Part shown: piece by piece, positions 1-43,587 of the stretch | How positions within the stretch are numbered: the stretch's first letter is position 1 | Layout of the letters: each line of letters starts with the position of its first letter | The notes under the pieces: generated by a model | Told to the model about the DNA's origin: nothing | The model's database searches: none | What the model saw: the letters and a program-made list of their open reading frames with translations, nothing else | Assembly (NCBI GenBank): GCA_030694005.1 | Contig: JAUXZG010000224.1 | Span: 1 to 43,587, forward strand | DNA from: Desulfobaccales bacterium | GTDB lineage: Bacteria; Desulfobacterota; Desulfobaccia; Desulfobaccales; 0-14-0-80-60-11 | Reading direction: 5' to 3' | DNA length: 43,587 bases | Position numbers and translations under genes: made by a program

Positions 1-214
1 GGGGGAACGCGGTTCCCCCACCCTCCCCACAAACTCCCCCCCCCACCCCCTTTATGTCAGCCGGGGAAGGCTGGGCCAAAGGCCCCGCCTTCCCCGGCTT
101 ATTAACCCCCTTGAGGGATTGGGGGTGGGGGTTTGGGGGAGGGGGCAGGGGCCAGTGGCACAGGCTTCCAGCCTGTGAAGCCCCTTAGCCCCCTCCCCCA
201 AATCATTTCCTTCC
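1..214. repeat. Intergenic G-rich repeat with hairpins
   Basis: No gene is seen here. A short hairpin lies at 1-19 (GGGGGAAC/GTTCCCCC). A 12-bp perfect stem (GCCGGGGAAGGC, arms 60-71 and 87-98) belongs to a hairpin family seen again near 23384-23422 and 30853-30907. From about 112 to 200 there is a G-run repeat (runs of 4-5 G separated by 1-3 bases) containing a REP-like hairpin at 154-180 (GGCACAGGC/GCCTGTG). The same G-run block recurs between many genes of this window. None of the hairpins is followed by a T-run, so a role as terminator for the upstream gene is not supported. Confidence 0.7.
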
Positions 215-1681
215 CTACCCTCCCTCGCCCCGGATGCGGTTGATGAGGCCGGAGGTGGAGGTCGGGTCGGTCACCGGCAGCAGCCTAATCTCGCCCCCGT
301 AAGCCTGAACGATCTCTCTTCCGGCCACCTGTTCTTCCGGGTAATTGCTGCCTTTGGTTAGGACGTCGGGTTTCAGATCCTCAAGGATCTGGGGGAGCTG
401 GTGGGTGTCGAAAAGGGTGACATAGTCCACCGCTTGAAGCGCCGCCAGGATGCGCAGGCGCTCTGCTTCCCCGATGACCGGCCGGCCCGGCCCTTTCACC
501 TGGCGCGCCGAGGCGTCGGAGTCCACCGCCACCACCAGGGCGTCGCCTAAGCGCCGGGAGTCTTCCAGGAATTTTATATGCCCCCCGTGGAGCAGGTCAA
601 AACAGCCGTTGGTGAACACTAGCCTTTTGCCCTGGGCCTGCAGGTAGGAGACCGTAAGACGCAACTCCGGCAGGCTGACGATCTTTTCTTCCAGGCGGGT
701 CCCCTTACGGCCCAGTTCCCTTTCCAGTTCCGTCCTAAAGATAGGGGCGGTGCCCACCTTACCCACCACCACGCCCGCGGCCAGGTTGGCCAGGGTGGCA
801 GCCAGGACCGGGTCGCCCCACTGGGCCAGCCCCAGGGCCATCAGGGCCACCACCGTGTCCCCGGCTCCAGAGACATCAAAGACCTCCCGGGGTTCAGCCG
901 GGATATGCCGCGGCGGCCCTTTTCGGGGAAACAGGAGCATGCCTTCCGGCCCTAAAGTGATCAACAGGTGGTCAAGTTCGAGGGACTGCCGCAGCCGAAC
1001 GCCAGCCTGCACCAAATCCTCCCAGCGGGCCAGAGAATGACCCACGGCCAGCTCAGCTTCCTTGCGGTTGGGGGTGATTACCGTGGCCTGGGCGTAAGGG
1101 GAGTAATCCGCGCCTTTGGGGTCCACCACCACCGGCAGCCCCTGGGCCCGCCCGCGCCGAATCAAGTCCTTAAGCAGGTGGGGAGTAAGCGTGCCTTTGT
1201 CGTAATCGGACAGAACCAGGGCCTGGATAAAGGGAAGACGCTCCTCAAAATATTTCCGGGCAGACTCTGCGAAGGCGGGCGGCGCCGGCAAACGGCTTTC
1301 CTGATCGATGCGCACCACCTGCTGGGAATTGCCGATGACCCGGGTCTTTAAGGAGGTGCGGCGCCCCGGGTCTGAAAAGAGGCCCTCCGGGGCTACCCCC
1401 AGCCTGGTCAGCTCCTGGCGCAACAGATGGGCGGCATTATCCTGGCCCACCAACCCCAGGACTTCCACCTGGGCTCCTAGAGCCACCAGGTTGTTGACCA
1501 CATTGCCGGCGCCCCCCAGGGTGCGGGTCTCCCGCTCCACCTCGATCACCGGCACCGGGGCCTCCGGGGAAATGCGCTCTACCCGCCCCCAGAGGTACTC
1601 ATCCAACATGAAATCCCCGGCCACCAACACCCTGAGAGCGGCAAATCCCCCTAAATCCAGACGCCGGAGACGCTCATCCAT
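215..1681 (-). CDS. hldE: Bifunctional heptose-7-phosphate kinase / heptose-1-phosphate adenylyltransferase
   Basis: It makes ADP-heptose for the LPS inner core, by phosphorylating D-glycero-D-manno-heptose 7-phosphate at C1 and later adenylylating the heptose 1-phosphate. The product is cytoplasmic. Residues 1 to about 320 are a PfkB/ribokinase-type domain (GGAGNVVNN near the N-terminus, DVSGAGDT catalytic motif). About 345-488 is a nucleotidyltransferase domain with FTNGCFDLLHGGH, the HxGH signature. The 488-aa length is normal for the fused enzyme. I chose the ATG at 1681 because AAGGGAG precedes it. The frame stays open to 1846, but only through repeat DNA. It lies downstream of ugd and lptD on the same strand, so it is probably part of an envelope transcription unit, although 182 bp of repeat separate it from ugd. 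Confidence 0.95.
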   Translation of the reverse strand: MDERLRRLDLGGFAALRVLVAGDFMLDEYLWGRVERISPEAPVPVIEVERETRTLGGAGNVVNNLVALGAQVEVLGLVGQDNAAHLLRQELTRLGVAPEGLFSDPGRRTSLKTRVIGNSQQVVRIDQESRLPAPPAFAESARKYFEERLPFIQALVLSDYDKGTLTPHLLKDLIRRGRAQGLPVVVDPKGADYSPYAQATVITPNRKEAELAVGHSLARWEDLVQAGVRLRQSLELDHLLITLGPEGMLLFPRKGPPRHIPAEPREVFDVSGAGDTVVALMALGLAQWGDPVLAATLANLAAGVVVGKVGTAPIFRTELERELGRKGTRLEEKIVSLPELRLTVSYLQAQGKRLVFTNGCFDLLHGGHIKFLEDSRRLGDALVVAVDSDASARQVKGPGRPVIGEAERLRILAALQAVDYVTLFDTHQLPQILEDLKPDVLTKGSNYPEEQVAGREIVQAYGGEIRLLPVTDPTSTSGLINRIRGEGG

Positions 1682-1863
1682 GGTTTGCTCCCTTGGTGTG
1701 AGGAATGGTAGTGGGGGGAGGGCCAGGGAACTGAGTTCCCTGCCCTCCCCCCACACCCCCCTCCCAACCCGCTCAAAACTTAAGGGATTGGGGGTGGGGG
1801 TTTGGGGGAGGATTGTAAGCGGGCCAGCGGCCCTTAGCCCCCTCACCCAAAAACCTCACTCCC
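1682..1863. repeat. G-rich dispersed repeat between ugd and hldE
   Basis: A near-perfect long inverted repeat occupies 1711-1752 (GGGGGGAGGGCCAGGGAAC and its complement around a TGA loop). It is followed by a G-run block at about 1784-1815 and a GGGCC/GGCCC hairpin with the common tail CCTTAGCCCCCTC. Close relatives of the hairpin lie at 25378-25420 and 36431-36474. No gene is visible. Confidence 0.7.
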
Positions 1864-3195
1864 CTACCCTTCCACTTTCTGGCCGATGTGGAAGTAAGTA
1901 AATCCCAGTTTAGCCATCTTGGCCGGGTTGTAGATATTGCGGCCGTCAAAGATAACCGGGGTTTTCATCAGGGATTTCATCCGGTCGAAATCCGGTTCCC
2001 GAAATTTGGTCCATTCGGTGGCGATGAGCAGGGCCTCGGCCCCCTCCAGGGCCTCGTAGCCGGTGGCGGTAAAGCTGATGGCCCGGTTCTCCCCCAGGTA
2101 CTGGCGGGTGGCCGGTATAGCCTGGGGATCATAGGCTTTGAGGCGCACCCCCATCTCCAACAGCCTGGAAATGAGGGTGAGGGCCGGGGCCTCCCGGATA
2201 TCATCCGTCTGGGGCTTGAAGGAGAGGCCCCAGAGGGCGAAGACCCGCCCTTTGAGCTCATCCTTATAATATTTCAGGATGGTGTCGATAAAAATGGCGC
2301 GTTGATCTAGATTAACGGCTTCCGCGGCCGCCAGCAGGCGGGGGGTATAACCCCGGGACTGGGCGGTATGGATCAGGGCCTGCATATCTTTGGGGAAGCA
2401 AGAACCGCCGTAGCCCAGCCCGGGGAAGAGGAACAGGTTGCCGATGCGGGGGTCCGAGCCGATACCCTGGCGCACCATGGCGATATCCGCGCCGGTGCGG
2501 GCGCAGATGTTGGCCATCTCATTGATAAAAGAAATTTTGGTGGCCAGAAAGGCGTTGGCGGCGTACTTGGTCAATTCCGCCGAGACCACGTCCATGATGA
2601 TGATGGGATGGTTGGTGCGCACAAAGGGGGCATAGAGTTCCTTCATCAGCTCCGCCACCCGGACATCGTCGCAGCCCGCGACGATGCGATCCGGCTTCAT
2701 GAAATCATCCAGGGCCGTGCCTTCTTTGAGGAACTCCGGGTTAGAGACCACGTCAAATTCTAAGTTCTCTCCCCGGGCTTTAAGTTCTTTAGAAATGACC
2801 TGCCGGACTTGCGCGGCGGTGCCCACCGGTACGGTGGATTTCTCCACAATCACCTTATAGCCGTTCATGTGGCGGCCGATATCTTTGGCCACCTGCAGCA
2901 CCATGGACAGATCGGCGGAGCCGTCCTGATCCTGAGGGGTGCCCACCGCGACGAAGATGACCAGGCTTTCTTGGACTGCGGAGGCCAGCTCCGTGGTGAA
3001 AAACAGGCGTTTTTCCTGACAATTGCGCTTTACATAATCATCCAAGCCGGGTTCATAGATGGGGATGCGCCCTTTTCTCAAGGCCTTCACCTTGGCAGCA
3101 TCCGCATCTACACAGATCACTTCATTGCCCATCTCGGCAAAGCAGGCCGCGGTCACCAGGCCCACATAGCCTGCGCCGATTATTGCCAGTTTCAT
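1864..3195 (-). CDS. ugd: UDP-glucose 6-dehydrogenase
   Basis: It oxidises UDP-glucose to UDP-glucuronate with two NAD+, feeding LPS or exopolysaccharide synthesis. The 443-aa protein begins with the Rossmann motif MKLAIIGAGYVGLVT. It carries VEKSTVPVGT (about 118-126), SNPEFLKEG (about 151-159) and the catalytic cysteine motif GYGGSCFPKD (Cys266). The substrate-binding C-terminal domain is complete. The start at 3195 is preceded by a strong AAGGAGG. It lies 45 bp downstream of lptD on the same strand, which suggests co-transcription. It differs from the dehydrogenase at 17007-18338, which belongs to the UDP-N-acetylhexosamine branch. Confidence 0.95.
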   Translation of the reverse strand: MKLAIIGAGYVGLVTAACFAEMGNEVICVDADAAKVKALRKGRIPIYEPGLDDYVKRNCQEKRLFFTTELASAVQESLVIFVAVGTPQDQDGSADLSMVLQVAKDIGRHMNGYKVIVEKSTVPVGTAAQVRQVISKELKARGENLEFDVVSNPEFLKEGTALDDFMKPDRIVAGCDDVRVAELMKELYAPFVRTNHPIIIMDVVSAELTKYAANAFLATKISFINEMANICARTGADIAMVRQGIGSDPRIGNLFLFPGLGYGGSCFPKDMQALIHTAQSRGYTPRLLAAAEAVNLDQRAIFIDTILKYYKDELKGRVFALWGLSFKPQTDDIREAPALTLISRLLEMGVRLKAYDPQAIPATRQYLGENRAISFTATGYEALEGAEALLIATEWTKFREPDFDRMKSLMKTPVIFDGRNIYNPAKMAKLGFTYFHIGQKVEG

Positions 3196-3240
3196 AAGAT
3201 TTCCTTACCTCCTTGGCGGTACCGTCTTTTAGGCCTCAAC

Positions 3241-5523
3241 TCAGAAAGAATCCGGGCTTTCTTGGCCGCGCTTGCCCTCTTCCGGGAAGCGCACCGGCGA
3301 CCGTTTTAATCTCTCACCTAATCCTGGGATGAAAAAGGTAAACCCGACTCTCTTATCGTCCGGCCGTTCGGTGTAAGAGAGAACCACTCCCAGGCATTGG
3401 CGTTGCAAAACCAGTCCATATCGCTTTTCCAATCTTTTGTCGGTTTGAAAAGTATGGCCGTAGGTGACCCAGGTTTTCACCGACTGCATAAGATTTAAAT
3501 AGGTCATCACATTAATTTGTTGGGCGAAATCTTTAATAAAAATGTAATCCAGGCTCAGAAAATTCTGCTTCCGGGCGTCTTGGAGAACCGCCTTGAAATT
3601 GGCTCTGCTAAACCCATCCTCGTAAGTAGAGACCCCCATGCCCATCCCCAAAGTAATTTGCCGGAAAGGATTATATTCCGCCTCCCCCAAGAAGTCGGAG
3701 AAGCGGTGGTGGCGCAGGTTGGTGCCGTCCAGGGCCATGCTGGAAGTGTTGAAGAAGGCGCTCTGGCTCAGACGCAGCCAGAGGAGGTCCGTCACCGTGG
3801 CCTGCCCCTGGCGGTTCTGGTCGCGCTTCAAGATATCGCTGCCGATACTGTAGGTCAGGGCATTCACGCCTCCCAAGGGGTCGTCCCCCTCCCGCACCGG
3901 CAGGTTGCGGTTAGCCTTTACCACCCAACCCTGATCAAAGGGTTCGAAGTTGGGATAACGATTGGCCTCATAACGGGGCATATTCCAATAGGTTACTTCT
4001 GGACGCAGGATATGCCGATAAAATCGGGTGGCCCCGGCTTCCCGACCGTAATCCCGGGACCAGGCGCTGGCTAAAGAAACCTTGGAATCAAAGAGCTGGC
4101 GATCGATATATTGCTCCGGAGGAGCCTCCCGGCCGGTGGGGTCTGTCTGGAGTTTCCCCTGGTTGCTGTGGTCCACCCGAAACAGGGTCTCCCTAAAACC
4201 CGTTCGGGAGCTGAAGGAGAGGCCGGCTAGGGGCTGACCTTGCAGCCACAATTGGGGATGAAGGTCCAGACGGTCGCCGTTCATGCCATGGTCCTGATGA
4301 AAATAGCCATAGGAGGAATCCAGACCCACGAACAGCGGCAAGTTCCCCAGGCGCTGGGGAACGCTCTGCAGGGCCACTCCGGGCAGTCTCTGGTAAGGGC
4401 GTGGATCAGTCTGGTCCAGTCTCTGGTAATAACGGCCATAGGCGGTGAGATTGGCCCAGGAAAAATTGCGGGCCACCAGGAGGTTGGAAACCCGAGTGGG
4501 CACCTCCTCTTGTTCCAGGTCCCGGCCCATTTCCTGGACAAGGTCCCGGGAATAACGATTGAGGCCCATATAGCCGAAATTAAAGTCTTTGAGATAGGCG
4601 GCGTCGCTGACATGGTCCACGGTGAGGCGCATACTGACATCGTTGGGCAAGTCTTGATTCGTCATCCCCGCGGCCCAATAACGGTGAGGGGTAGGGACTT
4701 TCTGAAATTCATGGTCACTCAAGTAGAAGAGACGGAAGTTACTGGCCGTATCCTGGTGCCCCCGCTGGCGAAACTCCCCGCCCTGCATATACCCCCGATT
4801 GGTTAGATAGGTCTGATAAAAAGTGGCATCGGCATGATTGTTTATGGCCCAATAAAAGGGGAGTTCCACTACCGTGCCGCCGGCCCGGTGCTGCCCGAAA
4901 GAAGGCATGAGAAACCCGGTCTGACGGGTGGTCATGACCGGCAAGACGGCAAAAGGGACATAGAGGACCGGCACTCCCGACACCCGCACCAGATTATCCC
5001 GGCTGGTGGCATAGCCCTCCAGGACCACGGTGAGAGTGCGGGCCGAAAAACTCCAGGCCGGCAGGTCCGCATCGCAAGTGGTGACCACCGACCTCTCGGC
5101 ATAATAGGAATTTTCGCCGACTTTGCGGATCAAGGCGCTTTCTATGCGGAAGTGGTTTCTTTTCAAAAAGAGCCGGGCCTCGTGCATCTCGCCACAGCGG
5201 GTGGCCAGGTTGAATTGCCCCTCCTGGCCGGTAAAGATATCTTCCTCCATGACTATCACCACATTGCCCTGTAACCAAGCACTTTTGGTGACCTCATTGA
5301 CCAGGACCCGGTCGGCGCTGAGACGCCGGTCACCCTGCCGGATCTCTACGCGCCCCTGGGCCTCATAAGTATGGGCCTCGGTGTCATAAGTAAGTTTCTC
5401 CGCCCGGATCCTCCAGGGGCCGCCTTCAAAGCGTTCAGACTTGAAGAGCTCCAGCTCCGCGGCCCCGGCGCTGCCCAGGCTTAGCAAAAAAACCAGAACC
5501 CCCCAGATCCAGTACCGTAACAT
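3241..5523 (-). CDS. lptD: LPS-assembly outer membrane protein LptD
   Basis: LptD is the outer-membrane barrel that, with LptE, inserts LPS into the outer leaflet. The 760-aa product starts with a signal peptide (hydrophobic residues 5-20, cleavage likely after SAGA). An OstA/LptA-like periplasmic domain follows (about 30-140: LTYDTEAHTYEAQGRVEI, RLSADRVLVNE). The family-typical VVTTCDADLPAWSF comes next, then VPFAVLP and a long beta-barrel rich in aromatic residues. The start is preceded by AGGAGATAGGG. Only one Cys (QRQCLG) lies in the C-terminal region, where E. coli LptD has an adjacent pair, so its disulfide pattern must differ. It is the first gene of the minus-strand unit lptD-ugd-hldE. 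Confidence 0.93.
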   Translation of the reverse strand: MLRYWIWGVLVFLLSLGSAGAAELELFKSERFEGGPWRIRAEKLTYDTEAHTYEAQGRVEIRQGDRRLSADRVLVNEVTKSAWLQGNVVIVMEEDIFTGQEGQFNLATRCGEMHEARLFLKRNHFRIESALIRKVGENSYYAERSVVTTCDADLPAWSFSARTLTVVLEGYATSRDNLVRVSGVPVLYVPFAVLPVMTTRQTGFLMPSFGQHRAGGTVVELPFYWAINNHADATFYQTYLTNRGYMQGGEFRQRGHQDTASNFRLFYLSDHEFQKVPTPHRYWAAGMTNQDLPNDVSMRLTVDHVSDAAYLKDFNFGYMGLNRYSRDLVQEMGRDLEQEEVPTRVSNLLVARNFSWANLTAYGRYYQRLDQTDPRPYQRLPGVALQSVPQRLGNLPLFVGLDSSYGYFHQDHGMNGDRLDLHPQLWLQGQPLAGLSFSSRTGFRETLFRVDHSNQGKLQTDPTGREAPPEQYIDRQLFDSKVSLASAWSRDYGREAGATRFYRHILRPEVTYWNMPRYEANRYPNFEPFDQGWVVKANRNLPVREGDDPLGGVNALTYSIGSDILKRDQNRQGQATVTDLLWLRLSQSAFFNTSSMALDGTNLRHHRFSDFLGEAEYNPFRQITLGMGMGVSTYEDGFSRANFKAVLQDARKQNFLSLDYIFIKDFAQQINVMTYLNLMQSVKTWVTYGHTFQTDKRLEKRYGLVLQRQCLGVVLSYTERPDDKRVGFTFFIPGLGERLKRSPVRFPEEGKRGQESPDSF

Positions 5524-5689
5524 CCCTATCTCCTGAAGGCCGTGACTCCTGGAATCGCCGGATCATACCACATGGCCCCCCCATCTTTCAAAAAAGTCGT
5601 GGCCTGGGTGAGCCAAGACTTTTTCAGGAACTAGAAAGCGGCAGAGCCTGGGCCTCAGCAATGGAAGGGCCCCTCGCCACCAACCGCGG

Positions 5690-5718
5690 TTGCAGGGGTG
5701 GGCGTCCTGGCGTATAAT
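5690..5718 (+). promoter_or_regulatory. Sigma-70-type promoter of the tRNA gene
   Basis: The -35 is TTGCAG (5690-5695), the spacer is 17 bp, and the -10 is a perfect TATAAT (5713-5718). Transcription would begin near 5725, giving a leader of about 70 nt before the tRNA. Confidence 0.7.
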
Positions 5719-5792
5719 AGCAGGCACCGGCCGGGAAGCCAGGGTTATTTACAGCCGCGGTACTCTGGCTGGAAATCTTCGATGGTAATCTT

Positions 5793-5871
5793 GCCCCCGT
5801 AGCTCAGTAATGGATAGAGCAAGGGATTCCTAATCCCTGTGTCCCGAGTTCGAGTCTCGGCGGGGGCGCCA
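5793..5871 (+). tRNA. tRNA-Arg (anticodon CCU)
   Basis: A full cloverleaf can be folded by eye. The acceptor stem is GCCCCCG/CGGGGGC, the D stem GCTC/GAGC with an 11-nt loop, and the anticodon stem AGGGA/TCCCT around loop TTCCTAA, giving anticodon CCU. The T stem is CCGAG/CTCGG around TTCGAGT. The discriminator is G at 5868, and CCA is encoded at 5869-5871. It reads the codon AGG. No integrase or attachment-site duplicate was seen next to it. Confidence 0.95.
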
Positions 5872-5971
5872 TTAATATCAATAAGTTAAACAAAACCTAA
5901 CCCCCCCCTGGGGGCAGCTCAGACCGACTAGGTCGACATCGGCAGAATCTAATTTCCGGTTAAAATTTTTA

Positions 5972-5987
5972 TGGCATATAACTTGCT
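5972..5987 (+). promoter_or_regulatory. Sigma-54 (-24/-12) promoter of the activator gene
   Basis: TGGCAT-N5-TTGCT, with the invariant GG (5973-5974) and GC (5985-5986) exactly 10 bp apart, fits the sigma-54 consensus TGGCAC-N5-TTGCW. Transcription would start near 5999, about 105 bp before the activator ATG. The element implies that the activator gene itself needs sigma-54 and so may be autoregulated. A short inverted repeat (CGAC-TAG-GTCG) lies about 45 bp upstream. Confidence 0.75.
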
Positions 5988-6103
5988 TAAATATATTATA
6001 ATATTATGGAAGACTAATGTCGGATTTCCTGCCTATCTAAAAGCTTAAGAGAGAGAGACCCACCACGCCGACATAGCCCTTCCCCAATCTTTGGGCACTC
6101 GCT

Positions 6104-7777
6104 ATGGATGCAGATTGTGGGATATTGGTGGTAAGTCGCCACGGTAAGCTGTTGGCCGCCAACCCCATGGCGGAGTCCCTTCTCGCTCGCCCTCTGCCCT
6201 CCGGTAGTCTCCTGGAGGCCGATTGCTCGCTGACCCGTTCCCTCTCCCGGTATGGCCACCCCATCTGGGAAATGCTGAGTCGTGGGGAGGAAGAACACGG
6301 ACTGTTGCAGGTAGATGAGCTAACGGGAACCGGCATTTTTTACAGGTGCATCCCCCTTTTCAACGAGGAGAATATGGTCACGGGCACGGTCATCACCTTG
6401 GAAAGAAGGAGTGACAAAGCCCTGAGCCAGGCCCTTAATTTCCTGGGTCTGACCCCCGATGAGATCATGGACCAGATTCCGGAGGGGGTGTTTGTGGTAA
6501 ACACCCGGTGGCAACTCAGTTATTTTAACCACACCGCCCAGGAAATCACCGGGTATTCCCGGGACGAAGCCATGGGCAAGTTTTGCTGGGACATCTTCCG
6601 GACCGAGCTGTGTCACAAGAAATGCCCTATGCGCATCTCCATGAGCACCGGCCAGGCCCTGATGGACCAGGAAGTGGAAATCCTCACCAAATCGGGTCAA
6701 AAAAAATTGATCCTGCTTAATACCGCGCAGATCAAAAAGCCGGGCAACCGGGTGCTGGGAGGGGTGCAGACCTTTCGCGACCTGAGCGGCCTCCAGTACC
6801 CAGAGGAAGGGAAGGGTCGTGAGGTTATTGCAGACATCGTGGGGGTCAGTCCCCGGATGCAGGAAATTATCCAAAGCCTTCCCATCATTGCCGCCTCCGA
6901 CTCCAATGTGCTGATCCTGGGCGAGTCGGGAACCGGCAAAGAGCTCATCGCCCGGGCCATTCACCTGCTGAGCCCCAGGCGTAAAGGGCCCTTTCAGGCC
7001 ATCAATTGTTCGGCGATCCCGGAGACTTTACTGGAGTCCGAGCTTTTTGGCTACGAGCGGGGGGCTTTCACGGGGGCCGTGAGCAGCAAGGCGGGAAAGT
7101 TTGAGTTGGCCAAGGGCGGCACGCTATTTCTGGATGAGATCGGCGACCTCCGGCCGGAGCTCCAGGTGAAGCTGCTGAGGGTGTTGGAGGGTAGAGGCTT
7201 CGAGCGGGTGGGCGGCAATCGGAAAATCCCCCTGGAGGCCAGGATTGTTGCGGCCACCAATGTGGAACTGCAGGAAGCCATGCGACAGGGCCGGTTCCGG
7301 GACGACCTTTACTACCGGCTCTTCACCGTGCCCATCCACCTGCCGCCCCTGCGGGAAAAGCGGGAAGATATCCCCATCCTCGTCAAGTACTTCCTGGAAC
7401 AGCTCAACCAAAAATTTAACAAGAGAATCAGGGGGGTGGACCCCAAGGTGATGAAAATTTTCTGCCGCCACCCCTGGCCCGGCAATGTGCGGGAAATGCA
7501 GCATGTCTTGGAATACTGCTTCGTCTTTGCCAAGGGCCCCTTCATCACCGAGCGTCATCTGCCTCACCTGGAAAGCGCCTGGGCCGGCAGAGAACTGGAG
7601 TCGCTGGATAGTTCCCTCAGCCCCTTACAGGCACTAGAACGAGAAACCATCCTCAAGGCCCTGGAGCGCGTGTACGGCAGCAAGCACGAGGCGGCTCGGG
7701 TGCTGCAAATCAGCCGCAGCAAGCTGTGGAGAAAAATGCGGTCCTATGAGATCAGGGATGCTGAATTTAAAAAATGA
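6104..7777 (+). CDS. PAS-domain sigma-54-dependent transcriptional activator
   Basis: A 557-aa enhancer-binding protein. Residues 1-100 form a PAS-like sensor fold (ILVVSRHGKLLAANPMAESLL). A second PAS domain (about 115-230) carries the Cys-containing stretch C161-x8-C170-x3-C174-P, a pattern I associate with redox- or metal-responsive PAS regulators of anaerobes. The AAA+ domain (about 245-480) has Walker A GESGTGKE (273-280), the sigma-54 contact loop GAFTGA (320-325), Walker B LFLDEIGDL and the R-finger region. A Fis-type helix-turn-helix lies at the C-terminus (HEAARVLQISRSKLWRKM). No response-regulator receiver domain is present, so sensing is direct. A stop at 6074 and the lack of other start codons fix the start, although no clear Shine-Dalgarno is seen. 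The downstream operon has its own sigma-54 element and is the likely target. Confidence 0.93.
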   Translation: MDADCGILVVSRHGKLLAANPMAESLLARPLPSGSLLEADCSLTRSLSRYGHPIWEMLSRGEEEHGLLQVDELTGTGIFYRCIPLFNEENMVTGTVITLERRSDKALSQALNFLGLTPDEIMDQIPEGVFVVNTRWQLSYFNHTAQEITGYSRDEAMGKFCWDIFRTELCHKKCPMRISMSTGQALMDQEVEILTKSGQKKLILLNTAQIKKPGNRVLGGVQTFRDLSGLQYPEEGKGREVIADIVGVSPRMQEIIQSLPIIAASDSNVLILGESGTGKELIARAIHLLSPRRKGPFQAINCSAIPETLLESELFGYERGAFTGAVSSKAGKFELAKGGTLFLDEIGDLRPELQVKLLRVLEGRGFERVGGNRKIPLEARIVAATNVELQEAMRQGRFRDDLYYRLFTVPIHLPPLREKREDIPILVKYFLEQLNQKFNKRIRGVDPKVMKIFCRHPWPGNVREMQHVLEYCFVFAKGPFITERHLPHLESAWAGRELESLDSSLSPLQALERETILKALERVYGSKHEAARVLQISRSKLWRKMRSYEIRDAEFKK

Positions 7778-7865
7778 GACGCCTTTTGCAATTGTGCCAC
7801 ATTTCTTTAAAGACCTAACTATCAGATTTAACAGAATTTAATTAATAAATGCCCTAATTTGTTTT

Positions 7866-8020
7866 AATTTCGCTCATTTTTTGCCCCGCCCAATTTTTCT
7901 CTCTTTTCAAAAATAATCTTCTCTTAAAATTTCGCGACATTTTGCCTTTTTGATAACTATATGAATATGCTGGTATTATTTGATATGCTTTAAAAGATGT
8001 TTTAATTCCGCCCACTTTTA
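7866..8020 (+). promoter_or_regulatory. Candidate enhancer region with three related motifs
   Basis: In the 368-bp AT-rich spacer between the activator and its presumed target operon, three similar sequences occur at about 7866-7883, 7928-7944 and 8004-8020. They share AATT(T/C)CGC followed by a T-run, and their centres are 62 and 76 bp apart. They lie roughly 70-225 bp upstream of the -24 element at 8091, the usual range for sigma-54 activator sites. No gene is seen in this spacer. Confidence 0.5.
7926..7943 (+). promoter_or_regulatory. Near-perfect 18-bp palindrome, likely activator binding site
   Basis: AAAATTTCGCGACATTTT matches its own reverse complement at 16 of 18 positions around the centre TCGCGA. 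Dimeric Fis-type HTH activators bind sites of this kind. It is the most symmetric of the three related motifs and sits about 150 bp upstream of the -24/-12 element. Assigning it to the activator encoded just upstream is inference. Confidence 0.5.
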
Positions 8021-8090
8021 TTCCTGCCTGAAAGTTCAATATCTCTCCGCCATCGCCAAAAAACTAATGATGTCAATGTGATAAGCTATT

Positions 8091-8106
8091 TGGCCCCCTC
8101 TTTGCT
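8091..8106 (+). promoter_or_regulatory. Sigma-54 promoter of the NuoEFG-like/HdrA operon
   Basis: TGGCCC-N5-TTGCT, with GG at 8092-8093 and GC at 8104-8105 exactly 10 bp apart. It deviates from TGGCAC at one base. Transcription would start near 8118, about 28 bp before the GTG start of the first operon gene, leaving room for the AAAGGAGA ribosome site. Confidence 0.75.
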
Positions 8107-8145
8107 CTTATAGGAAGCAAAAGAGAGCCAAAAGGAGATAGGACC

Positions 8146-8610
8146 GTGAGCGTATCTTTCGAAAAAATTGAAGCCATATTGGACCGTTTCCCGCCGCAGC
8201 CGGAACATCTGGTCAGCGCTTTCCAGGAGATCCAAGCCGAGTTCAAGTATATTCCCGCGGACGCCTTCAATGCGGTGTGCGATCACCTGGGGGTGCCTCG
8301 GTCGCAAGGCTGGGCGGTGGCCACCTTTTTCAAGTCTTTCAGTTTTGAGCCTAAGGGAATCCATGAGATCAAGGTCTGTCTGGGCACCGCCTGTCACCTT
8401 AAGGGCGGGGCCCGCCTGGTAGAGGGCCTGGAACGGGAACTGAAGGTGGAACGGGGCCATACCACCGGTGACTTACTCTTTACCTTGGATACGGTCAACT
8501 GTGTGGGAGCCTGCGCTCTGGCCCCGGTAGTGGTAGTGGGTGAAGAGTATCAAGCCAATACCAATTCCCGGAAGCTCAAAAAGCATCTGAAAAAGGTTGC
8601 GGCTGAGTAG
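8146..8610 (+). CDS. NuoE-like [2Fe-2S] subunit of an NADH-dependent oxidoreductase
   Basis: A 154-aa protein of the NuoE/HoxE/HydC (24-kDa) family, a thioredoxin-fold [2Fe-2S] protein that relays electrons from the NuoF flavin subunit. It has the N-terminal helical part (LVSAFQEIQAEFKYIP) and four cluster cysteines in the order CLGTAC ... CVGAC. The start is GTG with AAAGGAGA in front of it. It is the first gene of a four-gene operon, with the next gene 24 bp downstream. Such subunits occur in complex I, in bifurcating hydrogenases and in Hdr-linked complexes. The neighbours here favour the last. Confidence 0.92.
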   Translation: MSVSFEKIEAILDRFPPQPEHLVSAFQEIQAEFKYIPADAFNAVCDHLGVPRSQGWAVATFFKSFSFEPKGIHEIKVCLGTACHLKGGARLVEGLERELKVERGHTTGDLLFTLDTVNCVGACALAPVVVVGEEYQANTNSRKLKKHLKKVAAE

Positions 8611-8634
8611 AACCCGCACACAAGGGGTGAGGTC

Positions 8635-10536
8635 ATGCGACAAATTAGCACTGCCTTAAAACTGGATGAAAATCGGCTCGCTTCCCCGGCGGCCCTGGCG
8701 GCCTATCGGGAAAGCATCCTGGCCGAGAGGGATCCCAACCGGCCCATCATCATTGTCTGCCACGGCACCGGCTGTCTGGCGACCAATAGCCCGAAAGTCG
8801 CCGACACCCTGCGCCGGGCCATCGCCGCGGCCGGGCTCCAAGCTCAGGTGGTCCCGGAGATCAAGACTACCGGCTGTCACGGCTTTTGCTCCCGGGGCCC
8901 CTTGGTGATTTTCCACCCCACCGGCTTATTCTACCAAAGAGTTCAGCCGGAGGATGTCGAGGAAATCGTCCAGACAACCCTCCTGGAAGGGAAGCCGGTG
9001 GAGCGTCTGCTCTACGTAGATCCGAACACCGGGGAGCACATCGTGCACGATCACGATATCCCCTTTTACAAATATCAGCAGCGTCTGGTGCTGCGGAACA
9101 TTGGCAAGATCGACCCGGCTGACATCCGGGACACCATTGCTGCGGGCGGTTACCAGTCCCTGGCCAAGGTCCTGGCCGGCATGACCCCGGAGGAAGTCAT
9201 TGCTGTGGTGGAGACCTCGGGGTTGCGCGGCCGGGGCGGCGGCGGCTTCCTGGCCGGACGGAAATGGCGCCTGGCCGTGGAAAATGTTCGAAAGAGCCCC
9301 GGGCCGGTCTACGTAGTGGGCAATGGCGACGAAGGGGACCCCGGAGCCTTCATGGACCGGACTCTGATGGAGGGCGATCCCCATGCCGTCCTGGAGGGGA
9401 TGATCATCGGCGCCTATGCCCTGGGCGCCCAACAGGGCTACATTTACGTGCGACTCGAATACCCCCTGGCCGTCCGGCACCTCTCGGTAGCCATCGAGCA
9501 GGCCCGGGCCCTGGGACTCCTGGGTCAAAACATCCTGGGCACGGGCTTTGATTTCGATATCAAGATCAACCGGGGCGCGGGGGCCTTTGTCTGCGGCGAA
9601 GAGACCGCCCTGATCGCCTCGCTGGAAGGGCGGGTGGGGGAACCCAAAACCAGGCCGCCCTATCCGGCTGAAAAGGGACTCTGGAACCGGCCCACCATCA
9701 TTAACAACGTGGAGACCTGGGGAAACGTCCCCCAGATCATCGAAAAGGGGGCCGATTGGTTTGCCGGCATGGGGGTGCCCCACAGCACCGGCACCAAGAT
9801 CTTTTCCCTGGTGGGCAAGGTTAACAATGTGGGTTTGGTGGAAGTGCCCATGGGCATCACCCTGGGTCGCATCGTCGAAGAGATCGGCGGCGGGGTGCCG
9901 GGCCGAGACGAGTTCAAGGCCGTCCAGACCGGCGGTCCCTCTGGAGGTTGTATCCCCTGGGAACTCAAAGATACCCCCGTGGACTTTGACTCCTTGACCC
10001 GAGTTGGATCGATGATGGGGTCGGGGGGCATGATCGTCATGGATAAACGGGACTGCATGGTGGATGTGGCCAAGTATTTCCTGGAATTTCTCATGGATGA
10101 ATCCTGTGGCAAGTGCGTTCCCTGTCGGATGGGGCTCGAGCGGATGCATGCCATGTTGGGAGAGTTTACCATGGGCAAGGGGAGCCTGGAGGACCTGGAC
10201 GAGCTTCACTCTCTGGCCGAAGGGATAAAGGACGGCTCCCTTTGCGCCCTGGGGGGGACCGCTCCTAATCCGGTGCTTTCCACTATCCGTTACTTCCGGG
10301 ATGAATATGAAGCCCATATTCTCCACAAGACCTGTCCCGGCAAGGTTTGCCGGGAATTGATCACTTATGCCATCAACTCGGAACTCTGTAACGGCTGTAC
10401 CCTTTGCGCCCGAGAATGTCCGGCGGGGGCGATTACCGGGGTGAAAAAGAAACCTCACGAAATCAACAGCTCTCTGTGTATCAAATGTGGCGTCTGCTTC
10501 GAGGTCTGCAAACCCGAAGCGGTGGAAATCTTGTAA
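8635..10536 (+). CDS. NuoF-like FMN/NAD(H)-binding subunit with N- and C-terminal ferredoxin domains
   Basis: A 633-aa flavoprotein of the NuoF/HydB/HndC type. It is the NAD(H) entry point and, in bifurcating enzymes, carries the FMN. Residues 35-115 are a thioredoxin-like [2Fe-2S] domain (C42, C47, C81, C85). The NuoF core follows, with the glycine-rich GRGGGGFLAGRKW (about 199-211) for NADH and the FMN site GDEGDPGAFMDR. The SCGKCVPCR motif near residue 490 binds the N3-type [4Fe-4S] cluster. The C-terminal tail has two [4Fe-4S] motifs (CNGCTLCARECP, CIKCGVCFEVC), as in HydB/HndC but not in complex I NuoF. The start is preceded by GGGGTGAGG. It is followed 14 bp later by the NuoG-like gene. 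Confidence 0.94.
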   Translation: MRQISTALKLDENRLASPAALAAYRESILAERDPNRPIIIVCHGTGCLATNSPKVADTLRRAIAAAGLQAQVVPEIKTTGCHGFCSRGPLVIFHPTGLFYQRVQPEDVEEIVQTTLLEGKPVERLLYVDPNTGEHIVHDHDIPFYKYQQRLVLRNIGKIDPADIRDTIAAGGYQSLAKVLAGMTPEEVIAVVETSGLRGRGGGGFLAGRKWRLAVENVRKSPGPVYVVGNGDEGDPGAFMDRTLMEGDPHAVLEGMIIGAYALGAQQGYIYVRLEYPLAVRHLSVAIEQARALGLLGQNILGTGFDFDIKINRGAGAFVCGEETALIASLEGRVGEPKTRPPYPAEKGLWNRPTIINNVETWGNVPQIIEKGADWFAGMGVPHSTGTKIFSLVGKVNNVGLVEVPMGITLGRIVEEIGGGVPGRDEFKAVQTGGPSGGCIPWELKDTPVDFDSLTRVGSMMGSGGMIVMDKRDCMVDVAKYFLEFLMDESCGKCVPCRMGLERMHAMLGEFTMGKGSLEDLDELHSLAEGIKDGSLCALGGTAPNPVLSTIRYFRDEYEAHILHKTCPGKVCRELITYAINSELCNGCTLCARECPAGAITGVKKKPHEINSSLCIKCGVCFEVCKPEAVEIL

Positions 10537-10550
10537 GGGGAGGGCGGGGC

Positions 10551-11123
10551 ATGATCAGCTTCACTATTAACGACCGGGAAGTAACAGGCCAAGAAGGCTG
10601 GACCATCCTGGAGGTGGCCAAGTGGCACGGCATCGACATCCCCACCCTCTGCTACCATGGCGCCGTGGAACCGTATGGCGCCTGCCGGCTCTGCGTGGTA
10701 GAGGTGGATGATGGGCAGCAGCGGCGGTTGGTAGCCTCCTGTCTCCATCCCGTTCAAGAAGGGCTCAAGGTGCAGACCGACAGCGAGCGGGTGAAAAACG
10801 TGCGCCGCTGGATTTTGCAAATGATGGTGGATGAACATCCCGGCTCCCAGAGAATCAAGGAGCTGGCCAAGTCCTATGGCGTGAAGGAATCCAGGTTTAA
10901 GAGTGATCGCGTTGAAGATTTGTGTATTTTATGCGGTCTCTGCGTCCGGGCCTGCGATGAGGTGGTGGGCGCGCGGGCCATCTCCCTCGGCAACCGGGGA
11001 GTGCGCAAAGAGGTGGCCACCACCCATCGTCTTCCCAGCCCGGAATGTGTTGCCTGTGGGACCTGCCTCTATGTCTGTCCCACGGGCGCGATGGAACAAT
11101 TATTCGACCGGATCAGGGGTTGA
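10551..11123 (+). CDS. Short NuoG-like iron-sulfur subunit
   Basis: A 190-aa electron-wiring protein matching only the N-terminal part of NuoG/HoxU. A plant-type [2Fe-2S] motif (C34, C45, C48, C64) is followed by two [4Fe-4S] ferredoxin motifs (C125/C128/C131/C135 and C166/C169/C172/C176). Between them, NuoG relatives normally have a His-x3-Cys-x2-Cys-x5-Cys cluster. Here the HP of that motif survives (H96-P97) but none of the three cysteines does, so that cluster is absent. There is no molybdopterin or H-cluster domain, so the protein is not itself a formate dehydrogenase or hydrogenase. The ATG at 10551 follows AGGGGAGGG. The frame is open further upstream, but that part overlaps the nuoF-like gene. 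Confidence 0.88.
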   Translation: MISFTINDREVTGQEGWTILEVAKWHGIDIPTLCYHGAVEPYGACRLCVVEVDDGQQRRLVASCLHPVQEGLKVQTDSERVKNVRRWILQMMVDEHPGSQRIKELAKSYGVKESRFKSDRVEDLCILCGLCVRACDEVVGARAISLGNRGVRKEVATTHRLPSPECVACGTCLYVCPTGAMEQLFDRIRG

Positions 11124-11168
11124 CCCTGAAAAATCCTGGTCGCGGCAGGCGTGAATAAGGAGAAGGAC

Positions 11169-13595
11169 ATGAAGAACAACGAAGCCAAAATCGGCGTTTT
11201 CCTTTGCGAGTGCGGCGGAAAAATCAGCAGCCGCATAGACCTGCCGGCGGTGGGCGAATTGCTCAAGTATGAACCCTGGGCGCATCTGGAGATTTCCCCT
11301 TACCCTTGCCTGGCCCCCGGTCTGGAAGCCATGCAGGCGAAGGTGCAGGAAAAGGGGCTCAACCGGATCCTGGTGGGCGGCTGTTCTTCCCGAGTGATGA
11401 AAAAGAAGTTCGCCGCGGCCCTGGCGCCGGTGGGGATCCACGAGTACCAGGTGGAGATGGTTAACTTAAAGGACCACGTGGCTGCCGTCCACGAAGACTC
11501 TCCGCAAAAGCTGGCCCGCAAGGCCGCGGCCCTCCTGGCCGGGGGAATGGCCGGGCTTCGGCTCCTGGAGCCTTACGAACCCGTCTCGGTACCCTTTCAG
11601 GGGCCGGTCCTCATCATGGGCGGCGGCATCTCCGGTTTCGCGGCGGCCCGGGAACTGGCCCGCAAGGGGATGGAGAGCCGGCTCTTTTCCCCCGCCCGGG
11701 ATCCAGGCCAGGTCCTGGCACAACTCCCGCGAACTTTTCCCGGCAGCCAGCTTTTCTCTAAAGAACTGACAGAACTCCTCCGGGAAGTGTTCACCAGCCC
11801 CCTGGTCAAGGTTTTACCTGACCTGCCGGTGGAATATGTGGTGGGACACGTGGGCGATTATCGCCTGGGGTTGCGCCAATCCGACGGCACGGTGACCGAG
11901 GTGACCGGCTCGGCCTTGATCCTGGCCCTGGATCGGGAGTTCGTCCCCGGAGATTACGAATATATCGGGGGCGGCGAGCGGGTGTGCGATCTGCTGGAGA
12001 TGGAGGAACGCCTGGCCCAGGGCGAAATTGAGGCCGGCAAAGTGGTCTTCTGGGTGAACAGCCCGGAACACGGTAAAGCCGCCCAGCAGTTCAACGCAGT
12101 GGCCGCCTGGCGGAACAGCCTGGTGCTGGCCCGGAATCATCCCCGGGTAAAACCCACCGTGCTTTACCCGGCCAACATTACCCTGCCGCTCAGCGGCGCC
12201 GACCTGGCGGAGGCGCGGGGGTGCGGCATTGCCCTGCAGTCTTACGCCCCGGAGGTCCACCCCGTGGTCCAGTCCGGATACCTGACTTACTTCAGCCCTC
12301 AAGACCATCTGGAGCACGAACTGGAATGGGACAATCTGGTGGTCTCCATGGTGCCGGGAGAGCCGGCGGCCAAAACCCAGGAACTGCTCCGGTGGCTGCC
12401 CGTGTACTCGGAAAACGGGGGCCGGCTCAGAAAAACGCAACTGAAACTCAAGCCCGATCAGGTGGCCGATGAGACCATTTTTCTGACGGGATCAGCCGGC
12501 GAACTTAAGGACCTGAACGAAGTCTTGAGACAGGGCAAGAAGGCGGCCCAAGGGGTGTTGCACCTCCAGGAAAAGGCCAAGAGGGGCGCCCTGGTGAGCC
12601 CGGTGGTGGTCACCATCGACCAGGACCTCTGTGAAGGCTGCGGCCTCTGCACCGAAATCTGTCCCTGCGGTGGAGTGGAGCACGTCAAACCCGGCAGCGG
12701 CCCGGTGCCGCGCCACGCGGACAGCCACCTCTGCAGCGGCGGCGGCACCTGTGCGGCCACTTGCCCTTACGAAGCCGTCAAGATGCTCAATAATACCGCC
12801 CAGCAACTGGAGGCGCGCCTCAAGGCGGTGCTCTCCCGGATGCAGGAAAATGAGGCGCTGGGGTTCATTTGCAGTTGGGGCGGCCTGGGCGCCGCGGATC
12901 TGGCCGGAGTTAAGGGGCTTTCCTACCCCCGCGGGGTATATCTAATCCCGGTGAACTGCCTGGGTTCCATTGATCCCGCCATCTTTTCCATGGCCTTTGT
13001 GAACGGGGCGAACAGCATCCTCCTGGGCGGCTGTACGCCCACGGCCTCCTGCCACTATGTCTACGGGGTGGATCATTCCTGGGTTCGGGTCAATATCATG
13101 AAAAAGCTCCTCTCCCTGGCCGGTCTGGAGCGGAGACGGATCACCATGGGATATGTGGACGTCAACCAGCCGGAGGCCTTTGTGCGCATGGTGGAGTCCC
13201 ACCTGGACGGGATGCATAAATTGGCCCCCATTAACCGGGACGAAAAAACCAAGACCAAACTCTGGGCCATCCATGCTACGCTCCACCGTCCCCGGGTGCG
13301 CTGGGTTTTGGGGACGAGTTTGAGAAGGCCCACCGAGAAGGAGTTTCCCGGCGAGCAAGTCAACGCCGTAGATGCCGATGAGACCATGCTGGACGTGCTC
13401 CGGGAGGAGTTTCTGGCCTCCAGAATCCTCAAGGCCATCCATGACCAACCTCTCAACCCGCCACAAATTGCCCAAAGCATGGATGAGCCGGTGAAGACAA
13501 TTACCCCCATGTTGACTGATATGGCCAAGGAGGGTCGGGTTACCATTAAGAGCTGGGAAGGCGGCTATCCCCTCTATGCTACCGGTAAGCCGTGA
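11169..13595 (+). CDS. HdrA-MvhD fusion, flavin/iron-sulfur electron-transfer subunit
   Basis: An 808-aa protein. About 1-135 is the HdrA N-terminal Cys domain (CECGG at 13-17, PCLAPG, GGCSSRVMKKKF). About 145-470 is a thioredoxin-reductase-like FAD domain with GGGISGFAA (151-159). About 480-540 is a ferredoxin domain, and about 562-690 is MvhD-like (GADLAG-type region, NCLGSIDP, SCHYVYG). The last 100 residues look like a small winged helix. HdrA carries the bifurcating FAD of heterodisulfide reductase complexes, and MvhD links it to a partner. Ferredoxin motif 1 is complete (C488/491/494/498), but motif 2 reads CSGGGTC with Gly at 525 in place of Cys. In the MvhD part the usual CxWC reads CSWG. 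The ATG at 11169 has AAGGAGAAGG in front, so it is preferred over the GTG at 11151. No hdrB or hdrC follows. Confidence 0.88.
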   Translation: MKNNEAKIGVFLCECGGKISSRIDLPAVGELLKYEPWAHLEISPYPCLAPGLEAMQAKVQEKGLNRILVGGCSSRVMKKKFAAALAPVGIHEYQVEMVNLKDHVAAVHEDSPQKLARKAAALLAGGMAGLRLLEPYEPVSVPFQGPVLIMGGGISGFAAARELARKGMESRLFSPARDPGQVLAQLPRTFPGSQLFSKELTELLREVFTSPLVKVLPDLPVEYVVGHVGDYRLGLRQSDGTVTEVTGSALILALDREFVPGDYEYIGGGERVCDLLEMEERLAQGEIEAGKVVFWVNSPEHGKAAQQFNAVAAWRNSLVLARNHPRVKPTVLYPANITLPLSGADLAEARGCGIALQSYAPEVHPVVQSGYLTYFSPQDHLEHELEWDNLVVSMVPGEPAAKTQELLRWLPVYSENGGRLRKTQLKLKPDQVADETIFLTGSAGELKDLNEVLRQGKKAAQGVLHLQEKAKRGALVSPVVVTIDQDLCEGCGLCTEICPCGGVEHVKPGSGPVPRHADSHLCSGGGTCAATCPYEAVKMLNNTAQQLEARLKAVLSRMQENEALGFICSWGGLGAADLAGVKGLSYPRGVYLIPVNCLGSIDPAIFSMAFVNGANSILLGGCTPTASCHYVYGVDHSWVRVNIMKKLLSLAGLERRRITMGYVDVNQPEAFVRMVESHLDGMHKLAPINRDEKTKTKLWAIHATLHRPRVRWVLGTSLRRPTEKEFPGEQVNAVDADETMLDVLREEFLASRILKAIHDQPLNPPQIAQSMDEPVKTITPMLTDMAKEGRVTIKSWEGGYPLYATGKP

Positions 13596-13623
13596 TGATG
13601 GCGAGCAATACCGCAATAAATAT

Positions 13624-16146
13624 TCAAATTAACGACAGCCTCTCGTCGTAAATGAATTCCCGGGTATGCCTGGCAACCCTTTCCGGTTCCAGGTGAATCC
13701 TGGCGGTGCCGGTCTCCATGCCGGCCCGGGCCACCGCCTCGGCGACGGCCGGCGGCACCCTAAAATCCATAGCGCCCGGCAGGATATAACCGGGGCTCAA
13801 TTTATCGCCTACCAAATCGGCGATAGCGTGGGCCGCCGCCATATTCATGGCATCATTGATGGCTCTCGCCCGGATGTCCAGGGCGCCGCGAAAGATGCCG
13901 GGAAAGGCCAGACAGTTGTTCACTTGATTGGGGAAATCCGATCGGCCCGTGGCCACCACCGCCGCTCCGGCCATTTTCGCCTCGTCGGGGTGGATTTCCG
14001 GGTCAGGATTGGCCAGGGCAAAGACAATGGGGTCCTTAGCCATGGATTTCACCATTTTCTGGGTCAGCACGTTGGGCCCGGAGAGCCCGATAAAGACTTC
14101 CGCCCCCCTCAAGGCGTCCGCCAGGCTGCCCTTTTGCTTTTCAGCGTTGGTGATTTGCGCCAACTCTTTCTTGATGAAATTCATCCCCTTAAGACGCCCC
14201 TGGTAAATAACCCCGGTGGTATCGCAGATAATGATGTTTTGGGCGCCGGCCAGGAGCAAAAGTTTGGTCACGGCGATGGCGGACGCGCCGGCGCCGCTGA
14301 AGACAATCCTTACCTCTGCCAGTTTACGGTCCACGATCTTCAAGGCATTCATCAAGGCGGCCATGGCGACCACCGCAGTGCCGTGCTGATCGTCATGAAA
14401 TACCGGAATATCCAGGCGTTCGCCTAATTTTCGCTCAATTTCAAAACAACGGGGCGACGAGATATCCTCCAGGTTAATCCCGCCGAAGGCCGGAGAGATG
14501 TTTTCCACCAGTTTAACCACCAAATCGGTTTCCTGGGTACTGATGCAGATGGGAAAGGCTTCGACGCCCCCGAAGGTTTTAAACAGGACGGCTTTCCCCT
14601 CCATGACCGGCAGTGCCGCCCGGGGGCCGATATTCCCCAGGCCCAAAACCGCGCTGCCGTCGGTAACTATGGCCACCAGGTTATTTTTGCAGGTATAGTC
14701 ATAGGCCCCCATGGGGTCCTTAAGAATTTTCTGACAAACCTCGGCCACCGCCTCCGGGGAATAGAGCCGTTTATAAATGACTTCATCCTTGATGGGCACC
14801 TTGGTGTAAACCTGCACACACCCCTGATAGCGGCGATGCAGTTCCAGGGCTTCCTCGTTAAGGCTCATTTTGCCGTAATCCTGGCCTTCCGAGGGCAGCC
14901 AGGCCAGTTCTCCCTCGTAAATATATCTTTCCGTCCGCTCTTGAACTCTTTCCGGAGACATTTCTGCGGGAGTCAGTTGCGCCGCGCCGGTTTCCTGAGC
15001 CGCCTGGGCTACCGCTCTGGCCACCACCGGGGAGATTCTCCAGTCCATTTGCCGGGGAATAATATTGCTGGGAGACAATTCTTCTTCCGGAATCATGTCC
15101 GCCACGGCCCGGGCCGCGGCCAGGAACATCTCGATGTTGACCCTTTCCGCCCCCACATCCAGGCATCCCCGGAAAAATCCCGGAGTTACTAGAGATGAGC
15201 GTATCTGGTTTTCGCTGTCCGCCTGGCCGGTGGCCACCACTTTGGCGCCTCCGGCTTTGGCTTCGGCTTCGCTGATTTCCGGCTCCGGCAGAGCCAGGGC
15301 AAAGACGATGGGGTCTTTGGCCATACTGGCGACCATTTCCCCATTGACCAATCCTCCTGCGGACAGGCCGATAAAAACATCCGCGCCTTTTATGACCTCA
15401 GCCAGGCTGCCTCTGACGTCCCGGGGTTTAACCAGACGGGCGATTTCCGATTTGGCCCAATTCATTCCTACCAAGCGGTAAACGCGCAGCGCCCCATGCC
15501 GGTCGCAAAGGACAATATCTTCGATGCCCGCCACCAGCAGTCCTTTGGCCACCCCAATGCCGGCGGCGCCGGCGCCGTTGATGACTATCTTCACTTCGGT
15601 CAAGCTTTTCCCCACCACCTTGAGGGCGTTATATAGGGCAGCCAGCACAATTATGCCCGCGGCATGGTTTTCATGGTGCAGCACCGACACCCTCACCGCT
15701 TTCCTGATCCTGTTCTCAATAGTGAAGCATTTGGGGGCGGCAATACTTTCCAGACAAAATCCTCCAAAGGAAGGGGCGAGGGAACGGACAATTTCTACTA
15801 TCTCATCGGCATCTTGAGTCAGCAGCGCAATGGGCACGGCATCCACGTTGGCAAAAGTTTTATAGATAACCGACTTGGCTTCCAACTTGGGCAGGGCTGC
15901 TAAAGCCCCGATATTGCCAAATTCATAAACGCGACTGCCATCCGTGATCAGGGCAATGGAATTGCCCCGGCAGGTGTAGCGGTAGGAGGCGATGGGGTGC
16001 TTTTCGATCTCCCGGCAGACGGCCCCCACTCCGGGCGTGTAGATCCGACTCAACACGGACACATCCCTGATGGGCATCTTGCTTTTGATGCCAATTAAGC
16101 CGCGATAACGCCGCCGATAAGCTAAGGCGTCTGATTCGGTAACCAT
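13624..16146 (-). CDS. Tandem-duplicated malic enzyme (two fused malic enzyme units)
   Basis: An 840-aa protein made of two consecutive bacterial-type malic enzyme units (about 1-425 and 427-840), each close to the normal family length. Malic enzyme decarboxylates malate to pyruvate with NAD(P)+. The C-terminal unit keeps the core residues: LEDISSP (E560, D561), FHDDQHGTA (583-591), Lys518 in MEGKAVLFK, and NPDPEI. The N-terminal unit reads LESIAAP, LHHENHAAG and LPEPEI, so the metal-site Asp residues and an Asn are changed. It keeps YTPGV and a canonical GAGAAGIG nucleotide motif, whereas the C-terminal unit has YSPEA and GAGASA. The N-unit may be a regulatory or pseudo-enzyme domain. The ATG at 16146 fits the family N-terminus and has GAGG upstream. 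The frame is open to 16302. It converges on the HdrA gene with a 28-bp gap. Confidence 0.9.
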   Translation of the reverse strand: MVTESDALAYRRRYRGLIGIKSKMPIRDVSVLSRIYTPGVGAVCREIEKHPIASYRYTCRGNSIALITDGSRVYEFGNIGALAALPKLEAKSVIYKTFANVDAVPIALLTQDADEIVEIVRSLAPSFGGFCLESIAAPKCFTIENRIRKAVRVSVLHHENHAAGIIVLAALYNALKVVGKSLTEVKIVINGAGAAGIGVAKGLLVAGIEDIVLCDRHGALRVYRLVGMNWAKSEIARLVKPRDVRGSLAEVIKGADVFIGLSAGGLVNGEMVASMAKDPIVFALALPEPEISEAEAKAGGAKVVATGQADSENQIRSSLVTPGFFRGCLDVGAERVNIEMFLAAARAVADMIPEEELSPSNIIPRQMDWRISPVVARAVAQAAQETGAAQLTPAEMSPERVQERTERYIYEGELAWLPSEGQDYGKMSLNEEALELHRRYQGCVQVYTKVPIKDEVIYKRLYSPEAVAEVCQKILKDPMGAYDYTCKNNLVAIVTDGSAVLGLGNIGPRAALPVMEGKAVLFKTFGGVEAFPICISTQETDLVVKLVENISPAFGGINLEDISSPRCFEIERKLGERLDIPVFHDDQHGTAVVAMAALMNALKIVDRKLAEVRIVFSGAGASAIAVTKLLLLAGAQNIIICDTTGVIYQGRLKGMNFIKKELAQITNAEKQKGSLADALRGAEVFIGLSGPNVLTQKMVKSMAKDPIVFALANPDPEIHPDEAKMAGAAVVATGRSDFPNQVNNCLAFPGIFRGALDIRARAINDAMNMAAAHAIADLVGDKLSPGYILPGAMDFRVPPAVAEAVARAGMETGTARIHLEPERVARHTREFIYDERLSLI

Positions 16147-17006
16147 TTCTGCTATACCTCGAAAGGCTAAAGGTAGCTTATTTGTCTCCTGACTTGGCCC
16201 CGGGTCCAGGAAAATGATGGTCGCGTCGGAAAACCGGCCCGGACCCTGCTGGTTGAGGCGACCGTGGTCCTTACCCCACCTTACGCGGGTACCATTGACC
16301 ATCCCGTGACATTTTAAGGGTTCATGTAGGGCTTGAACCCTTTTGGATTAAGATATTAACCCTTTACTTTCTGGAATACAATCCTTCAGCTTCCGTCTCC
16401 AGGCATAACAGCCGAAATAAAGACGCCGTAAGGTTAAATTATGTTAATAGCCTGATGAACTTAAGTCTGGCCTGCAGAGCAGACTTCCCTCTTGACTCGG
16501 ACCTTCACCTGGGGGCATGTTTTTGTTTCTTCTATTTAGGCAGGTCTCCTTTTGGGCCCCCTCCCGAGCTTTGATAACCAAAATGAATATCAATTTCAAA
16601 ATATTATACTACTTGACCCCGCCGCCGGTGGCCTGATTCTCTTTCGTAGACGCCAATAAGCAAGGCGTCGGCCAATTCTGCTTGGCAAAATATTCAGCCT
16701 CATGAATCAGCGAGGTGAGCCTCTAATCCATGACCCGAGGAAAACCATGGGGATAAAACCCAGCGGCCTAGTTCTTGCTTAAATCATTAAAAATCTATAT
16801 AAGTTAACCTTAATGAAAATTAGATTTAGGCTCTTTAAGCGGGGATGGCAGATGGGGGGATCCCCACAAAATGATTGAGCCACCTACACGGTTCAGATAC
16901 ACTGTCAAGGCAATGGCTACCTTTCCCCTGGGGCGGCAGCTATCAGCGTGATGGCTTGCTTTTAGATGAGAATCCCTTAAGTAAAAGAATTGGCTAACGA
17001 GAGACT
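16147..17006. other. Long intergenic region with an inverted repeat
   Basis: No convincing gene. The first 156 bp (to 16302) are an open extension of the malic enzyme frame that I judge to be non-coding. A 9-bp inverted repeat (AAGGGTTCA/TGAACCCTT) lies at 16316-16342. An AT-rich patch at about 16571-16610 contains AAAATGAATATCAATTTCA, loosely like a Fur-type 7-1-7 repeat (about 10 of 14 positions), too weak to call. The malic enzyme and the divergent dehydrogenase gene must both have their promoters here. I could not fix either. Confidence 0.5.
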
Positions 17007-18338
17007 GTGACTACCGCAAAAATGTTGGAAGAAAAAATTCTGTCACGTCGGGCCTTGATCGGCATCATCGGTCTGGGCTATGTCGGTCTGCCGATAGTCC
17101 TCCGCTTTGCTCAGCAGGGCTTTACCGTCCTTGGGTTTGATACCGACCCTCAAAAAGTAGCAGCCCTCAATTCTGGAAAATCCTATATCCAGCATATTCC
17201 CAGCGACCGGATCGCCGCGCTGCGCCCGCCGGCGTCGGTGGACCCAAAGTTTGAAGCCACCAGCGACCTGAGGCGCCTTAAGGAACCGGACGCCTTGCTG
17301 ATCTGCGTGCCAACCCCGCTCAACCGCCATCGGGAACCGGACCTTAACTACCTGGTGCAGACCACCAGAGACATTACCCAGACCTTAAGGGTGGGTCAAC
17401 TGGTTTCTTTAGAGTCCACCACCTACCCCGGCACTACCGAAGAGGTCATGTTGCCCCTGCTTAAGGCCACTAACTTGAAAGTAGGGGAAGATTTCTTCCT
17501 AATTTATTCGCCAGAGCGGGAGGACCCAGGCAATCCCACCTATAATGTTTTTAACATCCCTAAAGTGGTAGGGGGCATCACCGAAACGTGCTCCCGCCTG
17601 GGGGAGATCCTTTACGGCCAGATCGTGGAACAGGTGGTCCCGGTATCCTCCACCCAGGTAGCGGAGATGACCAAGCTCCTGGAAAACATCTACCGGGCAG
17701 TGAATATTGCCCTGGTAAATGAACTCAAGGTTCTGTGCCTGCGCATGAATATGGATATCAACGAAGTTATCAACGCGGCCAAGACCAAGCCTTTCGGATT
17801 CCAGGCTTTTTATCCCGGGCCGGGGTTAGGGGGGCATTGTATCCCCATAGATCCATTTTATTTGACCTGGAAAGCCCGGGAGTATGATTTCAGCACGCGC
17901 TTAATTGAACTGGCCGGCGAGATCAACACCCACATGCCTTATTTTGTCATCGAACGAACCGTCCAGGCCCTCAACGACCGCGGCCAGCCCATTAAAGGGA
18001 CCCGGGTATTGGTAATCGGCGTTGCTTATAAGAAAGATGTTGATGACTTGCGGGAATCCCCCAGTTTAAAACTGATTGACTTGTTGCTCCAGAGGGGGGC
18101 GCGGGTGGACTATCATGATCCTTATATTCCGGTAATGCCGCGCACCCGGCGCCATCAATTTGATATGCGGTCCGTACCCCTTACTCCAGAAAATCTGGCC
18201 ACCTATAGCGCCGTAATTATTGCCACCGACCATTCCTGTCTGGACTACCAAAGCCTAGCCACTCATGCTCCCTTAATCATAGACACCCGCTATGCTATCC
18301 CAGGCAGGAGCTATGCCGAGAAAGTGATAAGGGCCTGA
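17007..18338 (+). CDS. Nucleotide-sugar dehydrogenase, WbpA/WecC type
   Basis: It probably oxidises UDP-N-acetylglucosamine (or -mannosamine) to the uronate for O-antigen or capsule sugars. The 443-aa protein has the Rossmann motif GIIGLGYVGLPI (19-30), ESTTYPGTTEE (about 136-146), YSPERE(D)PGN, which is typical of the WbpA/TviB branch, and the catalytic Cys278 in GLGGHCIPIDP. The C-terminal domain GVAYKKDVDDLRESPS is complete. The start GTG has only a weak GAGAG in front, and an ATG at 17022 is an alternative. It sits upstream of a DegT-type aminotransferase. In the Pseudomonas wbp pathway these two enzyme types act in sequence toward diacetamido-uronic acids, but the intervening 3-dehydrogenase and the acetyltransferase are not in the window. 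Confidence 0.9.
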   Translation: MTTAKMLEEKILSRRALIGIIGLGYVGLPIVLRFAQQGFTVLGFDTDPQKVAALNSGKSYIQHIPSDRIAALRPPASVDPKFEATSDLRRLKEPDALLICVPTPLNRHREPDLNYLVQTTRDITQTLRVGQLVSLESTTYPGTTEEVMLPLLKATNLKVGEDFFLIYSPEREDPGNPTYNVFNIPKVVGGITETCSRLGEILYGQIVEQVVPVSSTQVAEMTKLLENIYRAVNIALVNELKVLCLRMNMDINEVINAAKTKPFGFQAFYPGPGLGGHCIPIDPFYLTWKAREYDFSTRLIELAGEINTHMPYFVIERTVQALNDRGQPIKGTRVLVIGVAYKKDVDDLRESPSLKLIDLLLQRGARVDYHDPYIPVMPRTRRHQFDMRSVPLTPENLATYSAVIIATDHSCLDYQSLATHAPLIIDTRYAIPGRSYAEKVIRA

Positions 18339-18734
18339 TCATCAAGACAGCCCCCAAACCGCGGGTCGGGATAGGGTCCATCCGCCAGGATCTCCTGGAA
18401 GTTTGCTTGATAAGGCATTTTGCCAGGGGCCTGTGGTGGTCCCAGCAAACCGCTTTGGCCGATGCTTCTAAGATTAGCGTCGGCGTCCAACTCTGCAACA
18501 AAATCTCAGAAGTCCTGGCTAACCTGGAAATTGACGCCGCCGTCAGGGCCGCTGGCGCCGGCCCTTGCGACGCTGGTTCAAAAGGCTCTGCGGATTAGGC
18601 TATTCGGCCTCTCAAAGCGAGGGAAGGGGTGCCGGCGGGCTTGAATTGAGCCCTCGGTGACAAGGCCACCTCAGTGGTTTAGGTTGGGGAAGGAATTAGG
18701 CGCGCTTATTATTCGTGCTAAAAGGAAATTAAAC
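18339..18734. other. Gap with possible gene remnant
   Basis: The plus-strand frame is open from the end of the dehydrogenase to 18598. It could encode 63 residues from a TTG at 18407 (IRHFARGLWWSQQTALADA...), but it lacks a convincing start codon or ribosome site. I do not recognise the sequence, so it may be a decayed gene. Between 18599 and 18734 I see only the ribosome site (AAAGGA) of the next gene. Confidence 0.4.
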
Positions 18735-19991
18735 ATGATTGTTGACGCGGTATATGATGAGGGCCTGATCAGATTAGCTCCAGAGATCCGCATTAAAGAA
18801 ACCAGGTTTCCGGTTAAGGTGATGATCCCCAATGAATTTCTGGTTTCCGAGCCCTCCCCGAAAACCAAGGAGACTATTGACTTCATTGACCTAAAAGCTC
18901 AACAACAGGCTATCCTCCCTTCCCTGTGCGAGCGCCTTCAACGAGTTTTGTCCCATGGGCAGTACATCATGGGTCCTGAAATCGGAGAGTTGGAGGACCG
19001 GCTAGCCGCCTATGTGGGAGTCAAACATGCCGTTTCCTGTTCGTCCGGCACCGATGCGCTGCTTATGACCCTGATGGCTTATGGAGTTGGACCTGGGGAC
19101 GCCGTCTTTACCACCCCCTTTACTTTCATTGCCACCGCCGAGGTCATCCAACTCTTGGGAGCCACGCCGGTCTTTGTGGATATTGACCCGCAAACTTTCA
19201 ACCTTGATCCGCAGGCCCTAACCGAGACCATCATTGGCCTCAGGAAAAATCCCCTTACCTCTTCTCTTAGACCTAAGGGGATCATCCCGGTTGACCTGTT
19301 CGGCCAGCCTGCAGACTACGATGGGATTAAGGCCACCGCCCAGGAGCACGGCCTGTTCGTCCTCGAAGATGCCGCCCAATCTTTTGGGGCTACCTATAAA
19401 GGGCGCCGGGCCTGCTCTCTAACTGAGGTCGCGGCCACCTCTTTCTTTCCCGCCAAACCCCTGGGATGCTACGGTGACGGGGGAGCTATTTTTACTGATG
19501 ACGATCAGCTGGCCGAGGTTCTAAAATCTATCCGCATACATGGTCAGGGAACCCATCGATACCTGAATGTGCGTCTCGGCCTTAACGGCCGCTTCGATAC
19601 CATACAAGCGGCTATTTTACTGGCTAAGCTGGAAGTCTTTGATAGGGAAGTCCTGGCCCGCCAGGAGGTGGCCCGGCGTTATAGTGAAGCCCTTAAGGGC
19701 GCGGTTGCAGTTCCCTATGTAGCCCCTCAATGCGCCTCGGTCTGGGCCCAGTATTCCGTACTCAGTGACCGGCGAGAGGTCCTGCAACAGAAACTGAAGG
19801 AGGCCGGAATTCCCACGGCAGTCTATTATCCCTTACCCCTTCATCTCCAAGACGCCTTCGCCCACTTGGGACATAAGCCAGGCGATTTTCCCATCAGTGA
19901 AGACGCGGCGGCGCGCATCTTCAGTTTGCCGATGCACCCATATCTAAGTGCCGCCCAGCAAGAGAGGATTATTGAGATATTACTGAGTTAA
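18735..19991 (+). CDS. DegT/DnrJ/EryC1 aminotransferase with antitoxin-like N-terminal extension
   Basis: A 418-aa PLP-dependent sugar aminotransferase (WbpE/WlbC/PglE type) that would transfer an amino group to a keto-sugar nucleotide. The catalytic part runs from about residue 48 (IDFIDLKAQQQAI). It shows SSGTDALL (103-110), EDAAQSFGA (211-219), the PLP lysine K241 in FFPAKPLG, and FDTIQAAIL. Residues 1-36 are extra. MIVDAVYDEGLIRL...FPVKVMI follows the pattern of the short DUF104/AF2212-type antitoxin-like proteins (MxxxAxYxxGxL...VxVxI). The ATG at 18735 follows AAAGGA at good spacing. Internal starts lack a usable ribosome site, so the extension is probably translated. Whether this is a real fusion or relic coding sequence is open. 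Confidence 0.88.
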   Translation: MIVDAVYDEGLIRLAPEIRIKETRFPVKVMIPNEFLVSEPSPKTKETIDFIDLKAQQQAILPSLCERLQRVLSHGQYIMGPEIGELEDRLAAYVGVKHAVSCSSGTDALLMTLMAYGVGPGDAVFTTPFTFIATAEVIQLLGATPVFVDIDPQTFNLDPQALTETIIGLRKNPLTSSLRPKGIIPVDLFGQPADYDGIKATAQEHGLFVLEDAAQSFGATYKGRRACSLTEVAATSFFPAKPLGCYGDGGAIFTDDDQLAEVLKSIRIHGQGTHRYLNVRLGLNGRFDTIQAAILLAKLEVFDREVLARQEVARRYSEALKGAVAVPYVAPQCASVWAQYSVLSDRREVLQQKLKEAGIPTAVYYPLPLHLQDAFAHLGHKPGDFPISEDAAARIFSLPMHPYLSAAQQERIIEILLS

Positions 19992-20372
19992 GATCCTTGG
20001 AACATTTTGCCGGCTTCAACACTTAAGCCAATCTTTCCTTAGAAGCCCACCCCTCCCTGCAATGTCTCTCTTTCCTCCATATCCCGTCCTCTTGGCACAA
20101 AGACTTAATAATCAAATTCTGTGTCCGGAGAATCTGATTCACCTCAAAAATATTTGCTAGATTAATTTACCTCAGGTCGCCGCAAGAATTTATTCCAGGT
20201 GGCCGGGGTAATACGGGATTATTCTGGCCGGATAAGACCGCTGGGAGAGGGTGGTGGCGGTAAAAACCGAATTCTCTGAGCGCGCCGCCGCACAAAATCT
20301 TCTTAAAGATCTGCCGGCCGGCGGCAAACCTTAATCTCGGAGGGTCAGATGTTTGGAAGGGTATTGGGGCGG
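19992..20372. other. Intergenic region between convergent genes
   Basis: 381 bp between the ends of two convergent genes. A GC palindrome (GCCGGCCGGC) lies near 20311-20320. No stem followed by a T-run, no promoter and no ORF of note was found. Confidence 0.5.
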
Positions 20373-22283
20373 CTAGTCTTTCTTATCATCTAAGTATTGA
20401 TAATGTCTATAGTTTGGGATGATCAATCTAAACTTGTCTATCAGGCCCTGGCTGTCGCGATTGTCAACCAGGGCTTGGATGTCGCGCAGATGGGCCTCCC
20501 AGACCTCAATGTCTTCCTGAGGACCCATGGCGCAACTGAGCATGGGGTGCGCTGTGGGGCGAGGCTCTTCATCATCATTGAACAACTCCTCATAAAGTTT
20601 TTCCCCCGGTCGCAGGCCGGTGTAAATGATGGGAACGTCCTCGCCCGGAGTTCTGCGAGCCAGCATGATGAGTTTCTCAGCCAGCTCGCGGATTTTAACG
20701 AGGCGCCCCATTTTAAATACGAAAATGTCCCCCCCCTGCCCCATACAGGCTGCTTGGAGAACCAGCTGCACCGCTTCCGGAATAGTCATGAAAAACCGCT
20801 CAATCTCTGGGTGAGTTACGGTTAAGGGCCCCCCTTGGGCAAGTTGTTCCTTGAATATAGGGATAACACTGCCCGCACTTCCCAAAACGTTGCCAAAGCG
20901 CGTGGTCAGAAATCTGGTGGCGCTATGGTTATTAGAGGCCTGAACATATTTTTCGGCAATGCGTTTACTCACTCCCATAATGCTGGTGGGGTTAACGGCC
21001 TTGTCGGTGGAGATCATCACGAAACACTCGGAGGCGGCGGATAACGCGGCTTTCACCAATTTTCGGGTGCCCAGGATATTGTTATAAGCCGCCTCTACCG
21101 GGTAGCGCTCCATGAGCGGGACATGTTTGTAAGCCGCGGCATGGAAAATTACCTGGGGACGATAATGCTGGAACAAGATTTCCAGACCGGGACCATCGTT
21201 GATGCTGGCCACCAAAGCATGCAGGTCTAATTCCGGAAATCGCCGCCTTAAAGACATCTCGGTCTCGTAAAGGCTATTCTCTGCCCTTTCCAACAGCACC
21301 AGGGATCGAGGTTGATAATTGGCCACCTGCCGGCAGAGTTCAGAACCGATGGAACCGCCGCCGCCGGTAACCAGGATCACCCGATCCCTGATAAAATCTG
21401 CAATTTGCTCCCTCTCAATGTAAATGGGGGGACGGGCTAAGAGGTCCTCAAGCTCGATGTCCCGGGCATCGGCCAGACGGAAATGGCCCCCCAATACTTC
21501 GCTTATGGAGGGGATGATCTTGACCTTTACCTGCCAGCGTTTGCACTCCTCAATGATCTCGTTTAGTTGGTCCTGGGGAGCATCGGGCCAGGCAAAGATA
21601 ATCTCTTGAACCCGGTAACGATCTAATGCTTTGGCAATCTGTCGGAGGCCGATAATAGGGGTATCGTAAACCCGATAACCGCGGAACTGGGCATCAGGGT
21701 CTACCACTATGACGGGGAGAAAGGTGTTTCCGTGGCTTACCATCTCCCGCAGCAAAGGCTCCGTGGCTTCCATGGGGCCAACCAGCATGACTCGGAGGGC
21801 TCTGGGTTTTTCGGCCAGCAATTTGGCCCTTTCTCGAATATGCCGCACCATGAAGCGACAACCGCCGGTAAAGACCACCACCAAGAGCCAATCCAGGACA
21901 TAGATGGAACGGGGAATGGTCCCCAGGTAGCGACTAAAGAAAAAATCCATGATGGTCAGAAGGATGAGGCTCATCAAGGTGGCCCGCAGGATGTTTTGCA
22001 GGTCTGCGAAACTGACGTAGCGCCACAAGCCCCGGTAAAGATCGTGATATAGGAAAAGAAGTCCCTGAATTATCAGAACCATGGGTAGAGTTCTGATCAT
22101 GGTTCGGAAATGGGTCTGAGGGATTGAGCCTTCGAAGCGCAAGTAGTAAGAGCCCCAATAAGCCAGGGCCAGTAAACTTAACTGAAAGAACACCAAAAAT
22201 GGCCACCGGTGGGCCATAAAACGGTCCAGCCACCGTGCAAAAAGGGGATTCTTCCAAACCGAGGCCAAGGATCTGATTAACAT
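20373..22283 (-). CDS. Membrane-bound nucleotide-sugar 4,6-dehydratase (CapD/WbpM/FlaA1 family)
   Basis: A 636-aa protein. Four transmembrane helices are visible in the first 145 residues (about 28-46, 67-82, 102-116, 126-143). A Rossmann-like CoA-binding-type domain follows (about 160-285). The catalytic extended SDR domain starts at about 300, with GGGGSIGSE (307-315). The substrate-site stretch STDKAVNPTSIMGVSKR has Met where classical SDRs have Tyr, as is normal in this family. Such enzymes form UDP-4-keto-6-deoxy sugars at the inner membrane, the first step to bacillosamine or QuiNAc residues. The 3' end is well past the FLTTRFGNVLGSAGSVIP signature. It is convergent with the aminotransferase, whose keto-sugar substrate it could supply. 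The start has only a weak ribosome site (GAGACG). Confidence 0.92.
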   Translation of the reverse strand: MLIRSLASVWKNPLFARWLDRFMAHRWPFLVFFQLSLLALAYWGSYYLRFEGSIPQTHFRTMIRTLPMVLIIQGLLFLYHDLYRGLWRYVSFADLQNILRATLMSLILLTIMDFFFSRYLGTIPRSIYVLDWLLVVVFTGGCRFMVRHIRERAKLLAEKPRALRVMLVGPMEATEPLLREMVSHGNTFLPVIVVDPDAQFRGYRVYDTPIIGLRQIAKALDRYRVQEIIFAWPDAPQDQLNEIIEECKRWQVKVKIIPSISEVLGGHFRLADARDIELEDLLARPPIYIEREQIADFIRDRVILVTGGGGSIGSELCRQVANYQPRSLVLLERAENSLYETEMSLRRRFPELDLHALVASINDGPGLEILFQHYRPQVIFHAAAYKHVPLMERYPVEAAYNNILGTRKLVKAALSAASECFVMISTDKAVNPTSIMGVSKRIAEKYVQASNNHSATRFLTTRFGNVLGSAGSVIPIFKEQLAQGGPLTVTHPEIERFFMTIPEAVQLVLQAACMGQGGDIFVFKMGRLVKIRELAEKLIMLARRTPGEDVPIIYTGLRPGEKLYEELFNDDEEPRPTAHPMLSCAMGPQEDIEVWEAHLRDIQALVDNRDSQGLIDKFRLIIPNYRHYQYLDDKKD

Positions 22284-22492
22284 ATCGTCTCGTGCCTGTT
22301 TTTTTCGGCCTTTAGGTTGGTCCCCATCTGCTCCACCAGCATATAATTCACCGACAAACTGACCTCCCTTCGATAATTATACCAGGTTTTAGGTTAGACC
22401 AAGGGCTAATTGATGTTTCCCCGTTTCTTAAAGATGCGGTGCAAGGAGGGCCGGGAGTCACACCCCCTGGCCTTCCCCAAAAAGCCCCTGCC

Positions 22493-23284
22493 TCACTTCC
22501 GGGCTATGGCGCAGATGATTTCATAGGTCACGGGGATGAAGCCATTATACCCAAAACCGGATTCATAGGCAGCCATCAGGGCTTTAAACAGCCGGGGGGC
22601 AAAAGCCCGGGGCTGCGGATTAGTGGCTCCAGTGGCCTGGAGGCTTTTAAGAAAGTCCCTCACCGTAGGAAAGGTCACGGTTATTAGTTCCTGGGTCAGC
22701 CTGGTCTTATGGAATCCGGCCTGACTCAGGAGCCCGGCCCAGGACTGCTTGTCCAAAAAACCCTGGGCCGGGATTTCCGGTATCACTTTGAAGTTCAAAC
22801 CATTGGCCGCCTGCCTTAGAGAGGCCCCCAGCTCCTTAAAGGTCTGGGGACCCAAGGTTGAAAAGGCCAGCACCCCTCCCGGGGCAAGACTCTTAAAATA
22901 AACCGCTAAGGTAGCCGCCGGACGGGTAAGCCACTGGAAAACGGCATTGGCCATGATCAGATCGAAGCAGCCCCTGGCCCAGGTCTCGCCGTCCGCCACC
23001 AGCCAGGCCACTCCTGAGTCTGGCCCCAGACGGCGCCGGGCCGCGGCCACCAGGGCCACATCCAGGTCCAGGGCCACAACCTGGGCGGCAGTGTTTGCTT
23101 GCCGGAGCTGCCAGGTTAGACAGCCGGTGCCGCAGCCGATCTCCAGGATGCGGGCCACCCGGGGCACAAAATCCTCCGTCAACGCCATCAGCCTTTGCGC
23201 CATCAAACGCTGGGTGCCGGCATGCCTATCATAAGAAGCGGCCCGCCGGGCAAAATTCCGCCGAATACCTTGCTTGATCTCCAT
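22493..23284 (-). CDS. bioC: Malonyl-ACP O-methyltransferase BioC
   Basis: An S-adenosylmethionine-dependent methyltransferase of 263 aa. BioC methylates the free carboxyl of malonyl-ACP so that the fatty acid cycle can build the pimeloyl chain of biotin. The N-terminal IRRNFARRAASYDRHA, motif I ILEIGCGTGCLT (46-57), DLDVAL and MANAVFQWL are the hallmarks of BioC. I chose the ATG at 23284, because an upstream extension to 23335 runs through repeat DNA. It is the last of the five biotin genes, after a 165-bp repeat-filled gap. It is therefore less tightly coupled than bioF and bioH, but lies on the same strand. Confidence 0.9.
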   Translation of the reverse strand: MEIKQGIRRNFARRAASYDRHAGTQRLMAQRLMALTEDFVPRVARILEIGCGTGCLTWQLRQANTAAQVVALDLDVALVAAARRRLGPDSGVAWLVADGETWARGCFDLIMANAVFQWLTRPAATLAVYFKSLAPGGVLAFSTLGPQTFKELGASLRQAANGLNFKVIPEIPAQGFLDKQSWAGLLSQAGFHKTRLTQELITVTFPTVRDFLKSLQATGATNPQPRAFAPRLFKALMAAYESGFGYNGFIPVTYEIICAIARK

Positions 23285-23449
23285 AAGGCCTTTAGGGGGG
23301 TCTTTGGGGAGGGGGCTAAGGGCCGGTGGGCCCACTTACTACCCTCCCCCAAACCCCCACCCCCAACCCCTTAAGATTCTGGTGCTGGGTAAGTCGGGGC
23401 CTCTGGCCCCGCCTTCCCTGGCTCCCTTAAAGGGGGTTGGGTGGGGAGT
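23285..23449. repeat. G-rich dispersed repeat with hairpin
   Basis: C-run/G-run block (GGGGAGGGGGCTAAGGGCC; CCCCCAAACCCCCACCCCCA) followed by an imperfect hairpin with arms 23384-23400 and 23406-23422 (GCTGGGTAAGTCGGGGC/GCCCCGCCTTCCCTGGC). The hairpin is related to those at 60-98 and 30853-30907. No gene. Confidence 0.7.
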
Positions 23450-24187
23450 TTAAGGGGAGGGTGGGGGAACACTTACAAAAAATTCCCCCAGCCCTCCCCT
23501 CAAAATATCCTCCAAAATTTCATTAAAAGCCGCGGCCTGGGTCAAAAAGGGGAGGTGGCCGGCGCCCGGCAGAAGGTAAAGTCTGGACCCCGGGATCTGG
23601 TCGTGGAGAAACTGGGCCTGGGCCCGGGAAACGATGGCATCCTGGTCTCCCTGCACAATTACCGGCCTGCCGGCTACGCGGGAAAGATGGGGCCTGAGAT
23701 CCTGGCGGAGTAAATAATCCAAACCTGGCGCCAGATTCTCCGGACAGGTTCCCGTCTGAAAGTAGGCCAGGACTTCCGCCCGAAAGGCTTTCTCTCCCGG
23801 GGCCAGGCACCTGTCGGCAAACCTCGTCAGCACCCCCTGGGGGTCATCGTTGAGGCCCTGGCGCATGGCCCGCACCACTTTAGCCTGCTGCCCCCAGGGA
23901 TAATCCGGCCGCTGGCAGAAAACCGCCGCCACCCCCACCAGCACCAGACCACCCGGCGTGGCCGCCAAACCGGCCAGGGTCTCCAGCAGCAGCATGCCAC
24001 CCAGAGACCAGCCCACTAACACGCACTCCTCAAGAGGCAATCCTTGCAAATATGACGACAACCAACCGCGTTCCCATCTGGGAATGGTGGGGGCCAGGAC
24101 CTCAAGCAGACCCCCCCAGGCCGCCACCTGTCGTTGCCAGATGCGCCCCGGGGCACCCCAGCCGTGGAACAAAACCATAGTCTTCAT
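23450..24187 (-). CDS. Alpha/beta hydrolase, probable pimeloyl-ACP methyl ester esterase (BioH-like)
   Basis: A 245-aa alpha/beta hydrolase. In this setting it should remove the methyl group that BioC added, releasing pimeloyl-ACP for BioF. HGWG (8-11) forms the oxyanion region, the nucleophile is Ser61 in GWSLGG, the acid is probably the Asp of GDQDAIV, and the base is the His of GAGHLPF. HGWG near the N-terminus and GWSLGG resemble BioH. The start ATG overlaps the bioF stop (ATGA), so it is translationally coupled. BioH, BioG and other unrelated esterases can fill this step, so the exact subfamily is not certain. Confidence 0.85.
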   Translation of the reverse strand: MKTMVLFHGWGAPGRIWQRQVAAWGGLLEVLAPTIPRWERGWLSSYLQGLPLEECVLVGWSLGGMLLLETLAGLAATPGGLVLVGVAAVFCQRPDYPWGQQAKVVRAMRQGLNDDPQGVLTRFADRCLAPGEKAFRAEVLAYFQTGTCPENLAPGLDYLLRQDLRPHLSRVAGRPVIVQGDQDAIVSRAQAQFLHDQIPGSRLYLLPGAGHLPFLTQAAAFNEILEDILRGGLGEFFVSVPPPSP

Positions 24188-25359
24188 GAGGCCAGGCCCA
24201 TTTGCCGGGCAACCTTAATGATAGTCTGGCGGGCCTGGGCCAGGTCCTCCGGAGAATGTGCCGCGGACAAAGAAAAGCGCACCCGGGCCTTCCCCGGCGG
24301 CACGGTGGGCGGCCTCAAGGCCACCGCCATCAGGCCCTGGTCTTTTAAGCGCGCCGCGAAATCCAGGGTCCGGCCATTATCTCCCACCAGGACCGGCACA
24401 ATCTGGGTCTCGCTTCTCAGGGTGTCCAAACCGGCCTTTTTGAGTCCCAGCCGGAAGCCCTCCGCTTCCTGGAGAAGATAGGCCCGGCGCTCCGGCTCCT
24501 TAAGCACGATTTCCAGGGCCTGGCCAATGGCCCCCAACACCGGCGGCGGCAGGGCGGTGGAATAGATGAACGACCGGGCCCGATTATGCAGGTAGTCAAT
24601 AAGCCGCCGCTCACCGGCCACATAGCCTCCCAGGGACCCGAGGGCCTTGGAAAAGGTGCCCATATGGATGTCCACCCGCTCCGTCAGCCCCAAGGCCTGA
24701 GCCAGCCCCGCACCCCGCTCTCCCAAAACCCCGGTGGCGTGGGCTTCATCGATCATCAACCAGGCCCCATAGCGCTCCTTTAGATTCACCAGGTCCGTCA
24801 AAAGGGCCAAATCCCCGTCCACGGAGAACACGGAGTCGCTGACAATAAGGCGCTTCTTGCCCCCCGGAGTTTTTTGTAAGAATTTCTCCAACCGGTCCAG
24901 GTCCCGGTGGGGAAAGCGCTGCAAGGTCGCCCCGGAAAGTTTAATCCCGTCCATGATGCTGGCATGGTTGAGTTTATCACTGAAAATGACATCCTTAGGC
25001 CCCATCAGGGCGGAGATCACCCCCAGATTGGCCATGTACCCGGTGCTGAAGATCACGGCGCTTTCGGTCCCTTTGAAAGTAGCTAGTTGAGCTTCCACCG
25101 CCTCATGCAAAGCCAGGTGGCCCACCACTAGGCGGGAAGCTCCGGCCCCTACCCCCCAACGGGACGCGGCCGCCTGCGCCGCGGCAATGAGGCGGGGGTC
25201 CTGGGCCAGACCCAGGTAATCATTGGCGGAAAGATTGAGCAACACCCGCCCGGCCACCCGCACCCGGCCCCCAGACAAGACCTCCTCCACCACCTGCAGC
25301 CGACGCCGCAAGGCCTGGGCCTCTAACACCGCCAATTCCTGAGCTAACTGTTCAAACAT
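24184..25359 (-). CDS. bioF: 8-amino-7-oxononanoate synthase
   Basis: BioF condenses pimeloyl-ACP (or -CoA) with L-alanine, using PLP, to give 8-amino-7-oxononanoate. The 391-aa protein shows NLSANDYLGLA (42-52), GVGAGASRLVVG (69-80), FSDKLNHASI, the DEAHATGVLG cofactor motif (about 204-213) and the PLP lysine K238 in GTFSKALG. Its length is normal. No clear Shine-Dalgarno precedes the ATG, possibly because the upstream 60 bp are a G-rich hairpin repeat. It overlaps the bioH-like gene by 4 bp. The next enzyme, BioA (DAPA aminotransferase), is not in the window. Confidence 0.95.
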   Translation of the reverse strand: MFEQLAQELAVLEAQALRRRLQVVEEVLSGGRVRVAGRVLLNLSANDYLGLAQDPRLIAAAQAAASRWGVGAGASRLVVGHLALHEAVEAQLATFKGTESAVIFSTGYMANLGVISALMGPKDVIFSDKLNHASIMDGIKLSGATLQRFPHRDLDRLEKFLQKTPGGKKRLIVSDSVFSVDGDLALLTDLVNLKERYGAWLMIDEAHATGVLGERGAGLAQALGLTERVDIHMGTFSKALGSLGGYVAGERRLIDYLHNRARSFIYSTALPPPVLGAIGQALEIVLKEPERRAYLLQEAEGFRLGLKKAGLDTLRSETQIVPVLVGDNGRTLDFAARLKDQGLMAVALRPPTVPPGKARVRFSLSAAHSPEDLAQARQTIIKVARQMGLAS

Positions 25360-25377
25360 AGTTGGATGGTGGATTTG

Positions 25378-25420
25378 TGGGGGGAGGGCCAGGGAGTTAA
25401 ACTCCCTGCCCCTCCCCCAA
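25378..25420. repeat. Hairpin repeat upstream of bioF
   Basis: GGGGGGAGGGCCAGGGAG and its near-complement CTCCCTGCCCCTCCCCC surround a short AT loop. Same family as 1711-1752 and 36431-36474. It sits between bioD and bioF. Confidence 0.75.
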
Positions 25421-25422
25421 AT

Positions 25423-26190
25423 CTATCTCTCAATCATACATTCCAAGAAGGCCCGGGCGGCGCAGGCCTGGGCCAGATTGCGGCAAACTCCGTCCATGGC
25501 GGCCAGGAAAGTTTGTTTTCCTGCGGGGCTTTCCAGGTCTGCCACTTCGGGGATCTTTCCCAGGACCGGCACTTCGGTGATGGCCTCAATCACCTCCGGG
25601 TTGGTCTCCTCGGCCAGGGAGGGCTTGTCAGGGTAGCGATTGAGGATGACTCCGGCCACCGGCAGCCCGTTTTGGCGCGCTGCCATGACCGTCAGGGCGG
25701 TGTGGTTGATGGTCCCCAGTCCGGCCCGGGCCACTACCAACAGGGGCAGACGCAACCAGGGAACCAGATTAAGGACCAGGAATCGGGTGCCGATTAACGG
25801 AACATAGAGTCCTCCTGCACCCTCCACTACCAGAAATTCATAGCGGCCGGCCAGTTCCCGGATAGCTGCGGCCACCTTTTCCAGGTCAACCTGCACCCCT
25901 TCCCGGGGGGCAGCCACTCCCGGGGCCAGAGGCAGCCTTAAGGCGATGGGGGTGAGCAACTCCAGAGGTTCCCTCAGGCCGGCCAATTCCTGGGCCAATC
26001 TGGCGTCGGTGGGGACCAGACGGCCATTTTCTTCCGGGCAGCCACTCTGGACGGGTTTAAAATAGACGGCTTTCAGGCCCCACTGCCGCAACACCGCGGT
26101 GAGTCCCGCGGCGATCCAGGTCTTGCCTACCCCGGTATCGGTGCCGGTGACAAAGACGCCTTTGAGTGGTGGTAGAGGCGGCAGTTCCAT
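25423..26190 (-). CDS. bioD: Dethiobiotin synthetase
   Basis: BioD closes the ureido ring of dethiobiotin from DAPA, CO2 and ATP. The 255-aa protein starts with the extended P-loop VTGTDTGVGKTW (14-25). It has FKPVQSGCPEE with the substrate-binding Lys, the VVEGAGGLYVPL motif, and LGTINHTALT. The ATG at 26190 is preceded by a perfect AGGAGG. The frame is open to 26223 but the longer form is not needed. It lies 57 bp after bioB in the same direction. Confidence 0.95.
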   Translation of the reverse strand: MELPPLPPLKGVFVTGTDTGVGKTWIAAGLTAVLRQWGLKAVYFKPVQSGCPEENGRLVPTDARLAQELAGLREPLELLTPIALRLPLAPGVAAPREGVQVDLEKVAAAIRELAGRYEFLVVEGAGGLYVPLIGTRFLVLNLVPWLRLPLLVVARAGLGTINHTALTVMAARQNGLPVAGVILNRYPDKPSLAEETNPEVIEAITEVPVLGKIPEVADLESPAGKQTFLAAMDGVCRNLAQACAARAFLECMIER

Positions 26191-26247
26191 ATTTCCTCCT
26201 GTGGGGTGGGGGCAAGCCCGCATAGCTAAGCTGCCCGGGGCCCCCCG

Positions 26248-27183
26248 TCACTCTTTTCCTGCCAACTTCAGATCCAGATCCTTAAGCACCTGCCGGTCGT
26301 CTTCGGGTAAGCGGCCTTTGGTGGTGAGGTAATCCCCGGTCATCAAGGCGTCCGCCCCGGCGGCGAAGACCAGCGGCGCTAAGGAGCGCAGGGTCACTTG
26401 GCGGCCGCCGCAGATGATGAGAGAGCGGTCCGGAAAAAAAAGCCGAAAGGCCACGATGATCTTTAAGGCCTCCAGGGGCGAAAGCAGTGGCCGGGCCTCA
26501 AGGCCCGTCCCCGGCAACGGGTGCAGAAAATTGAGGGGAATGGCCTCCACCTCCAGTTCCTTTAAGCTCTGGGCCAATTCCCAGCGTTGGGCGACACTTT
26601 CCCCCAATCCCAGGATACCGCCGGCACATACCGTCAGGCCGGCCTCTTTGGCGGCCTCAATAGTAGCCACCCGTTCGGCAAAGGTATGAGTGGAGCAAAT
26701 CCGGGGGAAAAAGGAGGGCGCGGTCTCCAGATTGTGATGATAACGGTAAACCCCGGCGGCCTTTAAATCACTAAGGAATTCCTGACCCACAATCCCCAAA
26801 GAAGCGCAGACCTGAATGGGGGTGGCCCGGCGGATGGCGGCCACCGCCTTAAGGATGGCCTTTTGTTCCTGAGGGGAGATGATGCCTCGCCCGGAAGTCA
26901 CCAGGGAGAAGCGGGCGGCTCCGGCCGCGGCCGCCTGCTGGGCGGCAGCCACCAACTCGTCGCGCCCCAATAAGGGATAACGGGGAGCCCCGGCCCGGGA
27001 GGCGGCCGCCTGGGAACAGAAGGCGCAGTCTTCGGAGCACAGCCCGGACTTGGCGTTGATGATGACGCACAGACTCACCCGCGCCCCGAAATGCCGCTCC
27101 CTTAAGGCGCTGGCCTCTCCCAGCCGAGGCCACAACTGGGCCCAATTAAGGCGGAAAATCGCCTCCCATTCAGCATAACGCAT
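26248..27183 (-). CDS. bioB: Biotin synthase
   Basis: A radical-SAM enzyme that inserts sulfur into dethiobiotin. The 311-aa protein has the CxxxCxxC cluster as CSEDCAFC (C49, C53, C56). It also has NLETAPSFFPRICSTHTF, CAGGILGLGES and a C-terminal GADALMTGDYLTT typical of BioB, with the [2Fe-2S] ligand region present (LIICGGRQV, where E. coli has SAGR). Three in-frame starts exist: TTG 27198, ATG 27192 and ATG 27183. I chose 27183 because GGGGA lies 8 bp before it and because a promoter with TTGACA inside the BirA box would start transcription near 27195. It is the first gene of the biotin cluster. Confidence 0.94.
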   Translation of the reverse strand: MRYAEWEAIFRLNWAQLWPRLGEASALRERHFGARVSLCVIINAKSGLCSEDCAFCSQAAASRAGAPRYPLLGRDELVAAAQQAAAAGAARFSLVTSGRGIISPQEQKAILKAVAAIRRATPIQVCASLGIVGQEFLSDLKAAGVYRYHHNLETAPSFFPRICSTHTFAERVATIEAAKEAGLTVCAGGILGLGESVAQRWELAQSLKELEVEAIPLNFLHPLPGTGLEARPLLSPLEALKIIVAFRLFFPDRSLIICGGRQVTLRSLAPLVFAAGADALMTGDYLTTKGRLPEDDRQVLKDLDLKLAGKE

Positions 27184-27222
27184 AGCAGGCATCCCCAATT
27201 AGCATCTCTTAGGAAAGGGCGA

Positions 27223-27254
27223 TTGTCAACCACTTCTCATTAACTGGTTTACAA
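27223..27254 (-). promoter_or_regulatory. BirA operator upstream of bioB
   Basis: TTGTCAACC-N14-GGTTTACAA fits the BirA/biotin repressor operator TTGTNAACC-N14/16-GGTTNACAA, with 8 of 9 positions symmetric. On the minus strand the proximal half contains TTGACA (27224-27229), a consensus -35, with a weak -10 (GATGCT) 17 bp downstream. Bound BirA would therefore block the promoter. It implies that a BirA with a DNA-binding domain is encoded elsewhere in the genome and represses bioBDF-bioH-like-bioC when biotin is plentiful. Confidence 0.88.
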
Positions 27255-27750
27255 TTGCAGCCCAGACCTCTGGCCAACTAGCGGCCTTTTAACCCTTTAG
27301 GCGGCCATCCTGAGACGGGGCGGCTTTCCCCGTTCGGTCGCGCCGGAGAAGGCGCCGGGGGTGGTGGTTAAATTATCTCAACTTTTCTCTGGGGATGCCG
27401 ATAACAAAAATAAAAAGGTCAGAGTGGGACTGGGTAGGGGGCGGGTTCCGTCTTCCCCCAAAGCCGCGTTTTCCTGAAAGCTTAGGGCAAGTCTTATCCT
27501 GGCAAGAAATCAGCGCCCACTTGCCAGCCAGGTCTAATGGCAATAGCTCACGAAATATCCAAGGCAAGATAACCATGATGGGAATCAAGTATGGGCTCTG
27601 TAGTTGGCTTTTCAATCTGTAAAAGATATTGACACATGTATCCATAGGTTATGCTTAGCAATTTGACTCCACTGCCAAATTTTCGTTTTTCTCAAAGTAG
27701 TTCATACCAGATTCCCGATATTTCAGGTTTCCGTGGTGAGGTGGCAACCT
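27255..27750. other. Intergenic region between bioB and the diguanylate cyclase gene
   Basis: About 500 bp of divergent spacer. A GC-rich stretch at about 27300-27365 (CGGGGCGGC, GGCGCCGGGGG) precedes AT-richer DNA. Short ORFs in 27373-27645 on both strands have no ribosome site or recognisable motif. The ribosome site of the downstream gene (GAGGTGG) lies at about 27738-27744. Confidence 0.45.
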
Positions 27751-30700
27751 ATGTCTCATCTCTTTAGCAGCTTACGCATTCGGCTCCTTCTCCTAGTTCT
27801 CCTTGCAGTCATCCCGGCACTGGGATTGATTCTTTATTCCGGACTAGAGCGGCGGCACGAGGCAGCCCTGGATGCCCAAGGAGAGGCTCTGCGGTTGGTG
27901 CGTCATGCTTCTTTAGATCAGGAACGCATGATCCAGGGAGCAGTCCAACTACTCACTGCCATCGCCCAGCTGCCCGCCATCCGTGAGCGAAATAAATCCG
28001 AGGTCCCTGAGTTCCTCCATCGCCTCTTACAGCAACACCCCTTCTATGCCAATATTGGCATAATCGGACCGGATGGCAATGTGCTTTACAGCGCTCTCCC
28101 TTTTAGCACCCCGCTCAATTATGCTGACAGCCCCTGTTTCAAGAAGGCCCTGGAAACCCGGGAACTGGTAATTGGCGAATACCAGATCGGCCGCATCTCC
28201 CGCAAGGCTGAAGTGCCCTTAGTCTATCCCGTTTTTGATCGGGCCGGGCGGTTGCAGGTCATGGTGTACACCGCCCTGGATCTGACCTGGCTCAGTAATC
28301 TGGCTGCCAAGATCGCACTTCCCCCCGGCGCCACCCTGGCCATCATTGACCGCCAGGGAACCTTCCTGGTGCGCCATCCGGAGCCGGAGAAGTGGGTCGG
28401 CAAGACCATCCCGGAGATAGAACGGGTGAAGGAAGTATTGGCCAAAGAAGAGGGGACCGCAGAAGCGCTGGGCATCGACGGCAACGTGCGTCTGTATGCT
28501 TTCACCCCCCTGAAAGGCATGCCGGAAGGCTTGTTTATGCGGGTGGGCCTCCTGAAGAAGGATGTGTTTGCCAGGGCAAACCAGGTCTTGACCCGCAACT
28601 TGATGGCCCTAGGGCTGGTAGTGGTTATGGCCTTGGTGGCAGCTTGGCTGTTCGGCTCCCTCCTGATCATGCGCGGCATTAACGTCTTGGTGACTTCCAC
28701 GCGGCGGCTGGCCGAAGGCGACTTGAGCGTGTGCACCGGTCTGGGACAGGGGGAAGGAGAGATTGACCAGCTGGCCCGGGCCTTTGACCAGATGGTGGCA
28801 GCCCTTGAGCAGCGGGAGGCCGAACGCCGGCAGGCGGAGGCGGAACTGGAAAAGGTTCTGCATGAGCGCGGGCTCATCTTGAACTCCGCCGGGGAAGGTA
28901 TTTGGGGGTTGGACCGGAGCGGCAAGGTTACCTTCGTTAATAAAGCGGCCTTAGAGATCAGCGGCTATGAGGCTCAAGAGTTGATAGGCCATAACATCCA
29001 TCAACTCTTGCATTTTTCCAAAGCCGATGGCAGCCCGCACCCTCAAGAGGACTGTCAAATTTATGCCAGCCTGGTCAACGGCGAAACCCGGCGGGTCAGC
29101 GAAGATTGGTTTTGGCACAAAGATGGCGAGTGCTTCCCGGTGGAATATGTCAGCACCGCCATTAAAGAAGGGGGCCAAGTAACCGGCGCGGTGGTGGTCT
29201 TTCGCGATATCTCGGCCCGCCGGCAGGCCGAGGAGGAACTCCAACAGGCCAAGGACTTCCTGGAAAATACCTTTGATAATTCCGCCGATGTCATCGCCAT
29301 CGTGGACAAAAAGGGCAGATTCATCAAATGGAACAAAGCCGCAGAAAAAGCCTATGGCTATAGTTTCCAGGAGCTTAAAGGGATACGCGCCTTTGATCTC
29401 TATGCCGATAATATCGAACTTAAAAAAATGCTGGACCAATTACGCCGGGAGGGTTTGGTCAGAAGATATGAAATCAATATGAAAACGAAGGATGGCCACA
29501 TTGTGCCATTTGCCCTGTCCATCAACTACTTATATGACCGGAATAATGAAATTATTGGCAGCATCTGTGTGGCCCGGGACCGGAGCGATATCAAAGCCGC
29601 CATGAACGAGCTAAACACGCTGAATGATCAACTGCGCGCCGAGATCCAAGAGCGCCAGCAGGTGGGACAGGCCCTGAAGGAGGCCAACGAAAAGCTCCAG
29701 GGCCTGGTGGAAGACGCCCAACAGCGCACCCGGGACATCACTCTCCTCAACGAACTGGGTGATCTGCTCCAGGCCTGCCAAGACCGGCAGGAAGCTTATG
29801 CGGCTGTGGCCCAGTATGCGGGCCAACTATTTCCTGACCGCACGGGCTCCCTGTTTGTCCTCAACGCCTCCCAAAACCTGTTGGAAGCCGTAGCCGGCTG
29901 GGGGGAGTCGCCCTCCGGCGAGCAGGTGTTCTCTCCGGACGATTGCTGGGCCTTCCGCCGGGGTGAGGTCCATAGGGTAGCGGGTTCCCAAACGGGTTTA
30001 CTTTGTAAGCACATCCCGACACCCTCCGTGGCGGATCATATTTGCATACCCATGATGGCCCAGGGGGAGACCATAGGCATGATCCATTTGCAAAGCAGTC
30101 TGTGCCGGCTGGAAAATGTGCCCCAGGAGGCCTTGGGATACCGGACGGACTCCAAAGACCGCCTGGCCCTGACCCTGGCCAAGCAAGTCTCCTTGGCCCT
30201 GGCCAGCTTGAGTCTCAGGGAGTCCTTGCGGGCGCAGGCCATCCGGGATCCCCTCACCAACCTGTTTAACCGGCGCTATATGGAGGAATCCCTGGAGCGC
30301 GAGGTGGCCCGGGTAAAACGACGGGGCGTCTCATTAGGGGTTATTATGGTTGACCTGGACCATTTTAAGAAATTCAACGACACCTTCGGTCACAAGGCCG
30401 GGGACGCCATGCTGGTCGCCCTGGCGGCGTTACTGAAAAATCACATCCGCCTGGAAGATATTGCCTGCCGCTACGGGGGGGAAGAGTTACTGGTGATCCT
30501 GCCGGAAACCTCCCTGGAGATAACCACCCAGCGGGCCGAGAAGCTCAGGGAACAGATCAGCCAGCTTAAGGTGGAGTTTCTGGGCCAAACCTTGGGGTTG
30601 ACCACGGCTTCCCTGGGGGTGGCTGCCTTTCCGCAGCATGGCCTGGACGGGGAGGAGCTGATTCGCGCCGCGGACGCGGCCCTGTACCGCGCCAAAAGAG

Positions 30701-30807
30701 GAGGCCGCAATCGGGTAGTGGTGGCGCAAGATTTAAAAACTCACCGAAATGCAGGCCAGCCGCAACCGGGGCTGGAAGCGAAGACCAAGACGGCTAAGGC
30801 CCGCTAG
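27751..30807 (+). CDS. Membrane-bound sensor diguanylate cyclase (dCache-HAMP-PAS-PAS-GAF-GGDEF)
   Basis: A 1018-aa signalling enzyme that makes cyclic di-GMP from two GTP. TM1 is at about 8-30, followed by a periplasmic double-Cache-type sensor (about 33-275, with YPVFDRAGRLQVMVYTALDL and FLVRHPEPEKWVGK). TM2 is at about 285-308, then HAMP, two PAS domains (about 370-490 and 500-615), a coiled coil, a GAF domain with DDCWAFRRGE (about 690-815), and a C-terminal GGDEF domain. The active site reads RYGGEELLVILP, and RLED five residues before it is an intact inhibitory I-site, so the enzyme should be active and product-inhibited. No EAL domain is present. The ATG at 27751 has GAGGTGG at good spacing, while a GTG at 27733 is less likely. 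The neighbouring genes do not identify its signal. Confidence 0.93.
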   Translation: MSHLFSSLRIRLLLLVLLAVIPALGLILYSGLERRHEAALDAQGEALRLVRHASLDQERMIQGAVQLLTAIAQLPAIRERNKSEVPEFLHRLLQQHPFYANIGIIGPDGNVLYSALPFSTPLNYADSPCFKKALETRELVIGEYQIGRISRKAEVPLVYPVFDRAGRLQVMVYTALDLTWLSNLAAKIALPPGATLAIIDRQGTFLVRHPEPEKWVGKTIPEIERVKEVLAKEEGTAEALGIDGNVRLYAFTPLKGMPEGLFMRVGLLKKDVFARANQVLTRNLMALGLVVVMALVAAWLFGSLLIMRGINVLVTSTRRLAEGDLSVCTGLGQGEGEIDQLARAFDQMVAALEQREAERRQAEAELEKVLHERGLILNSAGEGIWGLDRSGKVTFVNKAALEISGYEAQELIGHNIHQLLHFSKADGSPHPQEDCQIYASLVNGETRRVSEDWFWHKDGECFPVEYVSTAIKEGGQVTGAVVVFRDISARRQAEEELQQAKDFLENTFDNSADVIAIVDKKGRFIKWNKAAEKAYGYSFQELKGIRAFDLYADNIELKKMLDQLRREGLVRRYEINMKTKDGHIVPFALSINYLYDRNNEIIGSICVARDRSDIKAAMNELNTLNDQLRAEIQERQQVGQALKEANEKLQGLVEDAQQRTRDITLLNELGDLLQACQDRQEAYAAVAQYAGQLFPDRTGSLFVLNASQNLLEAVAGWGESPSGEQVFSPDDCWAFRRGEVHRVAGSQTGLLCKHIPTPSVADHICIPMMAQGETIGMIHLQSSLCRLENVPQEALGYRTDSKDRLALTLAKQVSLALASLSLRESLRAQAIRDPLTNLFNRRYMEESLEREVARVKRRGVSLGVIMVDLDHFKKFNDTFGHKAGDAMLVALAALLKNHIRLEDIACRYGGEELLVILPETSLEITTQRAEKLREQISQLKVEFLGQTLGLTTASLGVAAFPQHGLDGEELIRAADAALYRAKRGGRNRVVVAQDLKTHRNAGQPQPGLEAKTKTAKAR

Positions 30808-30852
30808 GCGGAAGAATTTCTAAAAACCCTTTGGACTTCTCTCCCAACCTCT

Positions 30853-30907
30853 TTTTGGGGGCTGGGTAAGGCGGGGCTTTTAGCCCCGCCTTACCCAGCC
30901 CCCAAAA
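30853..30907. terminator. 25-bp perfect hairpin between convergent genes
   Basis: Arms 30853-30877 and 30883-30907 are perfectly complementary over 25 bp around loop TTTTA. The core GGGTAAGGCGGGGC matches the hairpins at 60-98 and 23384-23422, so this is a dispersed element. It lies 45 bp after the cyclase gene and 115 bp after the end of ftsK in the other direction. T-rich and A-rich flanks (TTTTT before, AAAACAAAAAA after) would allow it to act as a terminator for minus-strand transcription, but that is inference. Confidence 0.5.
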
Positions 30908-31020
30908 CAAAAAAGCCATAAGGGATTGGAGGTGGGGGCTTGGGGGAGTTTTTTGTAAGGGTAAGGGCCCGTGGCTTAAGAAGTCTCGCCTGTGGAAGCC
31001 CTTAGCCCCTTCCCCCCAAT
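30908..31020. repeat. G-rich dispersed repeat downstream of ftsK
   Basis: AAGGGATTGGAGGTGGGGGC followed by TTGGGGGAG, then a degraded REP-like stem (about 30969-30997) and CCCTTAGCCCCTTCCCCC. Same composite order as in 112-200. No gene. Confidence 0.65.
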
Positions 31021-31022
31021 AC

Positions 31023-33260
31023 TCACCGCCTCGGAACATAGACCTCCCGGGGTTTGAGGCCGTCGGAGGGGCCCACCAGGCCCTGTTTCTCCATGGTCTC
31101 GATGATGCGGGCGGCCCGGTTGTAGCCCACCCTTAAGCGCCGCTGCAGCATGGAGATGGAGGCGTTTCGGGTCTCGGACACCAGGGCCAGGGCCTCCTCC
31201 CATTTGTCATCCTTTTCCCCCAGCTCCGCCTCTTCTTCCTCCGGTCCCTTGAGGTCCAACAGACCCGGCTCAAACTCCGGCGGGGCCTGGGCCTTTAAGA
31301 AATCCACCACCCGGCTGACCTCCTCCTCCGACACAAAAGCCCCATGGATGCGCTTTAAGCGGGAAGTGCCGGGGGGCATAAACAACAGGTCGCCCTGGCC
31401 TAACAGGCGCTCGGCCCCCACGGTGTCCAAGATGACCCGGGAGTCCATTTTGGTGGACACCTGATACGAGATGCGGGTGGGAAAGTTGGCTTTAATCAGG
31501 CCGGTGATGACGTCCACCGAGGGCCGCTGGGTGGCCACGATGAGGTGGATGCCGGAGGCCCGGGCCTTTTGGGCCAGGCGGATCAGGTATTCTTCCGTGT
31601 CCCGGGAGGAGACCAGCATCAGGTCGGCCAGTTCATCAATCACCAGAACGATATAAGGCAGGGACCGGGGCAGCAGGCCTTCTTCCAGGGCCGAGTCGGC
31701 CTTGCGAACCCTGGCCTTCTGGTTGTAGCCCTCGATATTGCGCACCGCCAAATCCGACAGCAGGACATAGCGGCGTTCCATCTCCGCCACCGCCCAGTGC
31801 AGGGTGCGGGTGGCCTCCTTGGGGCTCACCACCACCGGGTGCAGCAGGTGGGGGATGCCTTCATAGGTGGACAGCTCGATGCGCTTGGGGTCGATCAAGA
31901 GCACCCGCACCTCCTGGGGGGTGGCTTTGTACAGGATGCTCAGGATCATGGCATTGAGCCCCACGCTCTTGCCGCTGCCGGTGGCCCCGGCCATGAGCAG
32001 GTGGGGCATCTTGGCCAGGTCGGTGACCACCGTGGTGCCCATGATGTCTTTGCCCAGGGCCAGGGTGAGGCGGGAGGATGATTTTTGATAAGCCCCATCC
32101 GCCAAAATCTCTCTTAAGGCCACCACCTGCCGCTTGGGGTTGGGGATCTCGATGCCGATGACCGCCTTACCGGGCACCGGGGCCACGATGCGGATGGACA
32201 ATGCCTTCAGGGCCAGGGCCAGGTCGTCGGCCAGGCCGGTGACCTTGCTGATCTTGACCCCCGGGGCCGGCTCCAGCTCGAAGCGGCTCACCACCGGCCC
32301 GGTCATGATGGCGGTGACCCGGCCCTCCACCCCGAAATGGCGCAGGGTGTCTTCTAACTTCTTGGCCTGAGCCATCATGGTGCCCTCCTGCACCTGGTGG
32401 TCCCAGGGGGGCGGCTGGTCCAGGAAGTCCAGAGATGGCAGGGCAAATTTCCCGGGGGCCGGGGCGGCTCGCCGGGCCCGGGGGGCAGGCTCGACCGGGG
32501 GCGGGGGTGGCAAGACGACTTCTTCGTCAGCCACGCCGGTTTTGGTGATCACCGGCGCCTCTCGCAGGAGCGGCCGGGGCCGAGGGGGCGGCGGCGCCGC
32601 TTCCCTGCCCCTCCGCCATACAAAAGCCCAGGCGCCTTTAAGGATTTGCCCCAAAAGAGACATAAGGCCCACATAGGACAGCCGGGTGGCCCCCATGAAG
32701 CTGACCAACAGCAGCAGACTCAAGGCCAGGGCCGCGCCCTGGCGGTTAAAGCCGGAGAGCAAGCCTCCCGTTAGGGTCTTCCCTAACAGGCCGCCGCTGG
32801 GCATCCAGGTTCCCCCCCAGGGGATGCTGGGCCAACCGAGATAAAAAAGCCCGGCTGAGGCCAAAATGACGCCCAGGCCGGCCAGGGCCTGACCCCAGGA
32901 CAGGGTCTCCAACCCGTGACGGTGGGATTGCCAGGCCAGGCCGAAAAGCAGCAGTGGCACCAAAAAGGCCGCCAGGCCCAGGCCCCAGAGGAGATAGGCG
33001 GCTGTGAGCGCCCCGGCCTTGCCGGTGACATTGCGCACCCCGTAAGCGCTCCAAAGCTCCACCAGCCCCTGGGGGTCCTGGGGAGAATGGCTGAAAAGCG
33101 CCAGCACCCCAAACAGGGCCAGGCCCAAAAGCAACAGCGCGGTCATCTCCTGACCCAGACGCCGCCCCCAGGGGGGCAAAGGCGAACCGGCCGGCGGGGG
33201 CGCGGCCTTCCCCTTGCGGGCGGGACTGTTGACCTTCTTAGAAGCGGCTTTTGGGCCCAT
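31023..33260 (-). CDS. ftsK: DNA translocase FtsK/SpoIIIE
   Basis: A septal DNA pump that clears chromosome termini at division and activates XerCD. The 745-aa protein has four transmembrane helices in the first 200 residues, a Pro-rich linker (about 220-265), and the motor domain with Walker A GATGSGKS (425-432) and Walker B VLVIDELADLM. A C-terminal winged-helix gamma domain (about 675-745: SISMLQRRLRVGYNRAARIIETME) reads polar KOPS-type sites. Its length is close to that of SpoIIIE-type short-linker proteins rather than E. coli FtsK. AAGG precedes the ATG. The gene is isolated, with repeats on both sides. Confidence 0.96.
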   Translation of the reverse strand: MGPKAASKKVNSPARKGKAAPPPAGSPLPPWGRRLGQEMTALLLLGLALFGVLALFSHSPQDPQGLVELWSAYGVRNVTGKAGALTAAYLLWGLGLAAFLVPLLLFGLAWQSHRHGLETLSWGQALAGLGVILASAGLFYLGWPSIPWGGTWMPSGGLLGKTLTGGLLSGFNRQGAALALSLLLLVSFMGATRLSYVGLMSLLGQILKGAWAFVWRRGREAAPPPPRPRPLLREAPVITKTGVADEEVVLPPPPPVEPAPRARRAAPAPGKFALPSLDFLDQPPPWDHQVQEGTMMAQAKKLEDTLRHFGVEGRVTAIMTGPVVSRFELEPAPGVKISKVTGLADDLALALKALSIRIVAPVPGKAVIGIEIPNPKRQVVALREILADGAYQKSSSRLTLALGKDIMGTTVVTDLAKMPHLLMAGATGSGKSVGLNAMILSILYKATPQEVRVLLIDPKRIELSTYEGIPHLLHPVVVSPKEATRTLHWAVAEMERRYVLLSDLAVRNIEGYNQKARVRKADSALEEGLLPRSLPYIVLVIDELADLMLVSSRDTEEYLIRLAQKARASGIHLIVATQRPSVDVITGLIKANFPTRISYQVSTKMDSRVILDTVGAERLLGQGDLLFMPPGTSRLKRIHGAFVSEEEVSRVVDFLKAQAPPEFEPGLLDLKGPEEEEAELGEKDDKWEEALALVSETRNASISMLQRRLRVGYNRAARIIETMEKQGLVGPSDGLKPREVYVPRR

Positions 33261-33468
33261 GGCGAACCTTAATTATTTTTGCCTATGGCTTTTGGGGAAG
33301 GGGGCCAGGGGTCTCTTACAATCCCTTCCCCAGGCCCCATCCCCCAACCCGCAAGAGGGGTTGAGGGTGTGAGGCTGCAGTTTAATACCTCTTCCTATCA
33401 GGAGAGGTTTTCATTCTGACCGAAGGGAAAAATCTCTAATCTTCCCCGGCCCAATAAGTCTTTCCCCT

Positions 33469-33496
33469 GGTGGCACCGGCATCCTGCCGGTGCTCC
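33469..33496. repeat. REP-like hairpin
   Basis: GGTGGCACCGGC-ATCCT-GCCGGTGC is a variant of the REP family represented beside the RAYT gene (34755-34780, 35249-35274), with C/G changes that keep the stem. Confidence 0.6.
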
Positions 33497-33757
33497 TTTA
33501 AAGTCCCCCTTTCTTAAAGGGGGATTTAGGGGGATTTTAAAATCCACCCCCTTATAATCCCTTTAAAAAGGGGAGAATTTGTAGGGTGGGCATTGCCCAC
33601 CTTAAACTTCATTCAAAGTCCCCCTTTATAAAAGGGGGATTTAGGGGGATTATAAATCCCCCCTTACCCCCCTTTAAAAAGGGGGGGTAGTCGTAGGGTG
33701 GGCATGGCCCACCCTAAAGCACCGATTTAATTCATGGTGGGCGGTGCCCACCCTACA
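33497..33757. repeat. Tandem composite MITE-like repeat
   Basis: Two units of about 100-115 bp (from about 33500 and 33615). Each starts with AAAGTCCCCCTTT, passes through AAAGGGGGATTTAGGGGGAT and CCCCTTTAAAAAGGGG, and ends with the palindrome GTAGGGTGGGCA-(T)-GCCCACC. A third copy of the end palindrome is at 33735-33756 (TGGTGGGCGGTGCCCACC). The last one abuts the dCMP deaminase stop codon. No ORF lies in this 260-bp stretch. Confidence 0.75.
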
Positions 33758-34369
33758 TTAATCCTGCTCCAGGGCCCCCAGTAAATGCGGCTCGCCTAAG
33801 GCATGGGGGGCCGCCGTGGCCGGCAGGCGCCGGGCCGAAGTGATCTGCTTAAGGCTGGGCAGGATATAGGTTAGGGTCGCCCCGGAGATGCTGAGCTGCT
33901 GAAAAACCGTAAACCCCGCCTCCTTCACCGCGTCTTTCCAGAAGGCGTCCCGCACGGGGTCCCGGGATTCATAGGACACCTCAAAAAAAACCTTCTCGAT
34001 CTGGGCCGTGGCCAGAAGCTTGATGCAGACAAAGCACGGCTCTAAGGTGACATATAGGGTGGCCCCCTTGATGGCCACCCCGTAGCGGGCCGCCTGGGCG
34101 ATGGCGTTGGCCTCGGCGTGGGAGGCCCGGCAGTAATTGTACTTGTCCACGTCGGCGATGTGCAAGGCCCGGCGGTGGCAGTAGGGGCTGCCGTCGGGCA
34201 TCACCTGATCTGAGCAGTGGGGCGCGCCGGGCATGGAGCCGTTATAGCCCGTGGCCAAAATCTGCCGGTCCTTCACCAATACTGCGCCCGTGGGCCGGCT
34301 GTTGCAGGTGGACCGGGTGCTCACCAACTTGGCGATGAGCATGAAGTATTCATCCCATGATGGTCGCAT
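33758..34369 (-). CDS. Deoxycytidylate deaminase (ComEB/dCMP deaminase family)
   Basis: It deaminates dCMP to dUMP for thymidylate synthesis. The 203-aa zinc enzyme has the SHAEANAI motif (H84 zinc ligand, E86 proton shuttle) and PCFVC (C112, C115). It also has the N-terminal [16 protein letters not shown] and the GYNGSMPGAPHC loop of dCMP deaminases. The C-terminal 45 residues beyond the domain are unlike the usual family end. The codons for residues 1-36 are nearly duplicated at 36298-36406 (about 94% identity), where a stop follows directly. No clear ribosome site is seen in front of this copy, whose upstream DNA is AT-rich and of different origin from the rest. Confidence 0.92.
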   Translation of the reverse strand: MRPSWDEYFMLIAKLVSTRSTCNSRPTGAVLVKDRQILATGYNGSMPGAPHCSDQVMPDGSPYCHRRALHIADVDKYNYCRASHAEANAIAQAARYGVAIKGATLYVTLEPCFVCIKLLATAQIEKVFFEVSYESRDPVRDAFWKDAVKEAGFTVFQQLSISGATLTYILPSLKQITSARRLPATAAPHALGEPHLLGALEQD

Positions 34370-34370
34370 A
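34262..34370. repeat. 109-bp direct repeat, copy A (5' end of dCMP deaminase gene)
   Basis: Copy B is at 36298-36406. The two are the same length with no gaps and differ at 6 positions by my count. The 1,927 bp between them contain a small unknown gene, a RAYT transposase gene and a hydrolase gene. Confidence 0.9.
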
Positions 34371-34371
34371 T

Positions 34372-34677
34372 TTAATCCAATTTAGACTTTCCTTCAACAT
34401 AAACTCTTCTCTTTTCCGTTTCTTTTTCGAAAAACTTTTTCCCCTGGTTTTTTATAGTCTCCAATTCTTTGATGAGTCTATTTACTTCACGCTCAAGTTC
34501 CTCAAAGATTGAACAATCAAAAGAAATAGTATCAAATTCTATTTCATTTTTTCCTTCTTTCCATTTTATTCTGTCTGATGGATGCTTTATAGCAATATAA
34601 GCTCTAGGGCCAAGACCAGTTGGTTTATTTTCATAAAAATCAGAACAAGGTAAGAGTCGAAGATTCCACGTTGACAT
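34372..34677 (-). CDS. Small hypothetical protein
   Basis: 101 residues that I do not recognise. It starts MSTWNLRLLPCSDFYENK and continues LGPRAYIAIKHPSDRIKWKEG. A highly charged helix follows (about 60-95, EELEREVNRLIKELETI) with coiled-coil character. The ATG at 34677 has a perfect GAAAGGAGG, so translation is likely. The gene is clearly more AT-rich than its neighbours and lies inside the segment bracketed by the 109-bp repeats, suggesting recent transfer. The stop codon sits 2 bp before the dCMP deaminase ATG. Confidence 0.6.
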   Translation of the reverse strand: MSTWNLRLLPCSDFYENKPTGLGPRAYIAIKHPSDRIKWKEGKNEIEFDTISFDCSIFEELEREVNRLIKELETIKNQGKKFFEKETEKRRVYVEGKSKLD

Positions 34678-34754
34678 TTTTAAACCTCCTTTCAATAAAT
34701 TAGATTATGGAATAAAATAGATTCTAATTCCAATTTCAGGGTCAAGAAAGCCTT

Positions 34755-34780
34755 GGTGGCACAGGCGTCTCGCCTGTGCA
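34755..34780. repeat. REP hairpin, copy 1 (downstream of RAYT)
   Basis: GGTGGCACAGGCG-TCT-CGCCTGTGCA. Together with the inverted copy at 35249-35274 it brackets the transposase gene, as REP elements do around RAYT genes. Confidence 0.85.
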
Positions 34781-34785
34781 TTTTT

Positions 34786-35313
34786 TCAATCATTCATTAT
34801 ATAGAGCCAGGGGTAATCCTCCCATCTCTGGACCAACTCCTGCTTAGCCGGATTGTTCATAATATACTGCCATTTCTCCAAAAACTCCACCTCATCCCGG
34901 ACAATGCGGTCATAGCGCTCATCTTGCCAGAGAGACCCCCCGGCACCTCTTAGCCGATTAATTTGGTGAACGCTGAAGCTCTTAACACTATGAATAATCT
35001 CTGCCAGATCAAAGACCCCGCCTTCTTCAGATATAGTCAATGGCTGAACCAGGGCATGCACATGGTCGGGCATGATAACCGCAGCATATAAGGTCCATTT
35101 GCGGCCATCCCAATAACGGAGCGCCTCCAAAGTAATGGTGCGTTCCTCTGGAGAAAGGACTTCCCCCTTTTTACAGCGCCAGGTAAGAAAATAGACGCTG
35201 CCGGGCTGTTGCCAGTGCGGCAGGGTTCTTCTCGTGACTTTAAAGGATTGCACAGGCGAGGCGCCTGTGCCACCATTCTTTTTCACTGTTTCCTGTCCCA
35301 AAAGAACATCCAT
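34786..35313 (-). CDS. REP-associated tyrosine transposase (RAYT, Y1_Tnp family)
   Basis: A 175-aa HUH single-strand nuclease of the IS200-like RAYT group, believed to spread REP hairpins. It has the HUH pair MPDHVHALV (H84, H86) and the candidate catalytic Tyr134 in ERYDRIVRD. The family-typical WQQPGSVYFLTWRC, SLWQDERYD and YIMNNPAKQELV are also present. The 5' part of the frame runs through REP copy 2, so residues 14-22 (GGTGASPVQ) are read from repeat DNA. No other start is obvious, and the true start remains unsure. It is flanked on both sides by matching REPs. Confidence 0.9.
   Translation of the reverse strand: MDVLLGQETVKKNGGTGASPVQSFKVTRRTLPHWQQPGSVYFLTWRCKKGEVLSPEERTITLEALRYWDGRKWTLYAAVIMPDHVHALVQPLTISEEGGVFDLAEIIHSVKSFSVHQINRLRGAGGSLWQDERYDRIVRDEVEFLEKWQYIMNNPAKQELVQRWEDYPWLYIMND
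35249..35274. repeat. REP hairpin, copy 2 (inverted, inside the 5' end of the RAYT frame)
   Basis: TGCACAGGCG-AGG-CGCCTGTGCCACC, the reverse complement of the 34755-34780 copy except for the loop. Confidence 0.85.
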
Positions 35314-35350
35314 TTATTTGTTAATACTCGTCCTTAATCCTTTTTGCTCA

Positions 35351-36280
35351 TCACTGTTTCAGGAAAGTGATAATAAGCCTGTTGGTCTCCCCCGCTTCCT
35401 CTTCCGGGGGGATATGGCCGCACCTCGGGATGATGGCCAGTTCCGAGTCCGGTATGTCCCGCTTGAAATTCCGGCCGACTTTAAGCGGCACCACTTGGTC
35501 CTCCGCCCCCCAGATAATCAGGACGGGTACGCTGACGGTCTTATATCGGTCGGTGACGGCCTCGATATTCTCCGGCACAATCTGTTTCGCCGTCTCCATA
35601 ACCGCCTCCCGGGCCCCCGGCAGATTGCCGTAATAGGCATAGGTATCAATCATCTCGTCGGTAATCTTATCTTTATTATAGTAACATTTCCTCAGCACCA
35701 GGGCGGCCAGAAACCGGGGCGACAGGACCCTTGCTCCTATGGCGTTTACCACGGGTATCCGGGGGAGCCGGATGAACCAGGGCATCTTTTGCGGGTAGCC
35801 GGCGCTGTCAATGAGAACCAGGCGATTGATCCGCCCGGGGTTTTCCTCCCTCACCTTTAAATAGGTCATCAGCGCCACCCCGCCGCCCATGGAATGCCCC
35901 ATCAGCACCAGATCATGCAAATCCTGGGTGCGGATGAACTCCGCCACCATGTCGGCCTGGTCGCTGACCGCGTATTTCCCGTCGTCGGGCTTATCCGACA
36001 GGCCATAGCCTTTGAGATCAATGGTGAAAACCCGGTGCTGGTCCGCCAGCGGCGGCCCGATGAACCGCCAGGTATAGGCACAGGCCCCGAAGCCGTGCAG
36101 GAGGAGGATGGGCCTGCCCTGCCCCGCCTCGTAGTAGTTGATCTTGACCCCGTGATAGTCAAAGGTCTTCTGCTCGCCCCAGTCCTGGCCCAGGTTGCCC
36201 GGGGGCGCCGGAATCCGGTAACAACCCGCAAACATCAGGAGCAATAAACAACCGAGTGCGAGTATCTTAATTGGCCGCAT
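35351..36280 (-). CDS. Alpha/beta hydrolase, predicted lipoprotein
   Basis: A 309-aa hydrolase with a lipoprotein signal (hydrophobic residues 5-19, lipobox FAGC with Cys20), so it is probably anchored in the periplasm. The alpha/beta fold shows LLHGFGACAYTW (60-71), the nucleophile Ser130 in GHSMGG, the acid in WGAEDQVVP and His in RCGHIPPEE. The substrate cannot be read from sequence. The ATG lies 17 bp after the stop of the truncated deaminase fragment at 36295-36405, so transcription and translation may be coupled to that remnant. It belongs to the segment between the 109-bp repeats. Confidence 0.88.
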   Translation of the reverse strand: MRPIKILALGCLLLLMFAGCYRIPAPPGNLGQDWGEQKTFDYHGVKINYYEAGQGRPILLLHGFGACAYTWRFIGPPLADQHRVFTIDLKGYGLSDKPDDGKYAVSDQADMVAEFIRTQDLHDLVLMGHSMGGGVALMTYLKVREENPGRINRLVLIDSAGYPQKMPWFIRLPRIPVVNAIGARVLSPRFLAALVLRKCYYNKDKITDEMIDTYAYYGNLPGAREAVMETAKQIVPENIEAVTDRYKTVSVPVLIIWGAEDQVVPLKVGRNFKRDIPDSELAIIPRCGHIPPEEEAGETNRLIITFLKQ

Positions 36281-36294
36281 TATTTTTCAGAGCC

Positions 36295-36405
36295 TTACTG
36301 CCGGTCCTTCACCAACACCGCGCCCGTGGGCCGGCTGTTGCAGGTGGACCGGGTGCTCACCAACTTGGCGATGAGCAGGAAGTATTCATCGCATAAGGGT
36401 CGCAT
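36295..36405 (-). pseudogene. Truncated dCMP deaminase 5' fragment (copy B of the 109-bp repeat)
   Basis: 36 codons matching residues 1-36 of the complete gene at 33758-34369 ([15 protein letters not shown]... to VLVKDRQ), followed immediately by TAA. Zinc-site residues are missing, so no enzyme is made. It has GGAAACC before its ATG. I infer that this copy keeps the original upstream region and that a 1.9-kb segment has been placed between it and the full-length gene. The changes at codons 4, 5 and 10 are substitutions, not frameshifts. Confidence 0.9.
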
Positions 36406-36430
36406 AAGGTTTCCGTTTGGAGATGGTTAT

Positions 36431-36474
36431 GTGGGGGGAGGGCCAGGGAGCTTGCTCCCTGCCCCCTCCCCCAA
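36431..36474. repeat. Hairpin repeat
   Basis: GTGGGGGGAGGGCCAGGGAGC / GCTCCCTGCCCCCTCCCCC around a short loop. Same family as 1711-1752 and 25378-25420. Confidence 0.75.
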
Positions 36475-36496
36475 GTTCAATCACATGCTAACAAAA

Positions 36497-37795
36497 TCAA
36501 GTCCGCAAATCAATGACTAGAGGCGAGGTCTCTTTTTCCCTCGAAATGGAGCCTGGTTCCACCAGTTTCACCCTCGGGGTGACGCCGATGCCCTGTTCTA
36601 ATTTGCGGGTGATTTTCAGGAGCAGCTCCCGTTGCACCGTCATTTTGTCGAAGAACAGGTCTTCCCGCACTTCCAGGCGCACCTCTAAATAGTCCAGGTG
36701 GCCTTCCCGGCCGATGACCAGTTGGTACAGGGGTTCGCCCTCCTGGAGGCCGGCCAGAATCTGACCTAAGCGGGCCGGAAAGATGTTGATGCCCTTGACG
36801 ATGACCACTTCGTCGCTGCGGCCTTGAATGCGGCTCAGGCGCACCGAAGTGCGGCCGCAGGGGCAGGGGGCATAATCCAGCCGCACCAGGTCGCCGGTGC
36901 GGAAGCGCACCAGGGGCGCCGCCTCCTTGGTGATGGTGGTGAGCACCAGCTCCCCCAGTTCCCCGGGCGGCAGGGTGGCGCCGCTTTTAGGGTCGATGAC
37001 CTCCGGCAGAAAATGGTCTTCATTGAGGTGCATGCCCTGGCGCTGCTCGCACTCCCCGGCCACCCCGGGACCCATGGCCTCGGACAGGGCGTAGTGGTCG
37101 ATGGCGGTGAGGTAGAGGCGGGACTCGATCTCCCGGCGCTGGGCTTCGGTCCAGGGTTCCCCGGCCAAAAGCGCCACCTTCAGGTGAAGGTCTTTGGCCT
37201 CCACTCCCATTTCCTCCATCTTGTCCGCCAGCACCAAGGAATAGGAAGGGGTGCTGGCCAACACGGTGGTGCGGTAATCCCTCATGATTTGCACCTGCCG
37301 GGCGGTCCCTCCCGGGCCGGTGGGGATCACCGAGGCCCCTAACAGTTCCACCCCGTAGTGCAGGCCAAAAGCGCTGGTGAGCAGGCCGTAGCTCAAAGTC
37401 ACCTGGACCACGTCGTCCCGGTCCACCCCGGCGGCGGTGAGGATGCGGGCGGCCAGCTTGGCCCAAGTGCGCAGGTCCCGGGCCGTGTAGCCCATGACGA
37501 TGGGCGCGCCCGGACTGCCCGTGGAGGAATGGATACGCACCACTTCCCTTAAAGGCACCGCAAACATCTCGTAAGGATAGCTCTGGGCCAGGTGATGCCG
37601 GGTGGTGAAGGGCAGGCGGGCCAGGTCCTCCAGGGACTGGCAATCCTCGGGCAAAAAGCCGAGGCCGTCAAACTTCTTCTTGTAAAATTTGACATTCTTA
37701 TAGGCCCGATGCAGGGTGGCCTGGAGACGCTCCAACTGCAACTGGAGCAAATACTTGCGCTCCATCTGCTCATAATCCTTATCAAAGATCGCCAT
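36497..37795 (-). CDS. paaK: Phenylacetate-CoA ligase family enzyme
   Basis: An AMP-forming ligase of 432 aa that activates phenylacetate or a related aryl acid to its CoA thioester in the cytoplasm. The ATP-binding loop is HSSTGSPGAPIV (89-100). The family-typical YALSEAMGPGVAGECEQ..GMHLNEDHFLPEVIDP region is present, with FRTGDLVRL, the CPCGRT turn, and the C-terminal domain with GRSDEVVIVKGINIFP. A perfect AGGAGG precedes the ATG. It lies downstream of a Liv-type ABC transporter on the same strand, a common pairing in Desulfobacterota for use of aromatic amino acids or aryl acids. The natural substrate is inferred from the family only. Confidence 0.9.
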   Translation of the reverse strand: MAIFDKDYEQMERKYLLQLQLERLQATLHRAYKNVKFYKKKFDGLGFLPEDCQSLEDLARLPFTTRHHLAQSYPYEMFAVPLREVVRIHSSTGSPGAPIVMGYTARDLRTWAKLAARILTAAGVDRDDVVQVTLSYGLLTSAFGLHYGVELLGASVIPTGPGGTARQVQIMRDYRTTVLASTPSYSLVLADKMEEMGVEAKDLHLKVALLAGEPWTEAQRREIESRLYLTAIDHYALSEAMGPGVAGECEQRQGMHLNEDHFLPEVIDPKSGATLPPGELGELVLTTITKEAAPLVRFRTGDLVRLDYAPCPCGRTSVRLSRIQGRSDEVVIVKGINIFPARLGQILAGLQEGEPLYQLVIGREGHLDYLEVRLEVREDLFFDKMTVQRELLLKITRKLEQGIGVTPRVKLVEPGSISREKETSPLVIDLRT

Positions 37796-37799
37796 TTTT

Positions 37800-37882
37800 T
37801 CCTCCTGGAGTGGGTTGAGGGGAGGGCTGGGGGAGGGGGGCTGGGGGAGGGGGTAAGGGCCGCTGGCCCTTAGCCCCCTCCC
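37800..37882. repeat. G-rich dispersed repeat at livG/paaK junction
   Basis: GGGGAGGGCTGGGGGAGGGG repeated, then TAAGGGCC-GCT-GGCCCTTA and GCCCCCTCCCCC. It overlaps the last codons of livG. Confidence 0.65.
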
Positions 37883-38661
37883 CCAGATCCGTCTTCTTCA
37901 TCATCCTCCCGGCCCAGGTAGGCCTCGATGACCCGGGGGTCCCGGCGGATTTCCGCAGGGGGCCCCTGGGCGATTACCTGGCCGTGGTCCAGGACCACCA
38001 CCCGGTGGCTGATGCCCATGATCAGGGTCATGTCGTGTTCGATGACCAAGAGGGTTATCCCCAGGTCCCGCAGCTTTCCCAGAAGGGCCATGAGGTCTTC
38101 GGTCTCCCGGGGGTTGAGGCCCGCGGCGGGTTCGTCCATGAGCAGCAATCTGGGCTCCTGGGCCAAGGCCCGGGCGATTTCCAGGCGACGCTGTTCGCCG
38201 TAAGCCAGGGCCTCGGCCGGGGCGTCCTCCTTGTCCCCTAGCCCCACCAGGTGGAGCAATTCCTTGGCCTGCTCTTTAGCCTGGGTTTCGGCCCGGCGCA
38301 CCCGGCTTAGAGGCAACAGCGCGGCCATGGTGCCTACCTCTTCGCGCAGGTGATGGCCGGTGAGGACATTTTCCCCCACGGTCATGCCCCCGAAAAGCTG
38401 GATATTCTGAAAGGTGCGGGCCAGGCCCAGGGCGGCCCGGCGATACGGCGGCAGGCCCACCAGATCTTCCCCGGCCAACCGGACCTGGCCGGCGGTGGGG
38501 GGCAAAAGGCCGTTGATGACATTGAAACAGGTGGTTTTACCCGCGCCGTTGGGGCCGATGAGCCCCACAATATCGCCGGCGGCCACGGTGAAAGAGACCC
38601 CCTCCAGGGCCTTGACCCCGCCGAAATATTTGGTCAGATCATTAACCGCCAGTAAACTCAT
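37870..38661 (-). CDS. livG: Branched-chain amino acid-type ABC transporter ATP-binding protein LivG
   Basis: A 263-aa ATPase of the Liv (HAAT) uptake family. It has Walker A GPNGAGKT, the LivG-typical signature YGEQRRLEIARAL with Tyr for Ser, Walker B LLLMDEPAAGLNP, and the conserved RTFQNIQLFGGMTVGENV. The C-terminus is acidic and Gly-rich (EDDEEDGSGGGG), partly because the gene runs into a G-rich repeat. The ATG overlaps the livF stop (ATGA), so the two are translationally coupled. Confidence 0.93.
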   Translation of the reverse strand: MSLLAVNDLTKYFGGVKALEGVSFTVAAGDIVGLIGPNGAGKTTCFNVINGLLPPTAGQVRLAGEDLVGLPPYRRAALGLARTFQNIQLFGGMTVGENVLTGHHLREEVGTMAALLPLSRVRRAETQAKEQAKELLHLVGLGDKEDAPAEALAYGEQRRLEIARALAQEPRLLLMDEPAAGLNPRETEDLMALLGKLRDLGITLLVIEHDMTLIMGISHRVVVLDHGQVIAQGPPAEIRRDPRVIEAYLGREDDEEDGSGGGG

Positions 38662-39383
38662 TCCCACACTTCCCGATAACCCTTGCCCAGATAGGCCCGC
38701 TGCACTTCCGGGTCTTCTTTGAGTTCCGCCGCGGTGCCGTCCAGGATGATGCGCCCGGTCTCCAGCACATAGCCCCGATCCGCCACCTTCAGGGCGGCCC
38801 GGGCATTTTGTTCCACGAGCAAGATGGTAGTGCCGGCCTCTTTCAGCTCTTTCAGGATCTCATAAACCTGGGTTACCATCCGGGGCGCCAGCCCCATGGA
38901 GGGTTCATCCAACATCAACAGCCGGGGGCGGGCCATCAAGGCCCGGCCGATGGCCAGGATCTGCTGCTCGCCGCCGCTCAAGGTGCCGGCAGGCTGGCGA
39001 CTCCGCTCTTTCAAGATAGGAAACCGCTCTTGCAACTCCCCCAAATCCCGGCGCGCCTGCTTCTGATCCTGCCGGTGAAAGGCGCCCAATTCCAGGTTGG
39101 CGGAGACGCTCAAGGTGCGAAAAACCCGGCGGCCTTCCGGCACCAGGGCCAACCCCAGGGCGACAATGCGCTCCGGACTCAAGCGGTTCAGTTCCTGGCC
39201 GGCAAATTCAATGAGCCCCTTGCGGGGCGGCAGTAAGCCGCAGATGGCCTGCAAAGTGGTGGTCTTGCCGGCGCCGTTGCCGCCGATCAAAGTCACCACC
39301 TCCCCGGGACGCACATGGAGAGAAATGCCTTTGAGCACCGGCAACCGACCATACCCGGCCTGGACACTTTTTAGAGTGAGCAT
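38658..39383 (-). CDS. livF: Branched-chain amino acid-type ABC transporter ATP-binding protein LivF
   Basis: A 241-aa ATPase with Walker A GGNGAGKTTT, signature LSGGEQQILAIGRAL, Walker B LLMLDEPSMGLAP, and VPEGRRVFRTLSV, which is typical of LivF. The ATG at 39383 is the family start. The longer open frame to 39461 crosses a repeat. No Shine-Dalgarno is visible in front of it (CAATCAACAAACTT). LivF comes before LivG here, the reverse of the usual order. Confidence 0.93.
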   Translation of the reverse strand: MLTLKSVQAGYGRLPVLKGISLHVRPGEVVTLIGGNGAGKTTTLQAICGLLPPRKGLIEFAGQELNRLSPERIVALGLALVPEGRRVFRTLSVSANLELGAFHRQDQKQARRDLGELQERFPILKERSRQPAGTLSGGEQQILAIGRALMARPRLLMLDEPSMGLAPRMVTQVYEILKELKEAGTTILLVEQNARAALKVADRGYVLETGRIILDGTAAELKEDPEVQRAYLGKGYREVWE

Positions 39384-39407
39384 AAGTTTGTTGATTGATG
39401 TTGTTTT

Positions 39408-39466
39408 TGAGGGGAGGGGGTAAGGGCCACTTACGAAAAAGCCCTTAGCCCCCTCCCCCAATGACC
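39408..39466. repeat. G-rich dispersed repeat between livM and livF
   Basis: GAGGGGAGGGGGTAAGGGCC followed by CCCTTAGCCCCCTCCCCC, an inverted repeat with an ACGAAAAA loop region. Same composite family as at 23285-23449. Confidence 0.65.
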
Positions 39467-39467
39467 C

Positions 39468-40337
39468 TCACCCCCGAGTCAAGAATTTCAGGCTCAATTT
39501 ACCCCGGCCCAGGAGGCCCTCCGGTCGCCAGATGAGCAAGGCCACCAGTAGGGCCCCGTAGATAAGGTCCTGGTAGGCCTGGAACTGTCGGAGCATCTCC
39601 GGCAGCACGGCCAGGGCTATGGCCCCCAGGACGGAGCCGATGATGGACCCCATGCCTCCCAGGACCACCATGCACAGGATCAGGATGGAGGTATGGAGGC
39701 CGAAGGATTCCGGGTTGATAAAGGTAATGTAATGGGCGTAAAGGGACCCGGCCAGGCCCGCCAGGGCCGCAGCCAGGGAAAAAATGACTATCTTGTAAGC
39801 CGGGGTGTTGATGCCCATAACCTGGGCGGTGGTTTCATGGTCCCGAATGGCCCGCAAGGCCCGACCGTGGTAAGACCTGACCAAGAGATAAGTGAATCCC
39901 AAGACCAAAAAGACCGCCAGGATCACCAACAAAAGATATAAGGGTTGCGGCCTAAAGCTCAGCCCCAAAAGACGGGGGGACGGGATGCCCACCAGGCCGT
40001 CCGGGCCTCCGGTGACCTCCAGATTGAGGAACACCAGGTCCACGATGACCCCGAACCCGAGCGTGACAATGGCCAGATAATCCTCTTTCAGCCTCAAGGT
40101 GGGCAATCCCAGGGCCAGGCCGCAGCCCCCGGTTACCAGCATGGCGCCCAGGGCCGCCAGGGGAAAGGGGAAGTGCCAGTGCAAGGCGGCCAGCGCCGAG
40201 GCATAGGCGCCGATGCCGTAAAACGCGGCATGCCCCAGGGAAACCTGGCCCGCATAGCCGATGATGAGATTCAGGCTGACGGCCAGGATGATGTAAATGC
40301 CGGCTAAGATGGCCAGGTGCAACAGATAGGCGGCCAT
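39468..40337 (-). CDS. livM: Branched-chain amino acid-type ABC transporter permease LivM
   Basis: A 289-aa inner-membrane permease with about 9 hydrophobic segments. The signatures LNLIIGYAGQVSLGHAAFYGIGAYASALAAL (read in parts), LRLKEDYLAIVTLGFG, VMGINTPAYKIVIFSLAAALAGLAG and VVLGGMGSIIG are those of LivM. It starts 2 bp after the livH stop, so it is part of the same operon. Confidence 0.93.
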   Translation of the reverse strand: MAAYLLHLAILAGIYIILAVSLNLIIGYAGQVSLGHAAFYGIGAYASALAALHWHFPFPLAALGAMLVTGGCGLALGLPTLRLKEDYLAIVTLGFGVIVDLVFLNLEVTGGPDGLVGIPSPRLLGLSFRPQPLYLLLVILAVFLVLGFTYLLVRSYHGRALRAIRDHETTAQVMGINTPAYKIVIFSLAAALAGLAGSLYAHYITFINPESFGLHTSILILCMVVLGGMGSIIGSVLGAIALAVLPEMLRQFQAYQDLIYGALLVALLIWRPEGLLGRGKLSLKFLTRG

Positions 40338-40339
40338 CT

Positions 40340-41203
40340 TTAGTCCCCCCGTCCCTTTAAAATCCCCTGGGGCCTTAAGAGGAGCACCCCGATGAGGATG
40401 GCGAAGGCGATGGCGTCCTTGTACCCCGAGGACACGTAGGCCGCACCCAGGCTCTCGGCCACCCCCAATAGCAGACCGCCCAGGATAGCCCCGGGGATGT
40501 TTCCCACGCCGCCTAGAATGGCGGCGCTGAAGGCCTTGAGACCGGGCAGAAGGCCCATGCGGGGATAAGTGGCGTTGTAATAAATGGCCATCATGACTCC
40601 CGCGGCGCCGCTCAAGGCAGAGCCGATGAAAAAAGTCAAGGCCACCATGCGGTCCACATTGATGCCCATGAGCCGGGCGGTATCCCGGTCCAGGGCACAG
40701 GCCACAATGGCCTTGCCGTACCTGGTGTAACGCACAAAGACCATTAACAAGCCCATTAACCCCAAGGCCGCGGCCAGAATGGCCCCCTGGAGGGTGGACA
40801 GGGGGAGCCCGGCCACCGTGATGGTGCTGAAGGTGAACTGAATGGGGAAGGGGCGGTCATTGGGACCGAACAGCAGCAGGGCCAGGCTCTGCAGAAAAAT
40901 GGAGGCGCCGATGGCGCTGATCAGGGGCACCAAGGGGTGGGCGCCCCTTAGGGGCCGGAAGGCCACCCTCTCCAGCGCTACCCCCAACAGGGCCGCGGCG
41001 ACCATCCCGGCGGCAAAGGCCAAATAAAAATTGACTTTGCCCGTGGCCAGCAGCAGCACCGCCACAAAGGCGCCGCACATGTAGATTTCCCCCTGGGCGA
41101 AATTGATCAGGCCCAGAATCCCATAGATCATGGTATAGCCCAGGGCAATCAAGGCATAGACGCTGCCGGTGGTGAGGCCGTTGAGCAATTGCTGGAGGAA
41201 CAT
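40340..41203 (-). CDS. livH: Branched-chain amino acid-type ABC transporter permease LivH
   Basis: A 287-aa permease with about 8 transmembrane segments. It has the LivH-typical N-terminus LNGLTTGSVYALIALGYTMI, YGILGLINFAQGEIYM and AILGGVGNIPGAILGG. It is the first gene of the transporter operon (livH-livM-livF-livG-paaK). No periplasmic binding-protein gene (livK/livJ) lies next to it. Upstream is a 455-bp non-coding stretch. Confidence 0.92.
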   Translation of the reverse strand: MFLQQLLNGLTTGSVYALIALGYTMIYGILGLINFAQGEIYMCGAFVAVLLLATGKVNFYLAFAAGMVAAALLGVALERVAFRPLRGAHPLVPLISAIGASIFLQSLALLLFGPNDRPFPIQFTFSTITVAGLPLSTLQGAILAAALGLMGLLMVFVRYTRYGKAIVACALDRDTARLMGINVDRMVALTFFIGSALSGAAGVMMAIYYNATYPRMGLLPGLKAFSAAILGGVGNIPGAILGGLLLGVAESLGAAYVSSGYKDAIAFAILIGVLLLRPQGILKGRGD

Positions 41204-41281
41204 CAGACCCGCTAAGGCTAAGTTAAGGGCACTGAAAAAACCCTATTTTTAGGTAATTGCTCTGAGTGGCGGCCAGAGACG

Positions 41282-41331
41282 GCCGCCCCACCGCCTTGGT
41301 TTTTCTGGTGGGGCGGGCCTCCGTGCCCGCC
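41282..41331. repeat. REP-like palindromes upstream of livH
   Basis: GCCGCCCCACC (41282-41292) pairs with GGTGGGGCGGGC (41307-41318), which can also pair with the following GTGCCCGCC. This resembles another REP class (GGCGGGCACGGAGGCCCGCC). It lies about 80 bp upstream of livH. Confidence 0.55.
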
Positions 41332-41514
41332 AACAATATTTTTTCAGGTCATTTTTCAGAGGTCTTAAGTTATCTTCTTGGAGAAAGTGGGGGATAAGGG
41401 GGCCGGCCCCAAGTCATATCCCCTTGCTTCCCTGACCCTCTTCTCCACCCCTTTTCTCAGGAAAGGTCGCCCATCACCATATCATCTTTAAGTATGAAGA
41501 GACAAGGCCGTTGT

Positions 41515-41591
41515 GCCCTCAAGCCAAGGAGAAGGCAGCAAGGCTGGCGGGGTTACCGCCGCCTAACGTCGGCGGTCCCGGCCTTGAGGGC
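41515..41591 (+). ncRNA. Possible structured RNA
   Basis: GCCCTCAAG (41515-41523) pairs with CTTGAGGGC (41583-41591). It encloses a second hairpin (ACCGCCG/CGGCGGT around CCTAACGT, about 41554-41576). The strong bidirectional stem with T-run at 41611-41640 would end a plus-strand transcript. No promoter was found, and I match no known RNA family, so this is a weak call. Confidence 0.22.
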
Positions 41592-41610
41592 CATGAAGGG
41601 TAAGCTCAAT

Positions 41611-41640
41611 AAAAAAGGCGGCCCGCAGGCCGCCTTTTTT
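41611..41640 (-). terminator. Bidirectional intrinsic terminator
   Basis: AAAAAA-GGCGGCC-CGCA-GGCCGCC-TTTTTT: a perfect 7-bp GC stem with A and T runs on both sides. It lies 19 bp after the stop codon of the outer-membrane gene at 41659-42483, so it should end that transcript. It could also end transcription from the left. Confidence 0.85.
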
Positions 41641-41658
41641 GTTTAACCCCGGTAGGGT

Positions 41659-42483
41659 TTAGAAGTGATACGCCACGCCAAACTGACCGCTGAACAGGTG
41701 ATAGGTGGGATCAAATTTGAAGCTTTTCCCGCCATATGGGAGAATATTCTCCGGCATAGTAAAATCAAAGCTCGGTTCGGCATAGCGGTATTTGAAAGAG
41801 ATGCCCACAGAGACATTCTTGAGGGCCATGTAACGAACGCCGGCCTCCGCCGCCAGGCAGATAACCGTGGTATTGGACGCGCCGCCCTGTTTCAGGGTAT
41901 AGTTGTTTACAGCCGGGTCTATCGCATAGATGGAGAACTTAGGCTCCTGTTGGGTCCAGAGCACTGCCGGGCCCACCGCCACATAGGGCTGCAAACGCCC
42001 AAAAGGCACCTCGGAGTCCGGTAAGAACCCATAACGTCCGGCGAACATGAAGGCCAGGGTTATGGCGTTGCCTTCGCTAAAGAATTGGTTACGATAGGTG
42101 GCACCGAGACCCGGGATAGTGGTAGTGCTGGAGCCCCGGGCGCGGCGGAAGTCCACCTTGTTGTAGCTGATATCCAGGTAAAAGCCCAGATACTTCATCC
42201 AGTCGGGGTAGTCATAGCCCAGGAAGCCCTCTTTGACGAACCAGGTGCCCAGTTTCGCACCACCGTGGACTGACGTGTCAATAGCTCCGCTCAGACTGTT
42301 ATTAACAACACCGCCCATACCTCCAGGGTTAGTAAACGAATTACTTTCCTTAGAGTCCGCCGCCCAACTGCCGCCTATATAGGCCTCCACATACATTTCC
42401 GCTTTGGCTACCCCGGGCAGTGCCACCAGGGCCGCCACCAGGACCACCAACCCCAAAATCCCACAAACTTTCTTGGTGTTCAT
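41659..42483 (-). CDS. Outer-membrane beta-barrel protein, function unknown
   Basis: A 274-aa protein with a clear signal peptide (MNTKK, hydrophobic 8-25, cleavage after AKA). The mature part has alternating hydrophobic strands (MYVEAYIGGSWA, GFYLDISYNKVDF, LQPYVAVGPAVLW, SVGISFKYRYAEPSF) and ends in Phe (FGVAYHF), as required for insertion by BAM. This resembles the small OmpA/OmpW-like barrels, but no named family is certain. The ATG at 42483 has AAGGGGGGA. The longer open frame to 42606 is upstream DNA. A sigma-70 promoter and a terminator bracket it, so it is a single-gene unit. Confidence 0.85.
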   Translation of the reverse strand: MNTKKVCGILGLVVLVAALVALPGVAKAEMYVEAYIGGSWAADSKESNSFTNPGGMGGVVNNSLSGAIDTSVHGGAKLGTWFVKEGFLGYDYPDWMKYLGFYLDISYNKVDFRRARGSSTTTIPGLGATYRNQFFSEGNAITLAFMFAGRYGFLPDSEVPFGRLQPYVAVGPAVLWTQQEPKFSIYAIDPAVNNYTLKQGGASNTTVICLAAEAGVRYMALKNVSVGISFKYRYAEPSFDFTMPENILPYGGKSFKFDPTYHLFSGQFGVAYHF

Positions 42484-42606
42484 TAGGTTATCCCCCCTTA
42501 ATCTTGAAAAAAATTTTGGTTCCGTTACCCAGTTAACCTTTACCCCCTTTCCTCCTTTCCCGAAGTGTTGGAATACCGAAAACCCTTCCAGATTACGGTT
42601 TGCCAT

Positions 42607-42636
42607 ATTTTAAGACTTCGTTAAATTTTTTGTCAA
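42607..42636 (-). promoter_or_regulatory. Sigma-70-type promoter of the outer-membrane barrel gene
   Basis: On the minus strand: TTGACA (perfect -35, 42631-42636), 18-bp spacer, TAAAAT (-10, 42607-42612). It implies a leader of about 115 nt before the ATG at 42483. Confidence 0.75.
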
Positions 42637-42767
42637 GTTAAATATTAAAAATCTATATGTTTATATGTTTATTTCTCAGCTCATATTACTCCAGTTGGCT
42701 GCAGCGCTATTTTATGGCGGTAAAATATTTTTTGTCAAGAATAAAATCAGGATGGGGAAAAAAAGGC

Positions 42768-43587
42768 TTAATAGGCCAGGCTGATCCAGGTGGCCAACCC
42801 CAGGACCACACTGAGCAGACCGTTGAGAGTAAAAAAGGCCGGGGGGAGGTGCTTGGGGTCCCGCAGAGCCAGGATCAGGTTCTGGCCCACCAGAATCAGG
42901 ACGCTAAAGATCACGGCGCCGGCGTAAAGCAGTCCCAGTCCGGCCAGCCAACCGGTGAGGACAAAGCCCACTGCGCTGATCAGATGGCACAGGGCCGCGC
43001 CCCAACGGGCCCACCTCGGTCCCACCCTGGCCGGTAGAGAAAAAAGACCCACCCGCCGATCAAACTCCTCATCCTGCAGGGCATAAAGAATATCAAAACC
43101 AGCCACCCAAAATAGCACTGCCATTGAGAGCACCAGGACCGGAAGCCCCAGATCGCCCCGGACCGCCAGCCAGCCCCCGGCCGGCGCCAGCCCCAGACTC
43201 ATACCCAGAATCAGATGCGAGGCCCAGGTGAAGCGTTTGGTCAGGGAATAACTCAGGATTACCCCCAGGACCACCGGTGAGAGGACGAAACAAACCCGGT
43301 TGAGCTGGGCCGCGGCCCCCATAAAAATTAAGGAATTCACCACAATAAAAACTAGCGTAGCCCGTCGGCTTAGCCGACCGGCGGGCAAAGACCGGGCGGC
43401 AGTACGGGGATTCAGTCCGTCAAAGGGCGCATCCACCAGGCGATTGAAGGCCATGGCAGCCGCGCGGGCACTTACCATGGCCACCAGGATGTAAACCGCG
43501 GTTCGAAAAGTAGGCAAACCCCGCGCCGCCAGCATGGCTCCCATGAAAGCAAAGGGCAGGGCCAAAACGCTGTGGCCTACCTTGATC
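42768..43587 (-). CDS. UbiA-family prenyltransferase (partial)
   Basis: An integral-membrane enzyme that transfers a polyprenyl chain to an aromatic acceptor in quinone synthesis. The reading frame is open through the end of the window (IKVGHSVLALPFAFMGAML), so the 5' end is missing. The NRLVDAPFDGLNPRT motif (NRxxDxxxDxxNPRT) binds Mg2+-diphosphate, and the second motif GFDILYALQDEEFD is present. About 7-8 transmembrane helices are visible. In a menaquinone-based anaerobe, the futalosine-route enzyme MqnP or a UbiA homologue is likely, but the missing context does not decide between them. Confidence 0.9.
   Translation of the reverse strand, partial: IKVGHSVLALPFAFMGAMLAARGLPTFRTAVYILVAMVSARAAAMAFNRLVDAPFDGLNPRTAARSLPAGRLSRRATLVFIVVNSLIFMGAAAQLNRVCFVLSPVVLGVILSYSLTKRFTWASHLILGMSLGLAPAGGWLAVRGDLGLPVLVLSMAVLFWVAGFDILYALQDEEFDRRVGLFSLPARVGPRWARWGAALCHLISAVGFVLTGWLAGLGLLYAGAVIFSVLILVGQNLILALRDPKHLPPAFFTLNGLLSVVLGLATWISLAY

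Follow-up and report, generated by a model that had tools for sequence, protein, structure and literature searches.

HdrA-MvhD fusions with altered cluster ligands are encoded next to BfuCBA genes in Desulfobacterota

The window analyzed here is a stretch of 43,587 nucleotides from a Desulfobaccales bacterium (GenBank assembly GCA_030694005.1, contig JAUXZG010000224.1, positions 1 to 43,587 of the forward strand). It contains a compact gene cluster in which the gene for a sigma-54-dependent activator is followed by a promoter-like site, the genes for BfuC, BfuB and BfuA and, in last position, the gene for an HdrA-MvhD fusion protein (Table 1).

Table 1. Features of the HdrA-MvhD locus (positions refer to the window)
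Feature	Position	Strand	Evidence
Sigma-54-dependent PAS/AAA+ activator at the head of the conserved gene neighbourhood	6104..7777	+	Pfam Sigma54_activat (E 1.3e-68), PAS, Fis-type HTH
Sigma-54 (-24/-12) promoter-like site TGGCCCCCTCTTTGCT, 39 nt upstream of the BfuC start codon	8091..8106	+	10/12 consensus positions
BfuC (NuoE/HydC-like), one [2Fe-2S] cluster (C1)	8146..8610	+	PF01257, E 2e-40
BfuB (NuoF/HydB-like) FMN subunit, clusters B1-B5, predicted NADH/ferredoxin bifurcation core	8635..10536	+	PDB match, alignment
BfuA (short, HoxU/NuoG-N-like) Fe-S subunit, 12 Cys	10548..11123	+	Fer2_4, 4Fe-4S domains
HdrA-MvhD fusion, 808 aa	11169..13595	+	Translation, Pfam, PDB matches, HdrA fold
HdrA N-terminal Fe-S domain; C13, C15, C47 and C72 kept	11169..11573	+	Shared by the family and all 13 canonical fusions
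HdrA core of thioredoxin-reductase/FAD type, degenerate; GGG loop present, LD in place of ATG, no core-cluster Cys	11586..12593	+	Alignment; Foldseek
Residues 295, 305, 309 and 310, canonical core-cluster Cys (CVGSR...YCSRxCC), all replaced	12051..12098	+	Alignment
C-terminal 2x[4Fe-4S] ferredoxin domain, ligands altered	12606..12794	+	Pfam Fer4/Fer4_7, motifs
C500 (codon TGC), additional Cys, candidate for the substitute ligand	12666..12668	+	65/68 in the family
G525 (codon GGC), second Cys of ferredoxin motif 2 lost	12741..12743	+	Cys in 13/13 canonical fusions
MvhD (FlpD) domain	12846..13244	+	PF02662, E 1.1e-29; matches 5odc_D, 7bkb_F
G571 (codon GGC), second Cys of CxWC lost	12879..12881	+	Cys in 13/13 canonical fusions
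C622-x5-C628, spacing longer by one residue in the window's subclade	13032..13052	+	10/68 members
C-terminal extension, predicted helical, then winged-helix-like	13245..13592	+	AF2 secondary structure

The Pfam matches of the fusion protein comprise 4Fe-4S domains in addition to FlpD/MvhD, to which its MvhD domain belongs, and the matching PDB sequences are HdrA and MvhD chains of methanogens. An AF2 model built from a 23-sequence alignment has a mean pLDDT of 82.7, falling to a low value of about 60 near the ferredoxin domain, and its best Foldseek matches are HdrA structures. The protein has the HdrA fold and the HdrA domain order with MvhD fused to the C-terminus. Its C-terminal extension, which is also present in another fusion (L036), had no match in the Pfam search. 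An in-frame GTG is located upstream of the open reading frame at position 11151.

A sequence-only reading of this DNA had reported glycine at the second cysteine position of ferredoxin motif 2 and of the MvhD motif CxWC, together with a distal cysteine pair of unusual spacing, and the translation of the open reading frame bears out all three: motif 2 reads C522-S-G-G525-G-T-C528-x3-C532, the MvhD motif reads C568-S-W-G571 and the distal pair is C622-x5-C628, the last being a narrow trait. Since both glycine codons are GGC, a selenocysteine misread as stop or as glycine is ruled out. Ferredoxin motif 1 had been described as intact, and its four cysteines are present (C488-x2-C491-x2-C494-x3-C498); however, this understates the case, because a fifth cysteine follows at once (C498-P-C500) that is absent from all 13 canonical fusions.

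Relatives of the fusion protein were searched for in 59 related genomes, where orthologues are 67-84% identical to it and paralogues about 40%; the genome of the window encodes one of each. A scan of 84,980 species genomes then gave 80 named loci. It was seeded with short peptide patterns taken from the family and is not an unbiased census; canonical fusions were returned as well and provided a contrast set. Removal of near-copies at 97% left 68 non-redundant family members, with 13 canonical HdrA-MvhD fusions as outgroup.

Residue 525 is glycine in 61 of the 68 members, glutamate in six and aspartate in one; residue 571 is glycine in 52, serine in eight and alanine in eight. Neither position is a cysteine in any member, and both are cysteine in all 13 canonical fusions. 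The alignment that had been proposed as a check on the glycines thus gave the opposite of what a sequence error would have produced, namely cysteines conserved in all close homologues. Sequencing error or chance loss at the two positions is ruled out by the 68 non-redundant members, as is the decay of a single copy, because the paralogue of about 40% identity in the same genome (L002) lies in an identical operon and shows the same losses, with Asp at 525 and Ser at 571. The missing cysteines are fixed signatures of the family and not errors. Archaeal, Chloroflexota and other Desulfobacterota fusions have CxxCxxC, CxWC (or CxYU) and C-x4-C, and the stand-alone MvhD proteins of the window genome and its relatives likewise have CxWC (or CxYU) and C-x4-C. 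The C-x5-C spacing was found in 10 of the 68 members, all in the window's subclade, the others and all canonical fusions having C-x4-C; it is a later insertion confined to that subclade.

In a maximum-likelihood tree, calculated with a quick method and showing some long branches, a single branch divides the family from the canonical states (SH-aLRT 100). On this tree the coupled states at positions 500, 525 and 571 have a single evolutionary origin, being one event and not many independent ones. This large HdrA-MvhD family of sulfate-reducing-type bacteria is apparently undescribed: the literature searched, which was covered incompletely and may have missed an earlier mention, yielded no description of an HdrA-MvhD/NuoEF operon of sulfate reducers.

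The operon context is as constant as the ligand changes. Wherever a family locus includes enough flank, genes for BfuC, BfuB and BfuA lie directly upstream of the fusion gene, and no locus of a canonical fusion has them there. Nearly all such family loci also have the activator gene in the same place. Upstream of BfuC, 36 of 45 family loci contain a sigma-54 site with at least 9 of 12 consensus positions, compared to 1.9% of shuffled regions. The four cysteines for the [2Fe-2S] cluster C1 of BfuC are conserved in 47 of 47 family copies. The best PDB match of BfuB is HydB of the bifurcating NiFe-hydrogenase of A. mobile (7t2r_B, E 1e-227); in the alignment to this protein the B2 ligands C474, H561, C567 and C572 map to C438, H525, C531 and C536. 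In the window's BfuB the fifth position is Thr. The Cys and His residues are conserved in 49 of 49 family copies, and BfuB has all its cluster ligands in place, those of B2 to B5 included. The B2 histidine is found in nearly all bifurcating BfuB proteins and is absent from non-bifurcating homologues (Schut et al., 2022; PMC9304861). The 12 cysteines of BfuA form one [2Fe-2S] and two [4Fe-4S] motifs without a His-Cys3 motif and recur in 60-61 of the 61 BfuA sequences of the family. A BfuA subunit that lacks the clusters A3 and A5, combined with HdrA-MvhD as extra subunit, corresponds to Bfu Type 2. In these sequence features the putative complex encoded in the window agrees with Type 2 Bfu, and NADH/ferredoxin bifurcation with a third substrate is predicted for it.

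Within the fusion protein, the full pair of C-terminal [4Fe-4S] ferredoxin motifs that marks bifurcating HdrA and HdrA2 is not present, C525 being absent from 68 of 68 members. Following the standard pattern of 2[4Fe-4S] ferredoxins, we assign C498 to one cluster with C522, C525 and C528. With C525 gone and C500 gained, four cysteines would remain for this cluster, so that re-ligation is possible rather than loss of the cluster. Position 500 is Cys in 65 members and Asn in the remaining three, which form one clade; in all 13 canonical fusions it is Phe or Tyr. C500 is thus a strong candidate for the alternative ligand, and with C500 replacing C525 the cluster would probably still be of the [4Fe-4S] type. 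The sequence-only reading had named, as a reason to abandon its idea of altered clusters, a subfamily that always lacks the cysteines and has a known alternative ligand; the constant lack is borne out, and for the ligand C500 is so far a strong candidate only.

Alternatively, the cluster could be held by three cysteines. It would then be a [3Fe-4S] cluster or a site-differentiated [4Fe-4S] cluster in which the unique iron carries water, a carboxylate or no further ligand, tuning the potential or creating a catalytic site. Aspartate at the second position of CxxCxxC is an exchangeable ligand in the ferredoxin of Pyrococcus furiosus, and a carboxylate stands at position 525 in seven of the 68 members, including the paralogue of the same genome; in addition, the three members with Asn500 lack both C500 and C525. 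However, C500 lies only two residues past C498 of the same cluster, is never found in canonical fusions and is retained even where 525 is Glu or Asp. We regard three-cysteine ligation as possible, though on the unlikely side.

Canonical MvhD has five conserved Cys/Sec residues (in CxWC, MC and GCxxxxC), four of which are kept in all members of the family. This number is sufficient for a [2Fe-2S] cluster, which would probably be held by C568, C597, C622 and C628. No statement on which four of the five canonical residues bind the cluster was found in the literature searched. Two stand-alone MvhD proteins encoded in this genome contain Sec: L012 has it where Gly571 stands in the fusion (CRYU), and the other has it in place of C622. 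That loss of single ligands leads to a three-iron cluster, an altered potential or the absence of clusters is possible, but there is a simpler reading, given the gained C500 in 65 of 68 members and the four MvhD cysteines that are kept.

No further operon gene common to the whole family was found, and the window's operon contains neither HdrBC genes nor any partner enzyme for a third substrate. In most loci of the window's subclade a gene for an FrhB/FdhB-like flavoprotein is located 29-155 nt downstream of the fusion gene, and one also follows the fusion gene of L117. The complex could accordingly be an F420- or FrhB-linked oxidoreductase in which this flavoprotein is the third-substrate subunit, the window organism having lost the gene or encoding it elsewhere. 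But neither the window's operon nor the surroundings of L021 contain the gene, most members of the wider family lack it, and a copy elsewhere was not found in the window genome, which is 94.7% complete and gave only a weak ferredoxin match (E 9e-4); we consider this reading unlikely.

The HdrA core is changed much more strongly than the ferredoxin domain. Foldseek matches the core to HdrA, to the HdrA-like protein of Hyphomicrobium (6tjr) and to TrxR folds. The core-cluster cysteines, present in 13 of 13 canonical fusions, were found in none of the 68 members at positions 295, 305 and 309 and in 3% at position 310 alone, so that the core [4Fe-4S] ligands of bifurcating HdrA and HdrA2 are missing. 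The flavin ATG motif is replaced by LD (254/255), with D255 in 68 of 68 members. A lysine at the flavin N5 (K409 of M. thermolithotrophicus) has been tied to bifurcation, and according to a survey it has been proposed as a mark of bifurcating HdrA (PMC12054007). At the aligned positions 339-343, where the local alignment is gappy, Lys or Arg was found in 0 of 68 members compared to 9 of 13 canonical fusions, and no counterpart of K409 was detected in the family in this gappy region. The Rossmann GGG loop is kept in nearly all 68 members, and flavin may thus still be bound. Because the core lacks its own cluster and the flavin site is degraded, HdrA of this family is most likely no longer flavin-bifurcating and instead serves as an electron-transfer arm. 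The suggestion that the electron path differs from that of canonical HdrA-MvhD is therefore well supported, mainly by these family-wide losses in the core and the flavin site.

Two bifurcation sites in series have been proposed for Bam-Bfu (Schut et al., 2022; PMC9304861), and HdrA of the family might in the same way still bind a bifurcating FAD and be fed by BfuABC. The kept GGG loop, the predicted HdrA/TrxR fold and an acidic residue around 277/279 that is largely retained would be consistent with such an arrangement, but the core set of four cysteines is gone family-wide, ATG has become LD, Lys or Arg is lacking at 339-343 in all members and the window's operon is without HdrBC, which makes a second bifurcating site quite improbable. 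That the protein is a decaying pseudo-HdrA kept as a scaffold without redox role, as the loss of several core cysteines might suggest, is highly improbable, since the cysteines of the N-terminal, ferredoxin and MvhD domains are essentially invariant at a mean identity of 47% between members and new invariant core residues (D255, F294, W314 and, in most, C447) arose in the family.

The best explanation, in which we have moderate confidence, is that the locus encodes a bifurcating NADH/ferredoxin complex of the Bfu type whose HdrA-MvhD arm does not itself bifurcate. The proteins would form a soluble complex of the four subunits BfuC, BfuB, BfuA and HdrA-MvhD, controlled by sigma-54 and found across Desulfobacterota. 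The BfuBC core would exchange electrons with NADH and ferredoxin, bifurcation or confurcation taking place there, and BfuA would pass mid-potential electrons to or from HdrA-MvhD. HdrA would act as a wire and not as a second bifurcating flavoenzyme, the arm presumably consisting of the N-terminal [4Fe-4S] cluster, the two [4Fe-4S] clusters of the ferredoxin domain and the [2Fe-2S] cluster of MvhD. On the third-substrate side, the candidates are the FrhB-like flavoprotein of the close relatives and a partner whose genes lie elsewhere, be it HdrBC or another; DsrC is encoded in the window genome, so an acceptor linked to sulfite reduction is possible. More tentatively, the family may be a widespread, undescribed Bfu branch of Desulfobacterota, for which we propose the name Hdr-Bfu. 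In it HdrA, a known flavin bifurcator, would have been disarmed by loss of its core cluster and flavin chemistry and rewired to serve another bifurcating core as its electron arm, and the natural move of a [4Fe-4S] ligand from C525 to C500 would have become fixed along the way.

Several known systems resemble this complex in part. The subunit BamF of Bam is MvhD-like. Bam-Bfu is a class II benzoyl-CoA reductase complex (BamBCDEFGHI) with BamIHG as BfuABC module (Schut et al., 2022; PMC9304861). Both systems join a BfuABC module to an HdrA-type module, but in the window HdrA and MvhD are fused and the HdrA core ligands are absent. A tungsten aldehyde-oxidoreductase-type BamB is encoded neither in the operon nor, by a search for PF02730, in the whole genome (94.7% complete); the complex is thus not Bam, and identity with benzoyl-CoA reductase is ruled out. 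Type 2 Bfu complexes such as Wor-Bfu of A. mobile share BfuBC with all ligands and a short BfuA with one [2Fe-2S] and two [4Fe-4S] clusters, the difference being that the third-substrate module is here HdrA-MvhD alone. The third-substrate types listed for Bfu are Por, Codh, F420, Wor, Bam, Rub, Fdh, Mbh, Nuo, Nfn, FeFe and NiFe, with no Hdr-only type besides Bam (PMC9304861). HdrA2 of Methanosarcina acetivorans contains FAD, four Fe4S4 clusters and one Fe2S2 cluster and bifurcates electrons from F420H2 with HdrB2C2 (PMC5296606). It shares the fusion architecture and the N- and C-terminal Fe-S domains, whereas the window's protein lacks the core cluster cysteines, has altered ferredoxin and MvhD ligands and is accompanied by BfuCBA instead of HdrBC; against an HdrA2 model it scored 292 bits (cut-off 1100). 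By sequence comparison the HdrA-MvhD part is homologous to HdrA2 yet lacks the features that define a bifurcating HdrA. In MvhAGD-HdrABC and ElpABC-HdrABC of methanogens (PMC12350162) electrons from input subunits likewise run through the HdrA clusters to the [2Fe-2S] cluster of MvhD, but here the input would be NADH/ferredoxin through BfuA, and the operon has no HdrBC and HdrA no core cluster.

If the proposed reading is correct, Bfu and HdrA, both known machineries of electron bifurcation, have been joined into one system and one of the two has lost its own bifurcating chemistry, which would provide a natural test of the HdrA residues needed for bifurcation. It would also mean that energy metabolism in many uncultured sulfate-reducing-type bacteria includes an unrecognized enzyme coupled to NADH and ferredoxin, and would offer a clean natural example of ligand migration within a ferredoxin domain. 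Annotation of such genes as 'CoB-CoM heterodisulfide reductase' would be misleading and should be avoided.

The same genome contains a second locus that combines Bfu and HdrA. There, BfuB is followed by a polypeptide of 1087 amino acids joining BfuA to HdrA and then by a selenocysteine-containing MvhD. This natural fusion supports a direct contact between BfuA and HdrA. All ligands at this locus are canonical, showing that an HdrA linked to Bfu need not lose its ligands.

Cys447 (numbering of the window protein) is present in 65 of the 68 family members, at a position occupied by Lys or Arg in canonical HdrA; Lys in the window protein itself and Gln at locus L021 are exceptions. One branch of the family (loci L142, L144 and L157) carries Asn at the C500 position and has lost C525 as well. 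These natural exceptions are of use for testing the model in which the gained C500 replaces C525 as a cluster ligand.

Among the stand-alone MvhDs of loci L012, L014, L086 and L089, selenocysteine was found at two alternative Cys positions, namely in CxYU, homologous to Gly571 of the window protein, and in GUHxGECHY, homologous to its C622. A stand-alone selenocysteine MvhD (GUHLGECHY) is encoded in the genome of the window at a second Bfu-Hdr locus (L174, G000:C2:1-9792), where the preceding ORF encodes a single polypeptide in which BfuA is joined to part of an HdrA core and to a full HdrA. The HdrA ligands at this locus are canonical and retained.

At L044, L046 and further loci of the window's subclade, an FrhB/FdhB-like F420-type flavoprotein gene lies immediately 3' of HdrA-MvhD; no such gene was found in the window's operon or elsewhere in its genome. 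At L138 and three more family loci, a gene lies approximately 100-350 nt 3' of HdrA-MvhD, the product of which, judged by eye, looks at its N-terminus like an NfnA/ferredoxin-NADP reductase subunit.

Coordinates of genes at the compared loci and in the window
Feature	Location	Strand	Remark
FrhB/FdhB-like flavoprotein gene	L044 7800-8903	-	adjoins HdrA-MvhD
FrhB/FdhB-like flavoprotein gene	L046 11866-12993	+	adjoins HdrA-MvhD
BfuB	L174 114-2024		first in order at locus
Fused ORF, 1087 aa	L174 2359-5622		after BfuB
Tandem malic-enzyme protein, 892 aa	window 13624-16302	-	

The two halves of the tandem malic-enzyme protein are homologous to each other. Since HHENHAAG stands in the first half where the second has HDDQHGTA, the copy at the N-terminus may lack activity or have a regulatory role.
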